A stretch of 64,000 bases of DNA from Hydra vulgaris (taxonomy: Eukaryota; Cnidaria; Hydrozoa; Anthoathecata; Hydridae). Numbering within the stretch: the stretch's first letter is position 1; each line of letters opens with the position of its first letter. This document shows, piece after piece, positions 1 through 64,000 of this stretch. The DNA is taken from contig NC_088928.1 in NCBI RefSeq assembly GCF_038396675.1, positions 17,633,501-17,697,500 of the forward strand, given 5' to 3'. The notes beneath the pieces are model-generated. The model was not told the origin of the DNA and ran no database searches. It saw only the letters and a program-made list of their open reading frames with translations. The position numbers were made by a program, and so were the translations under genes.

Positions 1-560
1 TAATCTATACACAGCTTTGTTGCTGCTGGTACCGATAACTAACTGACTTATAAGGCTAAGTCTGTAGTTATGCAATAAAGTATCTAGATTAGGCAAGCCT
101 AGTACCATAAACATTTTTGTAGCACTTGAGTACCTGTCATATCCAAAAAACATTTTAGTACATTTCTTGTAACAACAGTCTAGCTTTAATATAGTATTGC
201 ACTAAAATTAGTCCATAGAGCCACATCATTAAAACAGAGGCAGTAGGTCCTAAATAGCTGCATTTCTACCTTAATCAAGCATTCCTTGAATCGTCAGATT
301 AGTATGTTTGTACGCATATAAACCCATTTAATCTCTCGATTTATATCAGCATTATCAAACAAACCATTTTCTATTATGTGACCGAGATACTTAAATTTGT
401 TGCTTGACACAATCTTACATCTCTGTTTTGGGTTAAATACCATACACACTGTTTTTTTTATATTAAATGACATGTTAATGGCAGTGGCTTCAACATTTAA
501 TGCAGTTAATAATTTTTGCAATGCAAACCAAGGCAGAGCAATTCGTACAATATTGTCAGC
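1..560 (-). pseudogene. LINE reverse-transcriptase fragment (3' part of ORF2)
   Basis: Read on the minus strand, the stretch carries the post-catalytic part of a non-LTR reverse transcriptase. It contains a degenerate ADNIVR in place of the usual ADDIV catalytic motif, then [13 protein letters not shown], matching the conserved 'YLG' thumb region. Further down, with frame changes, come ALWTNFSA, a KLRSCYNKCTKMFFG-like block and LGLPNLDTLLHNYR. No single frame stays open, so this is a decayed copy; it runs off the left edge and ends against a (TA)n tract. The exact clade is not determined. Confidence 0.75.
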
Positions 561-571
561 ATTTGTTAAAA

Positions 572-736
572 AATATATAAATATATATGTATATATATAT
601 ATATACATATATACATATATACATATATACATATATACATATATACATATATACATATATACATATACACATATACACATATACACATATACACATATAC
701 ACATATACACATATACACATATACATATACATATAC

Positions 737-821
<85 letters not shown>

Positions 822-828
822 TATTTAG
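572..828. repeat. Compound (TA)n / ACATATATA microsatellite
   Basis: Mostly TA dinucleotides with runs of ACATATAT and ACACAT variants in the middle. ORFs reading Tyr-Ile repeats across it are artefacts of the dinucleotide. It abuts the LINE fragment on one side; a second TA tract at 889-921 borders the hAT element. Confidence 0.97.
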
Positions 829-890
829 ATGAATAAAAACAACTGATTAGCGGGACTTAAAGTTTCATGCCCGAAGGCAATCATCAGCCG

Positions 891-921
<31 letters not shown>

Positions 922-1337
922 CAGGGTTGGAAAAAACCCAGCCCACTGGGTTTTTTTGGGTTTTTTTAAAAATAGCTTTTTTTGCTTAGAAAAATCAAAG
1001 ACATAAAACCTATTTTGCATTCAAACTATCTTTAAACATTTAATTTTTTCAAAATAATAATTAAAAGCACATAGTAATAGTTATATTTATTTATTGAAAA
1101 GAGGTAAATAAAATTCTCCTTACATAATTTTACTTTGTTTGATTATTACGATAATTTTCAATTCTTGTCAGCTTTTCAGATGTTTTTGACAGATTTCCAG
1201 TTAAACACTTCCTCTGGGATCATCAAGAATAAACTAAAACAAATATAAAATACACTTAAATAATAGAAATAGAATTTTTTTCAGAATTTAGATGGTTATA
1301 CTGAAGTTAAAAATGATTTTTCCTACTACTTACCTAC

Positions 1338-3126
1338 TTATTGATCAGATTCGATATCCTCACAGGAATTGCTGTCAGCTGCTGAGCTATTGTGAAATGG
1401 TTTGTAAATCTTCACAAGTTTCATTGCCTTATCTGCACCAAGACGATTCCTGATCTTCGACCAGACAAATCCAAAGGTTGAAAACCATCTCTCAATTGAG
1501 GCTGAGCTAGCAGGACAGGAATGTAGAGAAGCTAGAAAGCTGCAGAAATTGGCAGAAACCTCTTTATCCCTTATTTGAGATCTAGTAACCTTTCCCTTCA
1601 TGATGTTCCATCATTCTGATGGAGAGATAACCTTCAGTGATTCTAAGAACATTTGCTTCGGGAACACCTCCCTGTCCTTCAAGTTAAACTTGTATAGTAA
1701 ACCCAAGAAATCAGGGTTCCTGTCCTCTAACCGTTGTTCTGCACTGTTTTCATTATCATTATCAATGAAGCTTTTGTAATCATCTACATAGCGATGATCA
1801 GTTATATAGGCCAAAATATGAAAGGGTTGTACAGCATCTTGAAATCTCTTCTTTATTGCATCATAGTATATGGATAGCTCTTTATCCTTTATCAATGAAT
1901 ACCAGATATGAACTGCGTCAGAGAGATGACAAGAATCACTCTGCATCTTGTCTAAGGCAATCCCAAATTTTTTTATTTGACTAAGAAGACGACTTGCCTC
2001 ATGTTTGATGGCTATATTCTCAATTATTCTTCCAATATTGGCTGGAAAATCTTCCATCTTCTCTCCATAGATCTCCATATAGAAGTTATAATTTTTCTGG
2101 TATGTCTCAATGCAGGCAACTTGAGAGTTCCAGCGTGTTTCATTTGGCAGCTGAGGCATACATCCACCTTTTTCCTTTAACAAACCGTGGGCCATATTCA
2201 CATTTCTAAAATATTTCTGAACTTCCACAACCTGTTTTAGAATTGTTGAAAAAGAATTGCAAATGTCTTTCTGTAGCAAATTCATATAGTGTGCATTACA
2301 GCCATATGTTAACATATCAGGATACTCTTGTTTGATCAGCTCTTTCATTTTCTTCATCTTAGCTTCATTGTCAGTGCAGACAGCAAATACAAACTTATTA
2401 TAATCATTTTTTATGCTAATTATAGCTTCATTGATGATTTTGAAGCAGTATTCTGCAGTTTTTTTTTCTGATCCTGAGTCAACTATGTTGTACAGATAAC
2501 TCTTTTTTCCATCATAAAATGAGTGAGTAATTATTGGGTCATTCCGAATACTAGACCATCCATCTTGACAAATTACCAACGTGTCTTTGGTTTCCAGTTT
2601 GTTCTTTATACCAGCTGACAGATCATCATAGACTTCATTTAATAGATCTCCACCCTGTTTCTTTCGGCTTGGTGGGACATACCCAGGACAAAGAAGAGAG
2701 CAAAGTTTCTGAAACTCACAATTTTCCACTGAATTAAAAGACATGTTAGAGCTGAAAAAAAACCGGGCAACTTGCTTGTCTATGGCATCTTTCTGATCAT
2801 TTGATGTTCTAACTACAAAGTGTTAAGCTACTACTTTTAAACCTTTTTGCTGGTGTGGAGCTGGACATAATAGATCCTTCGGAAATTGAAGTATCTGGCT
2901 CATTTGACAAGAGGCTAATATTGCTCATTGAGCTTCCAGGTCTTGGTTCTTGTTCATCAGTGTCCTTCTTTCTCTCTTTATACTTCTCCAAATGAATACG
3001 AATTCTTTCAATTTTTCCACTAATCTTCTCTGAACAATGGTCACACTGAACATTATTTTTGTCCCCTTCTATCTCACTGACCTCCTTTCACTCCCATCCT
3101 TTCTTCCTTCCACTTCCGAATGGCAT
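1338..3126 (-). pseudogene. hAT transposase (BED finger, DUF659, hAT dimerisation), disrupted
   Basis: Read 3126 to 1338. It starts with a MPFGSGRKK-type hAT N-terminus and a BED-like zinc finger (VQCDHC...HLEKYKERK). A DUF659/RNase H-like core follows, with CQDGWSS (first Asp), VCTDNEAK (second Asp) and YGCNAHYMNLL. The C-terminus has ASSASIERWFSTFG, the hAT dimerisation region that carries the Glu. Damage visible: an in-frame stop just after the N-terminus, a frameshift near 2815 between LTL and VVRTSNDQ, and a TGA at about 1608 where Trp is expected. All three acidic residues survive, but the gene cannot make full-length protein. The usual role is cut-and-paste transposition with 8-bp duplications. 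Confidence 0.88.
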
Positions 3127-3205
3127 TCTTATAAAGATTTTTTTCTGAAAAATACACATTGCATCGAAATATGCAAGGTAAATATACTTAATGCTACACA
3201 AATTT

Positions 3206-3366
3206 TTTTTTTTTTTTTTTTTTTTTTTGTTATTCACCTCCTCAAGGCCAAGAAGGCCACTACAGATGAGGAGGCTACTTAATGGTGGTTATAACCCTCT
3301 CTCAACTCTATAACTCCGAAACACAAACCTTGACAAACAAGGCCGCTGCGCGGAGAAACAAGTTGA
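3206..3366 (-). repeat. SINE-like interspersed repeat, copy 1
   Basis: A stretch containing AAGGCCACTACAGATGAGG, CCCTCTCTCAACTC and AAGGCCGCTGCGCGGAG, preceded by a long T run (an A tail if read on the minus strand). A close copy lies at 12146-12312, about 9 kb away inside a SAV1 intron. The A tail on one side, the roughly 160-bp size and a degenerate GGTTCG-type B-box-like sequence on the minus strand (seen in copy 2) suggest a SINE. This copy lies between the hAT transposase gene and the element's right end. Confidence 0.6.
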
Positions 3367-3775
3367 AATAATAATAAGAAATAATAATACTGTTTGAGTA
3401 AAAGTTTCTTGAGTAATTTGTAAGATAGAACACAGGCCTGACTTTGATAAGGTTGATGAAAGCCACTGAGATCACTGAAAGTATATTGTAAAAAATACTA
3501 AAACTATTTTTTCAGAAATATTTCAAAAACATCATGTCTTTTAAAAATTTTGATTCTTATTAAGTACTATATTTTGATCATACCCGTATCCTCTTTTCGA
3601 TAATAATTACCTTTTAATTAGTCATAATTATGTTTAAATGTTTTCTGACATAAATAAATCACAGAAAAAAACCAAGCAAAGAGAATCCTTTAAATAAAAT
3701 ATTATTTTAAAAAAACCCCAAAAAACCCTGTTTTTTTTTTGGTTTTTTTAACTGGGTTTTTTAATGCCAACCCTG

Positions 3776-3776
3776 A

Positions 3777-3870
<94 letters not shown>
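3776..3870. repeat. (TA)n microsatellite between two transposons
   Basis: Uninterrupted TA dinucleotides apart from one T insertion at the left end. It separates the hAT end (..CCCTG) from the next element's CAGGC terminus. Confidence 0.97.
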
Positions 3871-3873
<3 letters not shown>

Positions 3874-5710
3874 GCTTCGGCAGAAATGGCGGGCTATGGC
3901 CCGTGTCCGTCTCCGCACCCGTCTAAGTCAGTTTAGACGGGCCAAAAAAAGCCCGTCTCAAAAATAAATTTTGGGTAAAAAATAAGGTGAATTTTATGAT
4001 GTTTTTTTATTTATGTACTCTTTTAAAATTTCTCTTATGACATAGTTTTAATATGGATAGCAAAATCCATGTTATAATTTTTTATATTCAAATGTAAAAT
4101 TTAAACAATTATAATTTAAACAATTTAAATAATATAACTAAATCGTACAGTTTTTCAAACGACGATAACTGATTGATATAATATCGAATTACCGTATTAT
4201 ATCGAGTATAATATCGAATCGATATAATATCGAGTTACCGTATTATGTTATAAATTTAATAATTATTTGATTAAAAAAGGGAAATATACGCATTTGATGC
4301 ACAAGAATTAGGATTTTATTTTGGGTTTTTGGTATTTATAATAATAACGATAATAAAAAAAATTATCCATGTGATCTTTTTTTCGACAAACTGGTTTGTC
4401 TTACTTTAAAGACATTTAAATTATTTCCCTGTTAACTTCCGCGTTAACTTAATGGTTTTTCTTAACAAGACGGCAGCATATTTAATATGCAATTGTATAA
4501 CTCGTTATTAAAAATGAAATATCTCATTAAAAATCAACAGGCGGCTAATCAATTTTTATAGAATAATATAATTAGTGTGTCTGCTTTGTAGTTATCAAGT
4601 TATTCAAGTTATCCAGTCATTCAAGTTTTCAAGTTTTTCTAGTTTTTCAGTTAAGATTTCCGATCAGGATAGGCATATGTAAAGCGAAGTTATAAAAATT
4701 ATAAAACAAATTATAAACAGTTTAAGTGAGTTTTTAGTTTTCACGCCCAATAGAATGCATAAGTATATAAACAATTGAATTGAAACATTAACAAAGTTAA
4801 TGTTTCAATTCAATTCAATAGTTACCAAACAATTCTTAAACTATCGAACTCATTCATTTAAGGTTTAAAAAAAAAAGATTTCAAACTATTTGTGGCTATA
4901 GCTTAAAAAAGTCGCAGTTAGATTTTGAAAATTTTATCATTCTATAAGATTTTTATTCACTAGAAACGAAGGAACTAAAGAAGCACGATATACTAAAATA
5001 TACTAAAATAAACTTTGGTAAAAAAATATACTAATAATATACTAAAATAGACTTTGGTAAAAAAACACGTCAGGATGCTTAAATAAGGAAACCTGATTAA
5101 ACTCCATGGTTTTTATAAATGGTTTTTATATAAACGCCATGGTTTTTATATAAACGCCATGGTTATTATAAACGCCATGGCTTAAATAAGGAAACGTGAT
5201 GAAACGCTATGATTTTTTCCGTCGTTTTCAAGTTTATTGGTTTGCCTATATCTGGAATAAAGAAAAAAAATGAACATAAATAAAGTTCACTTAAAGAAAC
5301 TAAATAAAGTTCACTTAAATAACAATTCAAATAAAAGCAACCATAAAACAACTAACCCGCATGAAACGAAAATAGATCTGAGCAAATAAAAAACTTTGAA
5401 AAACAATTATTGAAACTTAAAAAGTATCCAACTCATTTACTTTTATTAATAAAAGATTTTTTTTCTAATTAGCTCTCAAACAATTGGCTCTCTAAGTTAT
5501 TATTTTAGTTCAATTCACAAAATATTTCATATTCAATGACATTTTCATTCAAAAATAGAAGATAAATTTATAAACTTTAAAAAAAAAATAAAAAAATTTA
5601 AAGTTGTAAAAGCCCGTGCGAGATCATCGAGACGGGCGGCCCTCCAAGCCTGCAAAGTCTATTTGTGACGGGCTTTTCATAGCCCATGTGGTTTTTACTC
5701 CTGCCGAAGC

Positions 5711-5713
<3 letters not shown>
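3871..5713. mobile_element. Non-autonomous DNA transposon, CAGGCTTCGGCAG termini (1.84 kb)
   Basis: It begins CAGGCTTCGGCAG and ends with the exact reverse complement CTGCCGAAGCCTG, flanked by (TA)n on both sides. Subterminal blocks rich in GCCCGTC/GACGGGC occur at both ends. No convincing protein is encoded; the only ORF above 60 codons (5166-5351) shows no recognisable domain. The interior holds short repeats: several GATATAATATCGA units at 4170-4240, AACTTTGGTAAAAAA units at 5010-5065, and ATAAACGCCATGG units at 5130-5180. CAG-type termini suggest hAT, but this is an inference because the target duplication is masked by the microsatellite. Confidence 0.8.
4774..4814. repeat. Perfect 19-bp inverted repeat, 3-nt loop
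   Basis: ATTGAATTGAAACATTAAC, spacer AAA, then its exact reverse complement. It lies inside the non-autonomous element and belongs to a recurring class of short-spacer hairpins in this window. Confidence 0.95.

Positions 5714-5802
<89 letters not shown>
5714..5802. repeat. (TA)n microsatellite between two transposons
   Basis: Pure TA tract separating the CAGGC element from the next element, which begins TAGGGCTGT. Confidence 0.97.
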
Positions 5803-5805
<3 letters not shown>

Positions 5806-8800
5806 GGCTGTCCAAAAAAAATGTTTTTTTTCAGATTTGATTGCATAGTTGTTTATTTTGTGCCATTTGACATAGTAATTAACTGTGCAAAAAATCTTTC
5901 CAATCAGATAATGTTTAGGGGGTGCTCAATGACCATAAAGTTTTACGAAAAATGTGAAAAACATGGAAAAAGTAACAAAGTTTCACAAATTTCTAAAACC
6001 CGGTTAATTAGATTTTTCAGATTTGATCAGTTTTAATTATCTCTAAATATTAAATTCTGAATACAAATTACAATCCACATCCACTTTAGACTGGTTTATT
6101 AGCAGAGAAATTAATGAAATAAAATACTGCAATACGACTAAAGTTCTGCGGTTTTTGTTATATCAGAATTTTTCCAAAATAAAACACTAGGATTTTTGAC
6201 TCTTTGTCATTGATTAAAATACGAATTATAAACAAAAAAACATATGAGCAATTAACATTTAATTATCGTAATGTTATAGTTCGTGCAATGTTAATGCTAG
6301 CGAGGACTATAACTCTTCAGAGTACACTTTCTGGCATCTGGCACTCGCTTTCTGTGATCCTCAACCACCTGAATTAACCTCTGCATTTCAGATTCATTCC
6401 TTGTAATCGATTCATTAAACATCGACATTAAAGCCACAGATCGTTCGGCAGCATCATTTACTACTTTCAATGAATATACTAAATTTTTTCCTTCTTGGTA
6501 TTCTGGGGAATCATTCCAGGTAGCTGGATCGTTGTTGAACAGAAAATCAATATCAACCTTCATTGACCGCAACGCACTTGCTGAAACTGATGTCACCAGC
6601 ATGTCCAGAGATTTCTTCTCTAGACTTTCAATGTTCTTTAATTTGATCAACCTTTCAGACCAGTTCTCACCGTGAAATTTCATGTTGGAAATCATTTTTG
6701 GCTTCTCTTCCGTTTGAAGTTTGTTTGAAAACAAAGCTAGTGGGACCAATTCTGGTGAAAGGTACCACAAATGGTTTTGAAAGTTCTTGACTGCTGCTTC
6801 GGAAATCGTTTTATTCACAACTGCAAACTGCTTAAGTTGCTGAAACAGAAACAAGTCATTAACTGGAGCATCGCTGGCATTTGTGCATGATATCCAAGAT
6901 TTTACATAAACCAGACTAGCAAATAAGCAAAATTCACAGAGATTTTTTTCCTTTTTTGTGGTCAACTTGAACTCTTCACGAAATAAATAAATCTTAAAAC
7001 AATAAATAACCTTGGCCATCCAGCGAGCCATGTGATAAGCACCAGGGATCTTGAAATGATAATTTTTCTCTTCTTGATCAGGCAGTTTTCCAAGTATTAA
7101 CAGACAGAGATCCATGATTTCTTTGTAGTCATCCCTTGGCATTTTAACATGCAGGTTTTCTTTGAGGAATGCAATCACTTCATTTTGTAGTTCTTGCACC
7201 AGGGGTATTTTCATTCGAATGTCATCCAGAGGTTTAAAATTTCCTTGATTAACTTTGAGCCAATATTGCTGAAATCTCTGGAAAAGAGGTATGTTGGGAC
7301 CAGATGATGGTCCAAATAGTGATCCAAACACTCCTGCTACTATGATCTCATGAACATGGTGTCTGCAAGCGAAATATAACAAATTTCTACCTATATGTTT
7401 CTCTAGAACTACACATGCACCATTTTTGGAGCCAGTGTTAGAGGCTGTAGTATCAAAACTCATTCCAATAACATCACCAATTATGTCCCAGAAATTAGGC
7501 AGATGAATAACTGCTTTTGCTTGGGCTTCTCCAGTTCCAGCTGATAGTTTTGCTATTCCAAGTATTTTGTCAACATTGTGACCTGTCACACCTACAGATA
7601 GCCGGTCAACATTTGCTTTAGGGGCTGCAGAATTTGTACGATCTATCATCAGTTTGCCATCCCAGTGGACGATTAATGGTGGTTTGTCCAAATCGCAGAA
7701 TTCAGTTCGAACAGTGGCTTCAATATTTGATCGATGATAGGTTTGTTTTCTACGGACTGTAGAACGTGACAATGATCCATCATCGAGGTTCTGTCCACCA
7801 GCCCTTGCAATTGCTGCTGCTAGTATAGTAAATTTTGTGTCAGATAGATTAATTCTGTCTAATGTTGATGAAACATCAGGCGAGTCAAGAATTGTATCTA
7901 AGATACATTGTCGTTTTGGAGTACTTGCTATACTTGATTCAGCTGACCCTGAAGAACTTGCTTTACTGACTTGTTGTCTGTAATAAACAGGGATTTCTAT
8001 CTCAAAATCTTTATCAACCATTTTGTCATTATCAACAGCATCGTTATCGTTGTCATCACTATAACTTTCGTCATGTAAAGGTTCAATAACAGGAACTATT
8101 GCACTCGCACCAGATTGTCTTTGCTCTTCTTTTAGCTTTCGTTCTCTCTCTGCTTGTTTCCTTGCTTCATTTCTTTCTTCTAATTTTGAAAGTTCTTTGT
8201 CCTCTCCAAACATCACCATTTTTCTCTGACATCTCTGATCCAATAAAAATTCTTTATCTTCTTCAATTCTGATCATGGTTTCAGCATCCTTGTGGGCAAT
8301 GTCAAAAAGTAGGCCAATGGTGTCTGTAAATGATTTCTCTCTCGATTTCTGAGAATCTGACAATCTGGATTTTTTTTTTTTTATTAATTCAAATTCCTGG
8401 ACTAAAGTTTTCAACTTTAAGACTACATTCGGATGAAATGCTGACGGAATACGGGCTTTATTCCAAATAATAATTAGTTCATCAACAGTTGTTTTAAGAC
8501 TTTCAGGCACTGACTTTTTGGTTGAATTAAGATGATAAAAAAATGTTTTTAAAACATCAGATGTTAAGGGAAGAACTTTATCTGGAAGATTTGGCTTTGG
8601 TTGTCCAATTAAAAAGATTTTGGTTTGAAGTCGTGTAGAGATAGCAACACGAGATGATGCTGCCATTTCAATGATAACTGAAATATTATGAGAAAATCAA
8701 AACTCAATACCATATTATACAAACTTATCATTCAGTTGTTGGTTTATGCAGCTGCAGCAATATATTATAATAATTATTACTAAAGAAATTAAATAAATAT

Positions 8801-9393
8801 TTTCAAATTAGAAATTATTATTATCTGCACTTAATAACAAACAATACACTACTAGACTACCATGCTAGTTTTCTGTAATAGGTTACTAAGGTTAGGTACT
8901 ATCAAAATATTAATACATTTGTTGTCAAAGTGAAATTCCAAATAAAAATAATATTTATACTTGTAAACCTTTTTATTCTGTTTGAACAAATTCTAAATTG
9001 AGTTAAATAATAGTATTAAAATTATGAATACAAATTTTAACAAAATGATATAAACACAGTTGTTTTAAACACTAGCAGACATTTTTTAGTCTGGTGCCCT
9101 GATGACAGTTAATCTGCTGCACTTTAATTAATCTATATAGCACGCAATCAGACAATATTTCAGTGGAAAAAATCTAACTAACCAGGTTCTAGAAATTTTT
9201 GGAACTTTGGAACTTTTTACACGTTTTTGACGTTTTTCGTAAAACTTTATGGACATTGAGCACCCCCTAAACATTATCTGATTGGAAAGATTTTTTCCAC
9301 AGTCAATTACTATGTCAAATGGCACAAAATAAACAACTATGCATTCAAATCCGAGAAAAAATTTTTTTTCCTGTGTTCACATGAACAGCCCTA
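5803..9393 (-). mobile_element. DNA transposon with about 225-bp inverted repeats and an intact transposase
   Basis: Left terminus TAGGGCTGTCC, right terminus the complement of TAGGGCTGTTC. The similarity continues inward for roughly 225 bp on both sides, including ATAGTTGTTTATTTTGTG and TAATGTTTAGGGGGTGCTC, with scattered mismatches. It lies in (TA)n, so the duplication cannot be measured. It encodes one long minus-strand ORF of 789 codons. TAGGG-type ends resemble hAT; the superfamily is uncertain. A decayed relative with TAGGGTGCTCC terminus lies at about 19.2-23.8 kb. Confidence 0.88.
6297..8666 (-). CDS. Transposase-like protein, 789 aa, intact ORF
   Basis: One uninterrupted reading frame from ATG at 8666 to the stop at 6297, filling the space between the long inverted repeats. 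The N-terminal third is charged (a KLEERNEARKQAERERKLKE coiled-coil-like stretch around residues 160-185, then an acidic patch with SDDNDNDAVDND). The central part reads like an RNase H-type core: [13 protein letters not shown] with a candidate catalytic Asp, then YFACRHHVHE. The C-terminal half is helical and ends with an LIQVVEDHRKRVPDARK segment. The same blocks recur in the degraded protein at 19.5-22.6 kb, showing that the family is multicopy. I recognise this as a repetitive invertebrate protein type but cannot give a secure superfamily. A host-domesticated role is unlikely because the inverted repeats are still present. Confidence 0.88.
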   Translation of the reverse strand: MAASSRVAISTRLQTKIFLIGQPKPNLPDKVLPLTSDVLKTFFYHLNSTKKSVPESLKTTVDELIIIWNKARIPSAFHPNVVLKLKTLVQEFELIKKKKSRLSDSQKSREKSFTDTIGLLFDIAHKDAETMIRIEEDKEFLLDQRCQRKMVMFGEDKELSKLEERNEARKQAERERKLKEEQRQSGASAIVPVIEPLHDESYSDDNDNDAVDNDKMVDKDFEIEIPVYYRQQVSKASSSGSAESSIASTPKRQCILDTILDSPDVSSTLDRINLSDTKFTILAAAIARAGGQNLDDGSLSRSTVRRKQTYHRSNIEATVRTEFCDLDKPPLIVHWDGKLMIDRTNSAAPKANVDRLSVGVTGHNVDKILGIAKLSAGTGEAQAKAVIHLPNFWDIIGDVIGMSFDTTASNTGSKNGACVVLEKHIGRNLLYFACRHHVHEIIVAGVFGSLFGPSSGPNIPLFQRFQQYWLKVNQGNFKPLDDIRMKIPLVQELQNEVIAFLKENLHVKMPRDDYKEIMDLCLLILGKLPDQEEKNYHFKIPGAYHMARWMAKVIYCFKIYLFREEFKLTTKKEKNLCEFCLFASLVYVKSWISCTNASDAPVNDLFLFQQLKQFAVVNKTISEAAVKNFQNHLWYLSPELVPLALFSNKLQTEEKPKMISNMKFHGENWSERLIKLKNIESLEKKSLDMLVTSVSASALRSMKVDIDFLFNNDPATWNDSPEYQEGKNLVYSLKVVNDAAERSVALMSMFNESITRNESEMQRLIQVVEDHRKRVPDARKCTLKSYSPR

Positions 9394-9776
<383 letters not shown>

Positions 9777-11111
9777 TAGACAGATAGCCCTCGAAGTTGT
9801 AAAGTTTGTAAAAAAATGCTGATTTAAGACAGTACTAGGTTGGCATCAGGTCAGCACAAAATTATGAAGCAGGGTTTGACAAACAACAAGCATGCAAATG
9901 TTCAGCATAAAAAAAAAAAGACAGAAAAACAAGCACCAAGTTTTCTTTCAAATGTTGATGTTTGCTTAAAATTTGGAAAACAAATAAAACATAAGTTTTG
10001 CAGGTCTTATTTATATAAAAAAAAATACTTTGAAATTTAAATAGAATGTTTTGCTATTTTATATTTTAATTATTTTATTTAGAAATTAAATGAATGTTTG
10101 TTTACCTGTTGTTTTTTGTTTAATTTATTTAAAAAAATTTTTTTTTTTTTTAGAATTTAAATAAAGTGTTTGTTTGGTCATTTTTAGTTTATTTATGCTA
10201 ATTTATATTGATCAATCTCAAAACAAAGTTGACTTGTTAATTTTTATGCAATAAAAAAATATATATTTTAGTTATGATATTTTGGTATCGCAAGATTGCT
10301 GTTTAAAAAATAAGTGAACTTTGGTTTGGTTGTTAGGGGTTTCTTTTTTTTTTTTGAAAAAATAAATAAAGCCAATGACTTGAATTACTTTCAAACCAAA
10401 ATTCACCTTTTTTTATACAGTAAACTGAAGATATCAATAAGTCAAAACTCTAATATATTATTGTTGTTGTTGATGTTATTTTAGCACACTTAGAACCTGG
10501 GGAACTTGAACTTTTGATTTCACACTATAGAAAATCAAGGTATTTTTTTAAAGATGAATTTGATTTCTCTTGTTTGAAAATGCAGTCAACTACATTGGTC
10601 TGAAATTTTTTGAGAACATGGTTTGCATGCTTGAAGTAGCTTAGCAAGCCATAAACCTCAAAGTATTTCTTTTTTTGAAGGTATTTTCACTTCATCTTTT
10701 CACTCTTTCTAATTTATATGTATATTTTGAACACACAGAGAGAGTATTCATTTTTCAGGGTTAGGGTTAGGGTTAGAGAGAATATTCATATTAGGAAGAA
10801 TAAGTGAACTTAGCAATGATATTATAAAAGACAATAATTTTGTAATAATAAATAACAGCAAAAAAATAAAAATCAAAGTTAACACTTATTTGCACTTTTT
10901 TCAACTTTTGTAAGTTTATATTGAGCATATTCTTATACTTCATAGAAGTATTTTTCCTTCAGCCTTTGTATATTTCACTATTTATATGATAATTGCAAAA
11001 TTGTGCTTTTAATCAGCCATTTTGATCCCTTTATATAATAGTAGCACATTCCATTAATCTACAAGAGAGAATAATTTTTAAATTATGTTTTTTAATCTGA
11101 TTTTAGTTTAG
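9777..11111. other. AT-rich non-coding stretch upstream of or within SAV1
   Basis: No confident gene. A short lysine-rich open frame at about 9864-10040 (KKKKTEKQAPSFL) could be an unrecognised exon of the SAV1 gene or chance. No WW-domain sequence was found here. A TTAGGG-type array lies at 10757-10776. Confidence 0.5.
10757..10776 (+). repeat. Interstitial telomere-like repeat (TTAGGG, about 3 copies)
   Basis: AGGGTTAGGGTTAGGGTTAG in an otherwise unremarkable AT-rich region. TTAGGG is the usual metazoan telomere unit; three units are too few to be a telomere. Confidence 0.9.
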
Positions 11112-12643
11112 ACATTTTAGCTCCCGATACTGCAAACAACTATTTTACTCCTGATAGTACAAAAAACTATTTTACTCCGTATTTTAAAGAATCTCCTTCT
11201 TATGTTCCACCAAGTGCGTACCTTAATGCTGGTGAGTAGTGTGAATTGTATATTTGTAAAGATAGTATAACATTGTTGCTTATTATAATCTTTTAATGCT
11301 TTCATAATGCATAAGTTATATACTTTCATAATGCATAAAATTCAAGCTTGTTAATTTTTATAAAGAAAAATTTAATAAAGTTTACTTGCTTTTTTTTACT
11401 ATTTTTTTGTTTGTTTGTTAATATTGTTTGTTTTTTAATATTTCCTTGTTGATATTTGTTGAAATAAATTTATTTTTTTCTCCTGTGTAATTTTTTTAGT
11501 TAGTTTTGTATAAGTAAAAACTAGTTTAAAAAACATTTAAACTAGCAAAAAATGGACTTTAAATTATTTGTGTCGCTATGCATATTGTGTCGCTATGCAT
11601 ATTGTGTCGCTATGCATATTGTGTCGCTATGCATATTGTGTCGCTATGCATATTGTGTCGCTATGCATATTGGAGGCTTTTTAGATTATTACTACTTTTT
11701 AGATTAAGTTTTTTTTTTTTAATATGACAGGTGACTAGCAGTTTAAAATTAGTTAAAATATGTTATTAAATTATTCCCTTGAAAAATAACCTTTTTGTGT
11801 TATTTTAAGAAATCTAGTCAATATATTGCTAAAACTGTTATGATACATCAATAATTTATTGGTAACTGTTACAATTCATAATTATTCTAATAATAACTGT
11901 TACAATACATCGTTATTCTAATGATAACTGTTTTTAATGATCACTGGTGTATTAAATTTTCTATATACAACTTCTAGAAATCCCAGATTGGTTACAAGTA
12001 TATGCAAAAGCGTCTCCTGATCTTGACAAATATTTAAAGGTGAGGGGTTGTATTTATTGGTGAGGAATTGTTTAGTGAACAGGTTGTTGTATTGTAATCA
12101 TAGCAGTAATGATGTCATTTATGCTTTTTTCATTCATTTTTACTTTTTAATTTTATTTTTTATAATTCATCTTCCCAAGGCCGAGAAGGCCACTACAGAT
12201 GAGGAGGCTACTTGTGGTTATAACCCTCTCTCAACTCTTTAACTCCGAAATGCGAACCTTGATGAACAAGGCCGCTGTGTGGAGAAACAAGTTGAGCGCA
12301 GCACTACCAGGGACGTGGGACTTTAGATTAAAAATATTTAGGTGGACTTTAAATTAAAAATATTTAGCCTGTTTGAGAGTTTGTTTTCTTTAACAAAATT
12401 TTTCACAAAAATTTTTATCTATTATGCTTCTTGTTTTTTTTTTTTGTTTTTTTGTTTTATACATCTTTTTTAACCTAGTGGGAAATGTTTCGCTATCCAG
12501 AACTAGATTGTTGGCAAACTATGCTTAAACGGCTCTACAGAAAAGAAGTTGAGCAAGTTGTGCTTTGGTATGAAGAATATAGAATTGCACTTCAGCAAGA
12601 AGTAGAAAGACGAAGTATTTCTTTTAAAAAAACTCATGTTTAA
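11112..12643 (+). CDS. SAV1: Salvador homologue (SAV1), C-terminal three exons
   Basis: Hippo-pathway scaffold that binds the Hippo/MST kinase through its SARAH domain to help activate Warts/LATS. Exons: about 11112-11231 (acceptor uncertain; other AG sites at 11106 and 11120), 11978-12039 and 12479-12643 ending in TAA. Phases agree: the first ends GCT G, joined to AA ATC CCA GAT TGG; the second ends in phase 0 with TTA AAG, followed by TGG GAA ATG. The joined reading ...AEIPDWLQVYAKASPD...LKWEMF...LKRLYRKEVEQVV matches the SAV1-specific block before the SARAH helix and the SARAH coiled coil. The upstream WW-domain exons are not seen and may lie beyond the transposon cluster. A SINE-like repeat and a 17-bp tandem array sit in the introns. 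A poly(A) signal lies 37 bp after the stop. Confidence 0.9.
11571..11672. repeat. 17-bp tandem repeat, exactly 6 copies
   Basis: Unit TGTCGCTATGCATATTG repeated six times without a mismatch (102 bp), inside a SAV1 intron. Each unit contains ATGCAT, a palindrome. The perfect identity implies recent expansion. Confidence 0.97.
12146..12312 (-). repeat. SINE-like interspersed repeat, copy 2
   Basis: Same family as 3206-3366, sharing GAAGGCCACTACAGATGAGG and CCCTCTCTCAACTCT. This copy is longer at its right edge (GTTGAGCGCAGCACTACC to about 12312), which would be the 5' end if the family is read on the minus strand. An A-rich tail (T-rich here) lies at the left. It sits in the last SAV1 intron. 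A degenerate GGTTCGCATTTC on the minus strand resembles a pol III B box; identification as a SINE is inferred. Confidence 0.65.
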
Positions 12644-12679
12644 ATATTTGGTTCAGGTTTATTGAAATTTTAAATTTTA

Positions 12680-12685
12680 AATAAA
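12680..12685 (+). promoter_or_regulatory. Poly(A) signal AATAAA of the SAV1 gene
   Basis: Canonical AATAAA hexamer 37 bp downstream of the TAA stop, in the expected orientation. Confidence 0.6.
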
Positions 12686-12689
12686 AAAT

Positions 12690-15600
12690 CTTATTTTTTG
12701 TTAATTTTTTCATATTCTATTTTTTTTGCTATAGTTACATTTTTTTTTTAATTTATTCTTGCTCTTTTCAGAATTTTTATGTTATTAAATTATCTTGGAG
12801 ATCCTTTTCTTATTATTGAATTTGATTTTTTAAAGTTTTAATATTATAAATATGTAGATAGTGAAATTTTTAATGCATGTTATTTAAAATATTTTTAAAA
12901 AATTATTTTAAAAATAATGATTTTTCTTTTTTTTTTTAATTTAGATTTAGACACCATATTTTACATAATTTATTTTTTCAATAAATATTTTTATTTTTGT
13001 GTCAAGACACATTTATGAGTTTATACATTGAGTTTTATGTTTATATAGAAATGATATCTTGGATATTTTTTTGAAAATATAATCATAAATAGCTTAAAGT
13101 TTGATCTATAAAAACCTGAAACAGTAGTTTAGCCATCTACAAAAAAAAAAAAATTACTGACAAAATAATTTCTAGATATCAGTGGGGTAACGTTAGGTTA
13201 ATTCCAGTTTGGGCATTCAAATATTGCTGATCGCTACTTAAGTTGCCCCCAATGATCATTTGTAGGTCAGTACTTTTTTTTTTTTACAATTGTTTTACTC
13301 TCTTGACAAGTTATTTACATGATAACTTATAATATATAAGTTATCAATATCAACAAATTTTTATGAGTTTTATGAGCAATTAAAGCTTTGTAAAGGTTCT
13401 GTTAAAATAATCTGGTCAACAAAATAAAGCTTTTTAAAGGTTCTGTTAAAATAAGCACAACAAAGATTTTTATAAATTATAAAAAAAGTTTATTAAAAAA
13501 ATACTCTGTTAAAACTAATTATCTGGTTGCCTTGCTGGGGAACTGGCTGCTACTTTTTTTGTAAAATCAGTTGTCCTTTAAGAAAACTACTAGTTGTCCT
13601 TCATAGACTGATTTTTTTTAACTTGTTGTAAATGGTTTTATAATGATTTTTTTAAACTCTTTTTTGTATAAGTTTTGATTATACTAATTTGAAAAGTTTA
13701 AAGATTCAATTTATTTAAAATGTTTTTTAACCATATACTGATAAATTTTATTCAACCATTAAGTCTGTATTTGCATACTTTTATAGTAATATAATAAAAA
13801 TTAAAAAATGAGATAAGCATATACAAAAATAAATTGGTTGATACATAGAGTTAAGAGCAAACTTATCTTTATACATCAATTACCATTAAGGATAAGTGAG
13901 AATATTCATTAACGATAAGCAGAAATACTTGATGATATGTATAATACGCTTACTCGCGATGTGTAATAAATAGAATCACAGATTTTAAGTAAGTATATAT
14001 TTTGATTAAACGATAAATATTAATGTCCTAATAAAACTGTACCAAGTTATGACCAGAATCAAAAATATACTTGAAAAAATAATACAGTTAGTTGACATTT
14101 ATTGATTAACATCTCAGTATGTTAGAATGGAATGTTTTATTTTGATGTAAAAATGAAAAAAAAAAATCTTTTAAAAAGCAAAATTATTGATAATTTTAGA
14201 AAGTTAGAAATTGTGTTCTATTTTCATTGCTACTATGAATAGAAATATATTATTCCTATTTTTGGCTTACTTTGAGTGTTTCGTTTGTTTGTCTTTATTC
14301 AAATATTATGATAGGAAATTTAAAGTTATAATAATTTTTAAATAATACATAAGCTCAGTTCTTCTAAATATATAATCCTCTGAACTCACCATAAGGTTAA
14401 TTTATAAAAGCTCAAGATAAAATCTAACTTTTGACAAGATAAAGTTTAATTTGTTTTCAATATTTTTCATGTTAAATTAGTGCATAAATCTAATGATTAG
14501 CAGGTGGTCAGAAATGATTAGTAAGTGGTCAGAAATTTAGAACATAAGTAAATGCCTTTTTTTACATCAATTTTTCTATAATTTTTCTCCTTTATCTTTA
14601 AATTTTGACAACTACATCATAGTTTTGGTGGTATTTAAAAAAAAAAAATTTTAATTAGCCGTATGGTACTTTTTATTCATTCAACTGATCTTTTGTCTTT
14701 TTTGCATGTAAGCTGGCTAGTTCCAGCCAAAAGTTTGTTCCAGCCAAAAGTTGGCATCAGCTATTGGTCCTTTTCTTGTTTCAACATATCATGACGTTAG
14801 AATTATAGGGTTCAATCTCCATTTTGTAATGTTGAGAGAGTTTAATTTTTTAATTATTTAAAAGTTATACAGCTGTTGTTTATATTTATAAAATACATGT
14901 TTTTTGTTATTTATAATTTATAATAAATCTTATATTATTAATTTTATAATTTTTAAAATTGTTTACAAATTAATTCAAACTTAAATAAATAAGGTTAAAA
15001 CAATGAAATAGGATTAAAACAATGGAAAAACAAAAACATATATTTTTAAATATTATATAAATATTATATTAAATATTATATTAAATAATAAGGTTAATAT
15101 ATTAAAACTATAATTTAGAGCATAAGAATAGTATATTAAATAAAAACAGAAAACTAAGTTTTTCTTACCACAAAAATTGGAAGATAGAACCTTATAATTG
15201 TCATGTTATAACATATCAAATTGTGTACAATTCCATATGTTATTTTGTCTTATACCAATCTATATTACTTGATAAATAATGTGTTCCAAACAATCAATTT
15301 AACAAATTTGATATTTGGACCTTTTTAATTTAACGAGTTTAACAAATTTTTAAAATTTAAAAGAATATAACAAGTTATGTTAGATTCTCTTAACATTACA
15401 AAAGGGAGATAAAACATTATTATTCTAACATCACAACGCTGGAATGTCGTTACTGTATAACACAAACCAAATTTATTTTTTAGGTTTCCATTTTTGTTTT
15501 AATTTAACTTTATATTTGGAGTATAATCTTTATCAGGAATATAAATTATAAGAAATTAAATATACGATATGAGATTTTCTGGCATACTCATTGTAATTAA

Positions 15601-17020
15601 GGTCCTTTTTAAGAAAATCAGTTATTAGTTTAACAATTGAGATATTTCTGTAAAATATCTGGTCTGTAAGATAAATGATTTGAAAAAATCATTTATCTTA
15701 CAGACCAGACAAAAATCTTACTATATACAAGCAATCTTTTAAAGTTTATTTAAAATGTAATATGAATCAAGATTTTATGTTGTATAATTTAATATAATAT
15801 AATTGTGGTATGTTATGGAATCCTAACTTTAGCTTTAATATCCAGACCTGTGAAATCTCAAGTTTTTTAATTTTTAATGAAGCTTTTGCTTGGTGCTGTA
15901 ATTACTTTAACTATTGCAAAGACACATTGACAATAGAATATTCCTTAAGGAAATAGAAAAAATAAAGAGCTCTATCTTTTTTAGGAAATTTATGGATTTA
16001 AATATTTTGTAAAAGTTCTAGCTCTATTGATCTATAATCACTTCTAAATTAAGGACGTTTTTTAATTTTATTTAAAACAATTATGAAGAAAACCCACTGA
16101 AAAAAACCCTGAAGAAGTTCAAAAGGAGACTTTATAAATCTTAAATTATATAAACTTAAATTATATATCTTAAATTTTGTGTAAACAAAAAAAAAATCTC
16201 CAAGAAATTTTTTTTTTAATTTAAGCAGAAGTTGTGTTAAACAAAAATAAACTTACATTTATTTCATTTCATTTAAAAACTAAGTTAACGTCAAAAATAA
16301 GATTTTTATTAAAAGTTTCTATTTATGTTTTACTAATTTGCCTTAACTACGTTGAGTATCAATACTAGACAGTATAAATTATTTTTTGTCACTTTCAAAA
16401 ATGATGAAAGTTTAAGAGTTTATGATTTCTCAAGGCAATTTTCAAAACCAGGTTTCTCCAGCTTCCTTTACATTGTTTTTTTGGTTCACGTTGTTATTTT
16501 TAAAGTCAAGTTTTTAAAAATTTTTTTGAGTATACCTTTTAGAGCGTAATTTTTCATGCTAATTTTTTTTGGTTGTCCTGACATGGTTATTAGTCCTAAT
16601 TTTCAATTCGTATTGCTGTATTTAATTAAATTTTTCTAGGAAACATTTTCTTGACTTGTCATTCCACAGTAGACTATTTTTATGTTGTTTTTTGTGGTGG
16701 GCCTATTACTTGCAAATGTTTTGCAACATCAGATTCTTTCATTTATTCAAGTACAGAATCTACCATCAGAAATATAGTATATAAAATGAAGATAAAACAA
16801 ATAACAAATATATAAAAAAAGAATTTTAAATTGAAGATTTAAATTTTAAATTCTTTTTAGCAACCATTTTATCTTAAACGTTTCTGACCACCTGTTACAA
16901 GTTTGTATTGATAAATTAAACGTACTCTATTTATAAAAAAAGTTATTTTTCTAAAACCAATTTAAAAAGAAAAAAAGTTTGTTTATATTTTGTCTAATTG
17001 ATTTTTCATTAACTTTAAAT
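12690..17020. other. Intergenic AT-rich region, SAV1 to eIF2B-alpha
   Basis: No coding potential recognised on either strand; ORFs are short and low in complexity. It holds a direct duplication around TAAAGGTTCTGTTAAAATAA at 13390-13455, a duplicated TTCCAGCCAAAAGTT at 14720-14752, and the perfect hairpin at 15658-15709. Any eIF2B-alpha promoter or 5' non-coding exon would lie in the right-hand part, but nothing specific is visible. Confidence 0.6.
15658..15709. repeat. Perfect 24-bp inverted repeat, 4-nt loop
   Basis: Left arm TCTGGTCTGTAAGATAAATG plus ATTT, spacer GAAA, then the exact reverse complement. The sequence is not part of a recognised transposon terminus. Confidence 0.97.
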
Positions 17021-17023
17021 TGT

Positions 17024-17025
17024 AG
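17024..17025 (+). promoter_or_regulatory. Splice acceptor AG next to the eIF2B-alpha start (possible trans-splice site)
   Basis: A T-rich tract ends AATTGTAG, followed by a single A and the ATG. An acceptor one base before the initiator is expected either for a spliced-leader addition site (cnidarians of the Hydra type use spliced leaders) or for a 5' non-coding exon farther upstream. The sequence does not distinguish them. Confidence 0.55.
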
Positions 17026-17026
17026 A

Positions 17027-17935
17027 ATGGATTTAGAAAATGAAGCTGTCAAAATTTATCAAAAATATATTGAAGAAGATCTTGATTTGCCAGTTTCACT
17101 AGCTGCAATTAAGACACTAATCCACATTATAGAGGTATCTAAAGCTGAAACAATGCAGGGATTAGATGGTGATTTGAATATTGTGATTAATTATCTTAAA
17201 GCCAATAAAGTAAGTTTAGATTCTGTAACATCTTTCACCTCTGGATGTGAATTGCTGAAACGCACTATAACTTTAAAAGCAAACGAGGCTCTCTTATCGA
17301 AAGACTTTTCTATAACCAAACAAGTCCTTGTAGAGGGTGGACTTTTATTTTTGAATAATGCTATAAATGCAAAATATAAAATTGCACATTTAAGTCAACA
17401 GTTTATTAAAGATGGCTCTGTCATTTTGACACATGCCAGTTCAAAAGTGGTTATTCAGTTACTAATTGAAGCATCATTACAAAATAAGCGTTTCACAGTA
17501 TTTTGCACAGAGACAATGCCTAACAAACAAGGTTGGAAGACACATAACATTTTAAAGAACAATGGTATTTCATGCAAAGTAATACTTGACTCTGCTGTTG
17601 GTTATATAATGGAACAAGTTAATATGGTGCTGTTGGGTGCTGAAAATGTGGTTGAGAGTGGTGGAATAATAAACAAAGTAGGAAGTTTCCAGTTAGCTGT
17701 TGTAGCAAAGGCAATGAACAAACCTGTTTATGTTGCTGCTGAAAGTTTTAAATTTGCACGAGTATATCCATTGAAACAGAAAGATATCTCAAACATATTT
17801 AAATATAAATCAAATGAAGACGGGCATCCCATGACTGATTACACGCCTCCGTCATACATTACTCTTCTATTCACAGACTTAGGAATTTTAACTCCTTCTG
17901 CTGTTAGTGATGAACTAATAAAGCTGTATATGTAA
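17027..17935 (+). CDS. EIF2B1: Translation initiation factor eIF2B subunit alpha
   Basis: Regulatory alpha subunit of the cytosolic eIF2B complex, which recycles eIF2-GDP to eIF2-GTP and senses phosphorylated eIF2-alpha. The 302-codon uninterrupted frame is close to the usual length of about 305. Family blocks are clear: the N-terminal helical AAIKTLIHII and GETIQGL-type (AETMQGLDGDL) segment, DGSVILTHASSKVV, the ESQP-like CTETMPNKQG, LDSAVGYIMEQVN, GAENVVESGGIINKVG, and the ending LLFTDLGILTPSAVSDELIKLYM. I chose the ATG at 17027 rather than the upstream in-frame start at 16979 because the acceptor AG lies between them and because MDLENEA fits the family's N-terminal length. The gene is intronless in its coding part. 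It is followed 349 bp later by the DPF gene on the same strand. Confidence 0.96.
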   Translation: MDLENEAVKIYQKYIEEDLDLPVSLAAIKTLIHIIEVSKAETMQGLDGDLNIVINYLKANKVSLDSVTSFTSGCELLKRTITLKANEALLSKDFSITKQVLVEGGLLFLNNAINAKYKIAHLSQQFIKDGSVILTHASSKVVIQLLIEASLQNKRFTVFCTETMPNKQGWKTHNILKNNGISCKVILDSAVGYIMEQVNMVLLGAENVVESGGIINKVGSFQLAVVAKAMNKPVYVAAESFKFARVYPLKQKDISNIFKYKSNEDGHPMTDYTPPSYITLLFTDLGILTPSAVSDELIKLYM

Positions 17936-18240
17936 ATTTTAATTACAAAAAAATTTAATGTTGCTATGGTTTTTTTCTAACTACTTTTAAGTTTATTCAA
18001 AATTTTAATTAGTTTTTGTATGTTAATTTTTTATGGTAGGTTAATTTAAAAATTTTTTCCTTTTAGTTCATACATTTATATTTGTTATTTATACAAAAAA
18101 AAAATTCAAAAACATCATCACAAAATAATTGTGCCAATATCTAATATTTTATGCAAAAAAAAAATTATAAATTTATAAAAAAATTATGTAACTAACATTA
18201 TTCACCATTTTTAATATTTTTATAGTTACCTAGTTGTTTC
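17936..18240. other. eIF2B-alpha to DPF spacer
   Basis: About 300 bp of AT-rich sequence. I found no AATAAA or ATTAAA on the + strand, but did find a pyrimidine-rich tract ending in AG just before the DPF leader. This is compatible with a shared transcript resolved by trans-splicing, or simply with a non-canonical poly(A) signal. Confidence 0.45.
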
Positions 18241-18242
18241 AG
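18241..18242 (+). promoter_or_regulatory. Candidate splice acceptor upstream of DPF
   Basis: TAGTTGTTTCAG directly precedes a 42-nt leader to the ATG at 18285. It is a good acceptor context for spliced-leader addition or for joining to an upstream non-coding exon. Confidence 0.5.
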
Positions 18243-18284
18243 AATTCTCTATCAAATTCTGCCAAGAAAAAATAATTTGTAAGA

Positions 18285-18585
18285 ATGAATTTTATTGGTT
18301 CAAATGAGTTACCATACAAAGAAGCAATGGATCAAGTTCATGCGTACAACTCTAAACTGCTGCTTGAAAGACGCTTGCGTATGCCATATATTGATAGTCA
18401 AACTGGCTTAGCTCAACAAGACTGTCATCTTTGGGTGAGTAGAGTTCAACGTTGTGCACCATTAAGAGAAGGTCAAGTTTACAGTTATCCTTCACGCCGA
18501 TGGAGAGTAAGGCGTAGACCTGATTTCACAGGCTCTTCTAAACCAATGGAAAAACCAAAACCAATCGAAAGCATTGAACATCATG
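18285..18585 (+). CDS. DPF: DPF exon 1: Requiem N-domain
   Basis: Encodes residues 1-100. It contains [19 protein letters not shown], the diagnostic [11 protein letters not shown] and [13 protein letters not shown], all typical of the DPF amino-terminal domain. It ends CAT CAT G before GTACTA. Confidence 0.93.
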
Positions 18586-21500
18586 GTACTAGCTTATAAT
18601 TTATTTTCATGTTTAGAATACTTAATTTTGATTATTTATTAAATAATTATAGTTTATTAATTAATGATAATTTATTAAATAATAATTAATTATTTATTAA
18701 TGATAGTTTATTAACAAATTGTAGTTTATTAGTTAATGGTAAATAATTAATGATAATTTATAGTTATAATGCATTAATGATAATGGCATTTAATTATGTG
18801 TTTAAAATGAATTATGTTACTCTGAATGATTAATTAGATAATAAAATGACATGATTATTGAGGATATTATTTATACTGATGATTAGAATCACAACTTAAT
18901 TTACATTGTTTAGACTTTGAAAAGATTTTTGGAGATGATTCCAACTCATTTTCAAGAGAAGCATTTCATGTACCATCTACTCCTGTGAGCACTTTAAATC
19001 TCAGTAATATTGATCAAGAATATTATGGAGATGAAGCATTTGATTCTGAGTTTGATAGTGATGACGAGTTTGTGAGGAAAAAAAAACGTAAGAATAAACT
19101 AAAGGTATGTAATTTCATTTTTATTAAATGTTATTTATGTAATCATAACTTTTTTTGTATAATTTCATTTTAATTTTCTAAAGTAAGATTTTTAATTATA
19201 TTTACTTTTTGTAAGTTAACAAACAAGAACACTCTTTTTTATCTTTAATTTTACGTTTTTGTTCAGAAAAAAATCATAGGCCATGATAACAAGTTTAGTA
19301 TGGGGATTACAATATTATAAATATTACTCATTTTTCACATTTATCAGTATTTCTCAAGATATCTTGAGTAACTATCAAAATTATCCTCGTTAAAAAAACA
19401 ACTCATTTTTCTAACTTATTATAAATTTGAATATATAGGAATACACAGAGCTATTGCAAGTTGATTTTAATGAAAAAATAATAACTGCAGCAGGTATAGT
19501 AATGACATTAGTAAATGTTTGTTTAAATATTTTTGAAAGTTGTCTTTCCGAAGAAGTGTAAAACACTTTCTGTGATTTTCAACAACTTATAGCACACTTT
19601 GCTTGCTTTTTTCATCTTTTGTGAGGGACGATAAAAAGTCATGTATCAATTTTACACCTCTCATAGCAATATCATTAACAACTTAATTGTTTTTTAGAAA
19701 TTTCATTGCTTTAAAGATAGTCTTTATTCCCTATCCAAGTTTGCGCTGTAGTTTTCAGATATTCAGTGTTCTCAATAAAAGTTTCAAACAGAAGCCAAGA
19801 GTTTTCTCCAATCAACGATGGAATTTTTGTATTTTCTGTCACTTCATTTTCTGTCACAGCTTTTTTGAAAACAATGAAAAAACTGCAATCTCCTTGGTTA
19901 AATACCAAAAATGATTTTTAAATATTCTTGAGGTCCTTTCTGATATTTTCTTGTTGATGACTTTGAAGTCCTGTTACTCATTGAAAAGTTTCATGTCATT
20001 GAAAGGAGTGTAAACTCTAATGGGCCATGCTAACCAGTGCTTGACATACACAAGATCATTAAAAAGACATACAGTATTGGACAAAACATTTGCAACCAAC
20101 ATTGAACAATGCTAAAAAGTGTTCCTAATTTTACATGTCTTAAAAACGAAACGAATTATACTACCACAGCAAACAATTCAGGAGTCTGGAGTCATAGCAT
20201 GCCATGACATGAGCAATCAGCTGACAGGTGACAGTGCACAGGCAGAATTTCGTTGACAAGTGCCATTTTGCAGCAGACAAAACAAGTGCAACCTTTTTGG
20301 TTTGTTTCATTTTTTTAAGTCTGGTCCGTGTCAACGTCCCGGAAGTTTTTTAATAATTAAAGGAAGTATCCAGAAGTTTCCAGAAGCATGCAGAAGCTTC
20401 CAGAAGAAGCATCTGGAAGCATCCGGTAGAATCCAGAAATATCCAGAAACATTCAGAATGCATCCAGAACATCTGGACGCATCCAGAAGCTTCCAGAAGC
20501 ATTGAAAAGAAGCATCTAGAGTCTTCCAGAACAGGTTCACACAGGTTCATTTTACTATATAAGAGACATGTAAATCGACATGTAATTCAGTCAGTATATG
20601 GAAGTCAATCAGTCAGTATTATCAAGACAGTTTATCGAAGTGAGTTTTATCAAAGTGTTTTATCGAAGAACATCAATACAAGAAGTGAAATACAACAAGT
20701 GTTTCACTACATCAATAAAGTCCACATCCAACCAAGACGTAAGTGGAATGTCACAAAAAAGTATTTGTGATAAATATCGCATGAAAAAATGGACTGTATC
20801 AAGACTATGTTCCAAATATCGTTCTACGGGGAAGTTGGCAGCAGATAACAAAGGTGGAAGACCACGTTCCACCACTTCTAGAGAGGGTTCTATGATCGTC
20901 AGATCCGTCAAGAAGGATCCCTGGATATCATCAGTCGAGATACAAAAATAATTGGAGCTGCCTGTATCGGACCAAACAATCAGGCGACGTGCTGTTGAAG
21001 CCGGATTGTTTTCTCGACGCCGTGCAAAGAAACCGCTGATTTCACTAAAATACCAGAAGAAAAGACTCCTGTTTGCTACATCTCATATTGACTGGAATGT
21101 GCAGAAATGACGAACTGTCCTGTTCATGAATGTCCTGTCCTGTGATGAATCGAAGTTCAACATCATTGGGAGCAATGGCGTTTGCCGTGTACGTCGACCG
21201 GCCGGAAAACGCCTCGATTTATGTTACTGCCATAAGACCGTGAAGCATGGTGGAGACATTGTAATGGTCTGGGGGTGTTTTTCTGCTAACGGCCTAGATC
21301 CAATACATCGAAACGATGGAATAATGGACCGTTTCATGTATAAAAATATCCTGAAAGATGTTATGTTACCACATGCTGAATGGAATATGCCAATAAAATG
21401 GGTTTTTCAGCAAGTCAACGATCCGAAACACACTGCAAAAGTAGTCAAGCAGTGGTTTCAAGACAACCACCTATCAGTGATGGATTGGCCGTCCTAATCT

Positions 21501-24500
21501 CCGGATCTCAACCCTATTAAGAACCTGTGGGAGATCGTCAACCGCAGAATTAATCATGAAGGTGTTTGTAATAAGGATCAACTGTTTGAACAAATCCAAA
21601 AGGCCTGGGCAGCGATTCCACAAAGTTTCATTGATCACCTGATCGAATCTATGCCTCAAAGATGCAAGGCTGTGATAGCAAAATACAGCTTGGTCAACAT
21701 TTTATCGAGTTGCACTTGTTTTGTCCAGAAGGAAATCAACTTTTTTTAATACTTTTAATTAGTTTATTAATTTTCGTGTACAAATAATGAACTTTGTGAT
21801 GAATAAAACTTGAAGAACTTTGTCTCTAAACAGTTACATAGTTATTTCTCTAAATTGAAAAAATGCAGCACTTTTATATAAAGAAACTAAATTAGCATTT
21901 TTTGGTTGCACTCGTTTTGTCTAATACTGTATATATCTCAGTTTCACAGAAGTTCCCTCATAGGTCATGGAATCTCTAAAGAGGTACATTTTAGCAGCGT
22001 ATATCACAGACAATATCCATCTTGCATAATTAAAGTCCCCAGTCTTGTACCAATGTACACCTTTATCTGGAATTTTCCCAAGAAAAGTTGCCATAAATTC
22101 TGTACATTCCTTGTAATCATTTCTTAGTAAGAAATTCTTATTCTTGAGCTGTTCTTTGAAAATAGAAATGGCAGAATCTTGCTGTAGCTTCATATTTCTG
22201 ACTTTATTATTTAAGCATTTGAAGTCATCCTTGCCCAAGATAAAGTCCAATTTTTTTGTGGAACTCTTTAAATTATTCATTATTTGGGCTGTGATGTCCA
22301 AATAGCACTTTCCAGTTTTTCCCATACGCAATGTCTGCATGCAAAATAAAACAACTTTTTTTCTAATAGAATTTCAATTTTTATGCATGCACCATTCTAC
22401 CTCCCTATGTTTGAAGCAGTTGTGTCAAAAGACAATCCAACTACATTATCTACTGAATCTCATTGGTGTACAAGAGAAAATTTAGCAGTGACTTGACTAG
22501 ACCCAGTGCTATTCTTTATTTCTTTAATAACTAACAATTTACCTTGTTCGTAACTTGAAGTTCCTGAAACTAGTATTGCTAGTCTATCTGACTGTTCTTC
22601 CATTCTTCCTGATCCTCCATTACTTTCCTGTCCCAGTGCAAAACACAAAATTTAGGAGCCACTAATGATTTTATTTTATCTTCCATTATGGCTCTATTTT
22701 CTTGTCAATATCGGTGAAGTTTTTGAAATTGCCACAGTGTATAAGTCAACTCAACTACTTTTTAGCATTGCAGCTGTGATCCCTGTTGGTTGATAAAAGG
22801 AATAGTTTTAAGCAGTCAGCCATTTGACAAACCTTTTAAAGGATTAGTAGGTGATTTTACGAACAGTTTTTTCTTAGGCTTTTTTAGGGGAAGAAAATCT
22901 TTATCTGAAAAATTGAGATCTTTATTTACTCTCGAATTTTCTGAAATCACTTATGTTAATTGCTTTATAACATTTTTTTTGTGTGTGTACTTTTCACTTG
23001 ATTGTTCTTTTTTTTTAATAATTTTGCAATTTTCTTGTATAATCTTTGTCAACAAAACTTAAAATGACTTTTTTTTCCATCTTTTAAAGCATCTAAAAAC
23101 TTTAAATCTTCCTTTTGTTTAGTGTTCCATAATTGATATTTGAACAATATTAGCTGCTTTTTGATGTGCAATATAAAAAAAGTTTTTCTAGTTAATATAA
23201 AACAGCTGGGATTTTTATAATTTCTACCTTAATGCTTTGTTAAGGTACCTCATGTTTAGTTGGTACTCGGTTTGAAGGTAATTGTTCCAGACAATTCAGA
23301 TTCACCAACAACCAAATATGGCATTTTGAATGTTTAAAACTTTAAAACTTTCACAAAAGACACTGCATAGAACAAAACGAAAAGGTGACCATATGAGCAT
23401 CAAAACAAGACAGCAATTACAATTTGATAATTTAATAGACTACTATTTTAATGTGCTGCAGTGCTGCTAACTTAGTACTTAAAACTATTCTGAATCGGTT
23501 TTTTTTTAATCCCCATATTAAACTTGTTATCATGATTTATTTTTTTTGAACGTATTTGTAGAGTAAAAGTTTACTTGTTTGTTTAGTTTTAGATTAATAG
23601 TAATCTAAAATCTTTGAAAAAACTAAAAAAAAAAGTTTGGGGGGGACTTGGAACAAGGGTTAAGATTAACATTTTGGGCTAAATTTTGAAAATGAGAGTT
23701 TATAGGCTACCCATTGCTAGAAAATAGCCGGGGAGATCGATATTTTTAAACTTTGATTTTTTCGGAGCACCCTAATATATATATATATATAGATATGAAT
23801 TGTTGTAGTTAAGATTTTTCTTTTAAAATAAAATTTAAAAGATGAAACATTTTAATCAAATTTTGTTGTTTGGGCACAATAGACACGTCTCTTCTATTTT
23901 TTTCAGGTCTTATATTAGAACATCACAGTCGCTGAAAATAAAATTTTTTTTTTTTCAGCTTTATGATAAAAAAAATGTACATAAAAAAAAATTTATTATT
24001 TAAATAACTGACTTTTTAATTGACTTAAAAATTAAATAATTTAATAAAATTATTTCAATTAATTAGTTATTTAAATAACTCAGCAGATAAAATAAAAACT
24101 TTAGTTACTTAAAATCTAATTAATAAAATTTTTGAGAAAGTTTTGTTACTTACTAAAGCAACAAAGTGAAAAATTTTTAAATTGTACATTAACATCTATA
24201 GAAATTTATGCTAGTTCATATAATAACTCCAAGTTATTAAAGTTTTTTGTTATAATCAGGTTGCTAAAATTCTAGAATGTTTTCTAAGTTCTTTATATAT
24301 TCAGATGAATTTAGGAATCTTTTCTTTTCTATGACAACAAAAAGGGGAAAAAAAATGCTCTTGCCATGAAACTTGCAGAGAAAGTACCTATACTTACTAA
24401 AGATGAGATTAGCAGACTTGTCGGTGAAGAACGAAAGCGTCCGTATGGATGTCAAAGTAAGTTGTTAAAATTTTCTGAAACTATTTACATTGTTTAATTA

Positions 24501-27500
24501 TTGATAACTCTAGAATATTCAAATTAAATTGTTTTAGTATGTAGCAAACGTTATAAAAACCAACAAGGTCTTCGTTATCATTATGAACACTTTAACCATG
24601 AGGTTGAAGATTTCAACACTAATGATACTGTTATTGAGACTATTGTAGACCAGCCTCCAAATGATCATGTGTCAGGGGCTAAGCGTCAAAAAGGAATGCC
24701 ACCAAGCTTATATTGTGACTTCTGCCTCGGAAATATCGACGAAAATAAAAAAAGTGGAAGTTCTGAGGAGTTAATATCTTGCTCAGATTGCGGGCGATCA
24801 GGTACGTAAATTTTTTGTCAATTTAGCGTCGATTGTCTCAAGTATAGTTTTGAAAAGTGCTATTTTTTATGTAAAGGTCATCCTTCATGTTTACAGTTTG
24901 ATGATAATCTAGCAACGCAAGTAAAGAAATACAAATGGCAGTGTATTGAGTGTAAATGCTGTTGTTTATGTGGGACTTCAGACAATGATGTATGTTTTTA
25001 TGGTTTGTTTTTGTTGAAAATGTTTTACAATTTTTAATTTTAATTATCCCAATTTTAAGTATTTTTATATTTTTTATACTATTTATATGTTTTCTGTTTA
25101 AATAAAAAAAGGATAAAGAATATGATAAATATAAAGTATAGTTAAAGATTAAGGTATATAAATAGTATAAATAAAGAATAAAGAATAAATAATAAGAAGA
25201 GAAATTCTAAATACAAAAAGTTTTCTTTTATTACAATTTAAAAAAAAATTATTTTATAATAATTTTTTTTTAAATTGTAATAAAATTATATATGACTCAG
25301 TTTTTTTTAAAAAGGGGAATTTACTCAAAACTACTTAAGGAAATTTCCCCTTTTAAAAAACATTGATTCATATAATGTTTAAAGCTTTGTTTAAGTTCAC
25401 AAAATGATGATTTTTGTTGAAGATATTTTGGGAGTGTAAACATGTGCACTCATGTAAAAGAGCTCTTTTTATTGGATTGGAGTTTAATTTAGTAGTTTTA
25501 TTTTAAAAAATTTTTTTGTATTTCATTTTTTTTAAGTTTTTTCAAGTTACCGCTAACATCACTGTCTAAACATTAATGTACTCAAAAACACACTTGTGTT
25601 TTTAATGTAGAGTGTAAAGTTTGTAATTTTATTTTCTAATGGGGCAAGTTCACTTCATCATCCCAAGTTTACTATGTCATGATGCTTAACTAATTTAGCA
25701 AACTCTTTGTTTTACAAGTTGCTGCATCTGTTTCATTGTTAGATAGGCTTGCAAAATATTCATGAGACTCTGCATTTACTTAAAGCTATATAGATATTGC
25801 TGTTAATGATGATGATATATATAGATATTGCTGATAATGATGAAACTAGTATCTGATTTTCAAAGAAATAAAAGTGCCAAGATTATCCAACATTGGTGAC
25901 TGCTTACAATCTATTTCTAGCGGTGCATATTTGTCTTTATGTTAATATAGGAGAGTGGTATAACTGCTTTTGATAAGTTGTTGTAAAAAATTTACAACAT
26001 TTTTGTACACAAGATTTAATTGATAACAAAAACATTTTGATGTTTTAAAATTATATACATTTTGCTTGCAAGCAAAACACAAAACAACATCTGAAAAAAC
26101 AATTGTTTTTAAAAGTTTTAGACATTTGCAAACATTTTTGTAAAATACCAGTTTTTATTGTTACATTTAATTTTTTTATTGTTTTATTTAATATCATTAC
26201 ATCCATTATTTAAAATCTATTCTTATATAATATGTTTTTGATGGATGATATAGTACACACATGTTTTTTGAGTTGCTTATTATAGTTTTGAGCCAGATGT
26301 ATTTCTGAGAATAAATGTTTGATTTGTCATTGCCTAAACATTCATAGATTTTGAAAAAAGTAATCCATAAATATGTTGTAGAATAATAACCTTTTAAAGG
26401 TCATATTGCCATAATAATGTTGTATAAGCATAAATATGTTGTAGAACCTTTTTTCTGTTTGATAATTTATTTTAATTTTTTATGTATTTGTGAGTTGTAT
26501 TTTGCAATTTTTATCATTTTTTTGTTTACAAGGATCAGTTGTTATTTTGTGATGACTGTGATCGTGGTTATCATATGTATTGCTTAGTACCTGCAATCTC
26601 TGAACCTCCAGAAGGTTGGTTTTTTTTTGTTTTGTTTTTTTGTTGTTACTTTTTTAAGTTGATTTTAGTTAAGGATAAATATTATGCAAATCGGATTACT
26701 CACAATACTATGCAAGGCTGGATTACCCACAGGGCACATAGAGCCCAGGTTTGCTTAAAAAATTTAGTGAAATTTAAAAGTAAAGATTTTTTTGAAATAA
26801 CAAAAAAAGTCATTTTTGAAAGACAGTGAAAAATAGCAAAAGTAACAAAATTTAAGTATTTCTATACTGAATCAATAAATCTATTTGATTTACTTTCATT
26901 CAAACAACTTTGATTTTAATTATGTAGATCTATATTAACATAATAAATGTTTGTTGAACATGATAATAGTATTCATTATCTTTTTCTTTTTAATTAAATG
27001 AAAACTATTTAACAAATTATTTTCATTTTTAATTTATATAATCCAGTGTTTGATTACATTAGTATGTAGCTAATATTTTGTTGATTATTGGTATTGTTGT
27101 GTCTTAGTATTGGTATTGTTGTGTCAACAACTAAGTCGAGACTTAGTTGTTGAAAAGTTAGAAATTGAAAAGTTGACTTTTATTTTATTATTTTTAACTA
27201 TTTCAGTGATGTTTTTGGAACTAATTTATTGCAGGCCTTAAACGCAGGCTAGAGCAGGTTTTGTCCACTCCCGTTGTCCCCTATCTTTTTTTTCTTTTTT
27301 TTAATAATCCATTTTGAACGAGAACAAAATAAAGTAGAGGGTTCAACAAGTGTTGCAATCTCAACAAAGTGTTGCACTCAACAAAGAATTGTTCTTAGTA
27401 TCAAAATGCTTTTTCAGCAAGGAGGAAAACAAAATTTTGTTAGGCACTTGTTAAGGATGTAGTTCAGGATCTGTGTCTGAAACACAAACTATTACATTTT

Positions 27501-30380
27501 AATTGTGATGTTTAACAATGAATTAACCTAAATCTCTGGGATGACTGGAAGAGTTTATTCATTTAGGAGATTTTGGAGATAAATTTGAAAAAAAATTATT
27601 TTATTTATTTTGTTTTATCTTTTGGTAAAGTAATAAGATCAGATCCATCAGATTTCTAGGAGTGATTGAATGTTGGATTGTCTATATTAATGACATTGTT
27701 AAAGATTTTCCAAAATTCTCTAGAACCTAACTTCTGAAATGAAAATACGAGATTTAGTAATCTGGGATTAATGCACCATAGAGTCAAACAAATTTTGATA
27801 TTTAACTGACTTCAAATATGCAGCAAAACTTTATGCTGATGATGCCAGTCGATGATAAAGAAAAAGTAGAAACAGTTCAAGCTGACTTAGATAAAGCTGT
27901 CGTTTGGTCCAAAAAATGGTTAATTTCTTTTAATTTTGACAAATGAATCCTTGAGATTATGTAGTAGGTGCAATTTTCAGTGGAGTGTCAAAAACATCAG
28001 CGCAAGTGCCATTACAAAAAAAAACCATGAACAGAATCCTAGTCAGCTTTAAGATTTTACACTCCAGTGCTATAGGGGTCAATGGTACTAGAGACTAACC
28101 AATAGCAACAATAGTTGGAGATCGTAATTAGAGACAATACTTAAAGATTGATAATTTTTTACTTTTCAAGTGTACGTCACAGATGAGATGTTTTTATATT
28201 GTCAAGTGTACCGTCACAGAGATGTTTTTATATTGAAATATTAAAAATTAAAAAAAAAATTTGTTAATATACTTAATTCAAAAGTACAACATTTATTTAT
28301 AAAGTACAAAGTAAAAACAAAGTTTATTTCAGCAAAATCTTTTGCAAAGTCATCTTCTACTATCATGACTACCTTAGATAGGTAAATAAGTCAATGTTAC
28401 TGGGCAAAACGAAGTAGAAATTCATTTAAGGTGAGGATTTCGTTGTGTTTCTGAATAAGAGCAATCCCACACTCTGCCATTGTCATTTGTCAATTATTGA
28501 CAACCTTTATCAAGTTGACTCGATGCTTCAAATTTTGGTAGCAAGCATCTGATTCCCATACTTCTGGATCTTTCAAATGGAAACTTGGCCTTTTTCTTTT
28601 CTGTGATACTCTAGGTCACAAACTATTCAAAGTTGTTAAAGTCTTAAGCCACACATTGAGTAAACTCAGTGTAAGCTGAATCAGCAAATATAAAGCCATT
28701 TGTGAACTGGTGACATCTGCATAGTTAGAAATTGTCTTTTTTGTTTGTCATTATGTTCGAAACGTTCTTCTTGAGAAAGTTGCATGAGGTTGTCTTTGAA
28801 CATTGGCTTTTTAAATCTAAAACTTTCGTATGTTTTCATATGCATTTAATGTAAAATGATATTACATATTAAAATATATAAAATAAAATGTTAAAATCGG
28901 AGCTAGCAGACGGCATATCCGTTTGCAGTCAATCTTGTTGAATTGATTGGTTGCTTTGCCGAACTGCCAAACTTGTTTTTTGTTGCAGCTGCAATTTAGA
29001 GTTAATAAAATGGAGTTAAAGAAATAATTTATTTGTAAAGAGGTGGTGGCTGAAAAATACAAGAGTTCAAGTTCATAAAAGGTTGGTTGACCGTCACTTA
29101 AATGTACATACATTTTTTGAGTGGTGAAGAAGCTCTGCATTGACTTAAAGCTATATAGCTATTGCTGTTAATGATGGTGATATATATAGATATTGCTGAT
29201 AATGATGAAACAAGGTTCTGATTTTCAAAGAAATAAAAGTGCTAACATTATTTTTTACTGATCATGAAATAGACGTCAGCAACATACTTTAGGTTGAATG
29301 CTAATGTCTTATAACTCAGCTCATGTCTTGATTCTTTGTTAACTCAACTCTTTTCATGACTCTCTGAACGCAACTCTTGTCTTGACTCTCTGTTAACTTA
29401 ACTCATGTATTGACTCTGTTAATTACAATTAAAAAAATAATGTTGCAATCCATCTGTCTGATAAAAGACATGGTTTGCAGTCATCTAAGGAAGTGATGTA
29501 AATGCTTAACGAAATAAAGATTGATATCTACATTGCGTATCTCTATTTTATGATGACGCAGCCAAATGTTAAAGTTATATCTATTTTCCTTAACAACGGA
29601 TGAAAATTATTGCAAGCATTAATAGAAAGGCTTATTCAATGTTGTCTTTAAGTTTTAGTTTCTTGATAAAAATCAGAAGTTAGACGTAAAATTTTTTTGT
29701 GAAATGCTAGATTATCCCGTACAACACTGCCATTGTGATTTGGAAGTTGATTTCATGGTCTTTATTTAAAATGTTGAAAATAGATACTCAAGTAAATACG
29801 GTGTGACAAAAATTGTAGTATATTAAGTGTATGGTTGAATTTTGGGTTTACATGTTTTGTCTTGTTTACTTCTTGCGATCTGGAGCGCTGATTCTCAACA
29901 ATAAAAACGTGAAAAAGTATTCTAGGATTTTTAATGAATCAAGAAAACTTTATATACTACGATCTTATTTTGTTTTACCAATAAACTTCAATTTAACAAC
30001 AGTTTTTATATAGAAAGTGTTTAGGTTATACACATCATTTGTTCTAATCTACAATATTAAAGATTAATTTTATTCAAGACCCAATCCTACAAAACGATTA
30101 ATCCGGTCTTGTTACTTTAGCGACCATTAAAATCAATAACTTTGTTTTTAAAATGTAATTTTATAGCATTTAAGCAATCATACAATCATAGAAATTATGT
30201 TATTTATAATTAAAAATATTATTATTCAGAGTTTATATTCGAAATACAATAATTTTTTTTTAATATATATATACAACTAATATTTTAGGCAGTTGGCAGT
30301 GCCAATTATGCGAAGCACGAGTTAAAGGAGATGATGTACGTAAAGTCGCTGTACTTCCAGAGCATATGGATTCAAGATAA
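18285..30380 (+). CDS. DPF: d4/DPF family protein (requiem-like), seven coding exons
   Basis: Chromatin reader subunit of BAF (SWI/SNF) complexes in other animals; its tandem PHD fingers bind acetylated or crotonylated histone H3. Exons: 18285-18585, 18914-19104, 24315-24456, 24538-24801, 24877-24989, 26533-26614 and 30289-30380. All junctions are GT..AG and all phases match, giving 1185 nt, that is 394 aa, against 391 aa for vertebrate DPF2. Domain order: Requiem N-domain (residues 1 to about 75), acidic and basic linker, C2H2 finger (about 208-233), PHD1 (about 271-327), PHD2 (about 328-380). The 5.2-kb intron after exon 2 holds a nested pair of transposons; the introns around exon 6 are also repeat-filled. 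The poly(A) signal is at 30459. One gene here corresponds to the three vertebrate paralogues DPF1-3. Confidence 0.93.
18914..19104 (+). CDS. DPF: DPF exon 2: acidic and basic linker
   Basis: Begins in phase 1 (GAC across the junction), encodes [19 protein letters not shown] and ends in phase 0 before GTATGT. The acidic run followed by a basic, nuclear-localisation-like cluster matches the linker of DPF proteins. Confidence 0.88.
20371..20535 (+). promoter_or_regulatory. Cluster of heat-shock-element motifs in the Tc1 promoter region
   Basis: Between the left inverted repeat and the transposase frame, CCAGAAGCNT-type units recur. Three of them form perfect three-unit heat-shock elements (GAANNTTCNNGAA): at 20373-20385, 20393-20405 and 20486-20498. 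A further TTCNNGAA lies at 20524-20531. A TATA box lies 25 bp after the cluster. The HSF binding role is inferred from the consensus only. Confidence 0.6.
20556..20563 (+). promoter_or_regulatory. TATA box with downstream initiator-like TCAGT
   Basis: TATATAAG at the usual spacing (about 31 bp) from a TCAGT at 20587, which fits an initiator. It lies between the heat-shock-element cluster and the ATG at 20598. Confidence 0.55.
20598..21749 (+). pseudogene. Tc1-like transposase, inactivated
   Basis: N-terminal helix-turn-helix ([20 protein letters not shown]), a GRPR AT-hook-like motif ([10 protein letters not shown]), then the DDE core: SCDESKF (first Asp), VNDPKHTAK (second Asp) and [11 protein letters not shown]. 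In Tc1 enzymes the last block reads NPIENLW, so the catalytic Glu is replaced by Lys here (a G-to-A change would do it). In-frame stops lie at about 20948 (TAA), 21108 (TGA) and 21495 (TAA). The copy is therefore dead at both coding and catalytic level. Confidence 0.92.
24315..24456 (+). CDS. DPF: DPF exon 3: linker into the C2H2 finger
   Basis: The acceptor AATTTAG keeps phase 0 with the previous exon. Encodes ...[19 protein letters not shown]... and ends RPYGCQ with one extra base before GTAAGT, carrying the first cysteine of the C2H2 finger. An alternative acceptor at 24334 (before GGG AAA) would also keep frame; the exact start is uncertain by 20 bases. Confidence 0.8.
24538..24801 (+). 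CDS. DPF: DPF exon 4: C2H2 finger and start of PHD1
   Basis: Completes the finger ([19 protein letters not shown], histidines included), passes through a linker and begins PHD1 with YCDFCLGN and CSDCGRS. Confidence 0.93.
24877..24989 (+). CDS. DPF: DPF exon 5: end of PHD1 and start of PHD2
   Basis: [27 protein letters not shown]: the HxxC and final cysteine pair of PHD1 run straight into the first cysteines of PHD2, the arrangement that lets the two fingers fold as one unit. Donor GTATGT. Confidence 0.93.
24990..26532. other. DPF intron (no gene)
   Basis: AT-rich. It holds an imperfect inverted repeat of AAAAAAATTATTTTATAATAATTT type near 25240-25275, inverted GGGGAATTT/AAATTTCCCC blocks at 25315-25355, and repeat copy 1 of a dispersed pair at 25763-25885. 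No coding sequence seen. Confidence 0.6.
25763..25885 (+). repeat. Dispersed direct repeat, copy 1 (about 120 bp)
   Basis: Shares AGATATTGCTGATAATGATG and TGATTTTCAAAGAAATAAAA with 29128-29252, in the same orientation, at roughly 90% identity by eye. The two copies flank the DPF exon encoding PHD2. Confidence 0.8.
26533..26614 (+). CDS. DPF: DPF exon 6: PHD2 core
   Basis: [20 protein letters not shown] and SEPPEG: near-identical to the second PHD finger of vertebrate DPF proteins. Begins in phase 0, ends with GAA G before GTTGGT. Confidence 0.95.
26615..27619. other. DPF intron, left part
   Basis: AT-rich, with no host coding sequence. A GGCTGGATTACCCACAGGG stretch near 26709, followed by CACATAGAGCCCAGG, looks like a transposon terminus, but no partner end was found. 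A T-rich low-complexity stretch lies at 27280-27305. Confidence 0.45.
27620..28050 (+). pseudogene. LINE reverse-transcriptase relic
   Basis: Broken frames read [21 protein letters not shown] (the YADD catalytic motif) and [19 protein letters not shown], the usual order in non-LTR reverse transcriptases. It is heavily decayed, short and inside a DPF intron. Confidence 0.65.
28350..29140 (-). pseudogene. Possible transposase relic, minus strand
   Basis: Minus-strand fragments include [14 protein letters not shown] followed by LNEFLLRF, similar to the C-terminal region of repetitive transposase-like proteins. There is also an open frame (28862-29140) with [17 protein letters not shown]. Frames are short and no element ends were found; identification is tentative. 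Confidence 0.3.
29128..29252 (+). repeat. Dispersed direct repeat, copy 2
   Basis: Partner of 25763-25885; see that entry. Similarity begins at CTCTGCATT and ends near AAAAGTGCTAACATTA. Confidence 0.8.
29253..30288. other. Right end of the last DPF intron
   Basis: AT-rich, no supported gene. Short CTCTGTTAACT/TTGACTC-type repeats at 29330-29420. Confidence 0.5.
30289..30380 (+). CDS. DPF: DPF exon 7: end of PHD2 and C-terminus
   Basis: [16 protein letters not shown]: the last zinc-binding cysteine pair of PHD2, then a short tail ending in TAA. Acceptor TATTTTAG. Confidence 0.92.
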
Positions 30381-30458
30381 TATCGTTTTTACAAAAACTC
30401 TTATTTCTGATATAGGCTATATATAAACATTTCAATTGTTAATTTGTGTATAAAAAAT

Positions 30459-30464
30459 AATAAA
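30459..30464 (+). promoter_or_regulatory. Poly(A) signal AATAAA of DPF
   Basis: Hexamer 78 bp after the DPF stop codon. Confidence 0.6.
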
Positions 30465-30639
30465 CCACTTAAAAAGACTAATTGAAGTATGTTATTCAGT
30501 GAAATATATTTATCCACTAAAATGTAAATTATAGTTTAGAGTTTTGCTAGTGTTGAAATTCAAGGTTGTTTTTTTTTTAATTTAAATTTCGTTCCTTATT
30601 TTTCTCTATATCGAAAGATGTTGTTGGCTTAGCATAGGA

Positions 30640-30656
30640 ACAGCACACACGCACAC

Positions 30657-30750
<94 letters not shown>
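30640..30750. repeat. Compound (CA)(TA)n(GA)n microsatellite
   Basis: A short CA-rich start, TA tract 30659-30689, then an uninterrupted GA tract to 30750. Confidence 0.97.
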
Positions 30751-30753
<3 letters not shown>

Positions 30754-32240
30754 TAAAAACTAACCTAAGATAGCGTTATAAATAATGCCGTTTTTATTAT
30801 ACTTCTAGAAATCTTATGATCCTCTTTTCATATCAGCTTCTATACAAGTTTATACTTGCATATTGTACACATGTAATCGTAAATATTTTGTTATTGTGGA
30901 AAATGAATTATATTTAAAATCTTTGCTAAAAAAAATGTTACCGTTGTAACAAAACAATTACAATAAAGTAAAAACTAAAGTTGATACATGATTTCTTTTT
31001 GTCACGTAATAAATATTTCCCAATAAAATTTATTGGGAAGTTTCCCAATAAGTATTATTAATGCTATGAAACATTTGTATAATAATGTATAATGTAATAT
31101 TTTGTAATAATATTATTCAAAATTTTAAGTTAGCATAAGTTCAAAATTTGCATAAAGTTTCGTATATGTTTTATATAGTTTTTGTCGCTCCACTAGAATA
31201 AAGTCTACTAGAGCAGGGCACCGTTAGATTTCCAGTTTATAGAAGCTAACTTCTTCTATTGTAGAATATTTGTAATAATAATATATAACTGAGCCGAATA
31301 AAATAAATAATTTGTTATTAATTTTTAATCCAATTTGAAATCAAAAAGTCAATCTTGAAACTTATTCGAGACTCATATTTATAATTATAGATGCACTTGA
31401 AGTAGTTAAAACAATATTTTGCTTTGTTGAATAATTTAGTATTTATACAGATAGTATATATTCACGGATTTAGTCAATAGCGAATTAATGAAAAATATCG
31501 CGAAAAACAGGGTTCGGGGCAAAGACAATGAGTAGGTGGTAGCAGAAGAAGATCGTACAGTAACCATTTGAATTTATAATATTTGTTTAAAACAGAAGAA
31601 GAATTAACTTTGGTAAAATACTTAAAAACCTAGATGGTCAATGTAGTTCATTTTTCTGCAATTTTGAAAATTTTATCAGTAATGAGTAATCTTTAGTTGA
31701 TAAACCTTTTATTAATGTATAACCGTGAGAGTCATGTTAACATTTTTATTATTGAGCAAAAAGATCGAATCTTTCTATTATTCAGTTGAAGATTGAACAT
31801 AATTTTAATTTTATCCTCACATAACTGACAAAATGCAACCCTTGATCGTGGTGTTTTTGGTCCATTTAAAAAAATTTTTTTAAAGTGGTATGAATCTTCT
31901 TAATAATAGTATTGAGGTTGAAACTACACTTGGCAATTTCCCACCAGCATCGTCTATTTCGTTAAGAGAAACATCTGTGACTTAAAAATCAACATCATCT
32001 ATTGTTTCTCCTTAAAAAAAATTTTTTTAATTAAAATCCAAATTAAGAAAGACAAATATTTACAAAATATCGTAAACCACGCATTTTAACATCTGAAAAA
32101 AATGATGTCAAAAACTCTCTTTTGAAGACAAATTTGAAAGACAAAAATCCAAGACATATAGGGCGTCTATTTTTTAAGCAATTTTTGATCCCTTCCTCCC
32201 TCCTCCTTAATGAAAAAGAAAAAAATGTATTATTTTACTC
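30751..32240. other. AT-rich intergenic stretch
   Basis: No gene recognised. Contains TTCCCAATAAA/TTTATTGGGAA inverted units at about 31016-31050. Confidence 0.55.
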
Positions 32241-32312
32241 TTGTTCTATATATTCAAAGTGTGAACTTGCCTCACTGACAAAAGAGTAAAAGCTATTTGG
32301 TTAATAAAATTA

Positions 32313-32450
32313 GAATGAGTAAAACTGACATGCATGACTCCCAAGTCATGCATGACAGTTTTACTCGAATGAGTAAAACTGAGATGCATGACTCCCAAGT
32401 CATGCATGACAGTTTTACTCATTCGAGTAAAACTGAGCCTGACTTGGGAG
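32313..32450. repeat. Tandem hairpins (two 51-bp near-palindromes plus a partial)
   Basis: Each unit is GAGTAAAACTG..CATGCATGACT, spacer CCCA, then its reverse complement with one mismatch. Units occur at about 32316-32366 and 32371-32421, followed by a half unit. They lie at the 3' end of the decayed gene. The unit's ...CTCCCAAGTCA... matches the gene's own coding sequence for FASQV, so the hairpins appear to have grown by inverted duplication of it. Confidence 0.9.
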
Positions 32451-33109
32451 GCAAAGTACAAGTTACAATGCTTACAGATTCTCTGAGACAAACTTGATTG
32501 CGCAGTGGGGCAAAACAGATCGTAAGGAGGGAGTTTGAATGATTTCAATAATTTAGGAATGGTGATCTGAATATTGGAGGCAAAAAAAAAATGCACAAGG
32601 AAACCGATTCTTGCTTGCAACGTCTGAAGCGGCAACAGCTTTCAAGTCATTTTCTGACTTGATTAGCAGATTGGAATAGGTAGAAGTAAAAATTGACGGG
32701 TAATAACATGGAAATAAGAGATCCTTCTCAAAGAACAACATCTGAGATCCTCACATTTTACAGATTGCGTGAAATATTTACTGGTACGCACATGAGAGGC
32801 AAACCATTACTTATCCTTTGATAAGAGATGACGAGCATCGAGCTCCGTCTTGTCGTCTAGATCAATATACTCGGCTACCATTAAAAAACTGATTAATCAA
32901 CAGAACAGAAAAGACCGAGGCACAGCTCTTTCCAGCAAATCAAAATTCTATTTCTCCAAAAGTTGATCCACTGTCCTACCTTAAATATAAGTTGTAATAC
33001 AAATAATCAATTCCTTAAGTCTTGCTATATATATTGTATTTTGATAAAGAGTTGATATTAAAAATGAGCTTGAATACCTTGAGAGTTTAGATGAGTTTCG
33101 CAAAGATTT

Positions 33110-33175
33110 GAGAGTTGGCGGGATTGATTCCCCTCGTGATAATGATCACGAGGGGAATCAATCCCGCCAACTCTC
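33110..33175. repeat. Perfect 31-bp inverted repeat, 4-nt loop
   Basis: Left arm begins GAGAGTTGGCGGGATTGATT and continues CCCCTCGTGAT; the spacer is AATG; the right arm is the exact complement. One arm encodes SRELAGLI of the pseudogene on the minus strand, so the other arm is an inverted duplicate. Confidence 0.98.
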
Positions 33176-35035
33176 TACTCAGTGGAACCATCCTTATCCC
33201 GGCTTAATTGGACTTAAAAAGGACCTCGTCCCAACACATTCGTCATAATAAATAATGCATACAAATCATTTGTATAGAAACGATGAATTGCTGTAAACCA
33301 AATAAACATAATAGTTAGAAGAAACATAATTAAATTAATAGATCGTAATAAAAAATAAGGTAAAAAAGAGGTTTTACAATTTCGATAACTTGAACGCATT
33401 GTGGATTTTAATCCAGTCCACCATCAACACCGATGACAACCACTGGCGTGACCTACTTCAAAGGATCCTTTTGTAATGGAATTGAACTTTGACAGAGTCA
33501 AAGTTGTTCAAAGTCCAATCCGTGAGCATACGCTGTTAATGACGAATGCTTTCCAGGTTGAATAGCAACATAAGTAGAGCCGAAATAGGGTACTGCGTCA
33601 GTTTTTTAAGCCCATCTGGTTTGATTTCAATGCTTGCATAGACGGACGGAATGAACTTGCGCTTTGCAACAATAACCCAATCATGATCAGGAAGAGAAAC
33701 TCAATGTTCCATAAGCATTAATATAGGCGCTTGTTTGCAAGCAGCTGTAATTCCAATCGAGATCCGAGCTTTATTGTCTTGACTTATAAAGCACACATCC
33801 TATGGTTATAACTCTTTATAGTTGCTATACAAAATGGACCATCTACGTGACTTGAAAGGAGGTTATTTTGAACTCGCATCAACTTGACTGGAGACGTGTC
33901 TTTTTTCTTCAAATAAATTGTTCCGTTTCGGCATTAACCAAGTATATAAAGCACTTCTGCTAAAATAGTAGCTTCTCTTTTCGAGCTCGGCACCAAGGTT
34001 ATCCAACAATTCAAGGCTCTTTATAAAGTATGTAAAAAATTATAAGCGAATAAGTTTAGAGGCTAAATATTTATTTTTAGGACTAATATAGTCCAATGGA
34101 ACTTTTTATTAACTAAAGTTATACTCTCACTCTATACACTTCAGATTGCCTTTTATCGTGGGCAGCAGGTCCATGTTCAGCAAGTTGAATGATGATGCAC
34201 AATAGCTTAGATTGTTCTACTTCAATGGTAGGGCGAACAATTCCGTCACGTACTTTTAGAGGATGGTTAGCGAACACCTGCAGAATCAAAAAAACCTGTA
34301 AAAATTAGTTATTATTCATTTTCTAAAGTATTATTATTGTATGATGCGATAATAATACCTGATTAATGACTTTTTTTTACCCTTTTTGTCTTGTTTTTTT
34401 CAGCCCTTGATTTTTGTTTTGACTTCATATTGCCAATCAAATTGTTCAGATTAGTCGTGAGCTCCTGGACAGTGGCCTTTTTCTTTTAAAATGTTTCTTC
34501 TTCAGCATTGGTCCATAGACCACTACTTTTTCTGTTATTCAAAGCAATTAATTTTTGATTCAAAACGACAACCTCTTCTTTGATTAAGTTATAACCTTTT
34601 TTGTCTCAAGTTGAACAGTGCTGGGAGTGTCGTGTTGAAAGGCGTTTGACGTAGTGTCAACGACATCTATCGGCCTAATAAATTGATATGAATCAGGATG
34701 AAATTCTAAGGAGGAAGAACTGACTTAAGAAGGATTGTTTGTTTGTTTGCTGGGCCAAAAATTACATTAAAGAGCCTTTTTATTTCAAGACCATCTATAT
34801 TTTGTTTTTCTTTGATCTCGTTGTATTGTACGGAGTTATTTTTTTGACAAACGGCTTTTTTTTAAAAAGGATGAGCGTTATTGTAAGATTTTATAAGCAA
34901 ATTTAGAAGACTATTTTTATCCATTTTTTGACATACAGATAACATTGATGTTTGACACTACTGCCACACTTTAAAAAACAAACATAAAAATATGATTGCT
35001 TGTCAACGAATTTCTTTAGAATAATCATTTGTTAA

Positions 35036-35165
35036 GGTGAGTTTTCACTCGTCCGTTTTTCTACGGGAACGGGATAGGAAAGGAAAAAATAATCACATGT
35101 GCATACGTAGTTTTACTTTGGACAAATTAAAACTTATAATGCGCATGCCTAAGTGATTACTTGAA
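35036..35165 (+). repeat. Dispersed repeat, copy 1
   Basis: TCCGTTTTTCT, then GGGA, AGGAAAGGAAAAAA and a GCATACGTAG block, shared in the same order with 37633-37760 at moderate identity. Possibly a terminus of a non-autonomous transposon. Confidence 0.6.
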
Positions 35166-36631
35166 TCCATCATTAGTGGTTTGATTTATACTTTCAATTT
35201 ATAATACGATTTATTGTTATTTTTTATTCTTGTTTATGTCTTGATGTAAAAAAGTTTTAAACTTGTGAAAAGTTCTGACGATAAGATCATTACATGATCT
35301 TATCTCAGAAGTCTTGTTTGATTTTATAAACGACGACATCTGTAAACAAGCAGAAAAGAAAGAAAAAAAAAATCATTCAGACCCTGAAATAAATTTTCGG
35401 ATTTTTCCGCACGGATTTGCGTTTTAAAACAACTTTAGATGCGGCAACTGAAACTGCGAAAATGACCCAGTGGGCGCGGGGCCTAAAAAGACGTCATTTG
35501 AACGTTCCAGTTCAAAAAACGTTATTTTTAAGTCCCGTTTCCCGTTAATCAGGGATCTTTTTATTGATAAAGCTAAGAGAAGCAAAAGTAAGATAAAAAC
35601 AAGTAAAGTTCTCCACTCATTTCACTTAAATTTCTTAATGTTAGCTAACCAAGATGAAACGTTGTGATAAAAAGAAATGTTTAAATCAAAAAGTTCATAA
35701 ATTTTAACACTTGATAAAAATAAATTCGTATCTTAAGCAAGTCTAATGCTTTCTAGTCCCAATGCTTTGCAAATTTCATTTATATAAATTAAAAATAAAA
35801 GTGGAATTAAATAAAGTTGTGTGTTGTTTTCCATCTTGTGGAAAACCACATACAATTTCAATCATTAAATCACAGTACCCATTTTTGTCCAAAACAAGAT
35901 ATTTATAAGTTCTATTATAAATTTTTCTTTCTAATTAGATTGGAAATGTTGGAGAATTGGATATAGGACGCTAGTTGCGAGAGAGTCAACATATAGGGTC
36001 GGCGCGAGTAAATGTACCTGCCAACCACACATCCCTCCCTCCCACACACACACACCTACGCGCAGACCATAATGGTAGTTGTTATCATTTGTTTTGTCTC
36101 CATTTTCGTATATTAGAATAACTTTAGTAATTTTTGATTGTCTTGGGAATACTTCTTAATTTAGGGATAGTTTGAAAACTTTAAAAAAAACATCCTATAA
36201 GATTTCATCACGATTTTTCATTATGCTACTGTTTATTTCGTCAGCTCCGGTTGATTAATTTTTTAAAAGAGATTTAACTTTTTTTCATGTTCTTAAGTCA
36301 AGTTTGCTCTTTTGGCAGAGAAACTTAGGTTTTAACAGTTATTTTTATAGAATTTTCTAAGAATGATAACAGATTACAGTTAATTTTAAATTTTATCAAA
36401 AGTTTTAAAAAATAAAATTTTTCATATCTATTTTATATTTTATTGTTTTAGGAGAGTTTTGTTTTTAAGTATTTTATGTGCTTTATTTTAAAGAATTTTT
36501 GAGTCGTTACGTAAGCCAAAAGTTTTTTTAAAGTATAAGGATCATATTTTAACAATCTTATTCAAGATAAGCGAACTGGAAAGTTGTAAGTGTGAAATGT
36601 TTCAAAGAGTTTATTATAAATTTGATTTGCG

Positions 36632-36713
36632 TCATCACAATAGCTTATAATCTAGTCATCACAATAGCTTATAATCTAGTCATCACAATAGCTAATAATC
36701 TAGTAACAACAAT
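36632..36713. repeat. 24-bp tandem repeat, about 3.3 copies
   Basis: Units begin CATCACAATAGCTTATAATC and end TAGT; the third has one change (GCTAATAATC) and a partial fourth follows. Confidence 0.93.
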
Positions 36714-37632
36714 TGAACGTAGTTATGTAGAAAACAGCCAGTCTATAATTTCGGCCAAATTAAGATATTGATGTCACCCGATGGAGAAAGGTCAATTCTA
36801 TGCTCTAATAAAACCGGCCAGGTGGCTTTCATACAATAATTCATTGTATTTGCCTTACAAAATATTTGAGTTGTTTAGATTTGATTATTTAACATTTAGA
36901 CAAAAGTGCTTTTATCTCAGTTTGAGTTTTTTGTGCCTGGCTGCTTTCTGTATAACTAAATTCAATTGTTCTTTAAACGATTCTAATATTTTTTTGTTTC
37001 AATATGTTTTTTAAATATTTTATTTAGTATTACGTCATTTGTATATATTGGGGTTCGGAGTTACAAAATAAGGAAATGGTCTGATAAATCGATTGTATTA
37101 TCGTTAATTAAAACGTTAATTGTAATAATATTATCAATAATAAATCTATTAGTTACCTAAGCTTGGCGGTTGATTAGAAGTATTCCTTCTGTTAAAAAAT
37201 TTTTTTATCATAAAAACAAATTTATTGTCAATATTATATGCTACGCAATCCACATTGGAATCTTCTATTAATTCTTACTGCTTTCTTTGTTGCCTTTGTT
37301 GATTATGTTTTGACGTAAGTACAAACTAAAGTTTTCACACGCACTGTCAAGTGGCCTATAACAGCAGCTTACAAGAAATGCTTTTTATATTGAAGAATTA
37401 TCTTTTAGAATTGATTATATTTTAACAATCTCTTTATCGCAGTCAGAAACGTTCAAATCATTTCTAACAAAATGCGCAAAATTATTTTTTAAGTAAATCA
37501 GAACTCCTCCAATTCGTTTTTTATTATGTTTTTCTAAAAAAAGTAATATTAAAATTATTTTTAGCTTTTTCTTTTAACTTTTAAACTTTTAAGGATCCGT
37601 TAAAAAGTGAATCAATAAAATTTTGCTGTGAA

Positions 37633-37760
37633 AATTAAAAGTTGAGTTTCTACTCATCCGTTTTTCTCCGGGAGATGGGATAAGGAAGGAAAAAAAATAT
37701 CACGTAGGTATGCGTAGTATAAGTTTAAATTTGTCCTACGCATTGGAATACCATTTTATG
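37633..37760 (+). repeat. Dispersed repeat, copy 2
   Basis: Partner of 35036-35165; shares CATCCGTTTTTCT/CGTCCGTTTTTCT and the following purine-rich block. Confidence 0.6.
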
Positions 37761-37860
37761 ACGTCATTTCATAGTTACACTGGTAAAGAAGAATAAGACC
37801 AACATTCAAACAAAAATTAAGTAAAAGGTTTTATGATTTTTGCTAAAAAATATAAAAATT

Positions 37861-37896
37861 GCCCCCTCCCCTCCCCCCTCCCCCCCCCCCCCGCCT
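37861..37896. repeat. C-rich tract (potential G-quadruplex on the minus strand)
   Basis: Runs of five, four, six and fourteen C separated by single T, conspicuous in DNA this AT-rich. Four or more G runs on the complement satisfy the simple quadruplex pattern. Confidence 0.85.
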
Positions 37897-38316
37897 TTCT
37901 TACTTCTCCTTACTAGTTGATTTATTTCCGCCCCCAGTAAAACAGCGAATACTTATGTTTAGATAATCACTTTTCTTAACTTTTTTTAAAATATTTCTGA
38001 CATAAACTAAAAAATAAGCTTTCAAATTCTAGAAGAATTAATTTTATTAAAATACATTATGTAGAGACCGGATTCGTTATCTCAGTTTGTTTGTTATTTG
38101 TTAACAAAAATTTTTGGTAGTTTTATCGTTTTATATTTAAAAAAGATTTTGCAATTTTGTAGTTAGAGATTTTACAACCGTTGTCTTTTTTCTTTTTATC
38201 ATATTCTGTCTTCCCTGTACAATGAGCTCTCTCTTTATTTGTATATCCCCTTTAATACAAGTTTTTCTTTGAGTAGTAATTTAATTTTTATCACCTCCTT
38301 TCTTACTGATGGCGCA

Positions 38317-38400
38317 AAATATGACCAGAGCTTGCTTCGTACTTTGGATCCCTTGTTTATAAAGCAAGTGCTCTATCCACTACATCACGGCTGCTTGAAG
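38317..38400 (-). repeat. tRNA-like sequence, probably a SINE head or tRNA pseudogene
   Basis: On the minus strand: GCAGCCGTGATGTAGTGGAT then AGAGCACTTGC, which has a good pol III A box (TAGTGGATAGAG) in tRNA context and a partly paired anticodon-arm-like CTTGCTTTATAAACAAG. The T arm and B box are degenerate, and the acceptor stem does not close. A functional tRNA is unlikely. Confidence 0.5.
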
Positions 38401-38433
38401 ATTAAACAAGTTGTAATAAAATTGATAAGTTAA

Positions 38434-38622
38434 AAGTCTAATTAATCTCATCAGTATAAAGAAGCCAACGCTAATCTAGTCAATGTGAAGGGACCAACGC
38501 TAATCTCATCAAAATGATGGACCCAACACTAATCTCATCAATATGAAGAACCCGACACTAATCTCATCAATAAGAAGGAACCAACACTAATCTTATCATA
38601 TGAAGTAACCAACACTAATCTT
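38434..38622. repeat. 29-bp tandem repeat, about 6 copies
   Basis: Imperfect units of the form CCAACACTAATCTCATCAAT followed by ATGAAGGA, with substitutions in every copy. Units touch without unique spacers, so it is a minisatellite. Confidence 0.92.
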
Positions 38623-38998
38623 TTTTTTAACTCGTAAAAGACTAAATCAAAAAATAGCATGATAAAAAAAATTTGTTATGAAGCTAGAAAGCTAAATCCC
38701 ACCGGGCATAGACTATTTTTAATTTCAGTAACGAATGGAAAATTGATTTTTAATAGAAACGTTCTTTCTTGAAACAACAAGTTTTATTTTACTATAATAA
38801 GGTACAAAATCAGTACAATAGAATCGATTGCAAAAGATTTTATTTAATATTATTTAACATTTATTAGATAATTGACTTTCTCTTAAACTCATTCAGAAAC
38901 AGTCAGAAACAGAGAATCTAATATCCTCCAAAGTACTTTGAAAAAAAAAAAAAAATTAACATATAGTTATAAAAAAAAAAAAAAAGGTAATAAAAGAA

Positions 38999-39427
38999 AT
39001 GTCAAAAATAAGCAAACCAATGTGGTACGTGTTTAATGCGATACTGTTTCTAAATATTTTTGTGATTTTTTCAATCAACTCACAGCCACTTCGCGATGAT
39101 GAAGACACTGATAACGGAATAAATGGAGACATTACTAAAATAGAAAATGAACAATATAGCAGTCAAATTTCTGGTTATAAGAAATTCAAAAATCAAGCAG
39201 AATTAAAAACTAACTCCATTAACCATTATATACCCTTTTTTTTACCACAGCCGAAGACCTTTCGCGACGTTAAATCTCACTCTGATTTAACAGCATCCGA
39301 CGATGATGAATCAAGAAAATCAATCAAATTTTCCCAAGAAAACAGGTATGGACAAAAAAAATCTAACACCAATCCATTTATATTTAAAGGACATAAACAT
39401 GGTGACCCAACCCGTCAAAAGTCTTAA
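38999..39427 (+). CDS. Secreted precursor, Hym-176/Hym-357-like neuropeptide candidate
   Basis: 142-aa single-exon ORF. The N-terminus has a hydrophobic signal sequence (about residues 9-28, FNAILFLNIFVIFSINS) followed by an acidic spacer. Two internal segments resemble Hydra neuropeptides. IPFFLPQPKT (about residues 79-88) aligns with Hym-176 (APFIFPGPKV-amide). NPFIFKGHKHG (about 125-135) aligns with Hym-357 (KPAFLFKGYKP-amide), with the final Gly placed as amide donor. The two types are known to share one precursor in the Hym-176 gene family, so finding both here in one secreted protein is strong circumstantial evidence. Odd points: neither peptide has a clean dibasic C-terminal site (Thr follows the first, Gly-Asp the second), so processing is uncertain. 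Which paralogue this is, or whether it is undescribed, cannot be told from the sequence alone. Confidence 0.7.
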   Translation: MSKISKPMWYVFNAILFLNIFVIFSINSQPLRDDEDTDNGINGDITKIENEQYSSQISGYKKFKNQAELKTNSINHYIPFFLPQPKTFRDVKSHSDLTASDDDESRKSIKFSQENRYGQKKSNTNPFIFKGHKHGDPTRQKS

Positions 39428-39644
39428 TCGTGATAAAGTTTTCATTTTTTCTGCAAAAAAAATTAATGACGGTTTTTAATAATTCAATGAGTTATTTATT
39501 TTACGGTTTTTTAAATATTTTATTTTGTTATTAATAATGTAAAAAAGATGTTAAAATAATTTATTGAGATGAAAATTGTTTAAAATGTAATCTGTTGTCA
39601 TTTTTATTAAGTAGTTAAAACTAGCCTGAACTTTTCAAAAACGG

Positions 39645-39782
39645 TTGTTATAATATAATTTAATACAATATAATACATAATATGTATTATATTGTATTAT
39701 ATTATATTATAACAATCGTTTTTTTAATATATTGTATTATATGATATAATACAATATAATACAATATAATACAATATAATAC
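39645..39782. repeat. TAATACAATA tandem and palindromic array
   Basis: Ten-bp units ATAATACAAT in one orientation on the right, with complementary ATTGTATTAT units on the left, giving a foldback flanked by partial repeats. Confidence 0.88.
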
Positions 39783-40053
39783 ATTCCCTGTATTCACAGA
39801 ACGTTTTAAAACGTTTAAAAAATCTTGTTAAACGTTTTTTAAACGTTTTAAAGACGTTTATGCTTACTATGTTTCAGTCGTAATTTTAAACTGCTATGTT
39901 TTTCAATAGTAAGACTTATTTTCACTTTAATTTTGTGTGTTTAATTTCCAATAATTTAATGCCCTGGTTGTTAAAATGTCCGACTGCCTAAAAATGCTAA
40001 TTTTTCAAGATATAGACATTCTAAAAAATTAAACTATACTCTTTTTCTTAAAA

Positions 40054-40087
40054 AACCTGAACAGTCTTATGAAAGACTGTTCAGGTT
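40054..40087. repeat. Perfect 15-bp inverted repeat, 4-nt loop
   Basis: AACCTGAACAGTCTT, spacer ATGA, exact complement. Confidence 0.95.
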
Positions 40088-40529
40088 CAAAAGTTCTTTA
40101 AGAAAAATTGTTGAGGTTCAAAATTTCTTTTGAAAAATAAATAAAAATAGCAAGTTTCCACTACTTTAAAAACAAACGAAAACCAACCAACAAACAAAAA
40201 ACAAAAAAAGTTGCTTCAACAATGGAATTAGGCAAATCGTTCTATATTATATTCATGAAACTGTTTTCACAAATAATAAAAACATTTTTATAATGCATTT
40301 ATAAATCCTTTATAAATGTACGCTTATATAATCTCAATGTTTATATTATTAGTATACGCATTGAAAATATACGCAAAAATATTTTGTAGTTTCTTAAGTA
40401 GATGAGTAAGATTAAGTAGTTAAGAAGTTTTATTTTACAAATAATATGTAATACACAAACTATTATAATAATATATAATATACAAACTATTTTTAAAGTG
40501 GGTATCAGTATAAACAATTGGTCTTCTTA

Positions 40530-41259
40530 AGGTGGCTCATATAGAAAAAAAAAATTTCTTAATAGAATAAATTGCAACGGTTCATATATACTTTATTGTA
40601 TTTTTGGTAATATGAGAAACTCAAATTTCATTAAAAAAACTATAAATGAATTTTATTTTAGGCAACTTTCAACAAAATAAGAGGTAAAAAACGCAAATTT
40701 GAAAAAATTCAAAACAATGTTTCTTGATTAATTTTGGTTTAAACTCAAAAACCTTTTGGTTATAGCTTCATTACATTATTTTCATTCATTTCTACTAAAA
40801 GAATAAAATAATAATAAAAATATCAAAAACGGGACACAATACTTAAAAAAATCACAAATTTTTACGTAATAAAAAACGGGTGTTGTGTTATAAAAATTGA
40901 TAAAACTATTCTTAGTTGATCATTTTAGTACATCTAAAATCTTAATGATTAAGGAACATACACTAAAAATTTCAGCCAAAAAGCTTTTCTTAATCTCGAA
41001 ATATCATGTTTTGAAGTTCAAAAAAAGAATAAAATTAAAAAGCTATGAAAACCATGACCAAAGTTTTTCGATAAATAGAAATTATTAGCAAAAAAATGAA
41101 ACTGACCAATAAAAAAGTTTAAGTACGGTAACATTTGTAAGTATTTTGTGCAATATATATATATTTTCTGAAAGAATTATAAATTTCGAATCAAATGGTA
41201 TATTAAAAAAAAATTAGAATTTTTTTTTAAATTGAGTATTTTTTCTATATGAGCCACCT
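40530..41259. mobile_element. MITE-like non-autonomous DNA transposon (730 bp)
   Basis: Left end AGGTGGCTCATATAGAAAAA, right end the complement of the same sequence (TTCTATATGAGCCACCT), both followed inward by A/T-rich runs. No protein is encoded beyond a 63-codon low-complexity ORF. The target duplication is unclear (TTA or TA class). Confidence 0.85.
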
Positions 41260-41261
41260 AA

Positions 41262-41445
41262 ACAGCGCCGTAGCGAGGAACATTAGCGTGCGGGGCCAAA
41301 ATAGCAAAAAAGCGCCATATTGTAGTAAAAAATCAATTTTTTAAGAGAAAATTTTTTATAAATAAACTAGCTTATTTTCATTATTTTTGCACCTTTTTAT
41401 TCGTTTGCACCCAAGGAAAAACCACCTTTGCTCCTGTTACTAGCT
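41262..41445. other. Probable transposon end fragment
   Basis: Starts CAGCGCCGTAGCGAGG and GTGCGGGGCC, GC-rich for this window and of the kind found at hAT-like termini. No matching right end was found; it abuts the + strand LINE. Confidence 0.4.
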
Positions 41446-41449
41446 AATA

Positions 41450-41849
41450 TCACTAATAAACTGGCAACAACTTATTAACTACAAAGACGCAAGCAAAGCT
41501 TATGAACATTTTATCTGTGAGTTCAGTAATGCTTATGAAAAAGCGTTTCATAAAAAATTTACAAAGCCCATAGATTTCACAAGACCTCATTAAATCTTCC
41601 AAGAAAAAACAAAAACTCTACGAAAAATACTTAAAAAAAAAACTTACAAAAATGAAAAAAAATATAAAAGTTATTAAAAACCTTTTTGAAAAACTTAAGA
41701 AACAAGCTAAAAAAAGTTATTATTCAAACCTTTTATAAAATAATATTGATAATAAATAAACATGGGATGTTATAAAAGAAGTAATAGAAAATGAAAAGAT
41801 TGCCAAACCATTTAAATATTGATAATAAAAGCATTGTTATTAATTTTTT
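41450..41849 (+). mobile_element. LINE A, 5' part (5'-truncated), continues at 52442
   Basis: + strand fragments NWQQLINYKDASKAYEHF, FSNAYEKAFHKKF and TWDVIKEVIENEKIAK correspond to the linker between endonuclease and reverse transcriptase in CR1/Jockey-type LINEs. The reading stops at ATTAATTTTTT, where LINE B is inserted, and resumes after LINE B with DQKKIAESLNNYYTNIGNTL. Confidence 0.8.
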
Positions 41850-41869
41850 TTTTTTTCTATATAAATTTA

Positions 41870-42410
41870 TTAAAGTCGTAAAGCATAATATAAATACAAA
41901 TAGCAGGGGCAAGAAGAAGATATAATTAGTCTTATCACCAAGCCCCTTAGTCTATACCGTAAATATAAGATAACAAAAATTAAAAAACGTAACACTATAT
42001 AATATAAAAAGTTTTTCTATAGACTTTATAAAATAAAAATCATCGGTCCTAAAATCCTACTTTAAGTTTTTTTTTTTTTGTATTGGTTAAGCAAAATTTA
42101 AAAAAAAGAAAAAAAAAGGTTCAAAGAAACTATATTACTAGCAAGCAAGCAAATACGCATAATCCTGAAGCTTTCCTTTTACGCAAGCATATACCTTGAA
42201 ATATGTGAATAACTCTTATAAACCATAATTTTTTATATATATTTAAAAAAAAAAAAAAAATTTAAGCAACAAGTGGCACAACCCTTTTCTAAAATCGTCA
42301 AGCCCATAATGACAAATCTCTAATTGTTGGGTAAGTTTAACAATAGCAACCATTAAAACTTCAGAAAAAGCTACGTCGTTCATCAGTAGTTTTTGCTTCA
42401 ATTTGTTCTT
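41870..42410 (-). other. LINE B 3' untranslated region
   Basis: Between the reverse-transcriptase stop and the A tail. T-rich, no ORF; contains a GGGGCTTGGTGATAAGAC block (minus strand), which compares loosely with the GATAAGGCCTTTTGGTCTTC near the end of LINE C. Confidence 0.6.
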
Positions 42411-42413
42411 AAA

Positions 42414-43463
42414 CTAACTAAGCGTAGAAATTGTTTTAAGTTTATTAGTTAATATTTTATTCCATAATTTCGGTCCTCTAGTAGAAATTGAAAATTCGGT
42501 CGCCGCAAAATAACTTTTAGGTTGAATATAACTGTTATTTGAAAATCTGGTGAGATATCTATTCTGATTTATTTTGAATAATGGGTAAAATATTTTAGGA
42601 TATATATTTTTATTAATTTTGAACATAAATATAAGAATTTGATAGACATTTAATTGATAAACATTCATTATATTTGAATTAACAAATAATGCTTGGAAGT
42701 GTGTATAACGGTCCACATTGGAAATTCTGATTGCATACTTTTGTTTATTAAACTTTTTTACTTTATTTTTATTTGTATTGCACCTTTTATGTTTGCATAA
42801 TTTAGATGGCAATGAATGAACAAGAAATATAAAAGCTTTAGGAAAGTTAGATTTAAAAAAGGCTTAGCTCTGCATAGCAGGTCTATGTTCCTTGAGATTG
42901 CATTTTCGAGATATTGTATGTGATCTCTCCACGTCACATTTTCATCAAGAAGGACGCCGAGAAATTTTAAAGTGGTTTCTCTTTTTATGTCCTGATTGGC
43001 AATACAAAGTTTTGGAAGTTTTAAAGAAATTTTATCTCGGTCATGAAAACGATGGAAAAAATGTATATTTTGTTTTGGTTACATTTAGAGATAATTTGTT
43101 TGCATTAAACCATTCAGTAAGATTTAATAGCTCTTTGTTTACTGACTTAAACAGAATATTTATATCATTATGTGCATAAAATAGATTTGTGTCATCTGCA
43201 AATAAAATTGTATTTAGTTCATTACAAGCTTTGCTTAAATCATTAATAAATATGAGAAATAGGAGTGGCCCTAATATAGATCCCTGAGGAACCCCACATG
43301 TTATGTTCATATTGGTTGTTTTACCTTCATTATAAGAAATGTATTGTTTTCTATTTGACAAATAGCTTTTAAACCACGCAATATTTATATGTTTAATACC
43401 ATAGTTTTCTAGGTAATAAAATGTAATGATCGACAGTGTAAAACGCCTTGCTGAGATCAATAA
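42414..43463 (-). pseudogene. LINE B ORF2, C-terminal half of the reverse transcriptase
   Basis: Read 43463 to 42414: FIDLSKAF, CGVPQGSILGPLLFLIFIND, then ILFADDTNLFYA with the FADD catalytic pair, WFNANKLSLNVTKTKY, and later the C-terminal block ISTRGPKLWNKIL. Frames change several times. The 5' portion of the same ORF lies at 49426-51400 beyond the inserted DNA transposon; joined, the reading runs ...YTLGVFIDLSKAF.... Confidence 0.88.
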
Positions 43464-44042
43464 ATCCCTCTAAAAAATGAAGCGTTGATTTGATGTTGAT
43501 TAACGTTGATTTTGCGTTGACATTAGCGATCAACAGCGATCAGCTATAAATGGACGTTGTAGCAACGGCAATATTATCAACAGCAAATCAACGTTTATTT
43601 ACAAACACTGAGCGTTCGTTGATTTTCTGTTGACAAAAAACAAATTTATTGAGCCGTTTACTAACAGTAATTTGCAGAGCAAACAGCATGTTCTGCTGGG
43701 ATTTTTTTGTTATTTTTGGTGGTAATAAAACGTTTGTTCAAATTTTAATTATATTACGGTATGAAATGAATATAAACTTTATTGAAAAACATATACTTTA
43801 TTTAGTAATTATATTTTCAGTTCTTGAATAAAGATTATCCTAATGAAATTAGGGTAGTTCTTTAACATTACTATTATCATAGCAAATTAGTAATGTTTAT
43901 GATTGCAAGTATTTGCCTGATAAATTCTGACTGCAAATTTAAATCATATAGTACAAAATACAATTTAAATTGTTTTTTTCTGTATAAGAATAATAATTCT
44001 TTTCTTTTTTTTCTTTTGTGATGTAATAAAATAAAGATAATA

Positions 44043-45540
44043 ATGTCTAAATGTGACAGAAGCCTGTACATGAGAGAATTTATGAAAGAAAAACGAGATA
44101 CTGAAAAAAGAATAAAATATCTTCTTGAAGAGTGCAATATTGTTGGTAGAGGGAATTATGTTCATCTAGATTCAGACATTCAAAAGATTTTTAAAGTTTC
44201 TAAAGATGTGCACATCGATATATTGATGTTTTCAATCACTTTGCCTGAAAATAAATTTTGTTTAAGTAAAGTTGAATCTAATTATGGTGATGTTGATGAC
44301 ATTACTGTTGAAAATAGTTTATACAGTAGTATTGATACTCTAACTTCAACAAAAGATTTTTTATATGAGCGGACATTAAAATACTGTATAAAAGATGATG
44401 CTTTAAATGCACTTTTATTTCACTTAAATAAATTTACTCCATCTATACCGAAATGCAGGCAGACATTACAAAAATCTCTTCAAAAAGTTAATGTTTTATA
44501 TGTCAGTGGAAGCGATTATATATATCTTGGATTTGAAAGTGCAATCGATTATTATATATCAACAGTTGGAAATAAGGAAAAGCTTGATCTAATTGTAAGT
44601 ATTGATGGTGCATCTATGTACAATAGTAAAAAGACTTCCATTTGGCCTATACTAATTACAATTAACAGAAAAAGACCATATGCTGTTGCAATTTGGTATG
44701 GTCAGGGAAAACCAAACAATTTGAATGAGTACTTTAAAGATTTTATTCTTGAAATAAAAAAAATGGGTATAAACAGCTGCAGGTGACTATTAAAGCTTTT
44801 GTTTTTGATGCGCCTGCAAGAGCATTTGTTAAATGCATTATAGGGCATAGTGGCTACCATAGCTGTGAAAGATGTATGGCAGTTGGCACACAAAAAGATG
44901 GTGTAAGATTATTGGAAACAACTGCTTTACTTTGTACTGACATGGCTTTTAATAATAGTTTTATAAAGATCATCAACTTGAGAGTCTTTCTCCGCTTGAT
45001 CAGTTAAATTTCCCAATGGTAAATGGATTCCCATTGGACTATATGCACCTTATATGTCTTGGGGTAGTTAAAAAACTTCTAATAAACTGGTGTAAAGGTC
45101 CCCAATGTATTAGAATAAGTCAATCTGTTAAAGACAGTATTTCAAACGAACTCATAAATTTACGAAGTTATACACCATCCAATTTTCAACGTGAAAAATG
45201 AATTGTTAGTTTTGCCATATGCTAAACAGTTGCTTATATGGTTTGTTAGAGAAGTGCAAATTTTGTATGGGGAGATTTTTGTAACATACAATGTTCATAG
45301 CATGATTCATTTAGCTGATGATTGTGTTAACTTTGGGGAGAGTCTTGATCATCTATCAGCTTTTCCTTTTGAAAACTTTTGGGTCAAATTAAAAAAATGG
45401 TGCAAAAATCACATCAGACTGTTGCCCAAATAGTGAATCAACTAAATGAGAGAAAAAAGTTTGATATTTTTCTTAGAGAAAGGAATGGTAAAGGAATTTC
45501 TGTCCAAGTGGTAAATAAAAAGATCACATCAAATCTATGA
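44043..45540 (+). pseudogene. Transposase of the CMC-like element, degraded
   Basis: The first 247 codons are open (ATG at 44043), including LDLIVSIDGASMYNSKKTS with a candidate catalytic Asp and AVAIWYGQGKP. After a frameshift near 44770 it continues VTIKAFVFDAPARAFVKC (second Asp) and GHSGYHSCERC (zinc-binding). After another shift near 44970 come FPLDYMHLICLGVVKKLL and, following an internal deletion near 45200, FVREVQILYGEIF, YNVHSMIHLADD and SAFPFENFWVKLKK (candidate Glu). The block order matches animal EnSpm/CACTA-type transposases. Two frameshifts and the deletion make it non-functional. Confidence 0.82.
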
Positions 45541-46181
45541 GAGTTTATTTCATTCAAGACAAAGGGTTTTATTTTAGTAGAAGAGGTTTTGTAGATCTTT
45601 TAAAATGCAAGGCTCTAAATCCTCATTCCATTCAAAAGTTTTTTTCTGATTGTTCTGAAACATCTTATTTAGACGTTTGTTATGTAAATTCATTAGCCAA
45701 CCTAAAAACAATTTTTCTGAAAAAAAAGAACTTTTGAAAAAAGGCTTGATGATCAAAAAGTTCAAAAACCTGTTCAAAAAGGTGGTTATGCTTTTTTTCT
45801 GCCTAGATATAGTGATATTGCTTATGATCACTGATTTCTTGAATTAAAAACACAAATTTTGATTATACTTGCTGACCATCATTTTTTAAAGAATGTCTGT
45901 GCATGTGTCATTTTGTAAAATTTGTTATAAATTTGTCAAATATATAGTTTATTGAATAATTTTAAAGTGAGTTGAATGCATTTTAATTTATAAATTTTCT
46001 CTGTGAAACAAATATCTGGTATGTATATAGAAATAATAAAATATTTACGCTGGTGTTTTACATTAATAAATCTAAAAAGCGTTTTAAAAAAATTTATTGT
46101 TTTTAATCTCTAATGTATTTTTAATTTTATTTTGTAACTTATATAAGATTGTTTAGAATTAAATTGCACCAGAATATTGAA

Positions 46182-48575
46182 ATGTCAATTTTTAAATGGA
46201 AAAATTAAAGAAGTGGAAGTGATTGCTAAAAGTTGGATGAAAAATGATAGGAAATGCTTCTGGCCGCCATTTAAAAATCCGCTGCATTTCGTAAAGCTGT
46301 CACAACCTTGCAGGCACTGGAAGATATACCCAGGCAGGCACTGGAAGATATACCCAGCTAGGATTTTATACACTACAGGTTTGCATATTACTATAAAAAA
46401 ATGTAAAATAATTGAATTAGATACTGAACTGTATGTTTTGACCAGTGCACTGGAGAGGATAAACATGTGCTGATGCAAATTTATTTTGGACCCCCTTTAC
46501 AATATGACTATGCTCTCATTTAATATCACTTATTTTAAATCCAATATTCCAATTGGCATATGTTTAAATAATATGTTCTGAATGTCTTTAGAATGTTTAA
46601 AAAAGATTTCCAACCATTAAAAAAAGTTTTTTTAATCATTGACAAAAACATTTTTATTTTGGAGTCTTTATAAAAAACAAGTTTTTTTAACAATGTTTTT
46701 AGTTTTTTTTTTAAACTTTTAGTTTTTTTTTTAAACTCTTAGTGTTTTTTAAAAACTAAAAAATTCATTAATTTTCATGGGTTTTTCATTAAAATTCATT
46801 AATTTTTATGCCGTGCACCAACTGCACCCCGTTCTCATAGGGCCTGCTTTTGCCGCAAACATTTCAATTACATTTTCATTAGATATTGATAAATGATTTT
46901 ACGTACATAGATTTGTGTTTAGATTTTTATGAAGAAGCTCAGTCACGCTTAGAAAAAGCAGCAGATGCTTCAAATATTGAAAATGACACCGCAGAGAAAA
47001 AAGGGACCAAGCGAAAGTAAATTTTACTAAAATTAGTTTTTAATAAATAAAAAATTTTACAATAAAGAATTACACAAATCATGTACTTTTTTTGTTTAAA
47101 AACTAAAGTTTATATTAAAGGAGAAAGACGGCAATGACATTCTGTGAAAGTGATGAAGATATTGTGGTTGGTGATGAAGGACTATACGGAAGACATTATT
47201 TTGATAGTTCAAATAGCCAAAGAACATCTAACATGATTCCAAATATAGCAGGTTAACTATTTTTGTAAAAGAAAAATAATGGTTTGTTAAAATAAACATG
47301 CTTTTTTTTTACTGAATTATAGATGTTTTTAAATCGATATCAACTCCCCATTTACACAGTGAAATAGCAAGCTTTTCAGTTGCTGAAAATAACATTGAAT
47401 TCTCAAAAGAAACTAATCTATCTCAAGGGAAAATGATGTTGTCTTCAAATATATTGGTAAAAAAAAGTCCTAATATTGTGTTTGTTCTAATTAAAATCTG
47501 TGTGCGTGTGCAGTAAAAAAATTAAGAGAAATCAGAACTATATGTTATAGAATATAATTTTGTTGACAAATATTTTATAAATATATGTTTGTTGACAAGT
47601 TTAAATAAAAATCACTATAGAATGTTTAAAAATTTTGTTTAATTTTTGTATGTATATTTTATCTATATCTAGGTAGAAAATGGCTCTAAAAATTGTGTTT
47701 TGGATAAAGAGGATAGCAGAGAAAGATATTGGTCTTGCGAGGGTAAATAAAGTTTTTAAGAATGTATATTTCAACGTGTTAATCAAAGTTTTATTTATTT
47801 TTTCCATTTAGGTAATTTTTCATGATTAAATTTTTACAAAATATTTTACATAAATAATAATAATATTATTTATTTTAATACATTATTTTTTTAAGATTTT
47901 CAAAAAGTTGCGTTGAGTTGGATGGCAAAAATAGATAAAAAGGTACTACTGTTGCTTTTTATTTTAATTTCAAGGATTACATATGGCCCCCACAAATTTT
48001 CAAAATTTTCAATCAAATCAGAAAAGTGATTCAAGAATCAAAAAATCCATGTATTGAAATCAAGATAATTTCATTCTTATAGAATGAACATAATATGTAT
48101 TCTGACCCTTAAGTAATTTTTATTTTTTTAATAATAGATGAGTTCTCTTAGTCGTTGTGGAGGTAATACTCCATATAAATCGGCTTTTGCTTTTGGAAAG
48201 TTGTTGATGAGCGAAGACGCTGGGGCCTGTTTTAATGTCTCTGGTGGTTCATTGAAGATAAATTTTAAAACATACACCCTGTATCATATGATAGTGGGTA
48301 AGAATGGTTTTATGCATTTTTTTAGATTTTTCTTTTTACAGGAAATATATTTTGTTTATCCCAGTCAGTCATTTATGTAACTATTTGCTATAATTTCTGC
48401 AGTTTGATTTTTTTCAAATTTGATTTGAATTTTCGATTTAGATGCGATTACACGACAGCATCATGATGCAAAAATTTGCGAATGTCATTCAGGCATTTCG
48501 GAATTTTTAAGGCAATCAGGAACACGACTCAATCGAAAAGTTTTAAAAATGAACAATGCTGCAAACGATAAATAA
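46182..48575 (+). CDS. Spliced accessory protein of the CMC-like element (DUF4806-like C-terminus)
   Basis: Eight exons: about 46182-46378, 46923-47016, 47121-47251, 47323-47456, 47673-47742, 47896-47942, 48138-48297 and 48442-48575. Every junction is GT..AG and all phases match through to TAA. Exon 1 carries SWMKNDRKCFWPPFKNP and WKIYPARILYTT, an N-terminal block I associate with proteins of animal EnSpm-like elements. It also holds an in-frame 24-bp tandem duplication (RHWKIYPG) and a probable one-base frameshift near 46207 after MSIFKWK. The middle is acidic and unstructured. The last two exons (SSLSRCGGNTPYKSAFAFGK... to FLRQSGTRLNRKV) resemble DUF4806, a small helical domain common in such transposons. 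Function unknown; a DNA-binding cofactor role is only a guess. Confidence 0.72.
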
Positions 48576-48827
48576 ATTGTTTGAAAATGTAAATTTTGTG
48601 TTAAATTCAATAAAAAACTTTCTTACTTAACGCAGTGCCTACTTTATTTCATTATTCTTTTGAGTTAGCTTTGAATTGCTCTATCAATAAATTTTTTGCT
48701 AAATCCTTTATTTACAGCCTGTTTTTTACAAAACAAATAAATATTTGAGCAATATGTATAAATTTTATATACAAATATTTTATATAAATACATATATACA
48801 TACATAATATATATAAATTATAAATTA

Positions 48828-48985
48828 GTAGAAAATCACTTGACAAAAATTTTTTCATTTAACACTGTGTTCCATCAATAAAAAGACTCATCAAAAATAA
48901 TGAGTTTTTTTTATTGATAAGAGCATTTCTGATGAGTCTTACAGTGTTAAATGAAAAAAATTTTGTTTGGTGATTTCCTACTAAT
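48828..48985. repeat. Imperfect long inverted repeat inside the CMC-like element
   Basis: TTTTTTCATTTAACACTGT on the left and its complement ACAGTGTTAAATGAAAAAA on the right, with nested AAGACTCATCA/TGATGAGTCTT and TCAATAAAAA arms. It lies between the accessory gene and the right TA tract. Confidence 0.85.
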
Positions 48986-49052
48986 TTATAATTGCTCTGT
49001 TCTTTTAAGAACATTGAGCACTCTATTTTGTAGAATACATTTTAAAGTTGTT

Positions 49053-49161
<109 letters not shown>

Positions 49162-49425
49162 CGTAAATTGTTGATATATTTTTTTGATATATGCATCAAA
49201 AGCGATATCAAAATGCCGTTGGCTATTAAAAAAATCAGTGTTGAATCACCAGAATAAATGTTTGTTGATTAAACGTTCAAAAGCAACATTCGATCAACGT
49301 TTTTTGTAAACACCAAATCAACGTTGATAAGTGGCTAACATTTTGGACAAAAAATCAATATGGAATCAATGTTGACGAGAAACATTGAATCAACATCAAA
49401 TCAACGCCTCATTTTTTAGCGGGAT

Positions 49426-51400
49426 ACACCTAATGTATATTTATATCATCAAATATTTTAAAAATATCATGAACAAGATGAACAATAGCCTGATCAGTAG
49501 AGTGGCTCTTTTTAAATCCAAATTGCTTACTATAGAGAATATTGTTTACATTTTAATGTGTTCTAATAACTTTGAAAAGCATGATAGTATGGAGATAGGC
49601 CTGTAATTGGAGACAATAGTCTCATCTCCTGATTTTAGTATAGGTACTACCCTTGCAACTTTAAGTTTATCGGGAAAGATTCATTGGTTTAAAGAGAAAA
49701 TATATGCAAAAGCGGAATTTTTAAATAAGGCATTGATTTAATTACTACATTACTGCTTACATCATCAACTCCATTACCTTTATTTGGTTTAAGTAAGTAC
49801 ATGGCATCAAGCATTTCTGTTTCTGTTAGCATATTATTGTCCATTGTATTATTATTAGAGTTTAGGTATGATTTGAAGCAAGTTTTACTTTTATTTATTT
49901 TTGATGCTAAACTTGGACCTGTGCTAACAAATGCATGGTTAAACGAATTAGCAATTATTGCGTTGTTAATAATTTCACAGTCATTTATAATTAGTTTTTT
50001 TGGCAAACGACTAATATTCATATCTTTTTTACCTATAACCTCTTTTATTATGTTCCAAGTTTTTTGTATATCATTTTTGTTACTTATTTTTGTCAATTGG
50101 CTACTATAGTAAAACTTTTTTGAGCGCTTTACAATCGTCACAAAAAGGCGATTATAGTTTTTATAGTTTGTTTCGTTATTAAAAGTTCTTTTTTTAATGA
50201 ACTTCTCATACAATCGTTGCTTTTTATTCGAAGATTTTATGATTCCGGGTGTTATCCAGGGATTTTGTAAAGTTTTTGTTTTAATAAATTTAGTTGTTTT
50301 TGGGAATGCTTTATTGTAGTGACATTCAAATGTATGATAAAATTTACCATAAGCTTCATTAACGTTTTTTGTTTTCATAACAGATTTCCAGTTTGTTGTC
50401 GATAAAAAGCTAATAAATATCACAAAAGAAGCGTCCTTAATTACTCGCTTTTTAGTTTTTACTTTTTTAGAAGGATGATTTAACGATTTTTGTGTTGTTA
50501 TAAAAACCGGAAAATGGTCAGATATGTCTGTAATAAATACTCCAGTTTTAATTTTTATGTTTTTGAAATTAATAATTATAATTTCATCAACTAAAGTAGC
50601 AGTATATTTCGAGCAGGTTTATTTATAGTTGGAATAAATCCATTTTAAAACATATTATTGAAAAAAGTTCTGACGTCTTTGTTTTTGTTGTATTCAAGTA
50701 AATCTAAATTCAGATCGCCTACGAAGTAAACGCATTTGCCACATAATTCTTCGCTAATAATTAAGCTTTTAATTTGTTTGTTAAATGCTTTTTTATTACC
50801 AGAAGGCGGTCTGTATATGACGTGTACAACTGCGTTCTTGCAAGTTTTGTTTACAACTTCAATTGATAGCAATTCAAAATCATACGTAGCAGCAAAATAA
50901 TTTTTGCGTAGTTTGAAATCTAAGGAGTTGTGGATAAAAATGCATAGCCCTCCACCTGTTTTTTCAGAGTCTCTAATTTGATGAAAACTTTATAATTATT
51001 AAGTTGAAAATTAGAATTGTTTTCAATTTCCTTATCGCGGCCCCATGTTTCGGTTAGACATATAATTTGAAAGTTAATTTTGACACTAAATAAAAATTGT
51101 TTGAATTTCTCAAAATTTTTTGGAGGCTCCTTATTAAGGTGTAGGATAGATAATGCAGTTGAATTTTTCTCAGCAGTAATACTTGAGATATCTGAACTAT
51201 AGTAATAAGGACTTATATTTAATAATCCCTCCTCATCATTATAAAATTTAATATCTATATCTGCTTGATTTTTTAACGGTATATATTTGTTTATTAGGAA
51301 AGGTTCAAGCTTATTTATGTCAATATTATTAAAAGCGCTATGATCAAAATTATTCCTAAATAATCGATTAGTTTTCATTTTAAAAATATAAATTTAAGAT
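49426..51400 (-). pseudogene. LINE B ORF2, endonuclease and N-terminal reverse transcriptase
   Basis: Read 51400 to 49426. Apurinic-type endonuclease motifs: LSILHLN, IICLTETWG, VIYRPPSGN and FVGDLNLDLL. Then the linker (NPWITPGIIKSS, NYNRLFVTIVKRSKKFYYS) and the start of the polymerase: KPNKGNGVDDVSSNVV, ARVVPILKSGDE and NYRPISILSCFSKLLE. Frameshifts lie near 50965 and 49689, and a stop near 50643 interrupts the endonuclease. The reading stops at the AT duplication of the DNA transposon and resumes at 43463. Confidence 0.86.
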
Positions 51401-51522
51401 AACAATTATAAATAAATAAAAAATTAATTAATTTTCCTTTCGAACCCACTCATAAACGATTAGTTTATCGTAAGATATTATTGCAAACTTGTCAAACTTT
51501 CGTTCCTTTTTCATTCGTTCTT

Positions 51523-52343
51523 TTAGATCTTTCTTATTAATATTGTTTCTGCGCAGTAATCTTCATTAACGTAGATTTTTTTTCCTTTTAATTTTTGGAC
51601 GTTTTTTAAAATAGCAACTTTATTTTTATAATTTAGAAGTTTAATAACAACTGTTTTAATTTTTTTCGAGTCTCTAATCCCAGTCCTATGGGCCCGTTTA
51701 ATTTTTATATTTTTCAATCCAAGTAAATCTTCGAAGAATTTTTGCATTTTTAATTCAGTCTCATTCCAATTTTCGTTTTCACTTTCTTTTAATCCGTCAG
51801 TTCTCAAGTTATTTCTTCTTGAACGGTCTTCTATTTCTTCTTGAACAATTTTTAAATTATTTCTTCTTGAACGGTCTTCTATTTCTCTAAGTTTACTTTT
51901 TATTTTCGTGATCTCACTATTATCTTTTATCTTGTTATTTCTTTTGTTTTTTTGTTCAGTAATTCTAATTTACCTGAGATAATATCATCGTTTGCGTGAA
52001 TGAATTTCTGCATTTCACTGAATTCAGTTACCAGCAACGTCACGGATTTATTTGTTAATTCAAGTTCGTTTATAATGGCAATTATTTTATTTGAGTTATC
52101 AATAATATCTTTATCATTCTTATGAAGTCGTTCAGTAATAATTTTCATGTTTGCAGCTGTTATGGAAGCAAATATTTTTTCGTGCTCTTTTAGTAATTTT
52201 CTAGTTTCGTTTAGGATGTCGATTTTTTGCTTTTCAAGCATTTCAGAGAACAATTTTTCGATACAATTTATATCCCTAACACGAATTTGAACGATACCAA
52301 GAAAATAGAAGAAAAATGTTTTTAATAATAGTAACAATAACAT
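51523..52343 (-). pseudogene. LINE B ORF1 (coiled coil plus RRM-like region)
   Basis: Two overlapping frames on the minus strand. The first, 138 codons, is a long amphipathic coiled-coil segment (KLFSEMLEKQKIDILNETRK onward). The second, 94 codons, includes KMQKFFEDLLGL, KIKRAHRTG and VVIKLLNYKNKVAILKN, typical of the RRM-like domain of LINE ORF1 RNA-binding proteins. A frameshift separates them. The product would coat LINE RNA. Confidence 0.75.
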
Positions 52344-52459
52344 TAAAAATAAAAAAAAAGTTTGAGCAAAAATTTTCTAAGTTTTAAAACGCTTTAAAAC
52401 TGCTCTCTATTGTTTGAATTTTTGTAAATGATTAATTTTTTGAATTTTCAAATATGATC

Positions 52460-54079
52460 AAAAAAAGATTGCTGAAAGTCTTAACAATTATTATACAAAC
52501 ATCGGAAACACACTAGCTAATAAAATAACTCAAAGTAAAAAAGTATTTAAATCAAATTTAAAATAAGTGGACTTTGTAATGCACGAGTTTGACTTCTCTT
52601 CTGATGAGCTTCGAAATGCATGTAAAACAATACAATCAAAAAAGAGTCCGGGCATTGATGACATAAGCTCTCAGGTGGTTAAAGAAGTTAATGATGTTAT
52701 TGAATATCCCCTATTGTATATCTTTAATCTCTCATTAGTAAGTGTTTTTCCTGAACACTTAAAATCAGCACGCGTAGTTCCCATATATAAAAGCGGAGAT
52801 AACTCTACTTTATCAAATTATAGGCCTATCTTTATTCTTTCATGCTTCTCGAATGTACTAGAGCGCATAATGTACAACAGACTTTTTTCATACCTCCAAA
52901 ATCACAATATCCTTTTTAATAACCAATACGTATTTAAAAAAGACCATTCAACTGAACATGCAGTAATAAAGTTAGTTAATTAAATTTTGAATGGGTTTGA
53001 CAAAAATCAATATTCACTGTATCGAACGCCTTTGACAAATCGATATTATTTATCGATTTGTCAAAGGCGTTCAATACAGTGGATCACGAGATCTTTCTAT
53101 ACAAACTTAGTAATTATGGTATACAAAATAGAAATCTAAAATGGTGGAGATGCTATCTAATCAATCGGAAACAAGCTTTATATTACAATAAAGCTTACAC
53201 TTCCCTTCAAACCATTACTTGCGGCGTTCCTCAAGAATCTATTCTAGGTCCTTTGCTTTTTCTTGTCTATATTAACGACATATTTTTATCATCTCGTATA
53301 CTGAATTTTATTCTTTTTGCAGATGACACCCAAGCTATCTACACCCACTCAAATATTAAAACTATTTTTAACACAGTAAATCAGGAGCTTGAAGAGCTAA
53401 GCAATTGGTTGAAGGCCAACAAACTTTCCTTGAACATTGACAAAAGCAAATACGTTCTTTTCACAAAACCATCAAAGTCAGACACATTACCATTAAAACT
53501 TCCAGATATTTTAGTTGACAAAACAAAATTAAAAAGAGCATTTTCTGAGAAGTTTCTAGTAGTCATTCTAGATGAACATATTAGCTGGAAAAAGCATATC
53601 AAGTTGTTAGAAAATAAAATATCTAAAAGGGATTTTGCATAAATTGGGATTATGCATAAAACTAAGTATATTTTAAATAAAATATGTCTAAAAAGTTTAT
53701 ACTTTGCATTTGTTCATAGCTACATTAGCTACTGCAATGTTGCCTGGGCAAGTACTTACCAATCAAAGCTAGACCAAGTCTATAAAAAACAAAAGCAAGC
53801 ATGCCGCATATTCACAAATGGATATGTAAATGGAGCGTTCTTAATATTTATGAACAAACCATCTATAGCATCCTTCAGTTTATGTTCAAAGTAAAAATTA
53901 GTTAGGTCCCAAAAATATTCCATAATTACTTCTATCTTATTGATCATAAATACGAAACAAAACATTCTGAGCAAAACTACTATATTCCAAAAATGCCTTT
54001 GAGACAATCCAAAATCTCAATATCTAGAAGAGGAATTTTATGGCAGGATTTTGTTCGTTTAGGAATTAATATTAATTAA
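52460..54079 (+). pseudogene. LINE A reverse transcriptase
   Basis: SKKSPGIDDISSQVVKE, ARVVPIYKSGDNSTLSNYRP, then (after the inverted repeat at 53015-53081) SKAFNTVDHEIF, CGVPQESILGPLLFLVYIND, ILFADDTQAIY (catalytic FADD), WLKANKLSLNIDKSKYV and AWASTYQSKLDQVYKKQKQA. Stop codons occur at 52981 and 53640, and the segment around 53000 is replaced by an inverted copy of the next coding block. Confidence 0.88.
53015..53081. repeat. 31-bp inverted repeat (one mismatch), 5-nt spacer
   Basis: The right arm is LINE A coding sequence (ATCGATTTGTCAAAGGCGTT, encoding the DLSKAF block). The left arm is its reverse complement, occupying the place of the preceding codons. Confidence 0.95.
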
Positions 54080-54099
54080 ATATTAGGTCTTTATTTACT

Positions 54100-56010
54100 A
54101 AATTTAGCATGGGTACTAAATTGAAGCCTGCACTTCTTATAAAAGTGATATTTTTATATTTGGTTGCTATGGATACCTAGTTTTGCTTAGCAACAGCCTA
54201 TTTTTGGTAGTTGCAGATGCTTTATGTGTGAAATTTACATTAAAATTAGTTTGTGCATTATTATGAGGTTTTCTCTTCTTATGAGGGAGATATTTATCAT
54301 TTGGCTGCTATGGTTACCTAGTATTATGGATATCTAATTTGCATTGCAACAACCTATTTTGACAAATGCAGATTTTTTACGAGTGCTATATTCACTAAAT
54401 TTGACGTGAGTACCAATACGAGGTCATACTTTATATGGTAGTCATAATTTTTTTAATTCAGTTGCTATGGATACCGATATTGCTTAACAACCAGATAATT
54501 TCCTTAGTTACATGAAGATAAATAAATTTTTACCGGATTTTCAACCGTCCTATTCAAAATAACTATTAAATGCCAAATATTTAGGTAAATAATTTTAGGT
54601 AAAGATTTAAGTTATTAATAATAATAAAAAAAAAAATATTCCAATGAAACATTGATAATTTGCAACACATTCATAATTTATAAAACATACCTACATGCAT
54701 AAAATAAGAAATCATGTTTTATATCGTCAACAGTCGGAGCCTGAAGAAAATCACTTACTCCTTCTGGGAGTTGAGATTTTGAATTTTGAGAATTTGGCCT
54801 TCTCATGCTGTTGATGATTGGGTCTGATGAGCACGAAAGTTTGCAGAATACATTTAGTTAGTTTTCGAACGACTGCATTTGCGTGTGTAGTTTTTACGGA
54901 AACGTTTGAAATTCTTGTTTCGTGCTTCCTGTACCTCTTTAGAGAACATTCCGATAGTCAAGACCATTCTTCTTCCATGTAATAGTATTTTGTGCAAACT
55001 TTGTGGCATGTAATACCATGGGTAGCTCTGCGCAAACAAATGAGTCACCTAAAAGAGGCAAACAATCATGTAATTACAAAACTAAGTTAGCCACAGCTCA
55101 GTATAGGAATAATTTTAACAAATAAACTTACCTAAAAGTAGTACATTTAACATGCATCTGCATTAATTAGCAAAGTTGATGACAATCTGGTCAAGATAAC
55201 ATGCAACTTTTTCAGCAGTAGTACATCCAGCTTTAAAATTTCAGCCGCAACACTTACAGATTGGAAAAAACAACGAGCTGTACTTCCATCATTGGATGTC
55301 CCAGAACCACCAGATCTGGGTACATCAATAAATATTCCAAGACAACTTTTAAAGGCATCTAGGATTCTTTTTTTGATTGTCGTCACAGATAACTTTTCTT
55401 TTGTGCTACGCGCCTTATCTTTTGGTTATCCAATTGAAGACAGCATTCCATCGTTCTAATCCATGCGTGTAATAATGACGAGCCATACTAGAGATATACA
55501 GACAAGACCAGAGTAGTTTGCATTTTCAATTTTTGCTACCATTTTTTCAATATTGTTACTCTCTTTTGGTGTGCTGCCACACACTGAGCAGGACTGTAAT
55601 GCATTGGTCTCGACTGATAAGGCTAATCCCACTTTATTATCTACCATGGTTATTTCAATGATATTTGGCACATTTAAATAATGAAATAAAACTTTTATGT
55701 TATGCAAATTCTGTTATTCGTTTATTACAGCTTAAAATGGTATTACCAAATCCATAACTGTAGCTAAGTATTACCTTTTAAATGTTAAAATGTAATGAAA
55801 TAGCAATAAATACTGTTGTTTCGCAAAAATAAATAAAAAAATTAGGTATCCATAGCAACCAATTAAAATTATAACTTCCATAAGAAGTGTGAATCTCATT
55901 TTAATACACGTATTTAATATAGTGTACATAGCACAAATAAGGAGCTATAAAAATACCGTTAATATAAAAATAAGTTGTTGCTATGTAAAATTTGGTATCA
56001 TAGCAACCAA
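54100..56010 (-). mobile_element. DNA transposon relic with inverted subterminal repeats
   Basis: GGTTGCTATGGATACCTAG with CACTTCTTATAAAAGT at the left (54125-54182) pairs with CACTTCTTATGGAAGT and GGTTGCTATGGATACCTA, present as complement at 55846-55905. The left side has about three tandem copies of a 130-bp unit around CAACAGCCTATTTTTG and GTTGCAGAT. A copy of this unit also lies at 62800-62970. Exact termini and duplication were not determined. Confidence 0.65.
54710..55707 (-). pseudogene. Transposase-like relic in the 54-56 kb element
   Basis: Read 55707 to 54710: VDNKVGLALSVETNALQSC with CSVCGSTPKE; KRILDAFKSCLGIFIDVPRS, GGSGTSNDGSTARCFF; YPWYYMPQSLHKILLHG; SKEVQEARNKNFKRFRKNYT with RKCSRSKTN; and CSSDPIINSMRR. 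This block order is that of a widespread repetitive invertebrate protein (GN/GTSNDGNTAR.F, HKLLIHG, EEAQEARNK, SSDP) generally linked to DNA transposons. Coding pieces are in separate frames; some breaks could be introns, but no clean splice set was found. Confidence 0.72.
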
Positions 56011-56225
56011 ATTGCACTCAATGTGTAGCCTGAAAACGTCTGTCTACGTCCATAAAACCAAGTGTTTTGGCTTCCTTACATTATAAAGGTTTATGACCAT
56101 TCATTTGCTGCCCTAACCCGCCCCAAAAAAGATGCATTTACTACCAAATTACCATTAAGCCATTCCGGAAAGATGATTAAGAATTATTTAACAACAAATG
56201 TAATAAAATAACTCCAGAACTTTAA
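56011..56225. other. Short stretch without a gene
   Basis: Between the transposase relic and the Penelope-like fragment. Nothing recognisable. Confidence 0.5.
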
Positions 56226-56912
56226 TTATACGTTTTTGTTTAGTGTTGATTGAATGATATTAACAAGGTATTGGGAGGTTCCATATGGTGATTTATTGAT
56301 TGTCGATACAACAGGACGCATTGGGTAGTCTTTTTCGGGTTTGTGCGCCTTAATCATTCCATATATTCTAGGTGGTACGCAATCTGATGGATACATTTTA
56401 AAATACGTAGTTGTGTCTAAATTACCCTCTTTTCTTAATTTACACAATTGTTTTTGAAATTTGGTAGTAAGTGTGGGCGTTGGTTCATGATCAATAACTC
56501 TGCTATTTTTAATTTGTTCTTCTAATTTAAGACATGCATCCTTTTCGTATAGTAATCCAAAACCTGTGTCTTTATCAAAGGGATAAATCTTAATATTTGA
56601 ACCATCTTTAATTTTCTTATAGAAATACGTTGTTGTTTAGTTAAATTATCTTTTAATCTTAGTTTTAACGAATTCGTCAAAATTTTAGAACAGTTTTGCC
56701 TTAGAGATTCTGCCTGTGTTGACTTATTCTGTTTTTCAAGTCGCAAAGTGCACATTTCAATATTATTTATAATGTCCATATAAGGGATTTTCTTCTGTAA
56801 TAGCACAAACTTTGGACCTAGATTGAGAAACTCAGTTGTTGCTTTATCCAAAATAACATTTGTTAAATTACGTATTCAGATTTAACAACTTGATTATGAG
56901 GATTTATTCTAG
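56226..56912 (-). pseudogene. Penelope-like element, N-terminal reverse-transcriptase region
   Basis: Read on the minus strand: ILDKATTEFLNLGPKFV, then after a frameshift FDKDTGFGLLYEKDACLKLE and CVPPRIYGMIKAHKPEKD with MRPVVSTINKSPYGTSQYL. The RIYG..K.HKP...RP(I/V)VS block is the signature of Penelope-like reverse transcriptases, distinct from the LINEs elsewhere in the window. It is truncated before the catalytic motif. Confidence 0.82.
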
Positions 56913-57088
56913 GAGTCTTTTTTTTATATTCAATTTAGTTTGTGATTTATCTTAGAATAAATCCTCCTAATCAAGTTGTTAAAACTGCTATACTTAATTT
57001 AACAAATGTTATTTTGGATAAAGCAACAACTGAATTACTCAATCTAGGTCCAAAGTTTGTGCCATTACAGAAGAAAATCCCTTATATG
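56777..57088. repeat. 136-bp inverted duplication of Penelope-like sequence (40-bp spacer)
   Basis: 56777-56912 and 56953-57088 are reverse complements at roughly 90% identity, both containing CTAGATTGAG...GTTGTTGCTTTATCC or its complement. They place two Penelope-like copies head to head. Confidence 0.88.
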
Positions 57089-57560
57089 GTTATTATTCAT
57101 TACAACAAGATGTATTGAGCACCAGGAAAATAGTAAAAAAGGAAATGGGCTAGTTCGGGTACTACTGAACATTCCAAATCATGCCAAGGTACATTTGACT
57201 GGTTACACCTTAAAACTATATCAATTGCTCCAGAATATCGTATTCGAACAATTCGAGAATCCCTGGAAATAAACAAAGTTAAAGTTCGACAAGAGTTGGG
57301 AAGTGGCAAAATGTTCTTAATAGGAATGATGGTGATAACATGACAACAAAAGCTTAGCGGTCATTTTTTATTTGATTATGTAACGTCAACATTTAAATCC
57401 TATTTTGTATTTCTTCATGCTCTTTTTAATGTTACCTTTTTAATGGTTTGTTTTTATTATAACGATTTTCTTTGTAACGATTTTTATTTATTACACCTTA
57501 TGACGCTGATCACAATAGATCAGCGAAATATCGAAAAATATATATTGAAATAAAACAAAA
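56953..57560 (+). pseudogene. Penelope-like element, + strand copy with C-terminal end
   Basis: It starts with the same N-terminal segment as the minus copy (to about 57088), then jumps to a C-terminal part: SIAPEYRIRTIRESLEINKV and LGSGKMFL followed by NRNDGDN-like residues, which fits the end of the GIY-YIG endonuclease region of such elements. Internally deleted and frameshifted. The tail runs toward a (TA)n tract. Confidence 0.65.
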
Positions 57561-57613
57561 AACAAATATTTTTTCAAAAAAGTTAAAACACAGCCGTATT
57601 TATTGAATTTTAC

Positions 57614-57726
<113 letters not shown>

Positions 57727-58911
57727 TTATAAATAGTGAGTACTTATAAATCTTCTTTAAATAAATTGGACAAAATTTAACGACCACTTTCAAATCTTTA
57801 ATTTGCACTTATTAAAAATAATAATCCTTTTTTTTTTTTAACTGTCCTAATTGCTTATTAAGTTGGCTATAAAATAAAATGTCGAAACCTGAGTTTCGAT
57901 ATCAAATAAACATTTATTTTTTGAATTGCAATAAGGATACAAAAATATTGCAAAAATGCGTGCAAAGATCGAAGAAAAAGACAGATACGCGGCTCTTGTA
58001 TTAAAAGAAGAAGGCTATAGCATCAGACAAATAGCAGAAAAGCTCGGAAGGTCTCACTCTTGCATTATCAACGATACAAAGAGAACCGGTCAATTAATGA
58101 TCGTCATAGGACTGGACGCAATTAAATTTCAGATGACCGTGATGTTCGCTCGTTAGTGAGATTAATGAAAGAAAACAGACAAGCATCATCTACAGACTTG
58201 TCTACGAAATGGACACTGTCAAATGGTCTGAAAGCAAGCCCTAGAACTGTGCGAAGGGTCCTCCACAATTTAAATTATTTATGGCGTGTTGCTGCAAAAA
58301 AACCACGCTTAAATAAAAAATAAAAATTTGCCAGGAAAGAGTGGTGCAAACTACATAAAAATTGGTCAACAGATCAGTGGAGCCGTGTGGTCTTTAGTGA
58401 TAAAATGAACGTTGAGGTAGAAAACAGAAAAGGTCGTGTAATGTTGCGTAGACTTCCAAGCGAACGGTTCGATGAATCATGCATTTTGAAACGAACAAAA
58501 CAAGGCAGTGGTTCAATAGGCCTTTGGGCCTGTATGAGTGCCTGTAGAATTGGCGTTTTTCATTTATTCGATGGTAGACTCAACAAAGAAAAGTACATCG
58601 AAATTTTGGAAAACTCGCTTATTCCTAGCATTGATTTATGGCAGTTGCACGATGGATTTATTTTCCAGCAAGATAATGCGCTGTGTCATAAAGCGCATGT
58701 TGTTAGCGATTGGTTTAATTCTAATAAAATTCAAGTGCTTTCATGGCCTGCCAATAGTCCAGACTTGAATCCAATAGAGAATTTATGGTCATGGCTTGAT
58801 CACAAGCTTGGTAAAGAACAACTTTACAATTTGGAAGATTTGAAATCTTCTATCTCTCATCATTTGAAAAATGTGCCTGATAAAGTAATCAAAACATACA
58901 GTCGACCTCAA

Positions 58912-60004
58912 AATATTATTATCAAAGCTTAACATGTATGGCATAAGGGGTAGAACGAACAAATGGATAGAAAGCTACTTAGATAAACGTGTGCAATCTA
59001 TATACTATGGAGATAATAAACTCTCTAATCCTTCCATATTAAAGTGTGGTGTTCCTCAGGGTTCAATACTTGGGCCTTTGCTTTTTTTAATCTACGTTAA
59101 CGATCTCTATCGGGCATCAAAAAGAATTTCAACTATAATGTTTGCTGATGATAACAACTTTTTTATCTCCGGAAAAATTATAAACGAACTGTGCGTAGAA
59201 ATGAATCAAGAATTAGAAAAAATTTCTGGATGGTTTAGGGCAAATAAACTTTCTATAAACTCAAGTAAAACGAAGTTTTCTTTATTTCATCCTTCTTATA
59301 AAAAAAAGAAGTTGAATCTTCTCGTCCAAAATTGTTTAATTAAAAATAGAGAAATAAGTAAGGATAATGTTACTAAATTTTTAGGTGTTTTTATTGACAA
59401 AAATTTAAATTGGAATAAACATATCGCCTATTTAAGTAGTAAAATATCTAAAAGTATCGGAATAATATACCGATCACGCCATTTATTGAAAAAGCCGCTA
59501 CTCAAACAAATCTACTATAGCTTTGTTCAAAGTTATTTAAATTACGGTAATACAGCATGGGGTAGTACCTATCAAAGCAAACTAGAACCTCTCCATCGTA
59601 AACAGAAGCATGCTATATGAGTAATTAATTTTAAAAATAAAAACGAACACACAAAGCCTCTTTTTGAGCAGATGTCTTTACTAACATTGTTTGAACTAAA
59701 TATATATAATGTTCTAAGTCTTATGTATAATAGTAAAATGCAAAAAACTCCTTCAATTTTCTATAGTCTTTATAAACAAAAGCCCGAGTATAAATACCTG
59801 TTGCGCACAAATAGTACCCTTTTTGAGCCTTCATGCAAAACTAAGCTTGTGCAATTTAAAATTACTTATCGTGCACCTCGTATCTGGAATAAGTTTTTAT
59901 TACTTAATCAAAATATTATTAACCTTGAAAACTTAAATGGCTTTAAAAAAACTATTAAAAAGAGTATTTTAAAGTATAAAAATTTACTTACTGATTTTTT
60001 CTAA
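58912..60004 (+). pseudogene. LINE C reverse transcriptase, C-terminal half
   Basis: LLSKLNMYGIRGRTNKWIES, CGVPQGSILGPLLFLIYVND, TIMFADDNNFF (FADD), WFRANKLSINSSKTKFSLF, VTKFLGVFIDKNLNWNKHI, AWGSTYQSKLEPLHRKQKHA, then a single TGA at 59619 and continued coding to APRIWNKFLLL and the TAA at 60002. With just one stop in 360 codons it is the best preserved LINE in the window. Confidence 0.9.
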
Positions 60005-60208
60005 ATTTGTTCACTGCTAGCTTCTTACATAAACTCTTATTTTTTAATATACTTTAATATATATTTCAAACATTGCGTTAGCAATAAACGTGGTAATATT
60101 AAGAAAAAGTAACGATACATGTTTGTATAATTGTTATCTTACACTTTAATACAATTATAATGTAACAATTTAACGTAAAAATTTTGTAAATATTTTAATT
60201 TTTCTATA

Positions 60209-60370
<162 letters not shown>

Positions 60371-60567
60371 ACAATGTAAAGCGGTTCTTGATGATAAGGC
60401 CTTTTGGTCTTCTGCAAGTTTCCCGCGTTCTTCTTACAGTTCGTATTACAGAAGTTTGTTTATTATTTATGTTTGTGATTTTTTTTTTTTATATTTATAT
60501 GTATATTCAATCTTAACGAACCTTTATTATGTAATAACGAAAATTTATACTATGGAACAAAAAACAC

Positions 60568-60598
<31 letters not shown>

Positions 60599-60945
60599 TA
60601 AATGAATTCAATGCCAGAACGAGAACAAGAGTGCTTGAAAAGAAATAGAGGAACAACACGTTTCTAAATTATTTTTGTATTGCTTTTTGAAATATTTTTG
60701 AAACTGGTCTTAAAATTTTGTCCAATTTTTTTTCCCATTTATATTTTTTACGAGTCAGTTTTTTAATTTTTTAACATTATTTTGTAAAAAAGTTATAAAT
60801 TCTTTTATAATAAATATAAAATACAATAAAAATTTTTTCTAAATATGTTTTTCTTTTTTTGATACCTTTTTCCAAAATAAAATTATACTAAGGTTAAAAA
60901 TAAATTTTGAAAAAAAAACTAGTGGTCTTTAATTTTTGGCCACGG

Positions 60946-60948
<3 letters not shown>

Positions 60949-61013
<65 letters not shown>
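60949..61013. repeat. (TA)n at the right flank of Tc1-like transposon 2
   Basis: Starts at the TA that would be the duplicated target. Confidence 0.95.
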
Positions 61014-61017
<4 letters not shown>

Positions 61018-61029
61018 ACATATGTATCA

Positions 61030-61110
61030 ATAATTATAAATGTATTCTTTAAAATAGAGTGCTCAATGTTCTTAAAAGAACAGAGCGAAAAATTAGTAGA
61101 TATTGTAAGT
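61030..61110 (-). repeat. Fragment related to the right part of the CMC-like element
   Basis: ATAGAGTGCTCAATGTTCTT and AAAAGAACAGAGC match, in reverse orientation, the segment at 48990-49040 of the 6-kb CMC-like element. In both places the segment adjoins a (TA)n tract. Confidence 0.8.
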
Positions 61111-61639
61111 AGTAGTAGATAGTAGTATTTGAGGTATATGTATATACATATGCATATATATCGAATGTAGAAGTTTTTAAGAATGCTTAAGATATATATT
61201 GTGTTACTGTTATTATATCCATATCAAAAACTAATTAACAGATTTAAAAACGAACACATTTGGAAAACATCAATTTGAAATATTTTTTTGTAATTCGTAT
61301 AAGTTGTTATTCCAAAGGAGTTAATATTATGGGGAGTTTAATTGTTTTGCATATAGAGATTAATTTATTTCAAGGGGAGTTAATCTATTTCAAAGTAGAT
61401 TAAATCCCGATTAATTTTTTATATTTGTGCATTTTTAATACCTAATACCCTAATACTAATTCACAACTTGAACATTGTAAGTTAGTATTAGGGTTAGGGT
61501 CAGCATATAATTTTATGAATTCACAACATAATTAATTTTTAATTTTGTTACTTTATTGATAAAAATGATGTTCATAAAATGATCGATATAATGTTATTTG
61601 GTTATACTAGTCAGTTTTATGTTAACGTTTTTAAAAGAT
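61111..61639. other. AT-rich stretch, no gene
   Basis: Contains the inverted repeat with telomere-like ends at 61448-61498 and repeats of GGGGAGTTTAAT type near 61330-61400. Confidence 0.5.
61448..61498. repeat. Inverted repeat with TTAGGG-like arms
   Basis: ACCCTAATACTAA and TTAGTATTAGGGT separated by 25 bp, followed by another TTAGGGT. Confidence 0.85.
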
Positions 61640-62220
61640 AGTAATAAGTTTTTTCCAGATGTTCAGAAAGTTGATCCACAATTTTTTCTAGAATTTTTAA
61701 CCATACAGGTAATACAATTATAGAGCAATAGTTATCAATTTTTGTTAATGAGTCTTATTTGCAAAGAGGTTGGAATTGTTGAGGTTTGCAAGGATTGTTT
61801 GTTATGTGACTCAAAGGTGTCAATATAATGTGTGCGCAGTCCTTCAAAATTTCTGCAGGTTGTTTGTCAGCACCTGTTGCCTTCTGATTTTCTATTTCAT
61901 TTAGCTTCGTTTCTATATAAACTTTTAAAACATACTTAAATTAAAACTAGCTGGTGATCTGAATTGGATACTGCTCATGGTATCTCCAAACAAAGTTCAC
62001 TAGCAGCATAGCTTAAGTGATTGGGGTGGTCTGGAAAATGAGTCACAAAATTGACTATATGAGTAAGAGATTTCAAAAATACAAAAGTTAGGGGCTAGAA
62101 AAATTAATGAAAAGATACTTTGAAGACCACGAATATTTGTGAAAAATATATTGAAACAGTTTGGTGGTGGGGTTGATTTTTTATGTTTAATATTTTTGGT
62201 TACTTTGAGCACGGTTTAAG
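61640..62220 (-). pseudogene. LINE fragment: endonuclease start fused to reverse-transcriptase piece
   Basis: Read on the minus strand: NCFNIFFTNIRGLQSIFS (start of the LINE endonuclease), then after a deletion IETKLNEIENQKATGADKQP, AEILKDCAH and a degenerate DNYCSIIVLPVWLKILEKIV (normally DNYRPISVLP). Many disruptions. A different subfamily from LINEs A-C. Confidence 0.65.
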
Positions 62221-62799
62221 TTTAAAGAGGATTATACTCATTTATAGGTAGAGCACAGCATCTCAAACAAGAACCTATGAGTGTAATTAAAAAGATCCAG
62301 CATTCATCATACTAGGCAGGAAATAATGTAATACAGGTTTACATTGTATGTTTACAAACAGAATAATTCCGGTTGACATAATTATTCTGTTTACCCCTGA
62401 AGTCTTTGCCTAGAGGTCTACTACAAAATTGTATCAATTCTGATGGTCTAGCTGGCTGGATTATTAGTATTTTTAGTTACATCTTGTTCGTCAAAACTGT
62501 ATTTCACTGCATCTTTAACTGTGTGCTCAACGGAAACACTTCTTCGGCATCACTGTTAATGTAATCATCATCATTTCTTTGAGAAGATTAGCCTTTCGTT
62601 TATTCATATTATCATACAACAGATATTTTTTGTACTTGAATATAATTTCGCTCAAGTAAAGGTACTTTTACTTAAGTGATTTTTTTTTTTACTTTAACCA
62701 CTTCAGATTAATATGGGTGCCCCTAATAAGCTGGTTGCCTCTTGTAAGCTAGGGGCTTGGCGCAGTTGCGCCAGTTGCGCAATAAATCCGGCCCCAACA
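62221..62799. other. Stretch without a gene; possible transposon end
   Basis: AACAGAATAATT/AATTATTCTGTT inverted arms at about 62357-62391. A GC-rich GGCGCAGTTGCGCCAGTTGC and CCGGCCCC patch at 62760-62795 resembles a transposon terminus, without a partner. Confidence 0.4.
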
Positions 62800-62975
62800 A
62801 CCTATTTTTGTATTTACAGATTTATTATGCGTAATGTATATACTATATTTAGTAAGTGCATTAATACGAAATTTGCACTTTTTATGAGGGGAATATCTAG
62901 TTTATTTGATACCTATTTTTGCATAGCAGCAATCTATTTTGATAGTTGCAGATTATTTATGAGTGCTTTTTTTTT
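62800..62975 (+). repeat. Dispersed copy of the 54-kb element's subterminal repeat
   Basis: CAACCTATTTTTG, TTTATGAGGGGAATAT and ATAGTTGCAGATTATTTATG match the units at 54190-54420 in order. Confidence 0.7.
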
Positions 62976-63354
62976 TCTTTTTTATTTTGCCGTTTGTGAA
63001 AAATTACAAAAAAAAAATTGCTATACTAGAAAATCTCGGCCGGAGCAAAAAGAAGACAGACTTGTCTTATTACCGAGCCCCGTTACATTTAGGGTTTCTA
63101 ATTGGTTTTTCAAAAGAAAAATTGTTCAAATATTGAATATAACACGCAAATATCTTCAAATATAAAGTATTCGAATACTCAAAAAAATGGTCTATTCTTT
63201 ATATAATAGATTTTTATTCCTTAAAAAAACATACTGATATTTTTAGTGTTTATTTTGGTTGAACAAAATATTAACGCATAGGTAAGTAATAAAAATAATT
63301 CACGTTTCTATCAATTATTTAATTTTTTGAAAATTTTTTTGATGAAAAAATGTT
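62976..63354. other. AT-rich stretch before the last transposase
   Basis: No gene recognised. Confidence 0.5.
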
Positions 63355-64000
63355 TTGAAAATATATCTCCCAGATAAATCATCAGTTTGGAAATTTGCTA
63401 CCTGGTGTAAAATTCCAAATTCAAGAGATGTTGAAGGCATCTGTAATATACGTGGTTGTGTTGTAACATGTTCTGGTGGATCCACAACTACTTTGCTGAT
63501 ACATATTTTGTGTTATGGAATTACTATCAATAGCCCTTTTACTGGAGAATCAAGCAGCAGCTCAATTTTTTTTTTTTCCACTATCAGAAAAAATAAAAAT
63601 AAAACCATGGACAGTTATTTACAAAAAACGAGCCTTAAAGAAGTTTTTGCTGATATAGCAACAGACGGTGTTTCCATTAATACAATAACTGACAGCAAAT
63701 TTATTCGCTCATTAATTCAACAAAGATGAAATCATCTTCCTAAAAGTCAAATAACTGTGATGAATTTAATCCATTAAGGTTTTTCTGATAAAAAAGAAGT
63801 GACAAAACAAGAAATTATCGTAAAAATTCAATTGGGACATAAGTTCATCTTAACGCATGATGAATACACATCTTTGAGACACAGAAGGTACCTTGGTGTC
63901 AACCTGCATGAAAGCAAGTGTAAGAAAATTTATAAAACTGGCCTCAATAGGATTTATGGTTCCTGTCCAGCTGAAAATTTAATACAAAATACTAAGGATC
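63355..64000 (+). pseudogene. hAT-type transposase, N-terminal part, cut by the window edge
   Basis: SVWKFATWCKIPNSRDVEGI and CVVTCSGGSTTTLLIHI form a degenerate BED-type zinc finger, followed by DGVSINTITDSKFIRSLIQQ and HDEYTSLRHRRYLGVNLHES, which are usual for the region before the catalytic core in hAT proteins. Stops at 63727 (TGA) and about 63756 (TAA) break the frame. No similarity to the 1338-3126 protein beyond the finger, so it is a second hAT family. Confidence 0.72.

Follow-up and report, generated by a model that had tools for sequence, protein, structure and literature searches.

The Hym-176 precursors of Hydra have been published as a family of five genes, Hym-176A to Hym-176E (PMC7266959). 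Hym-176C and Hym-176D are expressed in the peduncle, Hym-176B in the body column, Hym-176A in the hypostome, body column and peduncle, and Hym-176E in the tentacle, where the expressing neurons form subset VII, equated with ec1B (PMC8144215). The ec1B neurons have been suggested to be part of the CB circuit (PMC8324302); a Hym-176E reporter line could not be made in PMC8144215, so that these neurons went unrecorded there. Hym-357 strongly induces contraction of the tentacles and body, presumably via other neurons (PMC5614986). For Hym-176E, NPFIFKGHKH is given as the putative peptide in the Figure 2 legend of PMC7266959, and the same paper states that the gene ‘appears not to have Hym-176- and Hym-357-related peptides’. 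PMC8638164 prints the immature KPAFLFKGYKPGD, argues against processing at its Gly-Asp ending and takes Hym-357 itself to be non-existent.

Here, we describe a window of 64,000 nucleotides of the Hydra vulgaris genome (C9:17633501-17697500) that contains a precursor gene of this family. The literature already covers the gene, its second peptide and its expression, and the finding, though real, is not new; what the comparison within one genome adds is the arrangement of the five genes and the state of the two peptide units in each.

Results

The initial annotation of the window had described a 142-aa open reading frame (ORF) with a signal sequence, followed by IPFFLPQPKT (here unit 1) and then NPFIFKGHKHG (unit 2 including its Gly, residues 125-135, 39371-39403), and translation and hydropathy bear out both the coordinates and the order (Table 1). 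The frame is uninterrupted from ATG to TAA, with an upstream in-frame stop at 38957. The most hydrophobic 11-mer of the protein covers residues 14-24 (mean 2.91, against 0.58 for the best window starting past residue 40), and the protein is devoid of Cys; on hydropathy, this peak together with the absence of Cys fits a signal sequence. Paired basic residues occur three times in the protein, at 61, 106 and 120, and the pair at 120-121 directly precedes unit 2, so that it could help to free the start of that peptide. Neither G-K nor G-R occurs anywhere in the 142 aa. The calculated MH+ is 1223.68 for NPFIFKGHKH-amide, 1281.69 with the Gly retained and 1086.63 for IPFFLPQPK. In a Pfam scan of the ORF the only match was TAP35_44 (E = 0.071), whose 13.6 bits fall short of the cut-off of 25, and we rejected it as a chance match. 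Approximately 270 bases of 5' flank can be aligned across all five genes, with a larger gap in Hym-176B, and are perhaps the promoter and 5' leader. A short tandem array of six copies with a period of 28-29 bases lies at 38454-38622, approximately 380 bases upstream of the start codon.

Table 1 Features of the Hym-176E locus (window coordinates) and of its four paralogues in the same genome
Feature	Position	Strand	Basis or content
Hym-176E preprohormone, 142 aa + stop	38999..39427	+	Four paralogues in own genome; peptide identical to published Hym-176E (PMC7266959)
5' flank alignable with paralogues (start coordinate counted by hand from the alignment)	38729..38998	+	161/238 aligned bases identical to the Hym-176A flank
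Probable signal sequence, hydrophobic N-terminus, residues 1-28 (cleavage point estimated)	38999..39082	+	Hydropathy; 17/28 residues identical to Hym-176A
Acidic spacer, residues 29-77	39083..39229	+	30/48 aligned columns identical to Hym-176A
Unit 1, IPFFLPQPKT, residues 78-87, positional homologue of Hym-176 (APFIFPGPKV)	39230..39259	+	Alignment, shuffles
Phe codon at the place of the amide-donor Gly that precedes Arg in A, B, C and D; amidation-site relic	39260..39262	+	Alignment
Unit 2, NPFIFKGHKH, residues 125-134, Hym-357/Hym-690 counterpart, probable active peptide	39371..39400	+	Alignment; PMC7266959
Gly-Asp after unit 2: amide-donor Gly (Gly 135), then acidic residue	39401..39406	+	As in paralogues A, B and C
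C-terminal tail DPTRQKS, seven residues	39404..39424	+	Tails of A, B and C also seven residues, beginning D-Q-T-Q
Hym-176A	C9:17758424-17758831	-	Peptides APFIFPGPKVGR and KPAFLFKGYKPGD
Hym-176B	L005	+	Peptides KPLKVMKMGR and KPAFLFKGYKPGD
Hym-176C	L003	-	Peptides YPFYNQNPKIGR and KPLYLFKGYKPGD
Hym-176D	L004:1483-1876	+	FMIFQGPKVGR; TAA ahead of the place of the second unit

Residues 125-134 of the ORF match the published Hym-176E peptide letter for letter. Given this identical NPFIFKGHKH, we are almost certain that the gene is Hym-176E, matched to the published gene of Hydra magnipapillata/vulgaris by its peptide; in that comparison no difference was found, and the five-gene set is the same.

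A six-frame search of the same genome (911.5 Mb, 15 contigs) with the ORF protein scored 10 candidates and gave five matches at E <= 0.001, the gene and its four paralogues, which all fall between 17618767 and 17758831 of contig C9. Queries with Hym-176A (7 candidates scored) and Hym-176D (6 scored) led at E <= 1 to the same five places and to no sixth, in a search that scores only the best candidates and could miss a more distant Hym-176 copy. The five paralogues span 140 kb (C9:17618764-17758831) in the order C(-), E(+), B(+), D(+), A(-). Colinearity of this order with body position was considered and is not seen. The paralogues were named A, B, C and D by comparing their encoded peptides with the published gene contents (PMC7266959), and the peptides agree save for one residue each in the Hym-176C and Hym-176D peptides compared, which read YPFYNQNPKI and FMIFQGPKV here, as against YPFYNQNPKV and FMIFVGPKV printed for H. 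magnipapillata; given these differences, this genome probably comes from another strain. The ec5 forward primer for t6329aep (PMC8324302) matches the Hym-176C locus (L003) exactly, as do the initial 12 bases of its reverse partner, and the qPCR primer pairs given there for ec1A and ec1B have no match in the window or in loci L001-L014 (15 sequences). The Hym-176D precursor (L004:1483-1818) contains QGPKVG and QSPSNKVG. These would yield the two peptides listed in PMC8638164 for H. vulgaris Gene#3, pQGPKVamide and pQSPSNKVamide; judged by these strings, Gene#3 is probably Hym-176D.

Aligned to the four paralogues, Hym-176E is 57% identical to Hym-176A, 43% to D, 41% to B and 40% to C, and in the genome search the match to Hym-176A covers residues 1-140 (57%, E = 6.3e-37). 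The alignment extends over the whole precursor, signal and spacer included (Table 1), and it confirms the membership of the Hym-176 precursor family that had been proposed from the window alone. The proposal had left open a divergent or an undescribed paralogue: divergent holds at 57% identity to Hym-176A, and undescribed does not, the peptide being that of the published Hym-176E. Hym-176A and Hym-176E share the same order of signal, acidic spacer, unit 1, spacer, unit 2, Gly-Asp and seven-residue tail, and differ in that the former reads APFIFPGPKV-GR (amidatable) and KPAFLFKGYKP-GD and the latter IPFFLPQPKT-FR, where the Gly is missing, and NPFIFKGHKH-GD. At 40-43% identity and in the same cluster, Hym-176B, C and D have a similar layout of signal and spacer, whereas unit 1 of B is divergent (KPLKVMKM-GR), unit 2 of C is Hym-690 and D has a stop before unit 2.

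The unit 1 region aligns without gaps (A, NHY-APFIFPGPKVG-RDV; E, NHY-IPFFLPQPKTF-RDV), and unit 1 of Hym-176E is hence homologous to Hym-176, with the amide-donor Gly turned into Phe. The PKV/PKI-Gly-Arg amidation signal is absent and replaced by PKT-Phe-Arg. This signal does not define membership, given that Hym-176B, whose unit 1 is not PKV, and Hym-176E are both counted in the published family (PMC7266959). In the unit 2 region Hym-176A reads KPAFLFKGYKPGD and Hym-176E reads NPFIFKGHKHGD, and the residues after the Gly are DQTQKNL in A, DQTQKKS in B, DQTQMHF in C and DPTRQKS in E. The tail of C has neither Lys nor Arg, so that a cut behind such a residue is impossible between its peptide and the protein end. 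The FKG-x-K-x-Gly-Asp unit with its seven-residue tail is present in A, B, C and E and missing in D. The initial annotation had called the missing basic residues after the Gly atypical; their absence is real, but Gly-Asp is common to A, B, C and E and is therefore a trait of the family rather than a peculiarity of Hym-176E. What is specific to Hym-176E by the alignment, and had not been separated out before, is the loss of the amide-donor Gly after unit 1. Hym-176D has the opposite loss, by a stop before unit 2; the Hym-176A protein match extends past this TAA to A residue 125, and the D frame after the stop thus still resembles a degraded unit 2. In contrast to the quoted statement in PMC7266959, the alignment places relatives of both Hym-176 and Hym-357 in Hym-176E at the expected positions, with unit 1 lacking an amidation site.

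Against the 11-residue Hym-357 query AFLFKGYKPGD, unit 2 takes the top place across the six frames of the window with a score of 41 (next best, 26), a score reached by 0/200 first-order Markov copies of the window (maximum 34) and by 0/20000 shuffles of residues 29-142. At the scale of the whole window unit 1 alone is weak: its score of 26 against Hym-176 is surpassed at one unrelated place (28) and reached by 39/200 Markov copies, a similarity without significance there. Judged within the ORF it exceeds chance: its score was reached in 11/20000 shuffles of residues 29-124 as an 11-mer and in 2/20000 as a 10-mer, and it falls at the Hym-176 position in the paralogue alignment. Six peptide queries found no second Hym-176-like place in the window, where places outside the ORF score at most 28. 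The longest ORF among 20 Markov copies is 138 aa; the length of 142 aa alone is thus weak evidence, and it is homology that decides.

Selection was evaluated by NG86 counts on a protein-guided codon alignment, for paralogue pairs only, with 2,000 bootstrap replicates. For E-A, dN (0.267) is below dS (0.830), with omega = 0.32 (bootstrap 2.5-97.5%, 0.17-0.56; 0/2000 at or above 1), and omega ranges from 0.32 to 0.67 across the ten paralogue pairs, with the highest value for E-C. Over IPFFLPQPKTFRDV of Hym-176E, dN against Hym-176A is 0.41 (14 codons), higher than for the signal (0.23) or the first spacer (0.21), and dN for A-D over this stretch is 0.12 (12 codons). This is no more than a hint that constraint on unit 1 is relaxed in Hym-176E, in a comparison of few codons with the unit 1 synonymous sites saturated for E-A. 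At unit 2, dN is 0.31 for E-A, 0.05 for A-B and 0.15 for A-C, and Hym-176E is the more diverged form there too. A tree of the five proteins pairs Hym-176E with Hym-176A at 83/85 support on a branch that is not starred.

Elsewhere in the window, an uninterrupted 302-aa ORF at 17027-17935 (+) matches Pfam PF01008 (IF-2B family, E = 1.2e-64) and is probably eIF-2B subunit alpha. Transposon-like ORFs lie at 1611-2744 (-), 20598-21497 (+), 58405-58932 (+) and 58934-59620 (+), among which DUF659 (presumably hAT-related), DDE_3 and reverse transcriptase exceed the Pfam cut-offs; 20598-20951 has HTH families below the cut-offs only, and 21126-21497 was judged by eye. Rfam gave nothing in the window at gathering scores.

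Discussion

We think it likely that Hym-176E gives rise to NPFIFKGHKH, and that this peptide is released by tentacle neurons and acts in the tentacle. The precursor would enter the secretory path by its N-terminal signal, unit 2 would be cut out as NPFIFKGHKH, probably amidated from Gly 135, and the peptide would be released by the tentacle ectodermal neurons of subset VII/ec1B, where it would most likely promote contraction by analogy with Hym-357. From the expression in ec1B and the tentacle and the contraction induced by Hym-357, we infer a role of NPFIFKGHKH in tentacle contraction. Its cleavage and amidation are likewise inferred, and so is a loss of function of unit 1; this Hym-176 homologue without an amide-donor Gly would probably no longer be a normal amidated transmitter. 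The start of the peptide fits cnidarian practice as described in PMC8638164, where acidic residues or N, S or T often stand before peptides starting with Q, X-P or X-P-P, and an X-P start counts as protection: NPFIFKGHKH starts with N-P and follows Asn-Thr. An FRamide precursor is highly expressed in ec1B (PMC13004499), and another peptide may therefore carry the action of these cells. In the papers cited here, no peptide from the Hym-176E precursor is shown to exist.

It is very improbable that the gene is an undescribed sixth Hym-176 paralogue instead of Hym-176E. The comparison with the published gene is made through the peptide only, but all ten residues are identical to those in PMC7266959, and the E, A and D queries each give, among the best candidates scored, five copies, four of which are A-D, leaving this gene for Hym-176E; on the identical peptide and the five-gene count we reject an undescribed paralogue. 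A weightier objection concerns maturation. If unit 2 were never released, Hym-176E would be a decaying or a non-neuropeptide secreted protein, as might be argued from its lack of G-K and G-R, from the loss of the Gly after unit 1 and from the rejection of the Gly-Asp ending in Hym-176A by PMC8638164, an argument that would apply to NPFIFKGHKH as well. We nevertheless regard non-release as unlikely. The frame is open, with an E-A omega of 0.32 and no bootstrap replicate of 2,000 at or above 1, four of the five genes (A, B, C and E) retain the FKG-x-K-x-GD core and its seven-residue tail, NPFIFKGHKH does not differ between this genome and the H. magnipapillata gene in print (PMC7266959), and Hym-357 itself came out of a screen for myoactive peptides (PMC7266959, PMC5614986). 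Because the Gly-Asp ending and the tail length persist in four genes, the balance tips towards release of unit 2.

The proposal that NPFIFKGHKH is the active product also has to be set against a second product of the same precursor, a non-amidated unit 1 (for example, IPFFLPQPK) that works without an amide. A contraction-inducing non-amidated Hydra peptide is known from another gene (PMC12440616), and unit 1 keeps an X-P start and the PK core, with Arg 89 two residues after Thr 87. The higher E-A dN at IPFFLPQPKTFRDV than in the signal and spacer, and than for A-D, suggests relaxed constraint instead, and we consider such a peptide improbable. A wider reading, which we offer tentatively and as the less probable option, is complementary decay of a two-peptide precursor, both by peptide and by body region: Hym-176D would have lost unit 2 (foot) and Hym-176E the amidation site of unit 1 (tentacle), unit 1 of the latter being a relic or a new non-amidated peptide, and unit 2, in the four genes that retain it, would be matured via Gly-Asp by a cut independent of basic residues. 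The second spacer of Hym-176D may in turn reflect the gain of another amidated peptide.

The string IPFFLPQPK is absent from open-access papers by text search, Hym-176 is not mentioned in PMC4346854, and among the literature matches listed neither the 140-kb cluster nor the opposite losses of Hym-176D and Hym-176E are stated, although the original Noro et al. 2019 may contain them. The cluster and the opposite losses are small additions to known biology. Hydra neurobiologists may find it useful that the five genes are clustered, and that Hym-176E and Hym-176D have lost opposite halves of an apparent ancestral two-peptide precursor while differing in the body region of their expression. The Gly-Asp ending in four genes bears on the printed disagreement over whether Hym-357 exists as a peptide.
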